A DNA stretch of 44,706 nucleotides from Alphaproteobacteria bacterium. Lineage in GTDB: Bacteria > Pseudomonadota > Alphaproteobacteria > Micavibrionales > Micavibrionaceae. Location: the NCBI GenBank assembly GCA_024275825.1, contig JAJRYK010000011.1:1-44706 (forward strand), read 5' to 3'. The notes under the pieces were generated by a model. It was not told the DNA's origin. It worked only from the letters and a program-made list of their open reading frames with translations, and made no database searches. Of this stretch, positions 1-44,706 are shown one piece after another. Made by a program: the position numbers and the translations under genes. Every line of letters starts with the position of its first letter. Within the stretch, counting starts at the first letter, position 1.

Positions 1-138
1 GGACACACTCTCTTGCCTTTGCCACCTTACAGCCCGGACTTTAACCCCATAGAACAAAGCTTTGGTAGCCTAAAAAGGCGACGGCAATTTTTACCGCTTG
101 GCACGCCATTGGACGATTTATTTATGTGCAATTATTAA
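1..138 (+). CDS. IS630-family transposase, C-terminal fragment
   Basis: This partial reading frame is open from base 1 and stops with TAA at 136-138, giving about 45 C-terminal residues. It contains PPYSPDFNPIEQSFGSLKRR, the typical last block of the IS630/Tc1-mariner DDE catalytic domain. The glutamate in NPIE is the expected third catalytic acid. The enzyme would cut and join the ends of its own element. The N-terminal helix-turn-helix and the two catalytic aspartates lie outside the window. A near-identical inverted copy ends the window on the other side. Confidence 0.85.
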   Translation, partial: GHTLLPLPPYSPDFNPIEQSFGSLKRRRQFLPLGTPLDDLFMCNY

Positions 139-152
139 TTGCAATAACTATA
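1..152 (+). mobile_element. IS630-like element, right-end fragment (left window edge)
   Basis: This is the 3' end of an insertion sequence that runs off the left edge. The first 140 or so bases are repeated in inverted orientation at the right edge (about 44572-44706). The two copies agree up to an AACTATA end (left 146-152) and then diverge completely, which marks the element boundary at a TA. IS630/Tc1-mariner elements insert at TA and duplicate it, so the boundary fits the family. Only one terminus is visible, so the terminal inverted repeats cannot be checked. Confidence 0.8.
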
Positions 153-294
153 ATTTATATTTATCAGAACACCCATCAATCAAACCGCTTTGATGCTCAT
201 ATAACCTTTTGATCAAATCTGATGTAACACCAATATACAAAACACCATAAGGCTTGTTGGTTATTATATACGTCATTGGTAATTTTTGATTCAT
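148..294 (-). pseudogene. GIY-YIG (URI-domain) endonuclease, truncated by the IS
   Basis: Read on the minus strand from ATG 294-292 (an inner ATG at 276-274 is also possible), the frame gives about 48 residues, including MTYIITNKPYGVLYIGVTSD followed by LIKRLYEHQSGLIDG. This matches the start of single-domain GIY-YIG nucleases (YhbQ/URI-like), with the Y-I and Y-I-G core and the R/H positions of the catalytic fold. Intact members usually have 80-100 residues. Here the frame ends at TAG 150-148, exactly at the TA boundary of the IS630-like copy, so the C-terminal half was removed by insertion. The 5' side abuts a palindromic repeat (312-384). The fragment probably has no activity. I inferred the family from motif similarity only. 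Confidence 0.7.
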
Positions 295-311
295 GGCTTC
301 TTACCTTAAAC

Positions 312-384
312 GTCATTCTGAGGAAGGTCAGAATCTTTTGAGTCTGGTTTACGTTTAAAGATCCTGAAACGAGTTCAGGATGAC
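312..384. repeat. GTCAT...ATGAC palindromic repeat overlapping the RND gene end
   Basis: The unit is bounded by GTCAT (312-316) and ATGAC (380-384). It holds two perfect hairpins: ATTCTGA/TCAGAAT (315-321 with 328-334) and ATCCTGAA/TTCAGGAT (361-368 with 374-381). The stop codon of the RND pump gene (minus strand, 377-375) lies within the second hairpin, so the last residues of the pump are encoded by the repeat edge. It belongs to the same broad class as the spacer repeats near 26.0, 35.8, 39.4, 41.3 and 43.1 kb. Confidence 0.75.
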
Positions 385-3300
385 TGTGTTTTAACTTTTG
401 TAGAAAACATCCCCTTAACGCGCCCAAAAAACCGTGCCGCATTCCCTTGAAACATCAGCGCCGAGGGCGTGACGATCAGCGTCAGCACGGTCGAGAAACT
501 CAGCCCATACACAATCGCTGTGGCAAGCTGCACCCACATCTGCGTTGATGGCGCGCCAACGCTGACCTCCCGCGCGAAGAAATCGATATTCATCTGCAAC
601 ACCATTGGCAGCAAACCAACCACCGTTGTCACGGTTGTCAGCAACACAGGCCGCAAACGTTGCGCGCCCGTACGCAGAATAATCTCGCGCAGATCCATCG
701 TATCGCCATAGGTTTTCTTCAAATGATCAAATGTGTCGATCAGCACAATATTATTATTCACAATAATGCCCGCCAGCGCGATCACGCCCACCCCGGTCAT
801 AATAATCCCAAAGGGCTGGCCCGTAACCATCAAGCCAATCATCACACCAATTGTCGACATAATCACCGCCGTCAAGATCAGCAGCGCATTATAAAAGCTA
901 TTAAACTGCGTCACCAAAATAATCGCCATCATAAACAGCGCAACAGTAAACGCCTTCATCAAAAAGTCCTGGGAGCGCTTTTGATCCTCGTCCTCGCCCT
1001 TAAATGATACCTCCACCGCCGGGTCAAGGCGCCCTGCATTCTCCGCCAGCCACGCCCGCACCTCATCCACCTTCGCGGTAATATTCGTCCCCGGCAAAAC
1101 ATCAGCCTGCACGATAATCACGCGCTTTTGATTACTGCGATTAATCACACCCACCGCCGGCTTGGCTTTACGCTCCATAAAGTTACTAATAGGAATCGAA
1201 CCGCCCGCACCCTCAATCCGCACACGGTCGAGCTGGTCCAACGTGCGCTCGTCCTTATCATGGCGGATCACAATATTGATCTCATCATCGCTATCATCCG
1301 GGCGATATTCCGCGACCTCCAGCCCGTTGGTCACCATACGGATATAAAGCCCCACCGTTGTGATATCGAGCCCAAATTTAGCCGCCTGCGCCCGGTCAAC
1401 ATCCAGTTTCCAGTCAATGCCGGGCAACGGCCTGCTATCCTCAATATCCCGAAAACCGCCAATATTATCCAGCGCTTCCAGTACAAGCTGCGTCATGCCG
1501 TCCAGCTTCTCTGGAAAGCGCGAGGCCAGCTCCACCTGAACGGCCTTACCTGTCGGCGGCCCGCCCTCGGCCTTGCGCGTTTCAATCTTAATCCCCGCCA
1601 GATCATCAGTCCGCGCGCGAATATCATCTAAAATCTCATCAGCGCTCCTGCGCACAGACCAATCCTTGAATTGCAGCTGCAGCTGCCCGATCACATCCTC
1701 CGCCAGATCAGAACCCTTCTGCGCTTCGCCGCCCGCGCGCGTATACACCGTTTGAATCCCTTCAACCTCCAGCACGCGCTCTTCAACTTCACGCACCAAT
1801 GTGTCTTTCTCAAATACCGATAAATTCCCGCGCGCATGCACAAGCACGCTGGCAAAATCGGGTTCAATATCCGGGAAGAACTCCACGCCCTGACCGTACT
1901 TAGCATACGCAAACTGCACACCAATCAGCAGCATTACAGCGGCGATCAAAATAAAGCCCGGCGCCTTTAACGCCAGTCTTAAAACGCCGATATACCAGCC
2001 CGTAAAGCCATGAATATCCGCCAAATCACCATCCTCTGATGCCTTCAACATATTGCGCATTTTCGGATCATTCGCCGCGCCGGCCTTACCGATCAGCGAG
2101 CCAATCGTCGGCACAAAGATCAGCGCCATCAGCAAGGAAGACGCCAGCACCGCGATCAACGTGATGGGCATATATTTCATGAACTCGCCCACCACATCGG
2201 GCCAGAACAGCAGCGGCGCAAAGGCCGCCAAGGTCGTCGCGGTTGAGGAAATAATCGGCCAGCTCATCCGCTTTGCCGCCTCGCCATAGGCGGCCTTTCG
2301 ATGCAGCCCCTCCGCCATTTTACGGTCTGCATATTCCGTAACCACAATCGCGCCATCCACCAGCATCCCAACCGAGAGGATCAGCGCAAACAGCACCACC
2401 ATATTCACCGTCAGCCCCATGGCATAGAGCACTAAAATTCCGGTCAAAAACGCCCCCGGAATGGCCACACCAACCAATAATGCCGCCCGCATACCCAGCG
2501 CCCAAACCACAACCACCATCACCAGCAAGATCGCGCTGATCACGTTATTTTGCAAATCAAGCAGCATCGTACGGATCGTTTTAGACTCATCTTGCGTAAA
2601 CGATACCTCAATCGCACCGGGCCATAGGGCTTGCTCTTTGCCCACCATTTCGCGTACCGTTTCAATCGTATCGATAATATTTTCACCGCTGCGCTTCACC
2701 ACCTCAATCGCAATCGCGCGCTCTCCATTAAGGCGTGCAAAATTTTCCGGGTCCTTAAATGTCCGCCTGATCTCCGCAATATCCGCCACCGTAATCACAG
2801 AATCCCCATTAACCCGCAGCGGCATGTCCATGATATCGGAGACACTCTCAAACAGGCCCGGCACCTCAATCGCGAAACGTCCCGCGCCCGTATCCAAATT
2901 CCCCGCTGCCACCAAACGGTTAGAGCGATCAAAAAAGCTCAGCAGCTCCGCCCCGTCCAGACCATAGCTCTCCAGCAGCTCTGGCTTCACAATAATTTCC
3001 ACCAGCTCGTCACGATCTCCGGCAATGCCCGCCTCTAATACGGACGGGATCGTTTCGATTTTCTCTTGCAGGCCACGCGCCAGTTTCAGCAGAGTTCTCT
3101 CCGGCACTTCTCCCGATAATGTGACAATTAAAACCGGGAACAGGCTGAAATTCACTTCCGTCACGCGCGGCTCTTCCACCTCGGGCGGCAATTCGGGGCG
3201 CGCTTGATCGACCGCCTTTTGCACATCGTCCAGCGCGTTATCCTTATCAAACCCAGCCTGAAATTCGAGCAACACAAACCCGCCGCCCTGATAGGCGCTA

Positions 3301-3551
3301 CCGCGCATTTCCTTAACGCCCTCGATGCTCGCCAACTCTTGCTCCATCGGCCGGATCAGCAAGCGCTCCGCATCATCAGGCGAGATGCCTTCCAAAAACA
3401 TAGAAACATAAATTTGCGGGATATCAATATCCGGATTGGATTCCTTCGGAATCGTAACATAGGCATATGTCCCCGCCAAAATAAGCAACAGGAACACCGA
3501 AAGCACCGTCCGCGCGCGGCTTAAGGCCGCTTCAATAATTGCGCCCATCAC
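375..3551 (-). CDS. RND efflux transporter permease (HAE1/AcrB-like)
   Basis: This 1057-1058 residue inner-membrane pump would exchange protons for amphiphilic compounds as a trimer, together with a periplasmic adaptor and an outer-membrane channel. It has the two-fold repeat of the family: TM1 near the N-terminus, a large periplasmic loop beginning PKESNPDIDIPQIYV, a TM bundle with GMLVDGAIVVTEYADR, a second periplasmic loop and the C-terminal TM bundle. The usual paired Asp-Asp of TM4 is Asp-Gly here, and the TM10 Lys region reads GIIVNNNIVLIDT, so the proton relay differs from AcrB. Such variants are common in one alphaproteobacterial RND clade. The start is GTG 3551 or ATG 3548; AGGGG precedes it and overlaps the adaptor stop. 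It follows the adaptor by 6 bases and ends in a palindromic repeat. The substrate is unknown. Confidence 0.93.
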   Translation of the reverse strand: MMGAIIEAALSRARTVLSVFLLLILAGTYAYVTIPKESNPDIDIPQIYVSMFLEGISPDDAERLLIRPMEQELASIEGVKEMRGSAYQGGGFVLLEFQAGFDKDNALDDVQKAVDQARPELPPEVEEPRVTEVNFSLFPVLIVTLSGEVPERTLLKLARGLQEKIETIPSVLEAGIAGDRDELVEIIVKPELLESYGLDGAELLSFFDRSNRLVAAGNLDTGAGRFAIEVPGLFESVSDIMDMPLRVNGDSVITVADIAEIRRTFKDPENFARLNGERAIAIEVVKRSGENIIDTIETVREMVGKEQALWPGAIEVSFTQDESKTIRTMLLDLQNNVISAILLVMVVVVWALGMRAALLVGVAIPGAFLTGILVLYAMGLTVNMVVLFALILSVGMLVDGAIVVTEYADRKMAEGLHRKAAYGEAAKRMSWPIISSTATTLAAFAPLLFWPDVVGEFMKYMPITLIAVLASSLLMALIFVPTIGSLIGKAGAANDPKMRNMLKASEDGDLADIHGFTGWYIGVLRLALKAPGFILIAAVMLLIGVQFAYAKYGQGVEFFPDIEPDFASVLVHARGNLSVFEKDTLVREVEERVLEVEGIQTVYTRAGGEAQKGSDLAEDVIGQLQLQFKDWSVRRSADEILDDIRARTDDLAGIKIETRKAEGGPPTGKAVQVELASRFPEKLDGMTQLVLEALDNIGGFRDIEDSRPLPGIDWKLDVDRAQAAKFGLDITTVGLYIRMVTNGLEVAEYRPDDSDDEINIVIRHDKDERTLDQLDRVRIEGAGGSIPISNFMERKAKPAVGVINRSNQKRVIIVQADVLPGTNITAKVDEVRAWLAENAGRLDPAVEVSFKGEDEDQKRSQDFLMKAFTVALFMMAIILVTQFNSFYNALLILTAVIMSTIGVMIGLMVTGQPFGIIMTGVGVIALAGIIVNNNIVLIDTFDHLKKTYGDTMDLREIILRTGAQRLRPVLLTTVTTVVGLLPMVLQMNIDFFAREVSVGAPSTQMWVQLATAIVYGLSFSTVLTLIVTPSALMFQGNAARFFGRVKGMFSTKVKTQSS

Positions 3552-3557
3552 CAGCCC

Positions 3558-4664
3558 CTATAACAACCCATCACCCTCAGCCAGCACGGGCTTGACCGTC
3601 TGACCTTGAATCACAAAATCCTGCCCTACCGTAATGATGCGCGCCGTTTCCGGCGGGCCTTCAATCCACATGGCATCTGGCTGATCGGCCAGAATATCGA
3701 CCGGTACAAATTCAACAATATCCTGATCATTCACAATTTTAACACCGACCTGCCCCTTGTCATTGAGCGCCAGAATAGAGGGTGAGATCTTATGTGCGCG
3801 GCGCTCTCCCACCGGGATACGGATCTTCGCAGTTAAGCCTTCCTTGATCACAAAATCAGCATTATCCGCGGTCACAATCACCCGAAACGTTCGGGTCTGA
3901 TCATCCGCCGCCGGCGCAACATAACTTAAAGTCGTACTGAGAGTCTGCCCATCCAGAAATTCAACATGCGCCTCTTTGCCCACCACCAAATCCTGCACGC
4001 GGCGCTCAGATAAAAACCCGACAAACTCAATAGGGTGCAAATTAACAATTGTAAAAAGCGGATCACCAACCGCCAGATAATCGCCAATCTCTACATCCTG
4101 CACCGCGATGATCCCATCAAACGGCGCAGTGATCTTTGTTTTCTCCAGATCAATACTGGACTGCTTCAGTCCGGCCTTCGCATTCTCCAGTTCCGCCAAA
4201 GCCTGCGCCAAACGAACTTTTGAATTAAAGCCCTTTTCTTCCAATTTTTTCGCAGCGTTATATTCAATACGTTTTTGGTTCACGCGCTGCTGCGCCTCTG
4301 TCTGACGCGCGCCGCGATCACGCACCTCAAGTTCTGCAAGTACAGCGCCGACCTTCACCGTATCGCCCTCTTCTTTGCGTAAAACTTTAATCAAGCCCGT
4401 TGTCTCCGCCTTCATCTCCACGCGTTGAGAAGCCTGCGTCCGGCCCGTAATGATTACATCATCAGTATAATTCTGCGCCGTCATTTCACGAATACGCACT
4501 TCAGCAAGCTTTCTCTCAATCGGGGCAGCCTTTGCTTCAGCAGATACTCCGGCGCTATTTTCGCTAATATCACCAGAGGGCTGATCACCGCCAACAAGCC
4601 CCGACCCAATCCAGGCCAGCGCCACAACAGCAATAATAGCGGCTATCAATTTTGAAGATTTCAT
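3558..4664 (-). CDS. RND periplasmic adaptor (membrane fusion protein)
   Basis: This HlyD/AcrA-type subunit of about 368 residues would bridge the RND pump and an outer-membrane channel. It has an N-terminal membrane anchor (residues about 5-22, LIAAIIAVVALAWIGSGLVG). A lipoyl/barrel-sandwich half with KAETTGLIKVLRKEEGDTV follows, then an alpha-helical hairpin rich in Lys, Glu and Ala (about residues 110-170). The second lipoyl half is KTKITAPFDGIIAVQDVEIG, before a beta-barrel. ATG 4664 is chosen over an upstream start at 4685 because GGGTGGA lies 6 bases before it. It is the first gene of a two-gene operon with the pump. No TolC homologue lies nearby, so the channel must be encoded elsewhere. 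Confidence 0.92.
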   Translation of the reverse strand: MKSSKLIAAIIAVVALAWIGSGLVGGDQPSGDISENSAGVSAEAKAAPIERKLAEVRIREMTAQNYTDDVIITGRTQASQRVEMKAETTGLIKVLRKEEGDTVKVGAVLAELEVRDRGARQTEAQQRVNQKRIEYNAAKKLEEKGFNSKVRLAQALAELENAKAGLKQSSIDLEKTKITAPFDGIIAVQDVEIGDYLAVGDPLFTIVNLHPIEFVGFLSERRVQDLVVGKEAHVEFLDGQTLSTTLSYVAPAADDQTRTFRVIVTADNADFVIKEGLTAKIRIPVGERRAHKISPSILALNDKGQVGVKIVNDQDIVEFVPVDILADQPDAMWIEGPPETARIITVGQDFVIQGQTVKPVLAEGDGLL

Positions 4665-4748
4665 TTTAAATCCACCCTGTTCCAATCATCGCCAAAATAA
4701 CAGGCATACCAGCACTTTCATAGCCCCTAATGTAGCGCGCCACACCCA

Positions 4749-4780
4749 CAAAAAAAGCCGCCTTTACGAAGAAAGACGGC
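4749..4780 (-). terminator. Rho-independent terminator after gcrA
   Basis: On the minus strand a 9-bp stem (GCCGTCTTT with AAAGGCGGC, one G-U pair; plus positions 4772-4780 and 4757-4765) with a 6-base loop is followed by a run of seven T. It lies 47 bases past the gcrA stop and would separate gcrA from the RND operon. Confidence 0.85.
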
Positions 4781-4826
4781 CTTTAAAAGTTTAAGCTTAA
4801 AAGCTCTACTTGCAGGAATTCTTAGA

Positions 4827-5309
4827 TTATTTGCTGACAGCCTTTTTTGCAGCTTGCAGCTCTTCCGGCGTGACCGTTGCAAGCTTCTGTCTTTGTGACT
4901 GTAAAAGACGATTGCGCGTTGCAGCCTGATACGCCATTTGCGCATGCTCCATACAATACGGAAGGCCGGGAACGCCTTCATCGCCACAGAAACCAAAATT
5001 CTTTTCTTTGGGATCACCGATCGGCCAGCGGCACTGACCACCCTTTAGATCAATCAAATCATATTTCTCACGGTTCATATCCTGAACCATTGGCTTATGA
5101 GGTTTCTTTTTCTCTGGAGCCTTCTTGGCCTGAAGAGGTTTTTTATTTTGCTGAATAGGAGAAACGCGGCTGGATAGCTTTAAACGGTGCGCTTTACCAA
5201 TCACTGCATTACGCGTTACGCCGCCAAGCTCTTTCGCAATTTCTGCGGCAGTTTTGCCTTCGCTCCACAGTTTTTTCAGAAGGGTAACGCGGTCATCAGT
5301 CCAGCTCAT
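4827..5309 (-). CDS. gcrA: GcrA cell cycle regulator
   Basis: This 160-residue transcription factor acts in Alphaproteobacteria with sigma-70 RNA polymerase at promoters carrying CcrM-methylated GANTC sites. The N-terminal DNA-binding helix-turn-helix is very clear: MSWTDDRVTLLKKLWSEGKT, then AAEIAKELGGVTRNAVIGKA and HRLKLSSR. A basic, lysine-rich linker follows. The C-terminal sigma-interacting region has CRWPIGDPKEKNFGFCGDEG, PYCMEH and a final AYQ-rich tail. ATG 5309 is preferred to a start at 5327 because family members begin MSWTDE and GGAGATGGA precedes it. It is monocistronic: a terminator follows, and a strong dyad in the leader (5332-5354) could be an operator or mRNA hairpin. The methylase gene ccrM is not in the window. 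Confidence 0.95.
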   Translation of the reverse strand: MSWTDDRVTLLKKLWSEGKTAAEIAKELGGVTRNAVIGKAHRLKLSSRVSPIQQNKKPLQAKKAPEKKKPHKPMVQDMNREKYDLIDLKGGQCRWPIGDPKEKNFGFCGDEGVPGLPYCMEHAQMAYQAATRNRLLQSQRQKLATVTPEELQAAKKAVSK

Positions 5310-5331
5310 TTTAATCCATCTCCACAACGGT

Positions 5332-5354
5332 AAATCAGGTTATGTACCTGATTT
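5332..5354 (-). promoter_or_regulatory. Perfect inverted repeat in the gcrA leader
   Basis: AAATCAGGT (5332-5340) and ACCTGATTT (5346-5354) form a perfect 9-bp dyad around the 5-base spacer TATGT. It begins 22 bases upstream of the gcrA start codon, just upstream of its ribosome binding site. It could be the operator of a dimeric repressor or a 5' UTR hairpin. No T-run follows, so it is unlikely to be a terminator. Confidence 0.55.
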
Positions 5355-5557
5355 TATTAATAAAAAACGATATTTTTCTTTTATGCTTGAATAAATTTTA
5401 CCCTATCAGGATCGCAGGGCATCTGCCAAGTACAAGTTTCAAAAAAATGTCATTATCCACAAAAGTGACAAATGTTTTTTAAAGCAAAGAGCATTCGGAC
5501 GTGCCAAAAAATAAGCGAGACGATATTTGACGACGCACACAGCTAAGTGACGCAGCT

Positions 5558-6466
5558 TTAACCTCTGTCTAATCCCATGAGCTGATATGTCTCCGGATGC
5601 TCTGGCCAATTTTCTTTGACCTTCACCAGCAACTTCAAATGTACACGGCGCTCTAAAAATGTCTCCAGCTCAAGGCGCGTCTTCTCACCCAGTTGACCAA
5701 TCCGGCTACCGCCCTTGCCCAAAACAATCGCCTTTTGACTGTCCTTTTGCACGTAAATCAATTGTGTGATTTTAACGCTGCCATTATCAAACTCTTCCCA
5801 GCTTTCCGTCTCCACCATAATGGCGTACGGCAACTCCTCATGCAGCTGCTGATACACTTTTTCACGCGTCATTTCCGCAGCCATCATGCGCATGGGCATA
5901 TCAGTGATCTGATCTTCCTCAAACAGCCACTCACCCTCAGGCACGCGCGCAGAAAACTCATTCAGTACCGTATCCAATCCCTGCTTCTTCAGGCTGGAAA
6001 TCATAAAGGTCGCCTCGTACGGAAACGCCTCGTTAAAACCTTGCGTCATTTTGAGTAAATCCGCGCGTTTCACCTTATCAACCTTGTTCAAAATCAGAAC
6101 ACTGTTCTTCGGCAGGCGCTCTATCAGCATTTTGTTTTTCTCAAAAACATTCTTGGCCGAGACATCAACAATATGTGCCACGATATCAGCCTCACTAAAG
6201 CTGTCCCACGCGACCTTGACCATCGCCTTTTCCAGCGTTTGTTTCGGCGCAAAAATACCCGGCGTATCAATCAAAATAATCTGCGACGCCCCCCGCACCA
6301 AAATCCCCAAAACCCGCATCCGCGTCGTTTGCACTTTAGGCGAGACGATCGAAACCTTCTCCCCCACCAGCGCATTCATAAAGGTCGACTTGCCCGCATT
6401 AGGCAGCCCCACCACAGCCACAAAACCGCACTTGGTTTTTGAAATACTATCCAACATATCACCCAT
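5558..6466 (-). CDS. era: GTPase Era
   Basis: This 302-residue GTPase binds the 3' end of 16S rRNA and helps 30S subunit maturation. The G-domain has G1 GLPNAGKS, G3 DTPG and G4 NKVD. The C-terminal KH domain includes IVLGKGGSRIGQLGEKTR, which binds the anti-Shine-Dalgarno end of 16S rRNA. Length is normal. ATG 6466 starts 2 bases after the rnc stop, with GGTGAG just upstream inside rnc; ATG 6457 is an alternative. It is the last gene of the DUF2062-acpS-lepB-rnc-era run. RNase III and Era in one operon is a widely conserved arrangement that links rRNA processing with assembly. Confidence 0.97.
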   Translation of the reverse strand: MGDMLDSISKTKCGFVAVVGLPNAGKSTFMNALVGEKVSIVSPKVQTTRMRVLGILVRGASQIILIDTPGIFAPKQTLEKAMVKVAWDSFSEADIVAHIVDVSAKNVFEKNKMLIERLPKNSVLILNKVDKVKRADLLKMTQGFNEAFPYEATFMISSLKKQGLDTVLNEFSARVPEGEWLFEEDQITDMPMRMMAAEMTREKVYQQLHEELPYAIMVETESWEEFDNGSVKITQLIYVQKDSQKAIVLGKGGSRIGQLGEKTRLELETFLERRVHLKLLVKVKENWPEHPETYQLMGLDRG

Positions 6467-6468
6467 TT

Positions 6469-7140
6469 TTAAAGCTCACCAACATTGTTCAAAAACATCT
6501 CAGCAACGGACTTTTCAGCCTCTTGGCGTGAACGCCCCCTGGCCACCATCGCCTCATACCCTTTCACACGCAGCGTAATCTCAAATTCCGGCGCGTGATC
6601 CGGCCCATCTTGCCCTGTAATCTCATAGTCCGGCAGCGGCAAGCCCGCCCCCTGCGCCCATTCCTGCAGCGTGGTTTTCGGGTGCTGCGGCGGTGCTTTC
6701 ATCTCATCAAAATGCGTATCCCACAACCGTTCAATCATTGCGCGGCTTTTGCCAAACCCGCCATCCAGATACAGCGCGCCAATCACAGCCTCAAACACGT
6801 CGGCCAAGATATTATCATTCTGCGCGCCGCCCGCGGCACTTTCTGCCTCTGAAAACTTGATAAACATGCCCAAATCAATTTCGCGCGCAATCGTTGCCAA
6901 CATTGACCCCTGCACCAACGCGGCCAAGCGTTTCGCCATATGCCCCTCCGGCTCCTCCGGAAAACGTTCATATAAAATTTCTGCAATCACCAAGCCCAAA
7001 ACGCGATCACCCAAAAACTCGAGCCGCTCATAATTGGTCGCCCGCCCGGTGCTAGAATGCGTCAAGGCATCGCGCAGCAAATCATAATCAGAAAAACTAT
7101 GCTGCACTTTTTTTTCTAACTGGGGGAAAAGGTCGCTCAT
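6469..7140 (-). CDS. rnc: Ribonuclease III
   Basis: This 223-residue homodimeric nuclease cuts double-stranded RNA, including the rRNA precursor. The catalytic signature reads NYERLEFLGDRVLGLVIAE (about residues 36-54), and the second acidic cluster is NDNILADVFEAVIGALYLDG. The C-terminal double-stranded-RNA-binding domain starts near KTTLQEWAQGAGLPLPDYEI and ends with ARGRSRQEAEKSVAEMFL. Length and motifs are normal and all metal-binding acids appear present. It lies 20 bases downstream of lepB and 2 bases upstream of era. Confidence 0.97.
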   Translation of the reverse strand: MSDLFPQLEKKVQHSFSDYDLLRDALTHSSTGRATNYERLEFLGDRVLGLVIAEILYERFPEEPEGHMAKRLAALVQGSMLATIAREIDLGMFIKFSEAESAAGGAQNDNILADVFEAVIGALYLDGGFGKSRAMIERLWDTHFDEMKAPPQHPKTTLQEWAQGAGLPLPDYEITGQDGPDHAPEFEITLRVKGYEAMVARGRSRQEAEKSVAEMFLNNVGEL

Positions 7141-7160
7141 AGGGTTTAAATCCGCGATTC

Positions 7161-8009
7161 TTATTCTTGCGGCTCGGCGGCCTGGGCATTCATGCCGCTG
7201 GGTACAGACACACCAGCGCCATCACGGTCTGGCCCAAGAGAGTCAAACACCCGATCATAACGAATGCTCCATGGCCATTTCCACAGCTCGTAAATCCGCG
7301 CTGATCCATTGGTAGAGAAAAACAAAAAGTCTGCCCGGCCAACAATATTCTCAAACGGAACATCACCCACCATCTCGCTCACACGACTATCCTGAGAATT
7401 ATCGCGGTTATCACCCATCGCGAAAAAATGCCCCTCCGGTACGCGATATTTTGGCGTATTATCCAGCGGTTCGTAATCTGTTTCTTCAAAAATTTGATGC
7501 TCACTTCCGCCCGGCAAAGTCTCAATATATTCCGTCATCGTCGTCTCGCCAGACACAGGATCATCATCAACGCGCAATCCCACCGGCGCACGCGGGACAA
7601 GCTGATCATTAATATAAAGCCGTCCAGCCTTCATCTGCACCGTCTCACCGGGCAAGCCGATCACACGCTTGATGTAATCAATCCGCGGATCAGACGGCAG
7701 CTTAAACACCACAACATCGCCGCGCTGCGGTTCCTTTGCCATCAACCGCCCTTCAATCGGCGCAATGCCAAAGGGAAACGAATAACGGCTATAGCCATAG
7801 GCTGGCTTGCTCACAAATAAATAATCCCCCACCAGCAGAGTCGGCTTCATTGACCCGGACGGGATATTAAACGGCTCGAAGAAAAATGAGCGGATAATCA
7901 CCGCTAAAACCACAGCAATCAACGCCGTTCTAAAAAACTCCGCAAGCTCTTCCTTCGCATTTAAAGGTGGGTCGCGCTCTTTATCTTTTGTCTGTATTTT
8001 TTCAGTCAT
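7161..8009 (-). CDS. lepB: Signal peptidase I
   Basis: This inner-membrane peptidase of about 282 residues removes signal peptides from secreted proteins. One TM segment (FRTALIAVVLAVIIRSFFFE, about residues 26-45) precedes the catalytic serine box FNIPSGSMKPTLLVGDYLFV. The lysine box is DYIKRVIGLPGE, and the later family box is FAMGDNRDNSQDSR. The Ser/Lys dyad is intact. ATG 8009 is preferred to the TTG at 8015; neither has a strong ribosome binding site. It sits between acpS and rnc, as in many Alphaproteobacteria. Confidence 0.96.
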   Translation of the reverse strand: MTEKIQTKDKERDPPLNAKEELAEFFRTALIAVVLAVIIRSFFFEPFNIPSGSMKPTLLVGDYLFVSKPAYGYSRYSFPFGIAPIEGRLMAKEPQRGDVVVFKLPSDPRIDYIKRVIGLPGETVQMKAGRLYINDQLVPRAPVGLRVDDDPVSGETTMTEYIETLPGGSEHQIFEETDYEPLDNTPKYRVPEGHFFAMGDNRDNSQDSRVSEMVGDVPFENIVGRADFLFFSTNGSARIYELWKWPWSIRYDRVFDSLGPDRDGAGVSVPSGMNAQAAEPQE

Positions 8010-8023
8010 AACCAACGTTTCTA

Positions 8024-8425
8024 CTAGACTGCTTCAATCAGCACAAGCGCTTTCGCGAGCGGTGGCTCATCAGTAATGGTCAGATGGATCACCGGTGTCA
8101 TCCCATCGGGCACCATCTCCTGCAAACGCTTAAGTGCGCCGCCCGTCAGCTCCAATGTTGGCGCGCCGCTAGGCAGATTGACCACACCAATATCGCGCAT
8201 AAAAACGCCCTGATTAAACCCGGTGCCCAGCGCCTTCGAACACGCCTCCTTCGCTGCAAAGCGTTTGGCGTACGTATTAATATGCGTCCCCGCCCCGCGC
8301 CGGCGCTCGGCCTTCGCACGTTCAATGTCGGTAAAACACCGCGCAATAAAACGCTCTTCATAGCGTCCCATCACTTTTTCCACCCGCCGAATATCAATTA
8401 AATCACTGCCTATACCGATAATCAT
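8024..8425 (-). CDS. acpS: Holo-[acyl-carrier-protein] synthase
   Basis: This 133-residue transferase moves 4'-phosphopantetheine from CoA to the DSL serine of acyl carrier protein. The N-terminal [16 protein letters not shown] carries the metal-binding Asp, and [15 protein letters not shown] carries the catalytic Glu/Lys block. Length is typical. Its obvious substrate is AcpP at 42846-43085. The ACP-like ORF at 42425 would be a second candidate if it is modified at all. It lies 12 bases after the DUF2062 gene and 14 before lepB, so co-transcription is likely. Confidence 0.96.
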
Positions 8426-8437
8426 TTTACGCTTTTC

Positions 8438-9022
8438 CTATTTTTTCTGTCCCGTTACTTCTTTAGCCACCTTATGAACACGGCGCTTCTTCACCTTGCG
8501 CATCGCCACGCGCGCACCTTTTACGAGGCGGTAGAATATAAAATAGGATATTGGCCATGTTAATGCCGCCAGCACATACCCACCCAGCAGCCACGGCAGC
8601 ACAACGCGCAGCGGCTCATTCCACAAAATACCCAGGAAAATATCAAACGACATTTCCGTCGGTAAAACAGTGGAGGCCGGCAAACCAAACAGCCCAAACA
8701 ACACCGAACCCACCTTAATCGCCGCCCACCACATAAAGGGAAAGCTCCACGGATTGCCCACAATCGTCCCCACCGCCGCCGCCAACATATTCACCCGCAG
8801 CAAACGCGCAACCACCATCGCCTGTATAATATGCGTCCCAATAATCGGCGTAAAGGATACCGACACGCCCAGCGCCAGCCCTGCCGCAACGCGCCGGGAA
8901 CTATCCGAAAGCCGCAAAACACGAAGGCGTACATACCGATACGCCCGCGCCCACCCCATAGAGGGCCAAAGCATCTGTTTCAGATTTTGTAGTGTTGAAA
9001 GCGGGGTGCGGCGTTTGAACAT
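8438..9022 (-). CDS. DUF2062 membrane protein
   Basis: This 194-residue inner-membrane protein belongs to the DUF2062 family (function not established). It has the family features: RRVAAGLALGVSVSFTPIIG, MLAAAVGTIVGNPWSFPFMW and several hydrophobic segments between about residues 45 and 165. A very basic C-terminal tail rich in Lys and Arg is probably cytoplasmic. It is the first gene of the acpS-lepB-rnc-era run. The N-terminal MFKRRTPLS start at ATG 9022 has no strong Shine-Dalgarno sequence. I cannot assign a function. Confidence 0.85.
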   Translation of the reverse strand: MFKRRTPLSTLQNLKQMLWPSMGWARAYRYVRLRVLRLSDSSRRVAAGLALGVSVSFTPIIGTHIIQAMVVARLLRVNMLAAAVGTIVGNPWSFPFMWWAAIKVGSVLFGLFGLPASTVLPTEMSFDIFLGILWNEPLRVVLPWLLGGYVLAALTWPISYFIFYRLVKGARVAMRKVKKRRVHKVAKEVTGQKK

Positions 9023-9082
9023 GGTTTGGTTTTATAGAGTTATCTAACAATTTTCCAGAAATTATTCTGAATCCAATTTTTA

Positions 9083-9110
9083 TTGACATAGCAAAAAAAC
9101 CGTTTATGTT
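9083..9110 (+). promoter_or_regulatory. Sigma-70-type promoter for the 9146 ORF
   Basis: TTGACA (9083-9088) is a perfect -35 box, and TATGTT (9105-9110) follows with 16-base spacing. The start codon is 36 bases further on, behind GGGAGA at about 9135. This supports the small unknown gene being expressed. Confidence 0.6.
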
Positions 9111-9145
9111 TTTATTCACCATAAACACAGAATCGGGAGAATAAA

Positions 9146-9664
9146 ATGGGTACTGCTAAATACTCTGTAGGCATAGAAGCCGCGTTAATGAAGTACATAG
9201 AAGATAAAGATGCCCCAATTTCAGAGCGTAAACAAACCCTTATCAATACTCTCGACGAACTAACGGACCAATATATAGATAATATTTATCCTTATGTAAT
9301 ACTTGCGCGGCTTATATTCCGCATAAGGTGTAACAATACCAAACTTGAGGAAGAATCCGCGCTCGCAGATTGCGCTCTTTATTTTATAGGCAAGGCACAA
9401 CAACGTATCGTTGAGCTGTATGACGATGCAGATAGAGGCTTCAGAGGAGGCTTAAAAAGAAGCTGGATAAAAGCTCATGAGCAAGACATTCAAGAAGCAA
9501 CAGAGGCCTTTGAATATTTAAGAGAATTCGCAAAATATACACCTGGTGTCAGCGAAATTCCACCGAAAGCAAAAGAGGATTATATAGAGAGCCAATGCGC
9601 ACAGCGATTTTTTGCAAAAATCTCAACCACTAACGCCCCTTCGCCCGCTCCACGCTCGTCATGA
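9146..9664 (+). CDS. Hypothetical protein, 172 aa
   Basis: I do not recognise this protein. It looks soluble, largely helical and rich in charged residues, with one more hydrophobic patch (about residues 47-60, YPYVILARLIFRIR). It has no signal peptide or clear catalytic motif. Expression is plausible because a consensus-like promoter and a GGGAGA ribosome binding site precede ATG 9146. Its base composition looks more AT-rich than the flanking lepB and rel regions, which hints at later acquisition. Its last 35 bases overlap the 3' end of the convergent rel/spoT gene, so the C-terminal NAPSPAPRSS is antisense to the Rel C-terminus. Confidence 0.65.
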   Translation: MGTAKYSVGIEAALMKYIEDKDAPISERKQTLINTLDELTDQYIDNIYPYVILARLIFRIRCNNTKLEEESALADCALYFIGKAQQRIVELYDDADRGFRGGLKRSWIKAHEQDIQEATEAFEYLREFAKYTPGVSEIPPKAKEDYIESQCAQRFFAKISTTNAPSPAPRSS

Positions 9665-11792
9665 GCGGCGTCGCGCGCAGGGCGGCGATGACGTTGTTTA
9701 GATGTTTGGCATCACTGACATAGACATCTACAGTAACATCCCAGAAATCAGTCGTACGGCTGGTCACTTTCAGATTTAGAATATTGCCGCCATTTTTGGC
9801 AATCACGTTTGACATGCTGGCCAGCGCGCCTTGTTCATTTTGGAAGATCACATCAATGCGGCCCGCATGTGCCTCTGGTGAATCTTTACTGTCGCCCCAT
9901 GAGACGTCAAGCCAGCGCTCCGGCGTATCGGCAAAGGTTTCTAACGTTTCACAATCAATCGTATGCACAGTCACGCCCTTACCCGTCGTCACAATCCCCA
10001 CAATCCGGTCGCCCGGCAGCGGATGACAACAGCGTGCCATATGCACCGCCATACCGGGGATCAGCCCCTTAATCGGCATCGGCGTATCGCGATTGATCGG
10101 CTGGCGCACAAAGGCGGCCTGGTCCATATCGGCAGACGGGCGTTTGATCGCATCCGCGTCATGACCAGGGAAAATCGCTTTAAACACATCGCGCGCCGGG
10201 GTTAAGCCCGCACCAATCTTGGCGTATATATCATCTGTTTCTTCCGCTTGAAGCGGTTTCAAAACACCGGCGACCGCTTTATCGGTAAATTCATAGCCCT
10301 CTTGGCGGAAAATTTTCTGCAACATCGCCTTACCCAGCGTCGCGTATTCACTGCGCTGCTGATTACGGATAAATTTGCGGATATGCGAGCGCGCCTTGCC
10401 CGTCACCACAAAACGCTCCCATGTCGGGGAGGGCGTTTGCGTCTTGCTGATGATCACCTCAACCTGATCACCATTGAGCAGTACGCTGTTCAGCGGAGCA
10501 ATGCGGCCGTTAATTTTAGCGCCCACACATTTATCACCAATGTCAGAGTGAATGCCGTACGCAAAATCAATCGGCGTTGCGCCGCTGGGCAGCTCGATCA
10601 AATCACCCTTGGGTGAAAACACATAGACCTGATCCTGAAACAGCTCCATCTTGGTGTTTTCCCAGAAATCCTCGGGCGTATGCTCTTGCTCTAAAATATC
10701 CAGCAGTTCCCGCAGCCAGCGATATTTGGTTGCATCTTTCATGCTTGGCGCTGCGCCGCCATCCTTATACGCCCAGTGCGCCGCCACACCCAGCTCCGCT
10801 TGCTCATCCATTTCATTGGTACGAATTTGAATTTCGATACGCTGCTGCTCCGGCCCGATCACCGTGGTGTGGATAGAGCGATAGCCATTGGGCTTAGGCG
10901 TTGAAACATAATCCTTAAACCGGCCCGGTACGCTCGGATATGCACCGTGAATAAGACCCAAGACCTGATAACATTCGCCAATGCTATCAAGCAACACACG
11001 AAACGCCATAATATCCGAAAGCTGCTCGAACGCGACATTCTTGCGCTGCATTTTCTTCCAGATTGAATAGCGCGTCTTCTCCCGCCCCGCGATTTCAACG
11101 GTCAGGCCATTATCCTTAAATTGTTTTTCAAGCTGCTTGATGATGCTCTTAACAACGCTTTGCCCCTCTTTACGCAAGAACAAAAGCCGCGCCGCAATGC
11201 TCTCACGCGCCTCGGGGTTCAAGACCGAAAAGGATAAATCCTCCAGCTCTTCTTTTAATTTATGCAGACCAATTCGCTCGGCCAGCGGGGCGTAAATCTC
11301 TAGCGTTTCCAATGCGATCCGCCGCTGTTTCTCAACCTTACTGATGCCCTCAATCGTGCGCATATTATGCAGCCGATCAGCCAGTTTGACGATCAGCACG
11401 CGAATATCTTCAGACATCGCCAGCAATAATTTGCGGAAATTCTCGGCCTGCTTGCCCTCCAGACTCTTACTCTCAATCTGGGTCAGCTTAGACACACCAT
11501 TGACCAAATCCGCGACCTCTTTGCCAAACCCTTCCTCCAGCTCTTCAAACGTCGCTTCCGTATCCTCCAGCGTGTCATGCAAGATTGCCGTCAGGATCGT
11601 GCCGACATCCATCTTGAGGCCGGCCAGAATGCTCGCCACCTCAACCGGATGCGTGTAATACGGCTCACCAGAAGATCGCGTCTGCCCTTCATGCATTTTT
11701 TTCGCGTACTCATAGGCGCGCTCAATCACCGCACCATCAGCAGCGGGATTATAGGCGTGGACTTGCTTTATAAGATCTTTGCTTTTGATCAT
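9630..11792 (-). CDS. Bifunctional (p)ppGpp synthetase/hydrolase (Rel/SpoT, RSH)
   Basis: This 720-residue stringent-response enzyme makes and degrades (p)ppGpp. The N-terminal HD hydrolase domain is intact, with THPVEVASIL, ILHDTLEDT and KLADRLHNMRT. The synthetase domain has NGYRSIHTTVIG and EIQIRTNEMDEQAELGVAAHW. The TGS domain follows (IELPSGATPIDFAYGIHSDI), and a C-terminal ACT domain begins near GRIDVIFQNEQGALASMSNV. Both activities therefore look functional, as expected when only one long RSH is present. rpoZ lies 144 bases upstream on the same strand, with a terminator between them that may make expression partly independent. The 3' end overlaps the convergent 9146-9664 gene. It could equally be named spoT or relA. 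Confidence 0.96.
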   Translation of the reverse strand: MIKSKDLIKQVHAYNPAADGAVIERAYEYAKKMHEGQTRSSGEPYYTHPVEVASILAGLKMDVGTILTAILHDTLEDTEATFEELEEGFGKEVADLVNGVSKLTQIESKSLEGKQAENFRKLLLAMSEDIRVLIVKLADRLHNMRTIEGISKVEKQRRIALETLEIYAPLAERIGLHKLKEELEDLSFSVLNPEARESIAARLLFLRKEGQSVVKSIIKQLEKQFKDNGLTVEIAGREKTRYSIWKKMQRKNVAFEQLSDIMAFRVLLDSIGECYQVLGLIHGAYPSVPGRFKDYVSTPKPNGYRSIHTTVIGPEQQRIEIQIRTNEMDEQAELGVAAHWAYKDGGAAPSMKDATKYRWLRELLDILEQEHTPEDFWENTKMELFQDQVYVFSPKGDLIELPSGATPIDFAYGIHSDIGDKCVGAKINGRIAPLNSVLLNGDQVEVIISKTQTPSPTWERFVVTGKARSHIRKFIRNQQRSEYATLGKAMLQKIFRQEGYEFTDKAVAGVLKPLQAEETDDIYAKIGAGLTPARDVFKAIFPGHDADAIKRPSADMDQAAFVRQPINRDTPMPIKGLIPGMAVHMARCCHPLPGDRIVGIVTTGKGVTVHTIDCETLETFADTPERWLDVSWGDSKDSPEAHAGRIDVIFQNEQGALASMSNVIAKNGGNILNLKVTSRTTDFWDVTVDVYVSDAKHLNNVIAALRATPLMTSVERAKGR

Positions 11793-11880
11793 AGACTCTC
11801 AACATGAACGCATAGGTTACAATGGGTAAAGATAGCATATTTATGGTTATAAAGCATGAAAGAATATCAAGGACTTAATG

Positions 11881-11908
11881 TAAAAAGAGCCGGGCAATGT
11901 CCGGCTCT
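11881..11908 (-). terminator. Terminator between rpoZ and rel/spoT
   Basis: AGAGCCGG (11886-11893) pairs perfectly with CCGGCTCT (11901-11908) around a 7-base loop. On the minus strand the stem is followed by a T tract, as expected for rpoZ termination. It may be leaky and let rpoZ transcripts run into rel/spoT. Confidence 0.8.
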
Positions 11909-11936
11909 TGAAAAACATCTTTAAAAAGACAAGTGC

Positions 11937-12350
11937 CTAAGTTTCGGGATCGCCACCAGCAAGATCACCAAGCGATGGCTCTCCAGCACTTTCACCAGCA
12001 ACGGCATCATTCTTAATCTCTTCTTCAGAATAGATGCCTTCAGCTTGCTGTTGCTGTGCGGCGATGGTTTCCCACTCTTCTTCACCATCCATCAAATCAA
12101 TTTCTTCTTCCTCTTCTTCAAAGGCGACCATACGTTGCTTATTACGGATCAGCTCTTCTTTAAGATCAGCGATATTCACCGTCTCGCCAGCGATTTCACG
12201 CAAGGCAATAACCGGGTTTTTATCCATGTCACGCTCAATCGTCAACGCAGCACCAGACGTGATTTTGCGCACTCTTTGTGATGCCATCATAACCAGCTCA
12301 AAGCGGCTTGGGATTTTCTCAATACAATCTTCTACGGTAACGCGAGCCAT
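11937..12350 (-). CDS. rpoZ: RNA polymerase omega subunit
   Basis: This 137-residue subunit helps assemble RNA polymerase and forms part of a (p)ppGpp site. The conserved N-terminus reads MARVTVEDCIEKIPSRFELV, then ASQRVRKI and KNPVIALREIAGETV. After about residue 75 the sequence becomes a long acidic, Gln-rich tail (EEEEEEIDLMDGEEEW and later). This makes the protein longer than enterobacterial omega but in line with many alphaproteobacterial ones. AAGGA precedes the ATG. The neighbouring rel/spoT gene is a conserved partner. Confidence 0.95.
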   Translation of the reverse strand: MARVTVEDCIEKIPSRFELVMMASQRVRKITSGAALTIERDMDKNPVIALREIAGETVNIADLKEELIRNKQRMVAFEEEEEEIDLMDGEEEWETIAAQQQQAEGIYSEEEIKNDAVAGESAGEPSLGDLAGGDPET

Positions 12351-12478
12351 GTGTGTTCCTTATAATATGGTATATAAAACGTATAATTTTTAAAACTGTG
12401 AGCGATTTATAGACCGTTTGCTGCGACAAAGCAAGTTTTTTGCACACGCACCGCCCTGCCCACAAAAAAATTAAAAAT

Positions 12479-12498
12479 AACAATACTTAAGTATTGTT
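12479..12498. promoter_or_regulatory. Perfect 20-bp palindrome between rpoZ and the NYN gene
   Basis: AACAATACTTAAGTATTGTT reads identically on both strands. It lies 74 bases before the NYN-domain start codon and 129 bases before rpoZ, so it is placed in a divergent promoter region. A perfect AT-rich palindrome without a spacer suggests an operator for a dimeric regulator. The absence of a GC-rich stem argues against a terminator. Confidence 0.5.
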
Positions 12499-12571
12499 CT
12501 GACAGCGCAATATCTATATGAATAAACCCTAATACAGCATATTAAAAACAATAAAAAACTGAGTAAAGATA

Positions 12572-13147
12572 ATGAAGAACATTAAAGAACTCGCCCACAT
12601 CCCCTTCTACAGCGACGAAAAACTAACCCTTTTCATAGACGGATCAAACTTCTACGCCACCGCCAAAGCGCTCGATCTCGACATTGATTACAAAGCGCTG
12701 CTCGGCTGGGCCACCAATCAGGGGCGCCTCACGCGCGCTTACTACTACACCGCGCTCAGCGAAGATCAGGATTACAGCCCCATAAAGCCGCTTACTGACT
12801 GGCTCGGCTATAATGGCTTTACCATGGTCACAAAGCCCACCAAAGAATTTACCGACGAACGGGGTCGCAAAAAAATTAAGGGCAACATGGATATCGAGCT
12901 GGCCGTGGGCATGATGGAAACAGCCGATCACACAGATCACATTATACTATTTTCCGGCGATGGTGATTTTCGTCCCCTAGTCGAGGCCGTGCAGCGCAAG
13001 GGCGTGCGCGTCACAATCGTCAGTACAATTAAATCAAACCCCCCCATGATTTCCGATGATCTACGGCGCCAGGCCGATTACTTTCTTGATCTGGTTGATC
13101 TAGCAGGCTACATCACCCGCGACCAAACAGAAGAAAAAGCAGCTTAG
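12572..13147 (+). CDS. NYN-domain (LabA/DUF88-like) protein
   Basis: This 191-residue protein has the PIN-like NYN fold, which in characterised relatives is a metal-dependent RNase. The acidic centre is visible: LTLFIDGSNFYATAKAL, KGNMDIELAVGMME and HIILFSGDGDFRPLVEAV. The C-terminal part, LRRQADYFLDLVDL, is also typical of LabA-like members. All expected aspartates are present, so activity is plausible; the RNA target is unknown. The gene is followed 38 bases later by a frameshifted uracil-DNA glycosylase. The ribosome binding site is weak. Confidence 0.9.
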   Translation: MKNIKELAHIPFYSDEKLTLFIDGSNFYATAKALDLDIDYKALLGWATNQGRLTRAYYYTALSEDQDYSPIKPLTDWLGYNGFTMVTKPTKEFTDERGRKKIKGNMDIELAVGMMETADHTDHIILFSGDGDFRPLVEAVQRKGVRVTIVSTIKSNPPMISDDLRRQADYFLDLVDLAGYITRDQTEEKAA

Positions 13148-13185
13148 GCGCTTGACCTTCCGACATTTTTGACGATGATGTGCAC

Positions 13186-13832
13186 ATGTCACAGCCATGC
13201 AAAACTTTCAATGCGCCTGATAAAATCTGCGCTCTTTGCCCTCGTTTGGTGAGCTTTCGCGAAGACAACCAACAAAAATTCCCGGATAAATGGAATGCGC
13301 CCGTTCCCGCTTTCGGCGCACTAGACGCAGAGCTCCTCATTGTTGGCCTCGCCCCTGGGCTTAAGGGCGCTAATTTCTCCAGCCGCCCCTTCACGGGCGA
13401 TTATGCGGGCGACCTGCTTTATCCCACCCTCCTAAAATTCGGCTTTGCCAACGGTGAATATGGCGCGCATCCTGATGATGGCCTGACCATGCAAAATGCC
13501 CGCATCACCAACGCCGTGCGCTGCGTCCCACCGCAAACAAGCCCACCGGTGATGAGATGAGAGAGTGCCTCGACTTCCTCACCCAGGAAATCGCCGCGAT
13601 GCCAAACCTGAAAATCATCCTCTCGCTCGGTCTGATCTCCCACAATTCTGTACTCAAGGCGCTAGGCCACAAACAATCCGCTCACAAATTCGGCCATGAA
13701 GCGCTCCATGATCTCGGAGAATTCACCCTCATAGACTCATATCACTGCTCGCGCTACAACACGAACACGCGCCGCCTGACTACCGGGATGTTCGAAAATG
13801 TATTTGCTAAAATTAAAGAATATTTGAACTAG
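13186..13832 (+). pseudogene. Uracil-DNA glycosylase, family 5-like, frameshifted
   Basis: Two overlapping frames (to 13560, and from 13557) together encode one UDGb-type glycosylase of about 215 residues, a DNA repair enzyme that removes uracil. The first part has the Fe-S cysteine start CALCPRL and motif A GLAPGLKGANFSSRPFTGDY. The second has the C-terminal motif SYHCSRYNTNTRRLT. The break lies at AAA 13535-13537. Adding one A there restores CVPPQNKPTGDEMRECLDFL, the continuous family sequence. So one base is missing in a short A run, which is either a true inactivating deletion or a sequencing error. The start used is ATG 13186; a GTG lies at 13180. Conservation on both sides of the break suggests a recent event or an error. 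Confidence 0.85.
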
Positions 13833-13839
13833 AACGCAA

Positions 13840-15405
13840 TTAGGGGCCAGCGTGACGCACTTGCGCATCAACTTGCTTCTCCCGCCGGATCAACAATTTA
13901 TTCAGCGCATTCACATAAGCCCGCGCGCTTGCCATCAGCGTATCTGAATCTGCGCCCTGCCCATTCACCGTGCGGCCATTTTCTTCCAAGCGCACGCTTA
14001 CCTCGGCCTGCGCGTCCGTTCCGCCGGTAATGCCGTGCACTTGATATTGCTTTAACCGCGCATCGGGATGCGGGTAAATCGCGCGCACCGCTTTGAAAAT
14101 AGCATCCACAGCGCCATTGCCCTCAACGCGCGCCTGTTGCTCAGCGCCATCAACGCACAAAACCATATCTGCGACTTGCGGCCCGACGGTACCCGATTGT
14201 GTCTGTAGCGATACAAATTGCACCCTTTCATTGTGACGAATAACCTCATCCTCAACCAGAGCAATCAGATCATCTTCAAAAATTTCTTTTTTCTTATCGG
14301 CCAATATTTTAAAGCGCGCAAAGACCTCGGCCAGCGCATTATCATCCAGCTCAAAGCCCAACTCTTCCAGCTTCGTGCGAAACGCATGCCGCCCCGAATG
14401 CTTGGCCATGACCAATGTAGATTCTTTTAGACCAACAGATTCCGGCGTCATGATCTCGTAAGTCTGCACATTTTTCAACATACCATCCTGGTGAATGCCG
14501 CTCGCATGCGCAAAAGCATTCGCGCCAACAATCGCTTTATTCGGCTGCACATTAAAGCCGGTAATGGCTGACAGGTTGCGTGATGTTTTTATTATACGCT
14601 GCGTATCGATTTTATTTGTATAGGGCAGCATATCTGGCCGCGTACGCATGGCCATTACAATTTCTTCCAGCGCTGCATTTCCCGCGCGCTCACCAATCCC
14701 GTTCACCGTACATTCAATCTGCCGCGCCCCAGCCTGCACCCCGGCCAAAGAATTCGCCACTGCCAAGCCCAAATCATTATGGCAGTGCGTCGAAAGTACG
14801 GCCTGGTCAATATTGGGCACGCGGTCCATCAACATCGCAATCTTCGCCCCATATTCCTCCGGCACGGCATAGCCCACCGTATCGGGAATATTAATCGTCG
14901 TCGCGCCCGCCTTAATCGCCGCTTCCACGGTGCGGCATAGAAAATCATCTTCTGTGCGGCTCGCATCCTCGGCCGACCATTCCACATCATCGGTAAAGCT
15001 ACGCGCAAACTTTACGCTCTCCTCCACCTTCTCCAAAACTGCCTCTGGGCTCATCTGTAATTTATGCTTCATATGCAGTGGGCTGGTGGAGATAAAAGTA
15101 TGAATGCGCCCGCGCCCCTGATCCGTAGCGGGCTTAATTGCATTTCCCGCCGCCTCGATATCGGCCTTAATCGCACGCGCGAGACCGCAAACGGCAGCCG
15201 TTTTCATCGCCTTGGAAATTTCATAGACCGCCTCAAAATCACCAGGTGAGGCAATCGGGAACCCGGCCTCAATCACGTCCACACCCAGCTCATCCAGCAA
15301 GCGTGCCATACGCAGCTTTTCTTCCAAATTCATCGCGCAGCCCGGTGATTGTTCACCATCACGCAAGGTTGTATCGAAAATTATAATGCGATTATTATCT
15401 GACAT
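13840..15405 (-). CDS. leuA: 2-isopropylmalate synthase
   Basis: This 521-residue enzyme condenses acetyl-CoA with 2-oxoisovalerate in the first committed step of leucine synthesis. The catalytic TIM barrel begins [16 protein letters not shown] and contains the metal-binding [16 protein letters not shown] and [18 protein letters not shown] linker with [13 protein letters not shown] follows, then the C-terminal LeuA regulatory domain (from about residue 390, [18 protein letters not shown]), which in the family binds leucine for feedback control. Length is typical of the long form. It is the last gene of the minus-strand run from 17.9 kb and lies 11 bases after the Trm112-like gene. leuB, leuC and leuD are not in the window. 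Confidence 0.96.
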
Positions 15406-15416
15406 AGCAAGAAAAC

Positions 15417-15590
15417 CTAAAGCGCACGCGCTTCATCAACCAGCATCACCGGAATGCCATCACGGATGGGATAGGCCAGCTTGGCCTGCTGTGAAATCAA
15501 CTCACCGGCCTTTTTATCATACTCCAGCGGCCCCTTGGTCAAGGGACAAACCAGAATTTCCAGCAATTTAGGATCAACTTCGGTGCTCAT
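15417..15590 (-). CDS. Trm112/UPF0434 family small protein
   Basis: This protein of about 57 residues is similar to YcaR and Trm112. The core reads [20 protein letters not shown], then [20 protein letters not shown]. Only one cysteine of the zinc ribbon remains, as in many bacterial members. Eukaryotic and archaeal Trm112 activates methyltransferases; the bacterial role is less clear. ATG 15590 (MSTEVDPK) fits the family N-terminus, but an upstream ATG pair at 15617/15614 cannot be excluded because neither has a good ribosome binding site. It lies between the LON-domain gene and leuA. Confidence 0.85.
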
Positions 15591-15645
15591 AAAGATTTTA
15601 TAGGGCGCTGCCATCATAAGCGCAAGATGAAACTATAATCGCGGC

Positions 15646-16308
15646 TCAATGCTTGCTATCACATACTTTCTGACAGGCCGCCATCTCCAGCACCTTCAAA
15701 AACATCTCTGCGCGCGTTTTGGCGCAAGGCGCTTCTAAAATCGCCTGCTTCTCCCCCGCCTCAAACGGGCACGCCATCGCCAGACAGGTAATCAATTTTC
15801 CATCCGTGGCATCCTCAACCGCGCCCCAATCGCACTCCATACCTTCATTGCTGAAATATGTTTTGAGCAAACCCATCAATTTGTCACGGTTCAAATTAAG
15901 GCACGAGCTCTGCGTTAAATCATTGCGGTATGCTGACCAATCCGGCGTAACCATACGAAATGGGTCCGACGTTTTCAGCTCTTGCACAATATCAAACCGG
16001 CAAATCCCGTTCAGCTTAATCTCATAGCGCCCATCAGGCATTTCATTGAAAATGGTGATCTTGCCCGCGCAGGCCGTCTTATAAACCTGCGGCCCAAAAA
16101 CATCGCACTCTTGCCCTGGCTTAGGCTGCACAATCCCCATCATCCGGTCCCCCGCCATCGCCGCATCCACCATCGCAAGATAGCACGGCTCAAAGATATT
16201 CAACGGCAATTGTCCCCCCGGCAGCAGCAAAACTTCCGCCAGCGGGAAAATCGATAGCGCAACGGGTAAATCCTTAAAATCCGGAGCAAAAGGGGTTTTA
16301 TTATCCAT
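15646..16308 (-). CDS. LON substrate-binding (N-terminal) domain protein
   Basis: This 220-residue protein consists of a stand-alone LON N-terminal (PUA-like) domain, with no ATPase or protease domain. Typical blocks are LPVALSIFPLAEVLLLPGGQ, LPLNIFEPCYLAMVDAA and GRYEIKLNGICRFDI. Seven of its eight cysteines are scattered through the second half. In Lon the domain recognises substrates; in this small family the role is unknown. Adjacency to a thioredoxin-TPR chaperone-like gene is a conserved alphaproteobacterial arrangement and suggests protein quality control. Confidence 0.85.
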   Translation of the reverse strand: MDNKTPFAPDFKDLPVALSIFPLAEVLLLPGGQLPLNIFEPCYLAMVDAAMAGDRMMGIVQPKPGQECDVFGPQVYKTACAGKITIFNEMPDGRYEIKLNGICRFDIVQELKTSDPFRMVTPDWSAYRNDLTQSSCLNLNRDKLMGLLKTYFSNEGMECDWGAVEDATDGKLITCLAMACPFEAGEKQAILEAPCAKTRAEMFLKVLEMAACQKVCDSKH

Positions 16309-16345
16309 AGAAATAACCTAGCGCATCTTGCTCAAGAATAAAGGG

Positions 16346-17296
16346 TTAAGAAAAAAGGATGGTCGAGAGCTTCTTGCGCGCTGCAATCACCAGCGGGTCA
16401 CTGTGCCCCAGCGCTTCAAAGAATTTCAGCAGTGCCTTTCGCGCCGCTTCCTCGTTCCATTCACGGTTCATAGAAATACTCTCTAACAAATGCTCAATCG
16501 CTTGGTCTTGCTGCCCACCCGCAAACAGCGCACCGGCTAAATCGATCCGCGTTTGGTGATCATCGGGCTTAGCCTCAACAGCCGCGATCAGCGCATCAAC
16601 CGGCTCTTCCGGCTTGGCCTGTGCCAGCTCCAGCGCAGTTTTAGCGTCCTTAAAACCCGGCGCGGCGGCAATCTCATCGGGCGCATGCTCTACCATTTGC
16701 GCAGCTTGATCCAGCGCATCTGCGGCAATATACAGCCGCACAAGCCCAACAAAACCCTGCACATTCTTCTCATCTTGTTGCAAAATTTGCGCATAGATCG
16801 CCTGTGCCGCGGCAAAATCCTTCTCCGAGGCCGCCAAAGCCGCAGCTTTTAAACTTTCCGGAATATCAAGTGCATCAGGCTGCGCTGCGCGCGCCGCTTG
16901 CACGGCCTTATCAATAAACGCCGTAATCTGGCTCTCCGGCACTACGCCCTGGAAGCCATCAATCGGTTTACCTTGAAAAAATGCAAACACCATCGGCACG
17001 TTTTGAATGCGCATCGCGCTGGCCAGCTCCTGGTTGTCATCCATATTAACCTTGGCCATCAACACTGCGCCGCCAGCCGCATTCACGGCCTTTTCCAGCA
17101 ACGGCAGCAGCTGTTTACACGGCTCGCACCACGGCGCCCAGAACTCAACAATCACCGGTTTTTCCATGGAGGGGGTAATCACCCGCGCCTCAAAATCTTG
17201 CGTGCTCACATCAAAGATCAGCGCGCCGTTTGAGGCCACTGGCGTCGCTGACATAGTCGGTTCAGGGGACTGGTTTTTATGGTTTCCAAAAATCAT
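16346..17296 (-). CDS. Thioredoxin-TPR protein, CnoX-like co-chaperone
   Basis: This 316-residue protein has an N-terminal thioredoxin domain with VIVEFWAPWCEPCKQLLPLL, so a complete CEPC redox pair is present. From about residue 140 onward there are tetratricopeptide-like helices (LKAAALAASEKDFAAAQAIYA, ALFAGGQQDQAIEHLLE). This is the CnoX/YbbN plan. Enterobacterial CnoX lacks the first cysteine, whereas several alphaproteobacterial members keep CXXC and reductase activity. The likely role is protecting proteins from oxidative aggregation and handing clients to GroEL or DnaK. It lies 5 bases after the YbaK-like gene and 37 bases before the LON-domain gene. Confidence 0.9.
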   Translation of the reverse strand: MIFGNHKNQSPEPTMSATPVASNGALIFDVSTQDFEARVITPSMEKPVIVEFWAPWCEPCKQLLPLLEKAVNAAGGAVLMAKVNMDDNQELASAMRIQNVPMVFAFFQGKPIDGFQGVVPESQITAFIDKAVQAARAAQPDALDIPESLKAAALAASEKDFAAAQAIYAQILQQDEKNVQGFVGLVRLYIAADALDQAAQMVEHAPDEIAAAPGFKDAKTALELAQAKPEEPVDALIAAVEAKPDDHQTRIDLAGALFAGGQQDQAIEHLLESISMNREWNEEAARKALLKFFEALGHSDPLVIAARKKLSTILFS

Positions 17297-17301
17297 ATGA
17301 T

Positions 17302-17850
17302 CTATGTAGGGTCTGGCGCAGCGCCTGTCAAATCAACAACGCGCGCCTCATGTCCGGTATGGGCAAAAAAACGGAGCAGGTCAGCCGGCGCAATCGACAC
17401 CGTCATCGCATTATCCATCGGGTGATAATTCACAATATCCGCCGCCATCATCGCTGCATCCAGAATGATCTGCACCTGATGATCCTTATCATTCACCGCG
17501 CAAAATGGATTGACCGCGCCGGGACGAATGCCCAAATGCGTCCAAAGGCGCTCCGGCGAGCCAAAGGAGATCCGCCCCGAATCAATGAAATTCGGCAATT
17601 TTTTAAGATCCAGCTGAGTCTCATTGGCCGCCACCACCAGAAACATTTTTTTCTTTTTATCCCGCAGAAACAAATTCCGGCAATGCACACCCGGAATTTT
17701 AGCCTTTAAATGCAGCCCTTCCTCCACCGTAAAAATCGGTGCATGATCGTGCTTTTTATATTGAATATCAAGGACTTCAAATAATTCAAACAGCACTTCA
17801 GACGTGGTTGGCAGAGGCTCTTGATCAGGTGTTTCAGCGCGCGGTTCCAT
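17302..17850 (-). CDS. YbaK/ProX-type aminoacyl-tRNA deacylase
   Basis: This protein of about 182 residues belongs to the YbaK/prolyl-tRNA-editing family, which hydrolyses mischarged tRNA such as Ala-tRNA(Pro) or Cys-tRNA(Pro). Family blocks include YKKHDHAPIFTVEEG, GVHCRNLFLRDKKKKMFLVV, the lysine-bearing QLDLKKLP, and the GIRPGAVNPFCAVND substrate loop. ProXp-ala/PrdX is the closest subgroup by eye, but the tRNA specificity cannot be read with certainty. ATG 17850 (MEPRAETP) or GTG 17880 may be the start; no clear ribosome binding site decides between them. It is probably the first gene of the operon running to leuA. Confidence 0.88.
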   Translation of the reverse strand: MEPRAETPDQEPLPTTSEVLFELFEVLDIQYKKHDHAPIFTVEEGLHLKAKIPGVHCRNLFLRDKKKKMFLVVAANETQLDLKKLPNFIDSGRISFGSPERLWTHLGIRPGAVNPFCAVNDKDHQVQIILDAAMMAADIVNYHPMDNAMTVSIAPADLLRFFAHTGHEARVVDLTGAAPDPT

Positions 17851-17985
17851 CCCTCTCTTATGCCCGCAATCCCTGTGCACATCAAGCCCACAAACCCATC
17901 ACCTATAACCTTTTATTAACCCTTTTCACCTATTATTGAATGCATATAAAAAGCGCAAAATGCGCACGATTTGGGGCAGGTAGAC

Positions 17986-18429
17986 ATGAGTATAAACGAC
18001 ATAGCAGTAGCGCAAATGGCAGCGCTTCATGCGCTAGGCATCACTATTCTTAATGACAATCAACATCTCGAAAGAGCGGTTATGGATGGCTTTGACGGCG
18101 AACCTCCTAGCGTTTCAAACAGGATTTGTGTTGCACCCAGCGGAGCCAAAGAAAAAGAAGCTGTAGCCAAGGAAGAGCTTTCACAACTTGAAGAAAACTC
18201 AAGCGCTTTTGGTTTTCTTGTTACAGCAAATCCTGAAGATGTCGCAAAAAGACAAGAGGTGTTAAAGGAGTTTCTAGAAACAAATTTTGATAAGTTAGGC
18301 AAAGTCTTGGCTGAAAAACATCCAGAATACAAACCCAGCGCACCAACTACACAAACTGAGTTCGCCAATGCAAGCGGACCAGAAAACAACTTTCTTTCCG
18401 ACTTTAATAAGGGGCCTTCCTTCACATGA
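17986..18429 (+). CDS. Hypothetical protein, 147 aa
   Basis: I do not recognise this protein. It is soluble, acidic and probably helical. It has a glutamate-rich centre (KEKEAVAKEELSQLEENSSA), a helix about residues 80-108 and a Pro/Thr/Asn-rich, low-complexity C-terminus ending FNKGPSFT. No signal peptide or catalytic motif is seen. ATG 17986 is chosen for the GGGGCAGG tract upstream; an in-frame start at 17971 is less likely. Its TGA overlaps the ATG of the next gene, so the two are probably translated together. The composition is more AT-rich than the neighbouring operon. Confidence 0.6.
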   Translation: MSINDIAVAQMAALHALGITILNDNQHLERAVMDGFDGEPPSVSNRICVAPSGAKEKEAVAKEELSQLEENSSAFGFLVTANPEDVAKRQEVLKEFLETNFDKLGKVLAEKHPEYKPSAPTTQTEFANASGPENNFLSDFNKGPSFT

Positions 18430-18710
18430 AAATTGAGCTCGGCATATTAAATGATGGACGCGTCATGCTGGTCAGCGATGGCCCTCTTCCACATATTGTT
18501 AAACGCGTTGAGTATTATCGCGAACAAAGCTTGCTCAACCTTGTCTATCATAGCGAAGAGCACGATGATGAGCTCATGCACTACGAAATACCGACGAAGA
18601 TGGCACATCCGGTAGAAAAAAGCCCAAATGTCATCGTCTACTCCCTCTTCCCCGACCACGAGCCAATCGGCTATAAAGTCCCCCTCGTCAAAGTTGGTGA
18701 TATTTGCTAG
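18426..18710 (+). CDS. Hypothetical protein, 94 aa
   Basis: I do not recognise this protein. It starts within the last codons of the preceding ORF (ATGA overlap), which indicates translational coupling and a likely functional link. The sequence begins MKIELGILNDGRVMLVSDGP, suggesting beta-strands. It continues with an acidic, His-containing stretch (YHSEEHDDELMHYE) that could bind metal, and ends with a predicted strand-rich tail. There is no membrane segment. A tRNA-Gly gene follows 138 bases later. Confidence 0.6.
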   Translation: MKIELGILNDGRVMLVSDGPLPHIVKRVEYYREQSLLNLVYHSEEHDDELMHYEIPTKMAHPVEKSPNVIVYSLFPDHEPIGYKVPLVKVGDIC

Positions 18711-18848
18711 ATTTTTTAGCTTGCAAACCCCTTAAAAATCATTATATTCGCAATTCTCTTTTGACCAGCTTTTGTCAAAGGAATTTTTGATCTGACTAGG
18801 CGCGAGAAACGCGGCAACGGCGTCAGAGTAAAAATACCGAAGACAAAT

Positions 18849-18923
18849 GCGAGTGTAGCTCAGTGGTAGAGCATCTCGTTGCCAACGAGAAGGTCGTGAG
18901 TTCGAACCTCATCACTCGCTCCA
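18849..18923 (+). tRNA. tRNA-Gly (GCC)
   Basis: A complete cloverleaf is visible. The acceptor stem GCGAGTG (18849-18855) pairs with CACTCGC (18913-18919). The D arm contains GCTCAGTGGTAGAGC, the anticodon stem TCTCG/CGAGA encloses the loop TTGCCAA with anticodon GCC, and the T arm contains TTCGAAC. The discriminator T is followed by an encoded CCA (18921-18923). It stands alone between the small unknown genes and the response regulator. Confidence 0.96.
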
Positions 18924-19084
18924 ATTTATCCTCCGATACATAATTTTGTAAATGCAGCAGGAATCCATAAGATCATCTGCGCATCACTACACAATCTTAT
19001 CGCGATAACCCCAAAAACAAACAACCTTAACATGCGGCCGCATTTCAGGCATAATATCCCTAAAATTAAGGGGAAATAAGGGAT

Positions 19085-19477
19085 ATGAGCGCAGAGAACC
19101 AAGTTAAAATTCTTGTGATTGACGATGACGGCACCATTCTGATGCAGGTTGAACAAATTTTAAAGAAAAATGGCTATACGCCTGTATGCGCCAATGATGG
19201 AGAAATCGGGCTGGAAAAAGCCATATCAGAGCATCCTGATGCGATTATTTTGGATCGCAAAATGCCAAAGATGGACGGGAATGAAACCCTGATGCAGCTA
19301 AAAGCCAACGATCTAACCAAAAATGTCCCGGTCATTATGCTCACGGGTGATAATAGGGTTACCGATATTTCTACCAGTTTGGACTTAGGCGCCGTTGATT
19401 ACATCGTCAAACCCTTTGATCAGGACAATTTCTTGGTCCGGCTTGAAAGAGCGCTGAAACAATCTAATGCAAAATAA
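19085..19477 (+). CDS. CheY-like single-domain response regulator
   Basis: This 130-residue receiver domain has no output domain. It has the acidic pair in ILVIDDDGTI, the phospho-acceptor Asp in AIILDRKMPKMDG, the Thr in VIMLTGDN and the Lys in YIVKPFDQ. It probably takes phosphate from, or gives it to, a phosphorelay protein. Its last codons overlap by 11 bases the start of the hybrid kinase frame downstream, so the two are likely one operon. The AAGGGAT tract directly before the ATG is very close for a ribosome binding site. Confidence 0.93.
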   Translation: MSAENQVKILVIDDDGTILMQVEQILKKNGYTPVCANDGEIGLEKAISEHPDAIILDRKMPKMDGNETLMQLKANDLTKNVPVIMLTGDNRVTDISTSLDLGAVDYIVKPFDQDNFLVRLERALKQSNAK

Positions 19478-22400
19478 AAACGCCCGCAAAAGAGTGTTAT
19501 TTTGTGTCTACGCCTATTTCCACATAGGGCTTTTGGGCGCCGGATATAACATATTTTCAAACAATCCCGCCCTAGGACAAAGTAACGAGCCCATTCATCC
19601 AGTTCCCGCGAAGATAGAGCTTGTAAGCGACATCACAAGCCCCGTCTTCCTCAAGCCTCCGTTTGGCATTGCGATTGTATTGCTAGCCGCCTTTCTACTT
19701 ATTTGGTACCGCCTGCATAGGGCCTCTCAGCAAACAGAGAAAACGCGGCGGTTACTGAAACAGCGAGGCAAAGAACGCACAGCTGATCGGCATGAAAGCC
19801 AGAAACGCTTTGAGTTGGCTTTTGAGAGCACAAATGACGGCATATGGGATTGGCCAGACATTAACAAAAATGAAAAATATTGGTCACCACAATTTAAAAA
19901 GCTTTTAGGGTATGAAGAAGATGAAATAGAAGCTGGGTTTCAAGAGTTTTTATCGCGGTTACATGAGGATGATAAAGCACGGGCAGGAAAAGAAATTGAG
20001 AACCATTTCAAAAATGATACACCGTTTGATACGGAATATCGTCTGCGCACCAAATCCGGTTAATATGGGTGGTTCCGTGCCAGAGCCATAACTGTGCGTG
20101 ATGATAAAGGGGAGCCCATGCGTATGGTTGGTTCTCTTTCCGACATTACATTTCAAAAAGCAAACGAACTGACGCTAATGCAGGTCTCTCAAGAAATTCA
20201 AAATAGCCGAGGGCGGCTAGAGGCTGTACTGAGCAATGTTCTAGATGGTATTATCACCATTGATTCCAAGGGCACAATACAATCCGTAAACCCTGCCACC
20301 GAAAGAATATTTCACTATGAAGCGTATGAAATTGTTGGCCAAAATATAAAAATGTTGATGCCGGAACAATATGAAAGAGGGCATGATCAATATTTACTAA
20401 ACTACCTAGAAACAGGTGAGGCTAAAATCATGGGATTTGGCCGAGAAGTTGAGGCCATGCGCCGGGACGGTTCTATTTTCCCTATGGAGCTGGGGATTAG
20501 TGAGGTGTTAATTTCTGGCGAACAAATGTTTGTGGGTATTGTCCGCGATATTTCAGAGCGCAAACAGGGAGAGCTTGATCTGATCGCCGCTAAAAATAAA
20601 GCTGAAGAAGCAACAGAGTTAAAGTCCGAATTCCTCGCGAATATGAGCCACGAAATACGCACCCCCATGAATGGTGTGATCGGTATGACAAACCTGCTGT
20701 TGGAAACTGATCTGGACCCCACACAAAACACGTATGCGCGCACCGCCATAAATTCAGCCGAAAATCTATTGCAACTTGTAAACGACATCCTCGATTTTTC
20801 GAAAATCGAAGCGGGCAAAATGGAGTTTGAGATTATCCCGTTTGATCTATTAACCCTGGTCGAAGAGGTCGCGGAGATTACGGCCGTCAAAGCGCAGGAA
20901 AAAGGCCTGGAAATGCTGTTACGTTTTGCGCCCGATATACCGCGCTATGTGATGGGCGATCCGGGGCGGGTGCGGCAAATCTTACTTAACCTTGCCAGCA
21001 ATGCTTTAAAGTTCACCGAAGCCGGACATATTTTGATCAACATAGATATCGACGAAAGCAAGAGCGGAGAGGTTCTTTTCCGCGCCTCTATTGAAGATAC
21101 AGGGATTGGCATTGCCGCAGAAAAACAGGATCTGGTCTTTAACAAATTCTCTCAGGCTGATGGCTCCACAACCCGTAAATTTGGCGGCACCGGTTTGGGG
21201 CTGGCGATTTGTAGAGAGCTAACACAAATGATGGATGGCGATATCGGCCTTGAAAGCGCGCCGGGGGTTGGGTCCATTTTCTGGTTTACCTTCCGCCTTG
21301 CGCTGGATGAAAATGCAGCAGACCAAAGCGCGCTTGATTTCTCAACAGATCTATCAAATGTCAGAGCCATCATCGTTGATGACAACAAGGTCGCACAAGA
21401 TATCGCCGCAGAGCAAATGCGCAAGGCAAAGATGGATGTCACCATAACCGCCTCTGGCGAGGAGGGGCTAGCGGCCATGAAGGCGGCGGCGGAAGACGGG
21501 AAGCCCTATGACATTGGTGTGCTGGATTACATGATGCCCGGCATGGATGGGGTGGAGCTGGCAAAAGAAATCAAGAGCGATAAAGCGCTCAAAAACATAT
21601 CGCTTCTCATGATTTCCTCCGCGCCCAATCGGGGGGACAGCGAACGACTGGAGACGATAGGATTTAACGGATATCTTACCAAACCCGCCAGCGGTATTGA
21701 CATTATTCGGGCGCTTTGCGCCATTCAATCTATGCGCAATGGAACATCAGAATTTACAATCATTACGCGCCACACGCTGCGAGAGGCAAGCACAAGAAAA
21801 GATGAAGCCGAAACAGAGAATATAAGCTTTGGTGGGGCGCAAATATTACTGGCCGAAGATAACGCCACCAATCAATTGGTGGCCACAACCATGCTGGAAA
21901 AAATGGACTGTCATGTGACGCCCGCCGGTAATGGACAGGAGGCTGTCCAGCTGATGAAACAGCGGCGCTTTGATCTTATTTTCATGGATTGCAACATGCC
22001 CGAAATGGACGGGTTTGAGGCAACAAAAACCATCCGCAATCTAGAGAAACGAGGGGCGCTCCAAAAAACGCCTATCGTGGCGTTTACCGCCTATGCCATG
22101 AAGGGCGATGATCAAAAATGCTACGCCGCCGGCATGGATGATTACATCACCAAGCCCATCAAAAAACAGGCCCTGGTAGGCGTGCTCCAAAAATGGCTCT
22201 CCGAAGACACAGATATTCAATCCGTCAAAGATAACAAGGAAGACACGCCTCAAGACGCTCAAAACAATGACATTGACTTTGACACCCTTGAACAGATGAA
22301 GGATTTAATGGGCGATAAATTCGGCTCTATGATTGAAAAATATCTAAGCAGCAGCGCTAAATATATTAAACAGGCAGAAGAAGCGCTGACCAATAACAAT

Positions 22401-22616
22401 GCCAAATTGCTTGCCGATTGCGCGCACCCTCTCAAATCATCCAGCGCCAGCCTCGGCGCCATGCGCGTATCCGAACTTGCGGCTGATCTTGAACATAGAG
22501 CTGACGAAATTCATGAAAGCGGGGGCGGTGATTTAAGCGCATTATCAACCATGTTAAGCGACCTCCAGACCTCTTTCGTCAAGAGCGAAGCGGCCTTAAA
22601 AGAAGTTATTCAATAA
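19467..22616 (+). pseudogene. Hybrid sensor histidine kinase interrupted by an in-frame stop
   Basis: One frame of 1050 codons is broken only by TAA at 20061-20063 (codon 199). Before it lie an N-terminal hydrophobic segment (about 9-28), a second TM segment (about 66-83) and a PAS domain. After it the PAS sequence continues as YGWFRARAITVRDDKGEPMR, so the stop falls inside one domain. Next come a second PAS, a HisKA domain (NMSHEIRTPMNGVIG, His 395) and a HATPase domain (NLASNALKF, DTGIGI, GGTGLGLAI). Two receivers (GVLDYMMPGMDG and FMDCNMPEMDG) and an Hpt domain (HPLKSSSASLGA) complete it. GAA to TAA is the simplest cause. The 3' part could still be made as a soluble 840-residue kinase from GTG 20094, or from ATG codons at about 20118. 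Stop readthrough or a sequencing error are alternatives. Confidence 0.85.
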
Positions 22617-22625
22617 TCCGTTACA

Positions 22626-23732
22626 CTAACACGCCTCATCCAAATCCGCAGATACATTCTCCGCCTCGGCCAGACGCTCCATCACGATCGTATCTGCAAC
22701 AATCGACGTATTCTTGTCTTCCGCATCAGAGCGCGCAAAAACTTGCTCCAGCGTAGTGCCAATATTCAAAACTTGCGCCATCACTTGCTCGTGGCTTTGC
22801 CCGACCGATACCACATTAATCACCCCGCCTGCATTAATCGCGTAATCGGGTGCGTATAAAATGCCGCGCTCGTGTAAATCTTGGGCATGACGGCGCAGCG
22901 CCAGTTGATTATTTGCCGCGCCAGCGATGATTTTGGCCTTGATGCTGTCCATACTCTCATCATTAATGTCCCCACCCAGCGCGCAGGGGGAATACACATC
23001 AACGTCCTGCGCGATAATCTCGTCTGGTGAAACAGCCTGCGCGCCAAACTCGGCCACAGCGCGCGATACCTTTTCCTGATCCAGGTCCGTCACCACCAAA
23101 TGCGCACCATCCGCGTGCAAAAACTGGCACAGCGGATAGGCCACATTCCCCAGCCCCTTCACCGCAACGCGCACGCCGGTCATATCGTTCTGGCCAAGCT
23201 TGTGCGCAACAGCGGCCTTCATCCCCACATAAATACCATGCGCCGTATAAAGTGCCGGACCGCCCGGCAGATCTTGCACGCCTGCACGCGCCACGGCGCG
23301 CACGCGGACATGCTCCGTTACTTCACCGGCAATCACAAAATCGCTGGTGCAGGTGCCCACATCCTCGCCCGTTTCATAGCGCCCATCAAGCGCGTTAAGC
23401 GCATGGCCAAGCGCGCGCATAATCTCCGGCGTTGGCGCGCGCGTGCCGGGCGTGCCGACAATCACCGTCTTGCCGCCGCCATAAGGCAAATTCGCCAATG
23501 TATTCTTAAACGTCATTCCGCGCGATAGCCGCAGCACATCACGCTGCGCGGCCATGTCATCCGCATAGCCCGACCAATACCGGCACCCGCCGCGACCCGG
23601 CCCGTGGCCCGTATTATGAAGCGCAATATAGACTTTAAAATCAATATCCGAATCTTGCGCACACAACACCATTTCATGATTGTCAAAAGACGGGTGATCA
23701 GAAAGATCAGGATAAGAAATATCTAAAGCCAT
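22626..23732 (-). CDS. Leu/Phe/Val-type NAD-dependent amino-acid dehydrogenase
   Basis: This 368-residue enzyme reversibly deaminates an amino acid to a 2-oxo acid with NAD. The N-terminal substrate domain has GPGRGGCRYW and the catalytic lysine box LPYGGGKTVIVG. The Rossmann domain has VAVKGLGNVAYPLCQFL, CALGGDIND and AGAANNQLA. It is transcribed divergently from the hpd-fahA-maiA-phhA run. Because no aromatic aminotransferase is in the cluster, a phenylalanine/tyrosine-directed role is attractive, but leucine or valine dehydrogenase fits the sequence equally well. Selectivity within this family depends on a few pocket residues that I cannot judge without a structural alignment. Confidence 0.88.
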   Translation of the reverse strand: MALDISYPDLSDHPSFDNHEMVLCAQDSDIDFKVYIALHNTGHGPGRGGCRYWSGYADDMAAQRDVLRLSRGMTFKNTLANLPYGGGKTVIVGTPGTRAPTPEIMRALGHALNALDGRYETGEDVGTCTSDFVIAGEVTEHVRVRAVARAGVQDLPGGPALYTAHGIYVGMKAAVAHKLGQNDMTGVRVAVKGLGNVAYPLCQFLHADGAHLVVTDLDQEKVSRAVAEFGAQAVSPDEIIAQDVDVYSPCALGGDINDESMDSIKAKIIAGAANNQLALRRHAQDLHERGILYAPDYAINAGGVINVVSVGQSHEQVMAQVLNIGTTLEQVFARSDAEDKNTSIVADTIVMERLAEAENVSADLDEAC

Positions 23733-23873
23733 AATTTACGTGTCCTCATGGTTGTTACAAGCTTCCCACCTAAGGCCAAAATGCTGCACCTGTCAATCAC
23801 TCACGCTGTTGCAATACGGCAGGCGGTGCTCTACATTACTCTCACATTATTTACATTTTATGGAGGCACCTAA

Positions 23874-24935
23874 ATGGCTGATCTTTTTGAAAACCCCCTT
23901 AAGACAAACGGTTTTTCATTCCTTGAATATGCGGGTGATGCAGATATGCTGCACAAACTTTTCACCGATATGGGCCTTTCGCCCGTGGCCAAGCATAAGA
24001 CGCGCGATATCGTGCTCTATCGTCAGGGCGATATTAGCTTTCTGCTGAACAAGGAAAAAACTGGCCAGGGCGCCGATTTTGCTGCAGATCATAATGGCGG
24101 GGTGAATGCGATGGGGTTTTGCGTAAGTGATGCAAAGTTCGCCTATGACCAAGCCCTAAAAGCGGGCGCAGAGCCTGCCGATCCGACAACCCAATCCATG
24201 AACCCGCACTTGCCCGCCATTAAAAGCATCGGCGGCAGTCTTCTATATTTCATTGATAATGATGATTTCTACGAGAGCGATTTTGACTTCACAACAGAAG
24301 ATAAAAACCCCGCAGGCGTGGGCCTGACCTATATCGATCACGTCACCCATAATGTCCACCGTGGCAACATGGATGTCTGGGCGAAATTCTACGAGGACAT
24401 TTTTAATTTCCGCGAGATCCGCTTTTTCGATATCGAGGGCAAATTAACCGGCCTTAAAAGCCGCGCAATGACCAGCCCCTGCGGTAAAATCCGCATACCC
24501 TTAAATGAAAGCTCCGACGATAAATCCCAGATCGAGGAATTCTTGACCCGCTTTAACGGCGAAGGCATTCAACATATCGCGCTGGGTACAGACAATATAT
24601 ACGCCACCGTTGACTGTCTGCAATCCAACGCTATACCACTCCAAACCACGCCGGATACCTACTACGAAAAACTAGATGCCCGCGTCCCCGGCCATGGCGA
24701 AAACGTTTCAGCACTGCAATCACGAAACATCCTGCTCGACGGCGCGCCCGGCGATACCGGAATCTTGCTACAAATCTTCACCCAGGACGCCATCGGCCCG
24801 GTCTTCTTCGAGATTATCCAGCGCAAGGGCAATGAAGGCTTCGGCGAAGGCAATTTCCAAGCCCTGTTCGAGAGCATAGAACTAGACCAGATCAGACGCG
24901 GCGTACTCAAAGATGATGGTGAAGCGGCAGCTTAA
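23874..24935 (+). CDS. hpd: 4-hydroxyphenylpyruvate dioxygenase
   Basis: This 353-residue Fe(II) enzyme converts 4-hydroxyphenylpyruvate to homogentisate. It has two vicinal-oxygen-chelate halves. The iron ligands are the His in YIDHVTHNVHRG, the His in GIQHIALGTDN and the Glu in PVFFEIIQRKGNEGFGEGNF. The C-terminal helix that closes the active site is present. The start follows an excellent ribosome binding site (GGAGG at about 23862). It heads the plus-strand degradation run, 23 bases before fahA. The 141-base gap to the divergent dehydrogenase gene must hold both promoters. Confidence 0.97.
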   Translation: MADLFENPLKTNGFSFLEYAGDADMLHKLFTDMGLSPVAKHKTRDIVLYRQGDISFLLNKEKTGQGADFAADHNGGVNAMGFCVSDAKFAYDQALKAGAEPADPTTQSMNPHLPAIKSIGGSLLYFIDNDDFYESDFDFTTEDKNPAGVGLTYIDHVTHNVHRGNMDVWAKFYEDIFNFREIRFFDIEGKLTGLKSRAMTSPCGKIRIPLNESSDDKSQIEEFLTRFNGEGIQHIALGTDNIYATVDCLQSNAIPLQTTPDTYYEKLDARVPGHGENVSALQSRNILLDGAPGDTGILLQIFTQDAIGPVFFEIIQRKGNEGFGEGNFQALFESIELDQIRRGVLKDDGEAAA

Positions 24936-24958
24936 ATTTACTGAAAAGGAATAATACA

Positions 24959-25942
24959 ATGAAACTAGCATCATACAAACACGGACGTGATGGCCAACTT
25001 ATGGTGGTTTCATCAGATTTGAGCACATGTGTCAGCGCAAGCGACATCGCCCCGACAATGCAGTACGCTCTGGAAAACTGGAGCGCATGTGCGCCGAAAT
25101 TACAGGCGCTTTCAGAAAACATGGATGGTGGTGAGTCGTTTGATCCCGCCAAATGTGCCTCGCCGCTGCCCCGCTCTCACCAGATCGCGGATGGCTCGGC
25201 CTACCTCAATCACGTGGAACTCGTGCGCAAGGCGCGCGGCGCAGAAATGCCGCCGGAATTCCTCCATGACCCGCTGATGTACCAAGCTGTATCTGACACG
25301 ATCATGGGCCCAATGGATGACATTGAGGCACAAGACGAGGCGCACGGCATTGATTACGAATCCGAAGTCGCCGTTATCGTTGACGACACCCCCATGGGCG
25401 TAAACGCCGAAGAGGCCGCGCAGCATATCAAACTCATCATGATCATGAATGATGTGACCCTGCGCGCCCTCATTCCCGCCGAGCTTGCAAAAGGCTTTGG
25501 CTTTTTCAATGGCAAGCCTCCCAGTGCCTTTTCGCCCGTGGCCGTCACACCTGATGAGCTTGGCGATGCCTGGAAAGGCAGCAAGGTGCATCTGCCCCTG
25601 CTCTCCACCTATAACGGCGCGCAAGTTGGATGCCCGAATGCTGGCGATGATATGAATTTTAGCTTGGCTGAACTAGTCGCGCATGCCGCAAAAACGCGCC
25701 CCCTGCAGGCCGGTACAATCGTCGGCTCCGGCACGGTCTCCAACAAAGACCGCTCCAAAGGCTATAGCTGTTTTGCCGAGATCCGCATGATCGAGAAAAT
25801 CGACATCGGCGAATTCAAGACCCCCTTCATGAAGTTCGGCGATAAAATCCGCATCGAAATGCTCGACAAAGACGGCAACTCCATCTTCGGCGCGATTGAA
25901 CAAAAAGTCGTGCAATATAACGCCAAGGCGAAGGCGGCTTAG
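24959..25942 (+). CDS. fahA: Fumarylacetoacetate hydrolase
   Basis: This 327-residue hydrolase would split fumarylacetoacetate into fumarate and acetoacetate, the last step of tyrosine breakdown. The metal-binding core is visible: GIDYESEVAVIVDDTP (with its acidic ligands), LIMIMNDVTLR, and the KGFGFFNGKPPSAFSPVAVT block. A long N-terminal domain precedes the core, as in the two-domain FAH group. AAGGA lies just before the ATG. Other FAH-superfamily activities are possible in isolation, but the hpd, maiA and hmgA neighbours make this assignment strong. A repeat element separates it from maiA. Confidence 0.93.
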   Translation: MKLASYKHGRDGQLMVVSSDLSTCVSASDIAPTMQYALENWSACAPKLQALSENMDGGESFDPAKCASPLPRSHQIADGSAYLNHVELVRKARGAEMPPEFLHDPLMYQAVSDTIMGPMDDIEAQDEAHGIDYESEVAVIVDDTPMGVNAEEAAQHIKLIMIMNDVTLRALIPAELAKGFGFFNGKPPSAFSPVAVTPDELGDAWKGSKVHLPLLSTYNGAQVGCPNAGDDMNFSLAELVAHAAKTRPLQAGTIVGSGTVSNKDRSKGYSCFAEIRMIEKIDIGEFKTPFMKFGDKIRIEMLDKDGNSIFGAIEQKVVQYNAKAKAA

Positions 25943-25961
25943 ACTTATTTAAAGTACAGAA

Positions 25962-26075
25962 ATCCCGTTGAAAAACGGGATCTTCTGAGGTCGCTGCCGA
26001 TACTGAAGACTCCGTGTCAAGCACGGGGTTACGGCATGGGGAATAATCCGTGTTCATCCGTGTTCATCTGTGGTT
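25962..26075. repeat. Palindromic repeat plus single long arm between fahA and maiA
   Basis: It begins with a perfect 8-bp hairpin, ATCCCGTT/AACGGGAT (25962-25969 with 25974-25981). TCTTC pairs with GAAGA further out (25981-25985 with 26005-26009), then CCGTG pairs with CACGG (26012-26016 with 26022-26026). Positions 26042-26075 hold an arm with two tandem CCGTGTTCAT units, clearly related to the 35-bp arms at 41237 and 41370; no inverted partner is nearby. It fills almost the whole spacer, leaving maiA without a visible Shine-Dalgarno sequence. Confidence 0.75.
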
Positions 26076-26086
26076 AAATATTTTTC

Positions 26087-26788
26087 ATGATCAAGCTCTA
26101 CGACTATTTCCGCTCCTCTTCCGCATATCGCGTGCGCATCGCACTGCATATGAAGGGTGTGGAATTTGAGTCAATTTCCATCGATCTCCTCACTGGCGAG
26201 CATAAAAGCGACGACTATAACGCCATAAACCCGCAGGGCGTCGTGCCCTATATGATTGATGGTGAAACCGAAATGTCGGAATCCCTCGCGATGATTGAGT
26301 ATCTGGACGAGGCCTACGACGCGCCACAGCTCATCCACGGCAGCGCCGCGAACAAGGCCGCCATTCGCCAATTATCAAACATTATCGCCTCTGGCATTCA
26401 CCCCTATAACAACCCTTCCGTGTTCAAGATCTACCTACAAGGCACGCTGGGCGCAAGTCCTGAGCAATCTATGGCATGGTATCACCACTGGATCAAAAAG
26501 GGCTTTGCCGCGTATGAATCCTTCTTAAGCCGCAGCAAAAACCCTGGCGCATTTTCCGTCGGCAACGAGGCCAGCATGGCCGATCTCTGCCTGATCCCGC
26601 AAATTTATAACGCACGGCGCTTCAACGTCGACCTCTCCGCATACCCAAAAATTTGCGCCATCGAGAAAAATTGCATAGCATTAGAGGCCTTTCAAAACGC
26701 ATCACCGGAGCAGCATAAAGACGCGTCCGATGATTTGGACCCCATCCACGGCCCCCAATCACCGCTATTGAAAGGCAAAACTGCGTAA
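26087..26788 (+). CDS. maiA: Maleylacetoacetate isomerase
   Basis: This 233-residue zeta-class glutathione S-transferase isomerises maleylacetoacetate to fumarylacetoacetate with glutathione. The signature SSSAYRVRIALHMKG (residues about 10-24) and NPQGVVPYMIDGETEMSESL bind glutathione. The C-terminal all-helical domain includes SVGNEASMADLCLIPQIYNA. Length is slightly above the usual 210-220 residues because of a short C-terminal extension. No ribosome binding site is visible upstream; the leader is a repeat arm, so translation may depend on weak internal or reinitiating ribosomes. phhA follows after 33 bases. Confidence 0.95.
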   Translation: MIKLYDYFRSSSAYRVRIALHMKGVEFESISIDLLTGEHKSDDYNAINPQGVVPYMIDGETEMSESLAMIEYLDEAYDAPQLIHGSAANKAAIRQLSNIIASGIHPYNNPSVFKIYLQGTLGASPEQSMAWYHHWIKKGFAAYESFLSRSKNPGAFSVGNEASMADLCLIPQIYNARRFNVDLSAYPKICAIEKNCIALEAFQNASPEQHKDASDDLDPIHGPQSPLLKGKTA

Positions 26789-26821
26789 ATAAAATTTCAT
26801 CATTAAACAGGGAGTTTAAAA

Positions 26822-27715
26822 ATGAAGGCAGAATTCGTAAAAGAAGAAGGTAATCCAACAGGTAACGGCGATCCAGACACTTGGGCCGATTATATCGTTG
26901 AGCAGGACTATGACGGCTACAGCGATGAAAATCACGAAACCTGGAAGCTGCTCTTCGACCGCCAATCTGAAATCGTCAAAAACCGTGCCTGTGATGAGTT
27001 TTTCAAGGGGCAAGAATCCCTCGGCATCGATAATTCCGGCATTCCCAATTTCGACAAGGTGAACGAAAAACTAAGCGCGTCGACCGGCTTTGAAATTCTA
27101 CCCGTTGCTGGCCTTATTCCCAATCTACCATTCTTCAAAATGCTCTCTATGCGCAAATTTCCGGCTGGGAATTTCATCCGCAAAAAAGAACAACTCGATT
27201 ACATCGAAGAGCCCGACGTCTTCCACGATGTTTTTGGCCATGTCCCGATGCTCAGCGACCCGGTCTTCGCGGACTATGTTGAAAAATTTGGACATGGAGG
27301 CCTGCGCGCTAATGGGTTTAACATGATCGACCAGCTCGCGCGGCTATATTGGTATACGGTCGAATTCGGCCTGATGAAAACGGCGGAAGGGCTGCGCATT
27401 TACGGTGCGGGCATTCTATCCTCCCCCGGTGAAACGGTTTTCAGCCTCGAAAACCCCTCACCAAACCGCATAGGCTTTGACCTCAAACGCGTCATGCAGA
27501 CCAATTACCGCGTTGATGATTATCAGCAAACCTATTTTGTGATTGAAAGCTTCGCCAAACTCTTCGCGCTCGCCACGCAAGATTTTGCACCATTTTATGA
27601 GGAAATGAAGGCCGATCCAAAGCTCTATTCTTTGACTGATATGCTAGACAGCGATAAAGTCCTTACTCACGGCACGCAGGACTATGCGAAGTCTCGTGAT
27701 GCAGAAAAAGCGTAA
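26822..27715 (+). CDS. phhA: Phenylalanine-4-hydroxylase
   Basis: This 297-residue monooxygenase turns phenylalanine into tyrosine using a pterin cofactor and Fe(II). The iron ligands are the two His of EPDVFHDVFGHVPML and the Glu of YWYTVEFGLMK. The cofactor region RKKEQLDYIEEPD precedes them. Bacterial length is normal and no regulatory ACT domain is present. AGGGAG precedes the ATG. It is the last plus-strand gene of the cluster and converges with hmgA, leaving a 21-base gap. A pterin carbinolamine dehydratase gene (phhB), a common partner, is not in the window. Confidence 0.96.
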   Translation: MKAEFVKEEGNPTGNGDPDTWADYIVEQDYDGYSDENHETWKLLFDRQSEIVKNRACDEFFKGQESLGIDNSGIPNFDKVNEKLSASTGFEILPVAGLIPNLPFFKMLSMRKFPAGNFIRKKEQLDYIEEPDVFHDVFGHVPMLSDPVFADYVEKFGHGGLRANGFNMIDQLARLYWYTVEFGLMKTAEGLRIYGAGILSSPGETVFSLENPSPNRIGFDLKRVMQTNYRVDDYQQTYFVIESFAKLFALATQDFAPFYEEMKADPKLYSLTDMLDSDKVLTHGTQDYAKSRDAEKA

Positions 27716-27736
27716 AACGTAAAAACACGACTAGCG

Positions 27737-29065
27737 TTACGCCGCTTTCTTCTTCCCCTTATTCGACCCATCAAACAGCTTCGGCAGGCTGCTCCACGCC
27801 TCGTGGTAATCGGGTTGCAGCGCCTTGCTCTGCATCGCATATTTTGTTGGGCGCATGATGAAGCGGCTTTCGAACATGAAGGCCAGCGTACCGTCCAGAT
27901 ATTCTGGCTTCAGCTCAGCTTCGCTGGCTTTCTCAAATGTCTTGGCATCGGGGCCGTGGCTGGACATGCAATTATGCAGCGAGAACCCGCCGGGCGAGAA
28001 CCCGCCGCCTTCTTTACCGTCATAAACCCCGTGGATCAGGCCCATAAATTCGCTCATGATATTACGGTGGAAATAGGGCGGGCGGAACGTATCATTGGCC
28101 ACCATCCAGCGCGGCGGGAAGATCACAAAATCAATATTGGCCGTGCCGGGCGGATAGCTGGGCGAGGTCAGAACCGTGAAAATCGACGGATCAGGATGAT
28201 CAAAGCTCACCGTATTCATCGTGTTAAACAGCGCCAGATCATATTTATACGGCGCGCTATTGCCATGCCACGCCACCACATCCAGCGGTGAGTGCCCCAG
28301 CGTCGTGCGCCACAAACCGCCCGCAAATTTTGCAATCAGCTCAAAGCTACCCTCAACATCTTCAAACGCCGCAACGGGGGTGAGGAAGTCGCGCGCATTG
28401 GCCAGACCATTGGCCCCGATCGGCCCCTTATCGGGGATAATAAACGGCGCGCCGTAATTCTCACAAACATAGCCTCTGGAATCCCCATCCGGGAAATCAA
28501 CCGCAAATTTAATCCCGCGCGGCACCACGGCGATCTCGCCCGGCGCAGCCTCAATCACGCCCATCTCGGTGCGCAGCTTCAGCATGCCCAGCTGCGGCAC
28601 AAACAGCATCTCCCCATCCGCATTGTAAAAATAGCGCTTTGTCACGCTCATAGATGTATTTGCGGTATAAACGTGAACGCCCAGCCCGCTCCAGCCATGC
28701 GTATCACCATTCCCCGCAAGGCTAATCAGCCCGTCAATAAAATCCGTCTGCGCCGCCGGAATGGCCAGCGGATCCCAGCGCAATTGATTGGGCGTGGCGG
28801 GCGCTTCATCAAAGGGGGTGGGGCGCAATGTGTCATGCGCCATTTTCTCAAAAGGCGGCTGCACAACCGAAGGGCGAATGCGATACATCCAGCTACGCTT
28901 ATTCTCGGAAATCGGCGCGGTAAAGGCCGAACCGGTCAACTGCTCTGCATATAAATTATACGGTAATTTCTGCGGCGAGTTTTTCCCAAGCGGCAAAGCC
29001 CCGGCCAGCGCCTCACTCGAAAACTCATTCCCAAACCCGCTCATATATTGCGCAGCATTCTTCAT
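27737..29065 (-). CDS. hmgA: Homogentisate 1,2-dioxygenase
   Basis: This 442-residue Fe(II) enzyme opens the ring of homogentisate to give maleylacetoacetate. It starts [20 protein letters not shown], a family-typical N-terminus. The iron-binding region has [20 protein letters not shown], and the later His lies in [14 protein letters not shown] 29065 is chosen because GGAGGG lies 8 bases upstream; the frame could begin at 29080. It faces the rest of the degradation genes on the opposite strand, so it needs its own promoter upstream of 29.07 kb, in a spacer that also holds a repeat element. Confidence 0.96.
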
Positions 29066-29188
29066 TCTGAAACCCTCCAATAGCTATAAATTTTTAATGG
29101 GCTGAGTATACGGCCCGCCCTTTAAAACACCAAGATAAAAAGCATGGCGATCACCCCAAACGTCAGCAGCGCGCCCCCTGACGCACGA

Positions 29189-29284
29189 GTCTCCTCCCCC
29201 AAAGGGGGAGGATTAAGGTGGGGGGGTACTAACTTACCGTTGTCACCCCTCCCCTAGCCCCTCCCTGAGGGAGGGGGATCTGAG
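29189..29284. repeat. G/C-run palindromic repeat between hmgA and the PBP1A gene
   Basis: Two perfect hairpins are present: CCTCCCCC/GGGGGAGG (29193-29200 with 29204-29211, loop AAA) and CCCCTCCC/GGGAGGGG (29258-29265 with 29269-29276, loop TGA). They are joined by a GGTGGGGGGG tract. This is a different repeat family from the GTCAT-type units. It lies upstream of hmgA and downstream of the PBP1A gene and might act as a terminator, although no T-run follows. Confidence 0.7.
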
Positions 29285-29297
29285 GCAAAAACCGCCC

Positions 29298-31808
29298 CTA
29301 ATAAATCCCGCCTGTCCCACTTTTAACCTCTGCGGGTGGCGGCGCAGGCGGACGAATACCGCCTTGCGGCCCCCCCTCTCCAGCATAATCTGCACCATAA
29401 ATCTCATATAAATCATCACCAAAGGACGGCATCAAATTAATCCCATCTTCGTCCAAAATGAAAATATTATCCGTCGGCTCAGTGCCCGTCACAAACGCTT
29501 CCCAAATCACCTTTTCATCACCGGGATTAGCGCGCTGTCCGGTCTTGGCGTTGATCTGCACATTACGAATGCCTGGCGGAATGCGAAACGGGGTAAGCGG
29601 CACATCCACCAGTGCTTGTTCCATGAAATCCTTAAAGATCGGGACTGTGACGGATGATCCCGTCTCCCGCTTACCCAGCGAGCGCGGCTCATCAAACCCG
29701 GTAAACACGCCCACTACTAAATTCGGTGAGAAGCCAATAAACCACGCATCTTTAGACTCATTCGTCGTGCCCGTCTTACCTGCCAGCGGACGCCCCAACG
29801 AACGAATACGCACGCCTGTCCCGCGCTGCACTACGCCCTCCAAAATCGATACCATCTGATAGGCTGTCCGCGGATCAACCAATTGCGCGCGCGTATCGGG
29901 CAATTCCGGCGCGCTCTGCCCCTGCCATTTCAGCAAGTCACCACAGTCAACGCAGGGACGCTGATCATGCTGAAACACTGTCTCGCCGCGACGGTCCTGT
30001 ATCCGGTCAATCAAGCTCGGCATAATTTTCTTCCCGCCATTCGCAATCATCCCATAGGCCGCCGTCAGATCGAGTAACCGCGTCTCCCCCGCGCCCAGTG
30101 CGTTGGCCAGATGCGGCGGCATATCCTCGGTAATACCAAAACGCTCAGCATAATCCGCAATCAGTTCCATCCCCAAATGATCCGCCAGCCGCACAGTCAT
30201 CAAATTCTTAGACTTCTCCACCCCCACACGAATAGGTGTCGGGCCGTAATATTCATTGGAATAATTGGTCGGGCTCCAAAAATGACCTGGCCGATCCTCC
30301 AGCACAAAGGGCGCATCGAGCACCAGCGTCGCGGGCGTAAAGCCCTTCTCCAGCGCCACCAAATACACAAACGGCTTGAACGCGGAGCCCGGCTGGCGAT
30401 CGGCCTGCGTCGCGCGGTTAAATTGCTGCCCTAAATTATATTTCCATCCGCCCTGCATCGCCAAAACGCGGCCGGTATACGGGTCCATCGCAATCAGCGC
30501 GCCCTGGATCAACGGCACCTGACGCAGCGCATAGCTATCCTCGCCGTCATCCCACTTCTCGGCATAAATCACATCAGCCACGCTCAAAACCTGTTTCACT
30601 GATGTCACGGCGGGGCCTTGCGCATAGCCTTCATTGAGCGATTTTCGTGCCCACTCCAGATTTCCGACCTTAATATGCCCGCGCGTACCATCCTCAAACG
30701 CAATTTTCGCGCGCTCATCACTCACCGACATCACCACAGCGCGTTTCCAGTGATCGAGCTTATCCGCCGAGCGCGGCAGCTCATTGAGCCGGTTTTTCCA
30801 ATCATCAAGGTTAGTCAAATTCTTCAGCGACCCACGCCAGCCATGGCGCTTATCATAGGCCATCAAGCCATCTTGAAGTGTTTTCTCCGCAATCTCCTGC
30901 AGGGTCGGATCAATCGTCGAGCGCACCACCAGCCCGCCACCATACAAGCTTTCCTCACCATATTTATCGGCCAGCATCCTGCGCACTTCTTCAGCAAAAT
31001 AGGGCGCATCCACCACGCCGCTATCATCGCGCACAGTCGTCTTCAGCCCCTCTAAAACTGCCAGCTCGGCTTGCGCTTTCGTGATAAACTCATTATCCAG
31101 CATCCGCGAAATCACCCAATTGCGCCGCTCTATCGCCGCCTCAGTTTTCCGCACCGGATGATAATTATTCGGCGCCTTGGGCAAGGCACCCAAATACGCC
31201 GCCTGCGCCACGCTCAATTCATCCAGCGATTTGTTGAAATATTGCAAGGCAGCAGCGGCTACGCCATAAGCCCGAGCGCCCATATAAATCTCGTTCAGAT
31301 ACAGCTCCAGCAAGCGATCCTTGCTCATCGCCCGTTCCATCCGATAGGCCAAAATCGCCTCTTTGATTTTGCGCTCATACGATACTTCATTGGTCAGCAG
31401 GAAATTTTTCGCCACCTGCTGCGTGATCGTCGAGGCCCCAATCGGCCGCCGCCCAGAGCCGACATAGCGCAAATTCGTCACCATCGCCCGCGCCACGGCC
31501 AGCAAATCAACCCCCTCATGCGTATAGAAATTCTGATCCTCCGCCGCGATAAAGGCATTCTTGACCAGATCTGGAATCGTCTTGATCGGCATAAATACCC
31601 GCTTTTCCTGCGCAAACTCCGCCATCAAGCGCCCATCCCCAGCATAAAGCCGCGTCACAATCGGCGGCTGGTAATCCTTCAGCTGCGAATAATCCGGCAA
31701 ATCTCGCCCAAAATACGAAAACACCCCAATCACCCCAATCACACCAGCAATCAACCCGAGAAAGCCGAGGGAGAAAAGACCCAGAAATGCATATTTAAAA
31801 TACTTCAT
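29298..31808 (-). CDS. mrcA: Penicillin-binding protein 1A (class A)
   Basis: This 836-residue inner-membrane enzyme polymerises and crosslinks peptidoglycan. One TM segment (about residues 6-30) anchors it. The GT51 glycosyltransferase domain has FIAAEDQNFYTHEGVDL with the catalytic Glu, GASTITQQVAKNFLL and ELYLNEIYMGARAYGVAAAA. An OB-like insert follows. The transpeptidase domain has the serine motif PGSAFKPFVY, the SKN-type motif in VEKSKNLMT and KTGTTNESKD. A Gly/Pro-rich C-terminal tail ends the protein. It is of normal length for alphaproteobacterial PBP1A. Alr (34605) and the M15 dipeptidase (33529) in the same region act on related wall precursors. Confidence 0.96.
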   Translation of the reverse strand: MKYFKYAFLGLFSLGFLGLIAGVIGVIGVFSYFGRDLPDYSQLKDYQPPIVTRLYAGDGRLMAEFAQEKRVFMPIKTIPDLVKNAFIAAEDQNFYTHEGVDLLAVARAMVTNLRYVGSGRRPIGASTITQQVAKNFLLTNEVSYERKIKEAILAYRMERAMSKDRLLELYLNEIYMGARAYGVAAAALQYFNKSLDELSVAQAAYLGALPKAPNNYHPVRKTEAAIERRNWVISRMLDNEFITKAQAELAVLEGLKTTVRDDSGVVDAPYFAEEVRRMLADKYGEESLYGGGLVVRSTIDPTLQEIAEKTLQDGLMAYDKRHGWRGSLKNLTNLDDWKNRLNELPRSADKLDHWKRAVVMSVSDERAKIAFEDGTRGHIKVGNLEWARKSLNEGYAQGPAVTSVKQVLSVADVIYAEKWDDGEDSYALRQVPLIQGALIAMDPYTGRVLAMQGGWKYNLGQQFNRATQADRQPGSAFKPFVYLVALEKGFTPATLVLDAPFVLEDRPGHFWSPTNYSNEYYGPTPIRVGVEKSKNLMTVRLADHLGMELIADYAERFGITEDMPPHLANALGAGETRLLDLTAAYGMIANGGKKIMPSLIDRIQDRRGETVFQHDQRPCVDCGDLLKWQGQSAPELPDTRAQLVDPRTAYQMVSILEGVVQRGTGVRIRSLGRPLAGKTGTTNESKDAWFIGFSPNLVVGVFTGFDEPRSLGKRETGSSVTVPIFKDFMEQALVDVPLTPFRIPPGIRNVQINAKTGQRANPGDEKVIWEAFVTGTEPTDNIFILDEDGINLMPSFGDDLYEIYGADYAGEGGPQGGIRPPAPPPAEVKSGTGGIY

Positions 31809-31878
31809 GTTTCAAAAAGCTCTAAACGATGGATTTTGAGGCAAAAATGTGCTGTTTGCAGCCCAAAGGGCAAGCCGA

Positions 31879-32646
31879 TCATGCGGCGCGCCGCGTAATC
31901 GGCCCATCGGCTCTACCGTGAATAAACTGATCCACATACTCATTACCCGAGTGATCAAGATCCCCCACCTTGCCATGCCAGACAATCTGCCCCTCATGGA
32001 TCATCGCTACATAATCCGCGATTTTGCGGGCCGAGGCCATGTCATGCGTGATCGACAGCGCCGTTGCGCCCAAATCATTCACCTGATCAACAATCAAATC
32101 ATTAATCACATCCGCCATGATAGGGTCGAGGCCAGTTGTTGGTTCATCAAAGAAAATAATCTCCGGCGCTGTGGCTACCACGCGCGCCAGGCCGACGCGC
32201 TTTTGCATGCCGCCTGAAATTTCTGCCGGATACAGATTACCGACATCGGCGCTCAGACCTACGGCCGTAATTTTCTCAATCGCTATAGCTTGCGCTTCAT
32301 TGCGCGCCATGCCGCGCCCCTGAATCAAGCCAAAGGCAACATTTTCCCACACCGTCATCGAATCAAACAGCGCGCCGCCCTGAAACAGCATGCCGAATTT
32401 GCGCATCACCTCACCGCGATCATTAGCCGAAAGCCCCACGGTCTCCTGCCCATCCACCTTGATCGAGCCGCTATCTGGCTGCAGCAATCCCAGCACACAT
32501 TTCAGCATCACAGACTTCCCTGTCCCGGAGCCGCCAATCACCACCAACGACTTCCCACTCTCAACCTCCAGATCCACACCATTAAGCACATGGTTCGATC
32601 CAAAGGCCTTGCGCACACCAGAGAGTTTCAGCTTAGTTTTGCTCAT
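31879..32646 (-). CDS. mlaF: ABC transporter ATP-binding protein, MlaF-like
   Basis: This 255-residue ATPase is expected to energise phospholipid transport between inner and outer membranes. Walker A is VIGGSGTGKSVMLK, the signature is ISGGMQKRVGLARV, and Walker B is IIFFDEPTTGLDPIMADVIN with a downstream ITHDM. The strong GMQKRVGLAR context matches MlaF/Ttg2A rather than generic ABC proteins. It overlaps the permease gene by 4 bases (ATGA), so the two are translationally coupled. mlaD, mlaC and mlaB are not adjacent. Confidence 0.92.
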   Translation of the reverse strand: MSKTKLKLSGVRKAFGSNHVLNGVDLEVESGKSLVVIGGSGTGKSVMLKCVLGLLQPDSGSIKVDGQETVGLSANDRGEVMRKFGMLFQGGALFDSMTVWENVAFGLIQGRGMARNEAQAIAIEKITAVGLSADVGNLYPAEISGGMQKRVGLARVVATAPEIIFFDEPTTGLDPIMADVINDLIVDQVNDLGATALSITHDMASARKIADYVAMIHEGQIVWHGKVGDLDHSGNEYVDQFIHGRADGPITRRAA

Positions 32647-33473
32647 GAGAAAAACACCTGCGTCAGAATATAGTTGAAAATCAAAATCATAATCGAAGAC
32701 GACACCACCGCATTCGTTGTCGCCGCGCCAACGCCCTGCGCGCCGCGCTGTGAATTAAAGCCGTGATAACAGCCCAGCATCGCCACGATAAAGCCAAACA
32801 CGCCCGCCTTCACCAGGCCAGAAACCACATCCATCGTCTCCAAAATATCCCAGGTTTGTGAGAGATAACTACCTTGCGAAAAGCCCAGATTATAAATCGC
32901 AACAACATAGCCACCAAAAATGCCAATAATATCCCCGATCAACACCAAAATCGGCATCATCAATGTGGCGGCGATTAAGCGCGGCGCGATCAAATATTTA
33001 AACGGGTTCACCGACAGCGTGGTCAGCGCATCAATCTGCTCTGTCACCCGCATCGTCGCAATTTCCGCTGCAATCGAGGCCCCAACGCGCCCCGCCACCA
33101 TCAAACCCGCCAGCACCGGGGCCAGCTCCCGCGTCATAGACAGCGCCACAACGCCCGCCACCGCGCCTTCCGCGTTAAAGCGCGAAAAACCTGTATGGCT
33201 CTGCAGCGCGAGCACCATCCCGGTAAAAATCGCCGTCATGCCAACCACAGGCAGGGAGTAATAGCCGATATCAATCAATTGCCGTAAAAGCTGTTTCCCA
33301 AAAAACGGCGGCATAAAACAATGCGCCACGGCGCGGCCAACAAAAATGCTAAAACTGCCCGTCTTTTCTAAAAAACCTAAAACCGCCGCGCCCAAAGCAT
33401 TGAAAACATGCAGCGCCAATCCAATCGGCCCGATTGATTTTTGCTGCGCTGTTGCTTTGGAGTGTACGGTCAT
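32643..33473 (-). CDS. mlaE: ABC transporter permease, MlaE-like
   Basis: This permease of about 276 residues belongs to the MlaE/YrbE family and would form the membrane core of the phospholipid transporter with MlaF. Family blocks are visible: GMVLALQSHTGFSRF, SMTRELAPVLAGLMVAGRVG and EIATMRVTEQIDALTTLSVN, followed by four or five hydrophobic segments. ATG 33473 is chosen because the longer frame (to 33581) adds residues that overlap the divergent M15 gene and do not look like the family. The N-terminus before residue 40 may include a STAS-like remnant, as in fused members, but it is too short to say. Confidence 0.9.
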   Translation of the reverse strand: MTVHSKATAQQKSIGPIGLALHVFNALGAAVLGFLEKTGSFSIFVGRAVAHCFMPPFFGKQLLRQLIDIGYYSLPVVGMTAIFTGMVLALQSHTGFSRFNAEGAVAGVVALSMTRELAPVLAGLMVAGRVGASIAAEIATMRVTEQIDALTTLSVNPFKYLIAPRLIAATLMMPILVLIGDIIGIFGGYVVAIYNLGFSQGSYLSQTWDILETMDVVSGLVKAGVFGFIVAMLGCYHGFNSQRGAQGVGAATTNAVVSSSIMILIFNYILTQVFFS

Positions 33474-33528
33474 ATGCGTGTCTGTTAAATTAGGTATCAA
33501 AGCCATGAAGAATAAAGGAAACACCCCC

Positions 33529-34224
33529 ATGCGTCCAGAGGCAAAACAGCGCATAATCTCACCCGCCCAGCTTATCTGCATGAATAACCATGTGGATGAT
33601 TTTGGCTATCGCATTGATCTCGCCTATGCCCGCGCTGATAACCTGCTGTTCGGCGAACAAATATACCGCGCAGATGCGAAGCTCTGGCTCTATCAAGACC
33701 TCGCCAAAATCATATTCAAGGCCGCCGAGATCGTAAGAGACCGCCATAATCTAGCCCTCATCCTCTATGACGGATTGCGCACGATCGATGCCCAAGAAAA
33801 AATGCTACGCACAGCCCGCGTTAAAGATAACCCCCAGTGGCTAGAAGAGCCCCGCCTACTCTCCCCACCCGGAACAGGCGGCCACCCGCGCGGCATGGCA
33901 GCGGATCTTTCGCTAGAAACCATAGGCGGCAAGCTCCTCGATATGGGCACGCCCTTCGATCACCTCGCCGAAAACGCCGCGCCCGAACACAACAAAGCGC
34001 ACCGTAATCATCCAAACTTATCGGCAGAAATCAAACACAACCGCGCCATTCTCGATAACGCCATCGCCGATGCGAGCGCAGCTCTTGTCACGGCGAGAGA
34101 AATAGAAATCGCCGCCATTGGCCTATCCGAAGAATGGTGGGATTTCAGGTTTCCATCAGATTTTATAAATCAATTTTTGCCATTGCGCGATAAAGATTTA
34201 TCACCAGAAATACGGTTGCTGTAA
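33529..34224 (+). CDS. D-alanyl-D-alanine dipeptidase-like M15 peptidase with altered zinc ligand
   Basis: This protein of about 231 residues resembles VanX/DdpX enzymes, which hydrolyse D-Ala-D-Ala. The substrate arginine block is LYDGLRTIDAQEKM (about residues 79-92), and the first zinc ligands are His 119 and Asp 126 in GGHPRGMAADLSL. The last block is EEWWDFRF. In the family it is EWWH, so the third zinc ligand is Asp 205 (GAT 34141-34143) instead of His. No signal peptide is evident, suggesting cytoplasmic action as for VanX. ATG 33529 has AAAGGAA upstream; ATG 33505 is an alternative. It is divergent from mlaE. A role in D-Ala-D-Ala recycling fits the neighbouring alr and PBP1A genes, but catalytic ability is uncertain. 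Confidence 0.82.
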   Translation: MRPEAKQRIISPAQLICMNNHVDDFGYRIDLAYARADNLLFGEQIYRADAKLWLYQDLAKIIFKAAEIVRDRHNLALILYDGLRTIDAQEKMLRTARVKDNPQWLEEPRLLSPPGTGGHPRGMAADLSLETIGGKLLDMGTPFDHLAENAAPEHNKAHRNHPNLSAEIKHNRAILDNAIADASAALVTAREIEIAAIGLSEEWWDFRFPSDFINQFLPLRDKDLSPEIRLL

Positions 34225-34539
34225 TTATGCTGTAAAGCCCAAAGAGGGATAAATTTCTTTGACGCAACCCACCATATGCTCCTCTTTAACTGCGTTCGAT
34301 AAATCTCCTAACAGTTTACCATCAGCCCTCAATGAAGTCCCCAAGAAAAAATAACCCACATTTATTAATTTTTCTGGATTCTCTCCCGCCATTCTTAAAC
34401 GAAGTGAAACCTGTCCACCAAGCTCAACTGCCCGATCACCCTCCATGCCCGCCTTACGAAAGCTTTGCGCAAAATCATTTGTTATTTGCTCTGCAACCCA
34501 GTCTTCAAAAATCATCGGTATGTTTGCTAATTTTTTCAT
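34225..34539 (-). CDS. Hypothetical protein, 104 aa
   Basis: I do not recognise this protein. It appears mostly helical and soluble, with no signal peptide or membrane segment. A helix of about residues 12-30 (WVAEQITNDFAQSFRKAG) is followed by QVSLRLRMAGENPEKL and a strand-like NVGYFFLGTSLRADG. GAGGCG precedes ATG 34539. Its stop codon directly abuts the stop of the convergent M15 gene with no base between them, a very tight tail-to-tail arrangement. It lies downstream of alr on the same strand but with a 65-base gap, so an operon is possible. Confidence 0.6.
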   Translation of the reverse strand: MKKLANIPMIFEDWVAEQITNDFAQSFRKAGMEGDRAVELGGQVSLRLRMAGENPEKLINVGYFFLGTSLRADGKLLGDLSNAVKEEHMVGCVKEIYPSLGFTA

Positions 34540-34604
34540 GTCAACGCCTCTATTATTTTCAATTTTTTAATGTAGAAAACCATATCTCAAAACTAAACCT
34601 TATG

Positions 34605-35711
34605 TCAACATTTTGTATAAATACGCTCATACCGCCCGCTCAACGACGTAAGCACCTCATAATCAAACCCACCACCACTTTTGCCGAATTCTGCGGCGCT
34701 TTGATGCGGGCCAATCACTTCCAGAAAATCACCGGGCTTTGGCCGCTCACCCTCTGGCACAACGGATAAATCCACGGTGGTTAAATCCATCGAGAGCCGC
34801 CCGCGGATAGGACATTTATAGCCCTTCCAGAAAAACGCGCCTTCATTACCCTGCGCCCAATGCAGCCCATCAGCATAGCCCGCCGACACCGTCGCCAGCC
34901 AAGAGCCTCTTTCGAAACGATACGTTGCGCCATACCCCACATGCGCGCCGTCATACACCATACGCACACGGATAATCGGCAGATCTAAATTAATCACTTG
35001 CTGCATCGGATTGTCAGTTTCTGGCGTTGGGTTAAGCCCATAAAGCGCCATTCCGGGACGAACCATATCGAAATGATATTCATCTGACCTAAAGATACCG
35101 AAAGAATTGCAGAGCGATTTTTCAGCTGCCGGGAAATGCACAGCGACCTCATTAAACAGCTCAAACTGCATCTGCACCATCGGATGATCCACCTCATCGG
35201 CACAGGCAAAATGGCTCATCACGCAGCGCACATCAATCCCATCCAGCATGCTCAAATCGCTCAGCATCTCCTGCGTCTCCACAGAGCCAAAGCCCAGCCG
35301 ATTCATCCGCGTGTTAAATTTCAAAAATGCTGGCAGCGCACGGCCATGTTTAACCCCCAGCGCCTTATAGCCCTCAACCTCCATAAAGCTGCCCAGCACG
35401 GGGATCAGATCATGCTGTACAAATAAATCTGCTTCGCTCTCATAAAAGCCATTGAGAATGGCGATGCGCACATCCTTAAACGCGGCGCGCAGCTCCAGCG
35501 CCTCATCCAAACACGCCACAAAAAACGTCTCACATCCCTCTTCAAGCAGAGCGCGCCCGACCGTAACCGCTCCCAGCCCATACGCATCCGCCTTCAACAC
35601 CGCTGCCACGCGGCAGCCCTGCCCGACCTTATCCTGTAAAAGTCGGTAATTACTCCTGAGTGCATCAAGATTAATGCTCAGCCGCCCACGGCTGGTTTTG
35701 CGTGTGTTCAT
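34605..35711 (-). CDS. alr: Alanine racemase
   Basis: This 368-residue PLP enzyme interconverts L- and D-alanine for peptidoglycan. The PLP lysine lies in VAAVLKADAYGLGAV (about residues 35-49), and the barrel continues with LKFNTRMNRLGFG and MSHFACADE. The second catalytic block, with the tyrosine, is GYGATYRFE, and GRLSMDLTTVDLS precedes the C-terminus. Length is normal. dnaB lies upstream on the same strand, the common alphaproteobacterial order. A nested repeat fills the gap, so separate transcription is possible. Confidence 0.95.
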   Translation of the reverse strand: MNTRKTSRGRLSINLDALRSNYRLLQDKVGQGCRVAAVLKADAYGLGAVTVGRALLEEGCETFFVACLDEALELRAAFKDVRIAILNGFYESEADLFVQHDLIPVLGSFMEVEGYKALGVKHGRALPAFLKFNTRMNRLGFGSVETQEMLSDLSMLDGIDVRCVMSHFACADEVDHPMVQMQFELFNEVAVHFPAAEKSLCNSFGIFRSDEYHFDMVRPGMALYGLNPTPETDNPMQQVINLDLPIIRVRMVYDGAHVGYGATYRFERGSWLATVSAGYADGLHWAQGNEGAFFWKGYKCPIRGRLSMDLTTVDLSVVPEGERPKPGDFLEVIGPHQSAAEFGKSGGGFDYEVLTSLSGRYERIYTKC

Positions 35712-35762
35712 AGGGATCAGCGTTAATTGAAATGAAGGGTCAGGTCAAGGATTGGAATTTGA

Positions 35763-35968
35763 ACCACGAAGGGCACTAAGCGTTCCGTGAACGTCATCCC
35801 GCCTGCGAGGCCGTAGCCTCTTCGGCGCGGCGAAGGCCCGACAGAGCCCCCGCCTTCGCGGGGGCAGGCTGCGCGACGAGGGACCTTTCCCAGTTGAGGT
35901 TTTCTCAGGATTCCTTATATACGCTTGAAATGACACTTTACCACCAAACGCTTAGTGTTCTTCGTGGT
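35763..35968. repeat. Nested repeat: CCACGAAG-type arms around a GTCAT...ATGAC unit
   Basis: An outer arm (35763-35782, starting ACCACGAAGGGCAC) is matched in inverted orientation at 35949-35968, with 18 of 20 positions identical. Between them lies a unit from GTCAT (35793) to ATGAC (35934), holding a perfect 8-bp hairpin GCCCCCGC/GCGGGGGC (35846-35853 with 35858-35865, loop CTTC). The whole is 206 bases, fills the dnaB-alr spacer and ends 7 bases before the dnaB stop codon. Confidence 0.8.
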
Positions 35969-35975
35969 AAAAAAC

Positions 35976-37475
35976 CTATTCCTGCAACGACGAATGATAC
36001 GGATCCAGATCACTAAATCTGGTCAAATTCGGATTAAAGTGCATCTTAATCCCGCCAATCGGGCCGTGACGCGCTTTAGCAACGATGCACTCGCCAATAT
36101 TATGCGCACGCTCCATGCTGGACTGCCATTCCATATGCTTTTCCGTGCCCGGCTCCGGTTCAGTCCGCGAGAGGTAATATTCCTCGCGGTAAACAAACAT
36201 CACCACATCCGCATCTTGCTCAATCGAGCCCGATTCCCGCAAATCAGAGAGCTGCGGACGCTTATCCTCGCGCTGCTCCACGGCGCGGCTGAGCTGCGAG
36301 AGCGCCAACACCGGGATTTGCAGCTCTTTCGCAATCGCCTTAAGCCCGCGCGTAATTTCCGCAACCTCTTGCACACGGTTATCCATACCCTGCTTCGAGC
36401 CCGTTCCGCGCAAAAGCTGCAGATAATCCACGATCAACAGCTCCAGCCCATGCTGGCGCTTTAGCCGCCGTGCCCGCGTGCGCACCGCGCTGATCGACAG
36501 CGCCGGTTGGTCATCAATAAACAGCGGCACTTGACTGAGCACCTGCGAGGCTTCAACAAATTTCCGGAAATCATCTTGCTTGATCTCGCCCTTACGGATC
36601 GAATCACCAGAAATGCCCGACTGATCAGACAAAATCCGCGTGGCCAGCTGATCCGCCGCCATTTCGAGTGAGAAAAACCCGACCCGCGCGCCTTCCGCGC
36701 CGCCAGTTTCCGCATATTTCTTCGCCGCATTAAACCCAATATTCACCGCCAGCGCGGTCTTGCCCATCGATGGTCGTCCGGCCAAGATCAGCAAATCTGA
36801 ATTCTGCAACCCGCCCAGCTTTTTATCCATATCGGTCAGGCCCGTCGTCACGCCCGTGACATTCCCATCCGTCTTAAACGCCTTTTCCGCCAGCTCAATC
36901 GCCGTCACAACTGAGTCGCGCAGCGTCGTAAACTTACCCTTCACCTCACCGGTTTCACCCAGCTCATACAGCCGTGCCTCAGCCTTTTCAATAGTGTCTT
37001 GTGCGGTGGCTTCTAATGTGTGACTAAAGGATTCATTGACAATTTCCTCGCCCGTGCCAATCAGCTCGCGGCGCATATGCAAATCATAGACCGTACGCGC
37101 ATAGTCCTCGACATTCACCACGCTGATCACACTAGCGGCCAGATCAACCAAATATTCTGCGCCGCCAACCTCGGCTAAATCTTCATCTTGTTCGAAATAA
37201 TTCTTGAGCGTCACTGGCGAAGCATTTTGCCCGCGATCCACCATCTTCGCGATCGCCTCAAAAATCCGCCCATGCGCCAGCATAAAGAAATGCTCCGCAC
37301 GCACATAATCACCAATCTTCTCAAACGAGCGATTATTAACCAGCAACGCGCCAAGCAACCCCTGCTCTGCCTCAATATTATGTGGCAAAATGCGGTAGAT
37401 CGGTTTTTCATCCCCGCCCCCTTTAAGCCCGGGCGTTTCCGCCGCAGGGTTCTCTAAAACAATATCTTGTACCAT
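35976..37475 (-). CDS. dnaB: Replicative DNA helicase DnaB
   Basis: This protein of about 499 residues is the hexameric helicase that unwinds DNA at the replication fork. The N-terminal primase-interacting domain begins YRILPHNIEAEQGLLGALLV. The RecA-type motor has Walker A LAGRPSMGKTALAVN, Walker B LLIVDYLQLL and later motifs including SQLSRAVEQREDKRPQLSDL, RESGSIEQDADVVMFVYRE and GPIGGIKMHF. No intein is present. ATG 37475 and ATG 37487 are both possible because neither has a clear ribosome binding site. It lies 166 bases after rplI, past a terminator, in the conserved rpsF-rpsR-rplI-dnaB order. Confidence 0.97.
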   Translation of the reverse strand: MVQDIVLENPAAETPGLKGGGDEKPIYRILPHNIEAEQGLLGALLVNNRSFEKIGDYVRAEHFFMLAHGRIFEAIAKMVDRGQNASPVTLKNYFEQDEDLAEVGGAEYLVDLAASVISVVNVEDYARTVYDLHMRRELIGTGEEIVNESFSHTLEATAQDTIEKAEARLYELGETGEVKGKFTTLRDSVVTAIELAEKAFKTDGNVTGVTTGLTDMDKKLGGLQNSDLLILAGRPSMGKTALAVNIGFNAAKKYAETGGAEGARVGFFSLEMAADQLATRILSDQSGISGDSIRKGEIKQDDFRKFVEASQVLSQVPLFIDDQPALSISAVRTRARRLKRQHGLELLIVDYLQLLRGTGSKQGMDNRVQEVAEITRGLKAIAKELQIPVLALSQLSRAVEQREDKRPQLSDLRESGSIEQDADVVMFVYREEYYLSRTEPEPGTEKHMEWQSSMERAHNIGECIVAKARHGPIGGIKMHFNPNLTRFSDLDPYHSSLQE

Positions 37476-37583
37476 GGAGAGAAGCATAGCAGAACGAAAA
37501 AGCCCGGCGCCAGAAATATGGGATACCCCCCCTGTGAATAGCGGGGATTAAAAAGGCTAAAAAATCTTATAACCACCAAGATC

Positions 37584-37613
37584 AAAAAACCCCGCCGGTA
37601 AAGCGAGGTTTTT
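37584..37613 (-). terminator. Terminator after rplI
   Basis: On the minus strand CCTCGC pairs with GCGGGG (one T-G pair) around a TTTACCG loop. The stem is flanked by A and T runs that extend it and supply a T tract on either strand. It lies 28 bases past the rplI stop and would end the rpsF-rpsR-rplI transcript before dnaB. Confidence 0.8.
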
Positions 37614-37640
37614 AAGAATTTATCGCGACATAAAAAAACT

Positions 37641-38444
37641 TTACTCGGCTTTATCGGCCTCAGCTGTCTCTTCAGTTGCTTCTGCATCGCCTTCCGCTTC
37701 CGCAGCCTCAGCGGCTTCTGCTTCGGCCGCAGCTTTCGCAGCATCTGCTTCAATTTTAGCTTCAGCTCTAGCTTGCGCCTTTGCTTCTTCCTCAGCGTCC
37801 TTCACCTTAGCATCCGCCTGCTTTTCTTTTTCAGCTTCTAATGCGCCTTCTTCCAGAACATCTTCAAGCTGCGCATCAATTGCAGCCTCATCTTCTTCCG
37901 GGGTTGTTGGCACAACGGCTTCCGGCTCATCATTAATACGGCCATCAGCGATCAGCGCCTTACCAGTATCGGCCTGAATTTTGGCTTCTTCGGGTGTACG
38001 GGCGATGTTTACCGTGATGGATACTTTGACCTCTGGGTGCAAAGCAATATCCACGGGGAATAAGCCGATAGTTTTAAAGCTCTGATTAACCACAACCATT
38101 GCGCGGATGATGTCTTGCTTCGCTTCTTCGGATAAAGCTTTCGCAATATCACGTGAGCTCACAGAACCAAATAACTGACCAGATTCAGAAGCCTGACGAA
38201 TAAGCGCAACTTTCAAACCATCCAGCTTCTTCGCAAAGCCTTCCGCATCCTTACGCTTATTATCATTATCCGCTGCCAGAACTTTCTTCTTGGCTTCGAA
38301 ATAGGCGATATTGTCCTTGCTCGCGCGCAGTGCTTTTTTCTGCGGCAAAAGGAAGTTACGTGCATAACCCGGCTTAACAGCAACAACGTCGCCCATCTCA
38401 CCCAGATTATCCACGCGCTCTAATAATATAACTTGTGTAGCCAT
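37641..38444 (-). CDS. rplI: Ribosomal protein bL9 with long charged tail
   Basis: This 267-residue large-subunit protein has the normal L9 fold in residues 1-150. The N-terminal domain is QVILLERVDNLGEMGDVVAV with PGYARNFLLPQKKALRAS, followed by the central helix and a C-terminal domain containing LFGSVSSRDIA and LHPEVKVSITVNI. After about residue 160 comes an extra 105-residue Ala/Glu/Lys/Asp-rich tail, probably a single long charged helix. E. coli L9 has 149 residues; alphaproteobacterial L9 is often extended, but this tail is long. AAGGA precedes the ATG. It follows rpsR by 12 bases. Confidence 0.96.
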   Translation of the reverse strand: MATQVILLERVDNLGEMGDVVAVKPGYARNFLLPQKKALRASKDNIAYFEAKKKVLAADNDNKRKDAEGFAKKLDGLKVALIRQASESGQLFGSVSSRDIAKALSEEAKQDIIRAMVVVNQSFKTIGLFPVDIALHPEVKVSITVNIARTPEEAKIQADTGKALIADGRINDEPEAVVPTTPEEDEAAIDAQLEDVLEEGALEAEKEKQADAKVKDAEEEAKAQARAEAKIEADAAKAAAEAEAAEAAEAEGDAEATEETAEADKAE

Positions 38445-38456
38445 GATCGGTTTTCC

Positions 38457-38741
38457 TTATCTTCTGCCTTGATAACCGCCACCGGTATCAATTTCCATGT
38501 TTACGTATGGAATCAATGCCATGTAGCGCGCGTTCTTAACGGCTCTCGCCAGCTCGCGTTGTTTCTTTTGTGATACGGCCGTGATACGGCTCGGGATCAT
38601 TTTACCGCGCTCAGAGATATAGCGGGAAAGCAACTTTGTGTCTTTCCAGTCAATCTTGGGCGCATTTGCTCCGGCAAAAGGGCATGTCTTTTTGCGGCGG
38701 AAAAACGGTCTTGATACCGTTGGTGCGTCTGCTGCACTCAT
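38457..38741 (-). CDS. rpsR: Ribosomal protein bS18
   Basis: This 94-residue small-subunit protein binds 16S rRNA together with S6. The core reads [20 protein letters not shown], then [20 protein letters not shown] and [21 protein letters not shown] short N-terminal extension precedes the core. Its ATG overlaps the rpsF stop codon by one base (TAATG arrangement), which couples translation and keeps the S6/S18 partners in balance. Confidence 0.97.
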
Positions 38742-39136
38742 TATGCGGCCTCCTTCTTATCAGTTTTCTTGTCATCTTTATTATAGCGCGGCTTGCGATC
38801 TTCACGATCATCGCCGGATTTATCCATCACGCATGACGGACCTTCCGTCAACTCGTCCAAGCGTGTGGTCAAGCTGCGCATGATATCTTCATGTAAGTGA
38901 AGCAAGCGTTCCATCTCAATAACAGCGTCAGACGGTGCATCAGATTCCAGCAGAACATAATGACCCTTGCGGCTTTTATTTATCCGGTAGGCTAACGTGC
39001 GCAGGCCCCAATATTCAGTTTTTGTGATTTTTCCCTTTTGGTCAGTAATGACCTTGGAAAATGTCTCGATCAAGCCCGTTACTTGCGCTTCGGTCAAATC
39101 AGGACGAGCAATAAATACAGTCTCATAAAAAGACAT
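38741..39136 (-). CDS. rpsF: Ribosomal protein bS6
   Basis: This 131-residue small-subunit protein forms a dimer with S18 on 16S rRNA. Typical blocks are [20 protein letters not shown], the [20 protein letters not shown] strand and [20 protein letters not shown]. The C-terminal tail is rich in Lys and Asp, longer than the E. coli core and typical of Alphaproteobacteria. GAGAGGAG precedes the ATG. It is the first gene of the ribosomal operon, with a promoter candidate and a leader hairpin upstream. Confidence 0.96.
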
Positions 39137-39192
39137 GGTCTTAAACTCCTCTCGGTTCGTATCAATATCTCCACGATTAGAAATAAAGATGA

Positions 39193-39215
39193 GCTGATAT
39201 AACAGTGATATCAGC
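39193..39215 (-). promoter_or_regulatory. Hairpin in the rpsF leader
   Basis: GCTGATAT (39193-39200) pairs perfectly with ATATCAGC (39208-39215) around a 7-base loop, 57 bases upstream of the rpsF start. It lies between the proposed promoter and the ribosome binding site. S6:S18 complexes repress their own mRNA through a leader structure in many bacteria, so this could be part of such a site. I do not see enough of the consensus to claim that motif. Confidence 0.45.
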
Positions 39216-39238
39216 GAGGTTTCTACTAAAGTTGGAGG

Positions 39239-39268
39239 TTTATACCGCTAAGACAGGCTGAAAGGCAA
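39239..39268 (-). promoter_or_regulatory. Promoter candidate for rpsF-rpsR-rplI
   Basis: On the minus strand TTGCCT (39268-39263) is followed after 18 bases by TATAAA (39244-39239). This gives a leader of about 95 bases that contains the hairpin at 39193-39215. Confidence 0.5.
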
Positions 39269-39347
39269 GCTTTCTTTTGGATGATTTGTAAAAAATGAGA
39301 AATAGAGACTCCGTAAACAATCAAGCCCCCCTCTTCCATTACTCCCC

Positions 39348-39476
39348 GTCACCCCCGCGGCTCAGCAAAGCTGAGCTTAAAACGGCGGGGGTCCACAATG
39401 TCAGCGTGCATAAGCACGCTGTCTTTACCCCGGATACCCGCACTTTAAGCGTGCTCATGCACGCGGCGGGTATGAC
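39348..39476. repeat. Three-hairpin GTCAC...ATGAC repeat upstream of rpsF
   Basis: Outer stem 1 is ACCCCCGC/GCGGGGGT (39351-39358 with 39385-39392), enclosing GCTCAGC/GCTGAGC (39360-39366 with 39370-39376). A linker TCCACAATGTC leads to stem 2, AGCGTGC/GCACGCT (39403-39409 with 39414-39420). Stem 3 is ATACCCGC/GCGGGTAT (39434-39441 with 39466-39473), enclosing GCGTGC/GCACGC (39449-39454 with 39459-39464). The unit has the same plan and linker as the one at 43098-43235, but different stem sequences. The rest of the rpsF-to-39585 spacer holds only the promoter region and a terminator. Confidence 0.85.
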
Positions 39477-39548
39477 GACAAGGGAAATAGTGTAAAACAA
39501 AGAAAAAACCGGGCAATCTCTTGCGCCGGCCTGCTATATCTCCTCGCT

Positions 39549-39576
39549 AAAACACCCCACTTCAAAGGGGTGTTTT
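39549..39576 (-). terminator. Strong bidirectional hairpin terminator
   Basis: AAAACACCCC (39549-39558) pairs perfectly with GGGGTGTTTT (39567-39576) around an 8-base loop. It lies 8 bases past the stop of the 39585-39935 gene. The plus strand has a further T tract (39579-39584), so it can serve either strand. Confidence 0.85.
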
Positions 39577-39584
39577 CGTTTTTG

Positions 39585-39935
39585 TTAGCCAGTCGCTTCC
39601 TTTTTTGCCGGTTCTGAAAATGTATCAGCAGCAACATATTCCCCGCGACCTTGTAAAATCGGCTTTGCATTAGATGTGCGCGCAATATAATGCGCCATAA
39701 ACGTAGCCCAGCAACATTCCGGGTCCACATGCTTGTGCTTGGCTGTGCCCGAACGCAACATATTCGTCAAATCATGGCCAGTCAGCTCAGGCTTGCGCAG
39801 CGCCTGTTTGAATGCCGGCAAAGACATGGTTGCGAATTCCGCATAATCACTGTTGATACTGCCCCGACAATGCGCAAACGCATCATTGGTTTCCTCGATC
39901 AACATTTTTATGCGATGATGTATAGATAATGCCAT
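39585..39935 (-). CDS. Hypothetical protein, 116 aa
   Basis: I do not recognise this protein. It is soluble and helical, with a central stretch LPAFKQALRKPELTGHDLTN and a His/Cys-containing segment KHKHVDPECCWATFMAHYI (about residues 66-84) that could bind metal. It ends in a low-complexity charged tail. The gene stands alone: a clear terminator follows it and about 340 bases of AT-rich sequence precede it. A GGGAGATTTGAAAAT tract precedes ATG 39935, with GGGAG at a good distance. Confidence 0.65.
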   Translation of the reverse strand: MALSIHHRIKMLIEETNDAFAHCRGSINSDYAEFATMSLPAFKQALRKPELTGHDLTNMLRSGTAKHKHVDPECCWATFMAHYIARTSNAKPILQGRGEYVAADTFSEPAKKEATG

Positions 39936-40278
39936 ATTTTCAAATCTCCCTTCAAAATAAATTTAAAACCGATCCCTGTTAAGATCGTAAAGCTTTTATA
40001 TTTAAATAGTCACACACGCCGGATAATCCAGCTTTGGCCTTCTTATAGAGGCTTTATTTTTATAAAAAATGTAATCATTTGAGTAATTTTTTTAAATTAC
40101 CCATTTAGATTTAGTTAAAACTTTGTTAAGTGATCATACAATCGTACAAAAAGGGGGAGAATGCAAGATATTTTACAACCCCCAATGGTGCAATGCGAAA
40201 TAAAAACACGATTAGACGTATGATTATTAAAATTATATTTCACTAATATAAACGTTAAAACAAGGTATTGGAACAAAA
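39936..40278. other. AT-rich spacer upstream of fabD with a CtrA-type box
   Basis: No gene is visible in these 343 bases. The spacer holds a 7-bp hairpin GTAATTT/AAATTAC with a TTT loop (40083-40099). It also holds an exact TTAA-N7-TTAA at 40115-40129, the consensus for the alphaproteobacterial regulator CtrA. About one such match is expected by chance per window of this size, and the AT-rich context raises that, so the site is only suggestive. Divergent promoters for fabD and the 39585-39935 gene must lie here. Confidence 0.5.
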
Positions 40279-41232
40279 ATGAGCATGGCATTCGTCTTTC
40301 CAGGACAGGGGTCCCAGCATGTGGGTATGGGTAAGGATTTAGCGGATTCCCACCCCGAAGCGCGTGATGTTTTCGATGAAATTGACGAATCGCTGGGGCA
40401 AAATTTAAGTAAAATCATGTTTGAAGGCTCCGAAGGTGACCTTAACATGACCGAAAACACCCAGCCCGCCTTGATGGCCGTCTCTATGGCGGTGATAAAA
40501 ATTCTGGAAAAGTGCCATGGTATTCATATTAAAGACCAGTGCGGCTTCATCGCCGGGCACAGCCTGGGCGAGTATTCTGCTTTAACCGCCGCTGGCGCGT
40601 TTAGCATCTCCGACTGCGCAAAACTGCTTAAACTACGCGGCCAAGCGATGCAGCGCGCTGTGCCCGTTCGTGTTGGCTCCATGGCCGCCATTCTTGGCCT
40701 TGATTTCAATGATGTAAAAACCATCACCAATCATGCCGCGGCGCAAACAAGCGAAATTTGCCAAACTGCCAATGATAACTCCACCGGCCAAGTTGTGGTC
40801 AGCGGTCATAAATCCGCCGTTGAGGCCGCCGTAGCGCTCGCCAGCGAACAGGGCGCAAAGCGCGCTGTAATGCTGCCCGTCAGCGCGCCCTTCCACTGCG
40901 CCCTGATGCAGCCCGCCGCCGATGAAATGGCCGAGGCGCTGGCCGAAGCGACAATCAACGCGCCCGTCGTGCCCATTGTCTCCAACGTCACAGCCACAGC
41001 CACCAGCAGCCCCGATGAAATCCGTACATTGTTGGTTGACCAAATCACCGGCATGGTGCGCTGGCGCGAATCCGTGCTGTGGATGCGCGATCAGGGCATT
41101 AACCAAATGATAGAAATCGGCGCAGGGAAAGTCTTGTGCGGCCTTGCAAGACGCATCGACCGCGACATTGCTTGCATGAACGCCAGCACGCCAGAGGAAA
41201 TAGAAGCGCTGGCAGAAACGTTAAAACGTTAA
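40279..41232 (+). CDS. fabD: Malonyl-CoA-ACP transacylase
   Basis: This 317-residue enzyme transfers malonyl groups from CoA to acyl carrier protein at the entry to fatty-acid synthesis. The N-terminus MSMAFVFPGQGSQHVGMG is typical. The nucleophilic Ser 95 lies in AGHSLGEYSALTAAGA, the carboxylate-binding Arg in LRGQAMQRAVP, and the catalytic His in VSAPFHCALMQPA. Length is normal. It opens the fab cluster; a 35-bp inverted-repeat structure lies between it and fabG. Confidence 0.97.
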   Translation: MSMAFVFPGQGSQHVGMGKDLADSHPEARDVFDEIDESLGQNLSKIMFEGSEGDLNMTENTQPALMAVSMAVIKILEKCHGIHIKDQCGFIAGHSLGEYSALTAAGAFSISDCAKLLKLRGQAMQRAVPVRVGSMAAILGLDFNDVKTITNHAAAQTSEICQTANDNSTGQVVVSGHKSAVEAAVALASEQGAKRAVMLPVSAPFHCALMQPAADEMAEALAEATINAPVVPIVSNVTATATSSPDEIRTLLVDQITGMVRWRESVLWMRDQGINQMIEIGAGKVLCGLARRIDRDIACMNASTPEEIEALAETLKR

Positions 41233-41236
41233 AAAA

Positions 41237-41404
41237 AACCGCAGATGGACGCAGATAAGCGTGGATTTATTTTTTGGAAAATGTCATTCCGAGCGAAGCC
41301 GAGGAATCTGACCCGGGTATTGCTGGGTTAAATCTCTCCTCGCTACGCTCGTTCGAGATGACGACAAAGAATAAATCCACGCTTATCTGCGTCCATCTGC
41401 GGTT
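41237..41404. repeat. 35-bp perfect inverted arms around a GTCAT...ATGAC unit, fabD/fabG spacer
   Basis: Positions 41237-41271 and 41370-41404 are exact reverse complements over 35 bases (the left arm starts AACCGCAGATGGACGCAGAT). The 98-base interior contains a unit from GTCAT (41283) to ATGAC (41362), with GAGCGAAGCCGAGGAATCT on one side and a partly matching CGCTACGCTCG on the other. The structure begins 5 bases after the fabD stop. As RNA the arms would form a very stable stem inside the fab transcript. The arms are related to the single arm at 26042-26075. Confidence 0.9.
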
Positions 41405-41501
41405 AAAAAATCACAATCCCAAAATCACATGACAACTTCGTTTTACTTTGTCTAACTTTGCGGTTAAAAATTAAAAAACTAAAATTTAAGGAAGAAAACA
41501 C

Positions 41502-42239
41502 ATGTTCGATCTATCAGGAAAAACAGCCCTCATCACCGGCGCAACAGGCGGGATTGGCGGGGCGATTGCCACTGCTCTCCACGCACAAGGGGCAACGGTC
41601 GGCATCTCTGGCCGGAACGAAGACAAACTCGCGGCGCTGGCCAAAACGCTCGGCGATCGCGTTCATGTCCTGCCCGCAGATTTATCAAGCACCGATGCAA
41701 TCACCGACCTTGTAAAACGCGCCGATGAAGCCATGGGGCAAATCGATATTCTGGTGAACAATGCCGGCCTGACCCGCGATGGCCTGTCCATGCGGATGAG
41801 CGATGAGGACTGGCAGCACGTCATTGATGTGAATATGAGCGCAACGTTCAAGCTCGCCAAGGCCGTGCAGCGCGGCATGATGAAGCGCCGCAATGGCCGC
41901 ATCATCAATATCGCCAGCATCGTCGGCGTAACCGGTAATCCAGGGCAATGCAACTATGTCGCCAGCAAGGCCGGCATGATCGGCTGGTCCAAAGCCATGG
42001 CGCAAGAGATCGCCAGCCGCGGCATCACCATTAACTGCATCGCGCCGGGCTTCATCGCCACCGCCATGACCGAGGCCTTAACGGATGATCAAAAAGCCAA
42101 AATCAACGCCACCATCCCCGCTGGTAAAATGGGCAGTGCGAGCGACATAGCCGCCGCCGCCACATACCTAGCCAGCAATGAGGCCAGCTACGTTACCGGA
42201 CAGACAATGCATGTGAATGGCGGGATGGCGATGATTTAG
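41502..42239 (+). CDS. fabG: 3-oxoacyl-ACP reductase
   Basis: This 245-residue short-chain dehydrogenase reduces 3-oxoacyl-ACP with NADPH. The cofactor loop is ITGATGGIGGAIATALHAQG and the NNAG motif is VNNAGLTRDG. The catalytic Ser lies in IINIASIVGVTGN, and Tyr and Lys lie in CNYVASKAGMIGWSKA. The C-terminus, YVTGQTMHVNGGMAMI, is the family end. AAGGAAG precedes the ATG. It sits between fabD and an ACP-like ORF. Confidence 0.96.
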   Translation: MFDLSGKTALITGATGGIGGAIATALHAQGATVGISGRNEDKLAALAKTLGDRVHVLPADLSSTDAITDLVKRADEAMGQIDILVNNAGLTRDGLSMRMSDEDWQHVIDVNMSATFKLAKAVQRGMMKRRNGRIINIASIVGVTGNPGQCNYVASKAGMIGWSKAMAQEIASRGITINCIAPGFIATAMTEALTDDQKAKINATIPAGKMGSASDIAAAATYLASNEASYVTGQTMHVNGGMAMI

Positions 42240-42245
42240 GCTTTT

Positions 42246-42320
42246 GTCATTTCGCTCCCGCGAAATATACAAAACCTTATGTCGTAGCTAAGCGCAGCGA
42301 AGGCGCAGACCTCGATATAT
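42246..42320. repeat. Partial palindromic repeat after fabG
   Basis: A GTCAT start (42246-42250) leads into the perfect hairpin ATTTCGC/GCGAAAT (42249-42255 with 42260-42266). A degenerate GCGCAGCGAAGGCGC stretch follows near 42292. No clear ATGAC end is seen, so this looks like a decayed unit of the same broad class. The rest of the fabG-42425 spacer is AT-rich. Confidence 0.45.
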
Positions 42321-42424
42321 CGGCTCACAAACCCATATAACCCTAAGCACCTAATAATTTAATTGACAGAACTTCAATTGTTTATTATTTATCCATAACC
42401 TAAAAAACTATAAGGATAAAAATT

Positions 42425-42736
42425 ATGAATACAGAAAACACCACAGCGTTCAGCGAACTGGAAAATCAAGTTTTAGCCGTTGTCGCTGGAAATTTTGACG
42501 TGGCACTATCAAAACTATCGCTAACTACAGACCTCCATAATATAGAATGGAACCTTAACAGTCTCAGGTGCTATACTTTACTCGGATCTCTAGAGCGCGT
42601 GTTTGAAGTGCACTGCAGAAACGTTGAAGATGGATCTATCACAAAAATGTTTACAGACATGAATCAGCCTTGCACAATTGAGATGATGGTTGAAATGGTT
42701 AAAAATAAACGCCAAGAGGTGATACCCGCTTTCTAA
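42425..42736 (+). CDS. Divergent acyl-carrier-protein-like protein
   Basis: This 103-residue protein aligns by eye with ACP over its whole length. Helix 1 is ELENQVLAVVAGNFDVALSK, and the loop is LSLTTDLHNIEWNLNSL. Helix 2 is SLERVFEVHC, and the final helix is CTIEMMVEMVKNKRQ. The phosphopantetheine serine position (Ser 46) is present, but the motif is NSL instead of DSL. It is separated from the true acpP (42846) by only 109 bases and lies inside the fab cluster. GGATA precedes the ATG. It could be a specialised carrier, an apo-ACP mimic that binds FabF or AcpS, or a decaying duplicate. Composition is more AT-rich than fabG. The ACP relationship is an inference from pattern and context. Confidence 0.65.
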   Translation: MNTENTTAFSELENQVLAVVAGNFDVALSKLSLTTDLHNIEWNLNSLRCYTLLGSLERVFEVHCRNVEDGSITKMFTDMNQPCTIEMMVEMVKNKRQEVIPAF

Positions 42737-42845
42737 GTTATGTCAAGTGAATAAAATCATTTGCAATTATAAACGATGCTGGTAAAGTCCGGCGCAATGA
42801 ATTAAAAAGTAATATCGAGATAAACAAGACAAAGGATATCAAACA

Positions 42846-43085
42846 ATGAGTGATGTAGCCGAGCGCGTTAAAAAGATCGTGGTAGAGCATTTGGGTGTTG
42901 AAGCAGACAAGGTTGTTGAGGGCGCGAGCTTTATTGATGATCTGGGCGCTGACTCCCTTGATACGGTTGAGCTGGTCATGGCGTTTGAAGAGGAATTCAG
43001 CGTTGAAATCCCTGATGATGCGGCGGAAAACATCCAGACTGTTGCGGATGCTGTGAATTTCATCAAAGAAAATGCGGCTGAGTAA
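42846..43085 (+). CDS. acpP: Acyl carrier protein
   Basis: This 79-residue acidic carrier holds growing acyl chains on 4'-phosphopantetheine. The attachment motif is [20 protein letters not shown], with Ser 37. The ends, [20 protein letters not shown] and [17 protein letters not shown], are typical. AcpS at 8024-8425 would modify it. It is followed by a three-hairpin repeat and then fabF. Confidence 0.98.
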
Positions 43086-43097
43086 CACTTTATTACC

Positions 43098-43235
43098 GTC
43101 ATCCCGTTGGTGAATTTGAGCGAAGCGAAAATGAACTTAAACAAACGGGATCCACAATGTCAGCCCGCCCTGCGGGCTGTCTTCTTTCTGGGTCCCCGCT
43201 GTTTTAGCGTTTCTACGAAACGCCGCGGGGATGAC
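43098..43235. repeat. Three-hairpin GTCAT...ATGAC repeat in the acpP/fabF spacer
   Basis: Stem 1 is ATCCCGTT/AACGGGAT (43101-43108 with 43144-43151). The linker TCCACAATGT leads to stem 2, CAGCCCGC/GCGGGCTG (43161-43168 with 43172-43179). Stem 3 is TCCCCGC/GCGGGGA (43193-43199 with 43225-43231), enclosing GCGTTTC/GAAACGC (43207-43213 with 43217-43223). The unit ends ATGAC at 43235, 20 bases before the fabF start codon. Plan and linker match the unit at 39348-39476, whereas the stems differ with pairing kept. Confidence 0.88.
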
Positions 43236-43254
43236 AATAGAGGATAATAGAATA

Positions 43255-44526
43255 ATGAGACGAGTCGTTATCACAGGCATGGGCATGGTTTCCCCGCTCG
43301 GTATGGGCGTGGAGCATAATTGGAACGCCATCACCGCCGGAAAAAGCGGCATTCGCAAGATTGAGCATTTCGATGTCTCTGACATATCTTCTCAAATCGC
43401 AGGCATTGTCCCGCGCTCTGACAGCGATGCGCCAACCGATGGCGGCTTTAACGCTGATCTTTATGTTGCGCCAAAAGAACAGCGCAAGATCGATGATTTC
43501 ACCATATTTGCCCTGGCCGCCGCTGGGGAAGCCATCACCGATAGCGGCTATACCGCCGATACGGACGAAGCCAAAAACCGCACTGGCGTTATGATTGGCT
43601 CCGGCATTGGCGGGCTTGGCACAATGGATAATACCTCTCGCATTTTGGCGGAGCGCGGGCCGCGCCGCATTTCACCCTTTGCCAATCCAGCGATGCTGAT
43701 CAATCTGGCCTCCGGACATGTCTCGATTAAATACGGCTTTCGCGGCCCGAACCATTCTGTGGTCACGGCCTGCGCATCGGGCACGCACGCCATTGGTGAT
43801 GCAGCGCGCCTGATCGCCTTTGATGATGCCGATATCATGATCGCAGGCGGCGCAGAGGCCGCCGTAAACCGCATCGGCGTGGCCAGCTTCGCCGCTGTGC
43901 GCGCGCTGTCCACCGATTATAATGACAACCCTACAGCAGCCTCCCGCCCGTTTGATACTGGCCGTGATGGCTTTGTCATTGCAGAGGGCGCGGGCATTGT
44001 CGTGCTGGAAGAATACGAGCACGCAAAGAAACGCGGCGCAAAGATTTATGGCGAGATTATCGGCTATGGCCTGTCGGGCGATGCGCACCACATTACCTCC
44101 CCCGCCGCTGATGGTAATGGTGGTTACCGCGCGATGGAGGCCGCGCTTAAACGCGCTCAAATCAACCCCGATGCGATCAGCTACATCAACGCCCACGGCA
44201 CATCCACCCCCGTTGGGGACGGCATTGAATGCACAGCCGTAAAGCGCCTGTTCGGTAGCGCAATCGAGGATGTTTCCATGTCCTCCACCAAATCCGCAAT
44301 TGGTCATTCGCTGGGCGCAACCGGCGCGATGGAGGCGATTTATACAGCCAAAACCATAGAAACCGGCATCATCCCGCCCACATTAAATCTAGAAAATATA
44401 GATGAAGCCTGCGCCGGCATTGATCTGGTGCCAAAGACAGCCAAAGAGAAAAAAGTCACATGCGCCCTAACCAACTCCTTCGGCTTCGGCGGCACAAATG
44501 CGAGCCTGGTTATTCGGGCGGTTTAG
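43255..44526 (+). CDS. fabF: 3-oxoacyl-ACP synthase II
   Basis: This 423-residue condensing enzyme extends acyl-ACP with malonyl-ACP. It begins MRRVVITGMGMVSPLGMGVE. The active-site Cys lies in VTACASGTHAIGDAARLIA, the first His in INAHGTSTPVGDGIE, and the Lys/His block is TKSAIGHSLGATGAMEAI. The C-terminus NSFGFGGTNASLVIRAV is typical. ATG 43255 is preferred over an in-frame ATG at 43231 because the protein family starts there, the repeat unit covers 43231, and AGAGGA lies upstream. It is the last gene before the right-hand IS copy. Confidence 0.97.
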   Translation: MRRVVITGMGMVSPLGMGVEHNWNAITAGKSGIRKIEHFDVSDISSQIAGIVPRSDSDAPTDGGFNADLYVAPKEQRKIDDFTIFALAAAGEAITDSGYTADTDEAKNRTGVMIGSGIGGLGTMDNTSRILAERGPRRISPFANPAMLINLASGHVSIKYGFRGPNHSVVTACASGTHAIGDAARLIAFDDADIMIAGGAEAAVNRIGVASFAAVRALSTDYNDNPTAASRPFDTGRDGFVIAEGAGIVVLEEYEHAKKRGAKIYGEIIGYGLSGDAHHITSPAADGNGGYRAMEAALKRAQINPDAISYINAHGTSTPVGDGIECTAVKRLFGSAIEDVSMSSTKSAIGHSLGATGAMEAIYTAKTIETGIIPPTLNLENIDEACAGIDLVPKTAKEKKVTCALTNSFGFGGTNASLVIRAV

Positions 44527-44571
44527 AGGTTTAACAATTGCTGCTTTATGTTCTCACATTTTTCATCAATA

Positions 44572-44706
44572 TATAGTTATTCCAATTAATAATTGCACAT
44601 AAATAAATCGTCCAATGGCGTGCCAAGCGGTAAAAATTGCCGTCGCCTTTTTAGGCTACCAAAGCTTTGTTCTATGGGGTTAAAGTCCGGGCTGTAAGGT
44701 GGCAAA
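44572..44706 (-). mobile_element. IS630-like element, right-end fragment (right window edge)
   Basis: This is an inverted copy of the sequence at 1-152, identical over the transposase part and with one visible difference near the end (GGAATAACTATA here, GCAATAACTATA on the left). The boundary is at TA 44572-44573. It lies 46 bases after the fabF stop. Confidence 0.8.
44586..44706 (-). CDS. IS630-family transposase, C-terminal fragment
   Basis: The minus-strand frame enters from the right edge and stops with TAA at 44588-44586, giving about 40 residues. It contains PPYSPDFNPIEQSFGSLKRR with the catalytic glutamate of the DDE domain. The visible protein is identical to the fragment at 1-138. 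The remainder is outside the window. Confidence 0.85.
   Translation of the reverse strand, partial: LPPYSPDFNPIEQSFGSLKRRRQFLPLGTPLDDLFMCNY

Follow-up and report, generated by a model that had tools for sequence, protein, structure and literature searches.

The 44,706-nt stretch of DNA analyzed here (the window) carries two units of three hairpins each, one of them between acpP and fabF. A preliminary description reported that the stems of the two units differ in sequence and still pair, around a fixed linker, and took this as a sign of selection for folded RNA or single-stranded DNA (ssDNA). In this study, we asked what the units are and what keeps their stems paired. Both turn out to be members of a scattered repeat family, palindromic and mobile-looking. 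We lean toward recognition of a non-autonomous element as folded ssDNA, with template switching helping to keep the stems paired.

Structure of the two window units

Both units were recovered at the positions first given for them, with the expected GTCAY...ATGAC ends (Table 1). In a full copy, two modules stand head to head on either side of a central TGTCAGC...GCTGTCTTT hairpin. Element 1 lies between an uncharacterized ORF and rpsF (Pfam Ribosomal_S6); its module A consists, in order, of the tag GTCA, outer stem, inner hairpin, TTAAAAC bulge, and RTCC tail. In element 2, module A has the outer stem ATCCCGTT/AACGGGAT and a long, imperfect inner hairpin, and module B has the inner stem GCGTTTC/GAAACGC, which recurs in further copies.

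Table 1. Positions of the two repeat units, their parts and the adjacent fatty acid genes in the window
Feature	Position	Strand	Remarks
Element 1, three-hairpin unit	39348..39476	+	Head-to-head module pair and central hairpin
Element 1, module A	39348..39394	+	Covariance model 61.8 bits; in training set
Element 1, central hairpin	39402..39421	+	CAGCGTGC-ATAA-GCACGCTG, then TCTTTA
Element 1, module B (inverted)	39432..39476	-	Covariance model 51.8 bits; in training set
acpP, acyl carrier protein	42846..43085	+	Pfam PP-binding; stop codon 12 nt 5' of element 2
Element 2, three-hairpin unit	43098..43235	+	In the acpP/fabF gap
Element 2, module A	43098..43153	+	Covariance model 34.7 bits; outside training set
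Element 2, central hairpin	43161..43179	+	CAGCCCGC-CCT-GCGGGCTG, then TCTTCTTTC
Element 2, module B (inverted)	43190..43235	-	Covariance model 67.6 bits; in training set
fabF, beta-ketoacyl-ACP synthase	43255..44526	+	Pfam ketoacyl-synt; start 19 nt 3' of element 2

The shared features that had been described were largely borne out. GCTGTCTT follows stem 2 in both units, and the exact common linker TCCACAATGTCAGC occurs three times in the genome vs none for a reversed-pattern control. The linker does not in itself mark the family, because in its exact form it is absent from all 57 relatives searched. The unit lengths are similar rather than equal (129 vs 138 nt). Perfect stem pairing holds for the outer stems, except that one end pair of the second unit is G-T, and fails in the inner hairpin of stem 1 of the second unit, where 8 of 12 pairs form, as read from the sequence.

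Folded as ssDNA, the two units formed three hairpins on all four strands, with the GTC tag outside the stem, and each strand scored better than all 200 dinucleotide shuffles (z -4.3 to -8.0). Folded as RNA, three of the four strands beat every shuffle, and the fourth was matched by one shuffle. The RNA minimum-energy fold was the plain three-hairpin form in one of the four strands; the others pair over longer range.

Family size and paired changes in the stems

A covariance model search with the module, akin to the check proposed at the outset, showed that the fold is common: 38 matches were found in the window's own 1.92-Mb genome, where the repeat is present at no fewer than 24 places. Both modules were matched at 13 of 23 places examined (the match at C13:112320 was left out). 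At E ≤ 0.01, 16 of 35 genomes including its own, i.e., 15 of 34 relatives, had at least one module match. The distribution is patchy, from 0 matches in G001, of the same genus, to 57 in G021, with one weak match each in G002, G003, and G038. Three places of genome G010 (C5:124840, C1:483787, and C1:214555) were left out of the locus sets, and 10 of 13 are in as longer loci; L237 was excluded, and L272 covers the same place.

In a module, YGTCAY is followed by an outer stem, then GG, an inner hairpin, TTAAACN, and RTCC; the outer stem holds the inner hairpin and the bulge. Most distinct modules (194 of 212) span 43-58 nt. The base 5' of GTC is C in 73% and T in 27% of 211 flanks. The outer stem has eight pairs, the first being A-T in 32 of 37 modules, and is followed by CC in 13 and CT in 4 of the 17 training modules; one row of the 17-module training alignment is one base short. 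Both modules were matched in 84 dimers, and 80 of their spacers contain a hairpin.

Compensatory change alongside fixed unpaired parts is real. In a structure-fitted comparison of 37 distinct modules, 93.5% of 536 cells were paired, and 91 cells were changed on both sides vs 21.2 in shuffles. In a MAFFT alignment of the 17 modules, unfitted to structure, 96.0% of cells were paired, with double changes in 35 cells vs 8.1 in shuffles. The tag, TTAAAC bulge, and tail, all unpaired, are kept among modules whose stems differ. The step from these changes to selection for folded RNA or ssDNA is incomplete. Paired change need not mean selection, because template switching homogenizes the arms of a hairpin and inverts its spacer, as set out in the available text of PMC8794818 and PMC8604942.

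Between the syntenic copies L231 and L233, four stems had six Watson-Crick double changes vs one one-sided change; in the third stem, the inner hairpin was omitted because its lengths differ (six vs five pairs). At L229/L250, the whole element is inverted in place, with 91% identity as the reverse complement and 74% in the flanks, and one outer pair is changed on both sides into a non-pair (A-C). This is the one syntenic pair in which whole-element inversion was seen. The central spacers of L285 and L227 are reversed relative to their modules. The element is shared in part between L240 and L280 and between L203 and L242, and no usable shared element came out of comparing L207 with L041 or L256 with L283.

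Gene conversion, in which another copy of the same genome overwrites a module and so changes its stems, is a possible but not probable explanation, and it is compatible with recognition of folded ssDNA. The inner stem recurs in at least one other sampled module from its genome in 52 of 134 modules over all genomes and in 16 of 33 in the window's own genome; GCGTTTC is common to L003, L011, L012, L019, L053, and the window copy. The changed stem of G010 at the L233 site also occurs at its L236 site. Against this stand the 82 of 134 modules whose inner stem is unshared within a sample that is part of each genome's copies, and gene conversion alone leaves the reversed spacers of L285/L227 unexplained.

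Loop polarity and genomic context

Loop polarity was scored on the tag strand in the 134 of 212 distinct modules with an inner hairpin by rule; the other 78 were left out. The loop was G..A in 81, T..C in 1, and other in 52. Counted by distinct inner stem (n = 85), the numbers were 48, 1, and 36, and broader loop classes gave 104 vs 10, with 20 other. A stricter first module finder, superseded by the covariance-model set, gave 61, 0, and 50 (n = 111). Loop polarity follows the GTCA strand in both of the oppositely oriented modules. The central hairpin has AAA (21) and TTT (22) loops about equally, and the broad classes are 33 vs 28, with three spacers that were impossible to orient left out. 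One spacer pair differs solely in AAA/TTT. Six central stems were seen with both loop classes, vs one module stem with both broad classes. ATA and TAT loops number 9 vs 1, so the hairpin is not flip-neutral for every loop.

Equal central loops, stems with both loop classes, and the inversion at L229/L250 would suit old palindromes, neutral or slightly harmful, that are kept paired purely by template switching (quasipalindrome correction). The central hairpin, with its multi-base paired changes and spacer inversion, resembles template-switch hairpins as characterized in the accessible parts of PMC8794818 and PMC8604942. Such switching without any reader could keep stems paired, and yet we consider it an unlikely full account. 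Module loops hold their polarity (81 vs 1) despite stems of similar length, something that template switching by itself would not predict; the unpaired tag, bulge, and tail are conserved where stems differ; and the range of match numbers among relatives suggests recent spread. Loop polarity could also reflect common descent rather than constraint, and the copies are related, so that the counts are non-independent.

The repeats are sited just past gene ends. Of 92 loci, 9 within a mechanical ORF and 2 unclassifiable were dropped; 74 of the 81 classified copies sit in gaps of the unidirectional or convergent type, and of the 101 distances from a flanking gene end, 66 fall within 4-38 nt. An RNA role in 3' UTRs would fit this siting too, and a cis-acting RNA element (a stabilizer of transcript 3' ends, an attenuator, or a processing site, its stems kept by selection on RNA) was weighed. 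The strong RNA folding fits this, as does the terminator-like central hairpin, in which 4-5 of the 6 nt past the stem are T in 63 of 80 spacers. In the available text of PMC3733652, Di Nocera et al. (2013) favor REP transcription from position and G-T pairs. However, the central hairpin, oriented by that same T count, was sense in 13 and antisense in 12 unidirectional gaps of the own genome and the genus of G010, and on this count it was rejected as an oriented terminator or attenuator of the upstream gene. No G-U excess was found in the presumed transcript (11 G-U vs 11 A-C). On the module strand, the own genome had 13 G-T vs 19 A-C, and the outer stems of the 201 distinct modules 36 nt or longer had 27 vs 22. 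Loop polarity tracks the tag strand and not the transcript; one transcript would hold one module of each polarity, because paired modules occupy opposite strands. RNA and DNA are thus partly separable, and wobble, orientation, and loop polarity favor DNA.

An Rfam search of the window brought one tRNA alone to the gathering score. The role at acpP-fabF raised by the preliminary description was not supported. In favor of an RNA element, hairpins of some kind, read by eye, occur in the acpP-fabF gap of many relatives, and G006, G007, and G014 have a CAGCC..GGCTGTCT hairpin there. The element itself is absent from this gap in all 23 other genomes displayed (24 of 30 FabF loci were displayed, own genome included; 29 other genomes have a FabF match). 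RNA control finds little support, an RNA element as the basis of the repeats seems improbable, and a dedicated role of either window copy as an RNA regulator of rpsF or fabF is unlikely.

Relation to CGTC-tagged REPs and a putative reader

We regard each unit as a dispersed, non-autonomous palindrome of the CGTC-tagged REP kind. In the available text of PMC3733652, CGTC REPs are mainly alphaproteobacterial and apparently without a dedicated transposase, their way of action is left open, and the CGTC-1 family is recorded in Micavibrio aeruginosavorus. The likeness to that account extends to the unpaired C/TGTC tag, the 8-bp stem opening with A-T, the short CC(A) tail, mostly head-to-head dimers with structured spacers, the alphaproteobacterial range, unidirectional or convergent gaps near 3' ends, and no associated transposase gene. 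The element fits the superfamily but was filed in none of CGTC-1 to CGTC-4, because the four families, as portrayed there, have loops of 4-5 nt with a few named exceptions, whereas the loop here contains a conserved TTAAAC-type bulge in addition to an inner hairpin, whose apex is often GN(N)A. Loop polarity, the G-poor leader, flipping central loops, and in-place inversion are undescribed for CGTC REPs in that text. No description of this two-storey variant was found in the available text of the open-access literature searched.

The G-poor leader lies at -2 to -12 of the tags (5-8% G vs 21-25% beyond -17; 211 flanks), and the element ends are inverted GTCAY/RTGAC. Insertion into palindromic targets has been reported for some REPs. 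Here it was rejected: flank complementarity was 6.11 vs 5.93 shuffled (p 0.11, 82 dimers). By subset, it was higher in the own genome (13 dimers, p 0.013) and in a mixed set (18, p 0.04) and not raised in the genus of G010 (51, p 0.94).

A RAYT or other Y1 transposase as general mobilizer was dismissed, with Pfam Y1_Tnp (PF01797) in just 4 of the 10 module-bearing genomes searched; it was not found in the other six, including G010 with its 25 modules, two of the six being only 77% and 84% complete. The own genome has only a partial match (model positions 45-121) near the beginning of contig 33; we take it to be IS200-type. REPINs or BIMEs with RAYTs, as far as their published accounts were available, resemble the element in that two inverted REPs flank a spacer and long-hairpin REPs bear a bulge, but their tag is GTAG/GTRG/GTGG vs GTCA(Y) here. 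As a published analogue, strand-specific binding to folded ssDNA is described for TnpA-REP, which recognizes the tag, bulge, and loop (accessible part of PMC8266576).

Under recognition of folded ssDNA, a putative enzyme would read the module on the tag (GTCA) strand and touch the YGTCA tag, GG junction, GN(N)A loop, TTAAAC-N bulge, and TCC tail. The stems would need pairing alone, whatever their sequence. Template switching during replication may supply many of the paired changes: one hairpin arm would serve as the template for the other, the central loop would flip, and larger parts of the element could be inverted in place. As a tentative extension, rather less probable than recognition itself, a candidate non-Y1 ssDNA enzyme might read the tag, bulge, and GN(N)A apex of the two-storey hairpin on one strand, insert copies of the element in the G-poor tracts that lie behind genes, and turn the whole element in place. 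If this is true, such an enzyme would be the missing mobilizer of the CGTC REP superfamily. Controls are built into the repeats: the two modules lie on opposite strands, the loop of the inner hairpin keeps its polarity, and the central hairpin has its commonest loops in both directions. With these, strand-level constraint can be separated from mutational pairing. In palindromic repeats, paired change by itself is no proof of RNA selection.

Structure and covariation of the repeat family

The window corresponds to contig 3 in a genome of 1.92 Mb. Each of the two units in the window (elements 1 and 2 in the table) consists of two inverted copies of one module flanking a central hairpin, TGTCAGC...GCTGTCTT. 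The module runs GTCAY tag, outer stem, GG, inner hairpin, TTAAAC-type bulge, outer stem, and RTCC tail, and is called two-storey here for the inner hairpin within the outer stem. When folded as DNA, both strands of both units formed three hairpins and were better than every dinucleotide shuffle. When folded as RNA, three of the four strands beat all shuffles and the fourth was equalled by one; the plain three-hairpin form was the RNA minimum-energy fold in only one of the four.

Repeats of the window and their positions
Feature	Position in window	Complementarity	Location or content
Element 1	39348-39476		flanked by an uncharacterised ORF and rpsF
Element 2	43098-43235		12 nt downstream of the acpP stop and 19 nt upstream of the fabF start
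40-nt inverted repeat, CCGCAGATGGACGCAGATAAGCG type	41237-41404	98%	gap between fabD and fabG
42-nt imperfect inverted repeat	35748-35983	76%	holds GAACCACGAAGGGCACTAAGCG-type sequence

The exact linker occurred three times in the genome containing the window. A loose pattern search of this genome gave 16 hits, 12 of which were the same module with other stems; the reversed control gave 4. A covariance model was then built from 17 modules and matched the same genome 38 times. The 35 matches listed occupy at least 24 places; both modules were matched at 13 of the 23 places examined, and the others held one module, its partner decayed or missing. Across 37 distinct modules of this genome, 93.5% of cells were paired in the alignment fitted to the covariance model, and double-sided changes were found in 91 cells versus 21.2 in shuffles; with the partner slid by 1-3 columns, only 4-22 remained. 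Because this alignment was fitted to the model, covariation was recounted on a MAFFT alignment of the 17 modules (96.0% paired; 35 double-changed cells versus 8.1 in shuffles); as the copies are related, none of these counts represents independent events. The three-hairpin spacer repeats with changed, still-pairing stems of the preliminary description are real, and the units almost certainly belong to a family of dispersed CGTC-type repeats. Besides the two-storey kind, this genome has simple CGTC-type hairpins that lack the inner one (loci L015, L016, L018, and L061), GTCATTGCACGATTTATTCGTGCAATCCA among them.

Nested within the fabD-fabG inverted repeat, at 41283-41362, is a simple GTCATTCC...GAGATGAC element, so that one palindromic repeat holds another. 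By eye, the window end (about 44562-44706) repeats the beginning of contig 33 (locus L021, 1-150) in reverse complement, and a partial Y1 transposase match follows this stretch in contig 33. The shared stretch resembles what we take to be an IS630-type transposase end. Because the window end recurs there with the Y1 match next to it, the contig probably breaks at a repeat.

Distribution, genomic context, and shared sites

At least one module match at E <= 0.01 to the covariance model was present in 16 of 35 genomes, own genome included, three of the 16 having a single weak match only. Matches per genome ranged up to 57, and the one genome of the same genus had none; each of four genomes in the genus of the relative G010 had 14-28 at E <= 1e-6. 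Such patchiness suggests that the repeat was amplified in some lineages. An exact core pattern was found in 35 stretches of the species-level genome collection, 33 of them in records titled Alphaproteobacteria or Micavibrio; the two in Pseudohongiella and Oscillospiraceae records gave no module match.

Genomic context was surveyed at 92 loci, taken from the genome of the window and from the genus of G010, with ORFs called mechanically. Nine loci lay inside such an ORF, and 81 were classified as lying in unidirectional (47), convergent (27), or divergent (7) gaps; 66 of 101 distances to the 3' end of a flanking ORF were 4-38 nt. A G-poor leader precedes each tag (5-8% G at -2 to -12 versus 21-25% beyond -17) and is weaker for simple CGTC hairpins than for two-storey modules. 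The element was absent from the acpP-fabF gap in all 23 other genomes displayed, out of 29 with a FabF match, and by eye many of the 23 carry another hairpin there. In G006, G007, and G014 (loci L120, L119, and L127), the gap holds, also by eye, one CAGCC..GGCTGTCT hairpin that looks like the central hairpin and has no modules beside it; it may represent a terminator type common in the clade, or the spacer may derive from it. In a further relative, G021, locus L110 has a perfect 12-nt complementary flanking pair (CACACCAACAAC / GTTGTTGGTGTG), and L105 and L109 are bordered by AATAAGACA and TGTCTTATT, of which L089 has the left half.

Three locus pairs from related species (L231/L233, L229/L250, and L285/L227) had an element with sequence aligned on both sides, and two more had only part of an element in common. 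For L231/L233, alignable sequence extended only about 60-75 nt to the left and about 1.4 kb to the right; the tag, the bulge, and most of the linker were kept. In four of its stems (the fifth, differing in length, was left out of the count), 6 pairs had changed to another Watson-Crick pair, 22 were unchanged, 1 was double-changed to G-T, and 1 change was one-sided. The L229/L250 element showed 91.3% identity (116/127) as the reverse complement versus 68.8% (66/96) in the same direction, and its flanks were 74-75% identical in the same direction; therefore, the whole element was inverted in place. In the inverted orientation, 1 pair had changed to another Watson-Crick pair, 35 were unchanged, and 1 was double-changed to a non-pair (A-C). 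In L285/L227, the spacer was reversed relative to its two modules.

Loop polarity and stem pairing

The preliminary description had further proposed selection for folded RNA or single-stranded DNA, which proved half right. Three tests (orientation, wobble, and loop strand) bear on the choice between RNA and DNA. The T-tract that follows the central hairpin showed no orientation bias in unidirectional gaps (13 with the genes, 12 against). Wobble pairs were not in excess in the presumed transcript of 78 modules in such gaps; G-U equalled A-C (11 versus 11), and hence the wobble tolerance expected for RNA was not observed. The apical loop of the inner hairpin, read on the GTCA strand, was G..A in 81, T..C in 1, and other in 52 of the 134 modules with a hairpin found (48, 1, and 36 over 85 distinct inner stems; 104, 10, and 20 in broader classes). 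This polarity is a property of the tag strand rather than of the transcript, because a dimer has its two modules in opposite orientation. Among 51 simple CGTC hairpins at the fetched loci, the reverse complement of the commoner loops was never seen. On balance, we lean slightly towards recognition of single-stranded DNA as the driver of the repeat family.

Central hairpins, oriented by their T-tract, had AAA (21) and TTT (22) loops in balance, ATA (9) and TAT (1) being unbalanced; both loop classes were found on six central stems, and one spacer pair differed solely in AAA versus TTT. Template switching makes hairpin arms alike and inverts spacers, according to PMC8604942 and PMC8794818, and the flipping of central loops is its footprint. 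Module hairpins have similar stems and hardly flip (central 33:28 versus module 104:10, Fisher p 4e-8; over distinct stems, 14:18 versus 63:9, p 7e-6; rows not independent in either comparison). The most economical interpretation combines a mutational process that maintains pairing in every stem with a constraint on the strand of the module loop. The main alternative to such a constraint is common descent of the module loop, which would account for its kept polarity. There is also room for a contribution of gene conversion among copies, in line with the 52 of 134 modules whose inner stem is common to another module of the same genome.

Relation to known REP systems

PMC3733652 characterises CGTC-tagged REPs by an unpaired end (CGTC or TGTC), stems of 8-9 bp that start A-T, and short CCA tails. 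According to that paper, they form head-to-head dimers whose spacers are structured, have no linked transposase, and occur mostly in Alphaproteobacteria, among them Micavibrio aeruginosavorus. The modules share the tag, stem, tail, dimer, and spacer features so described, and differ from the four families CGTC-1 to -4 in lacking their 4-5 nt loops; hence, we place them as a new two-storey variant within the CGTC-tagged REP superfamily, outside those four. Their long loop recalls that of GTAG-3 and GTAG-14 REPs in the same paper. Membership in the RAYT system was rejected on both the tag and the enzyme. On GTAG REPs, TnpA-REP reads the tag, bulge, and loop strand-specifically in folded single-stranded DNA, according to PMC8266576, and by analogy the modules may plausibly work in a like manner. 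As CGTC-type repeats, the units are ordinary; what is unusual is the two-storey module, the loop contrast, the G-poor leader, and the inversion in place.
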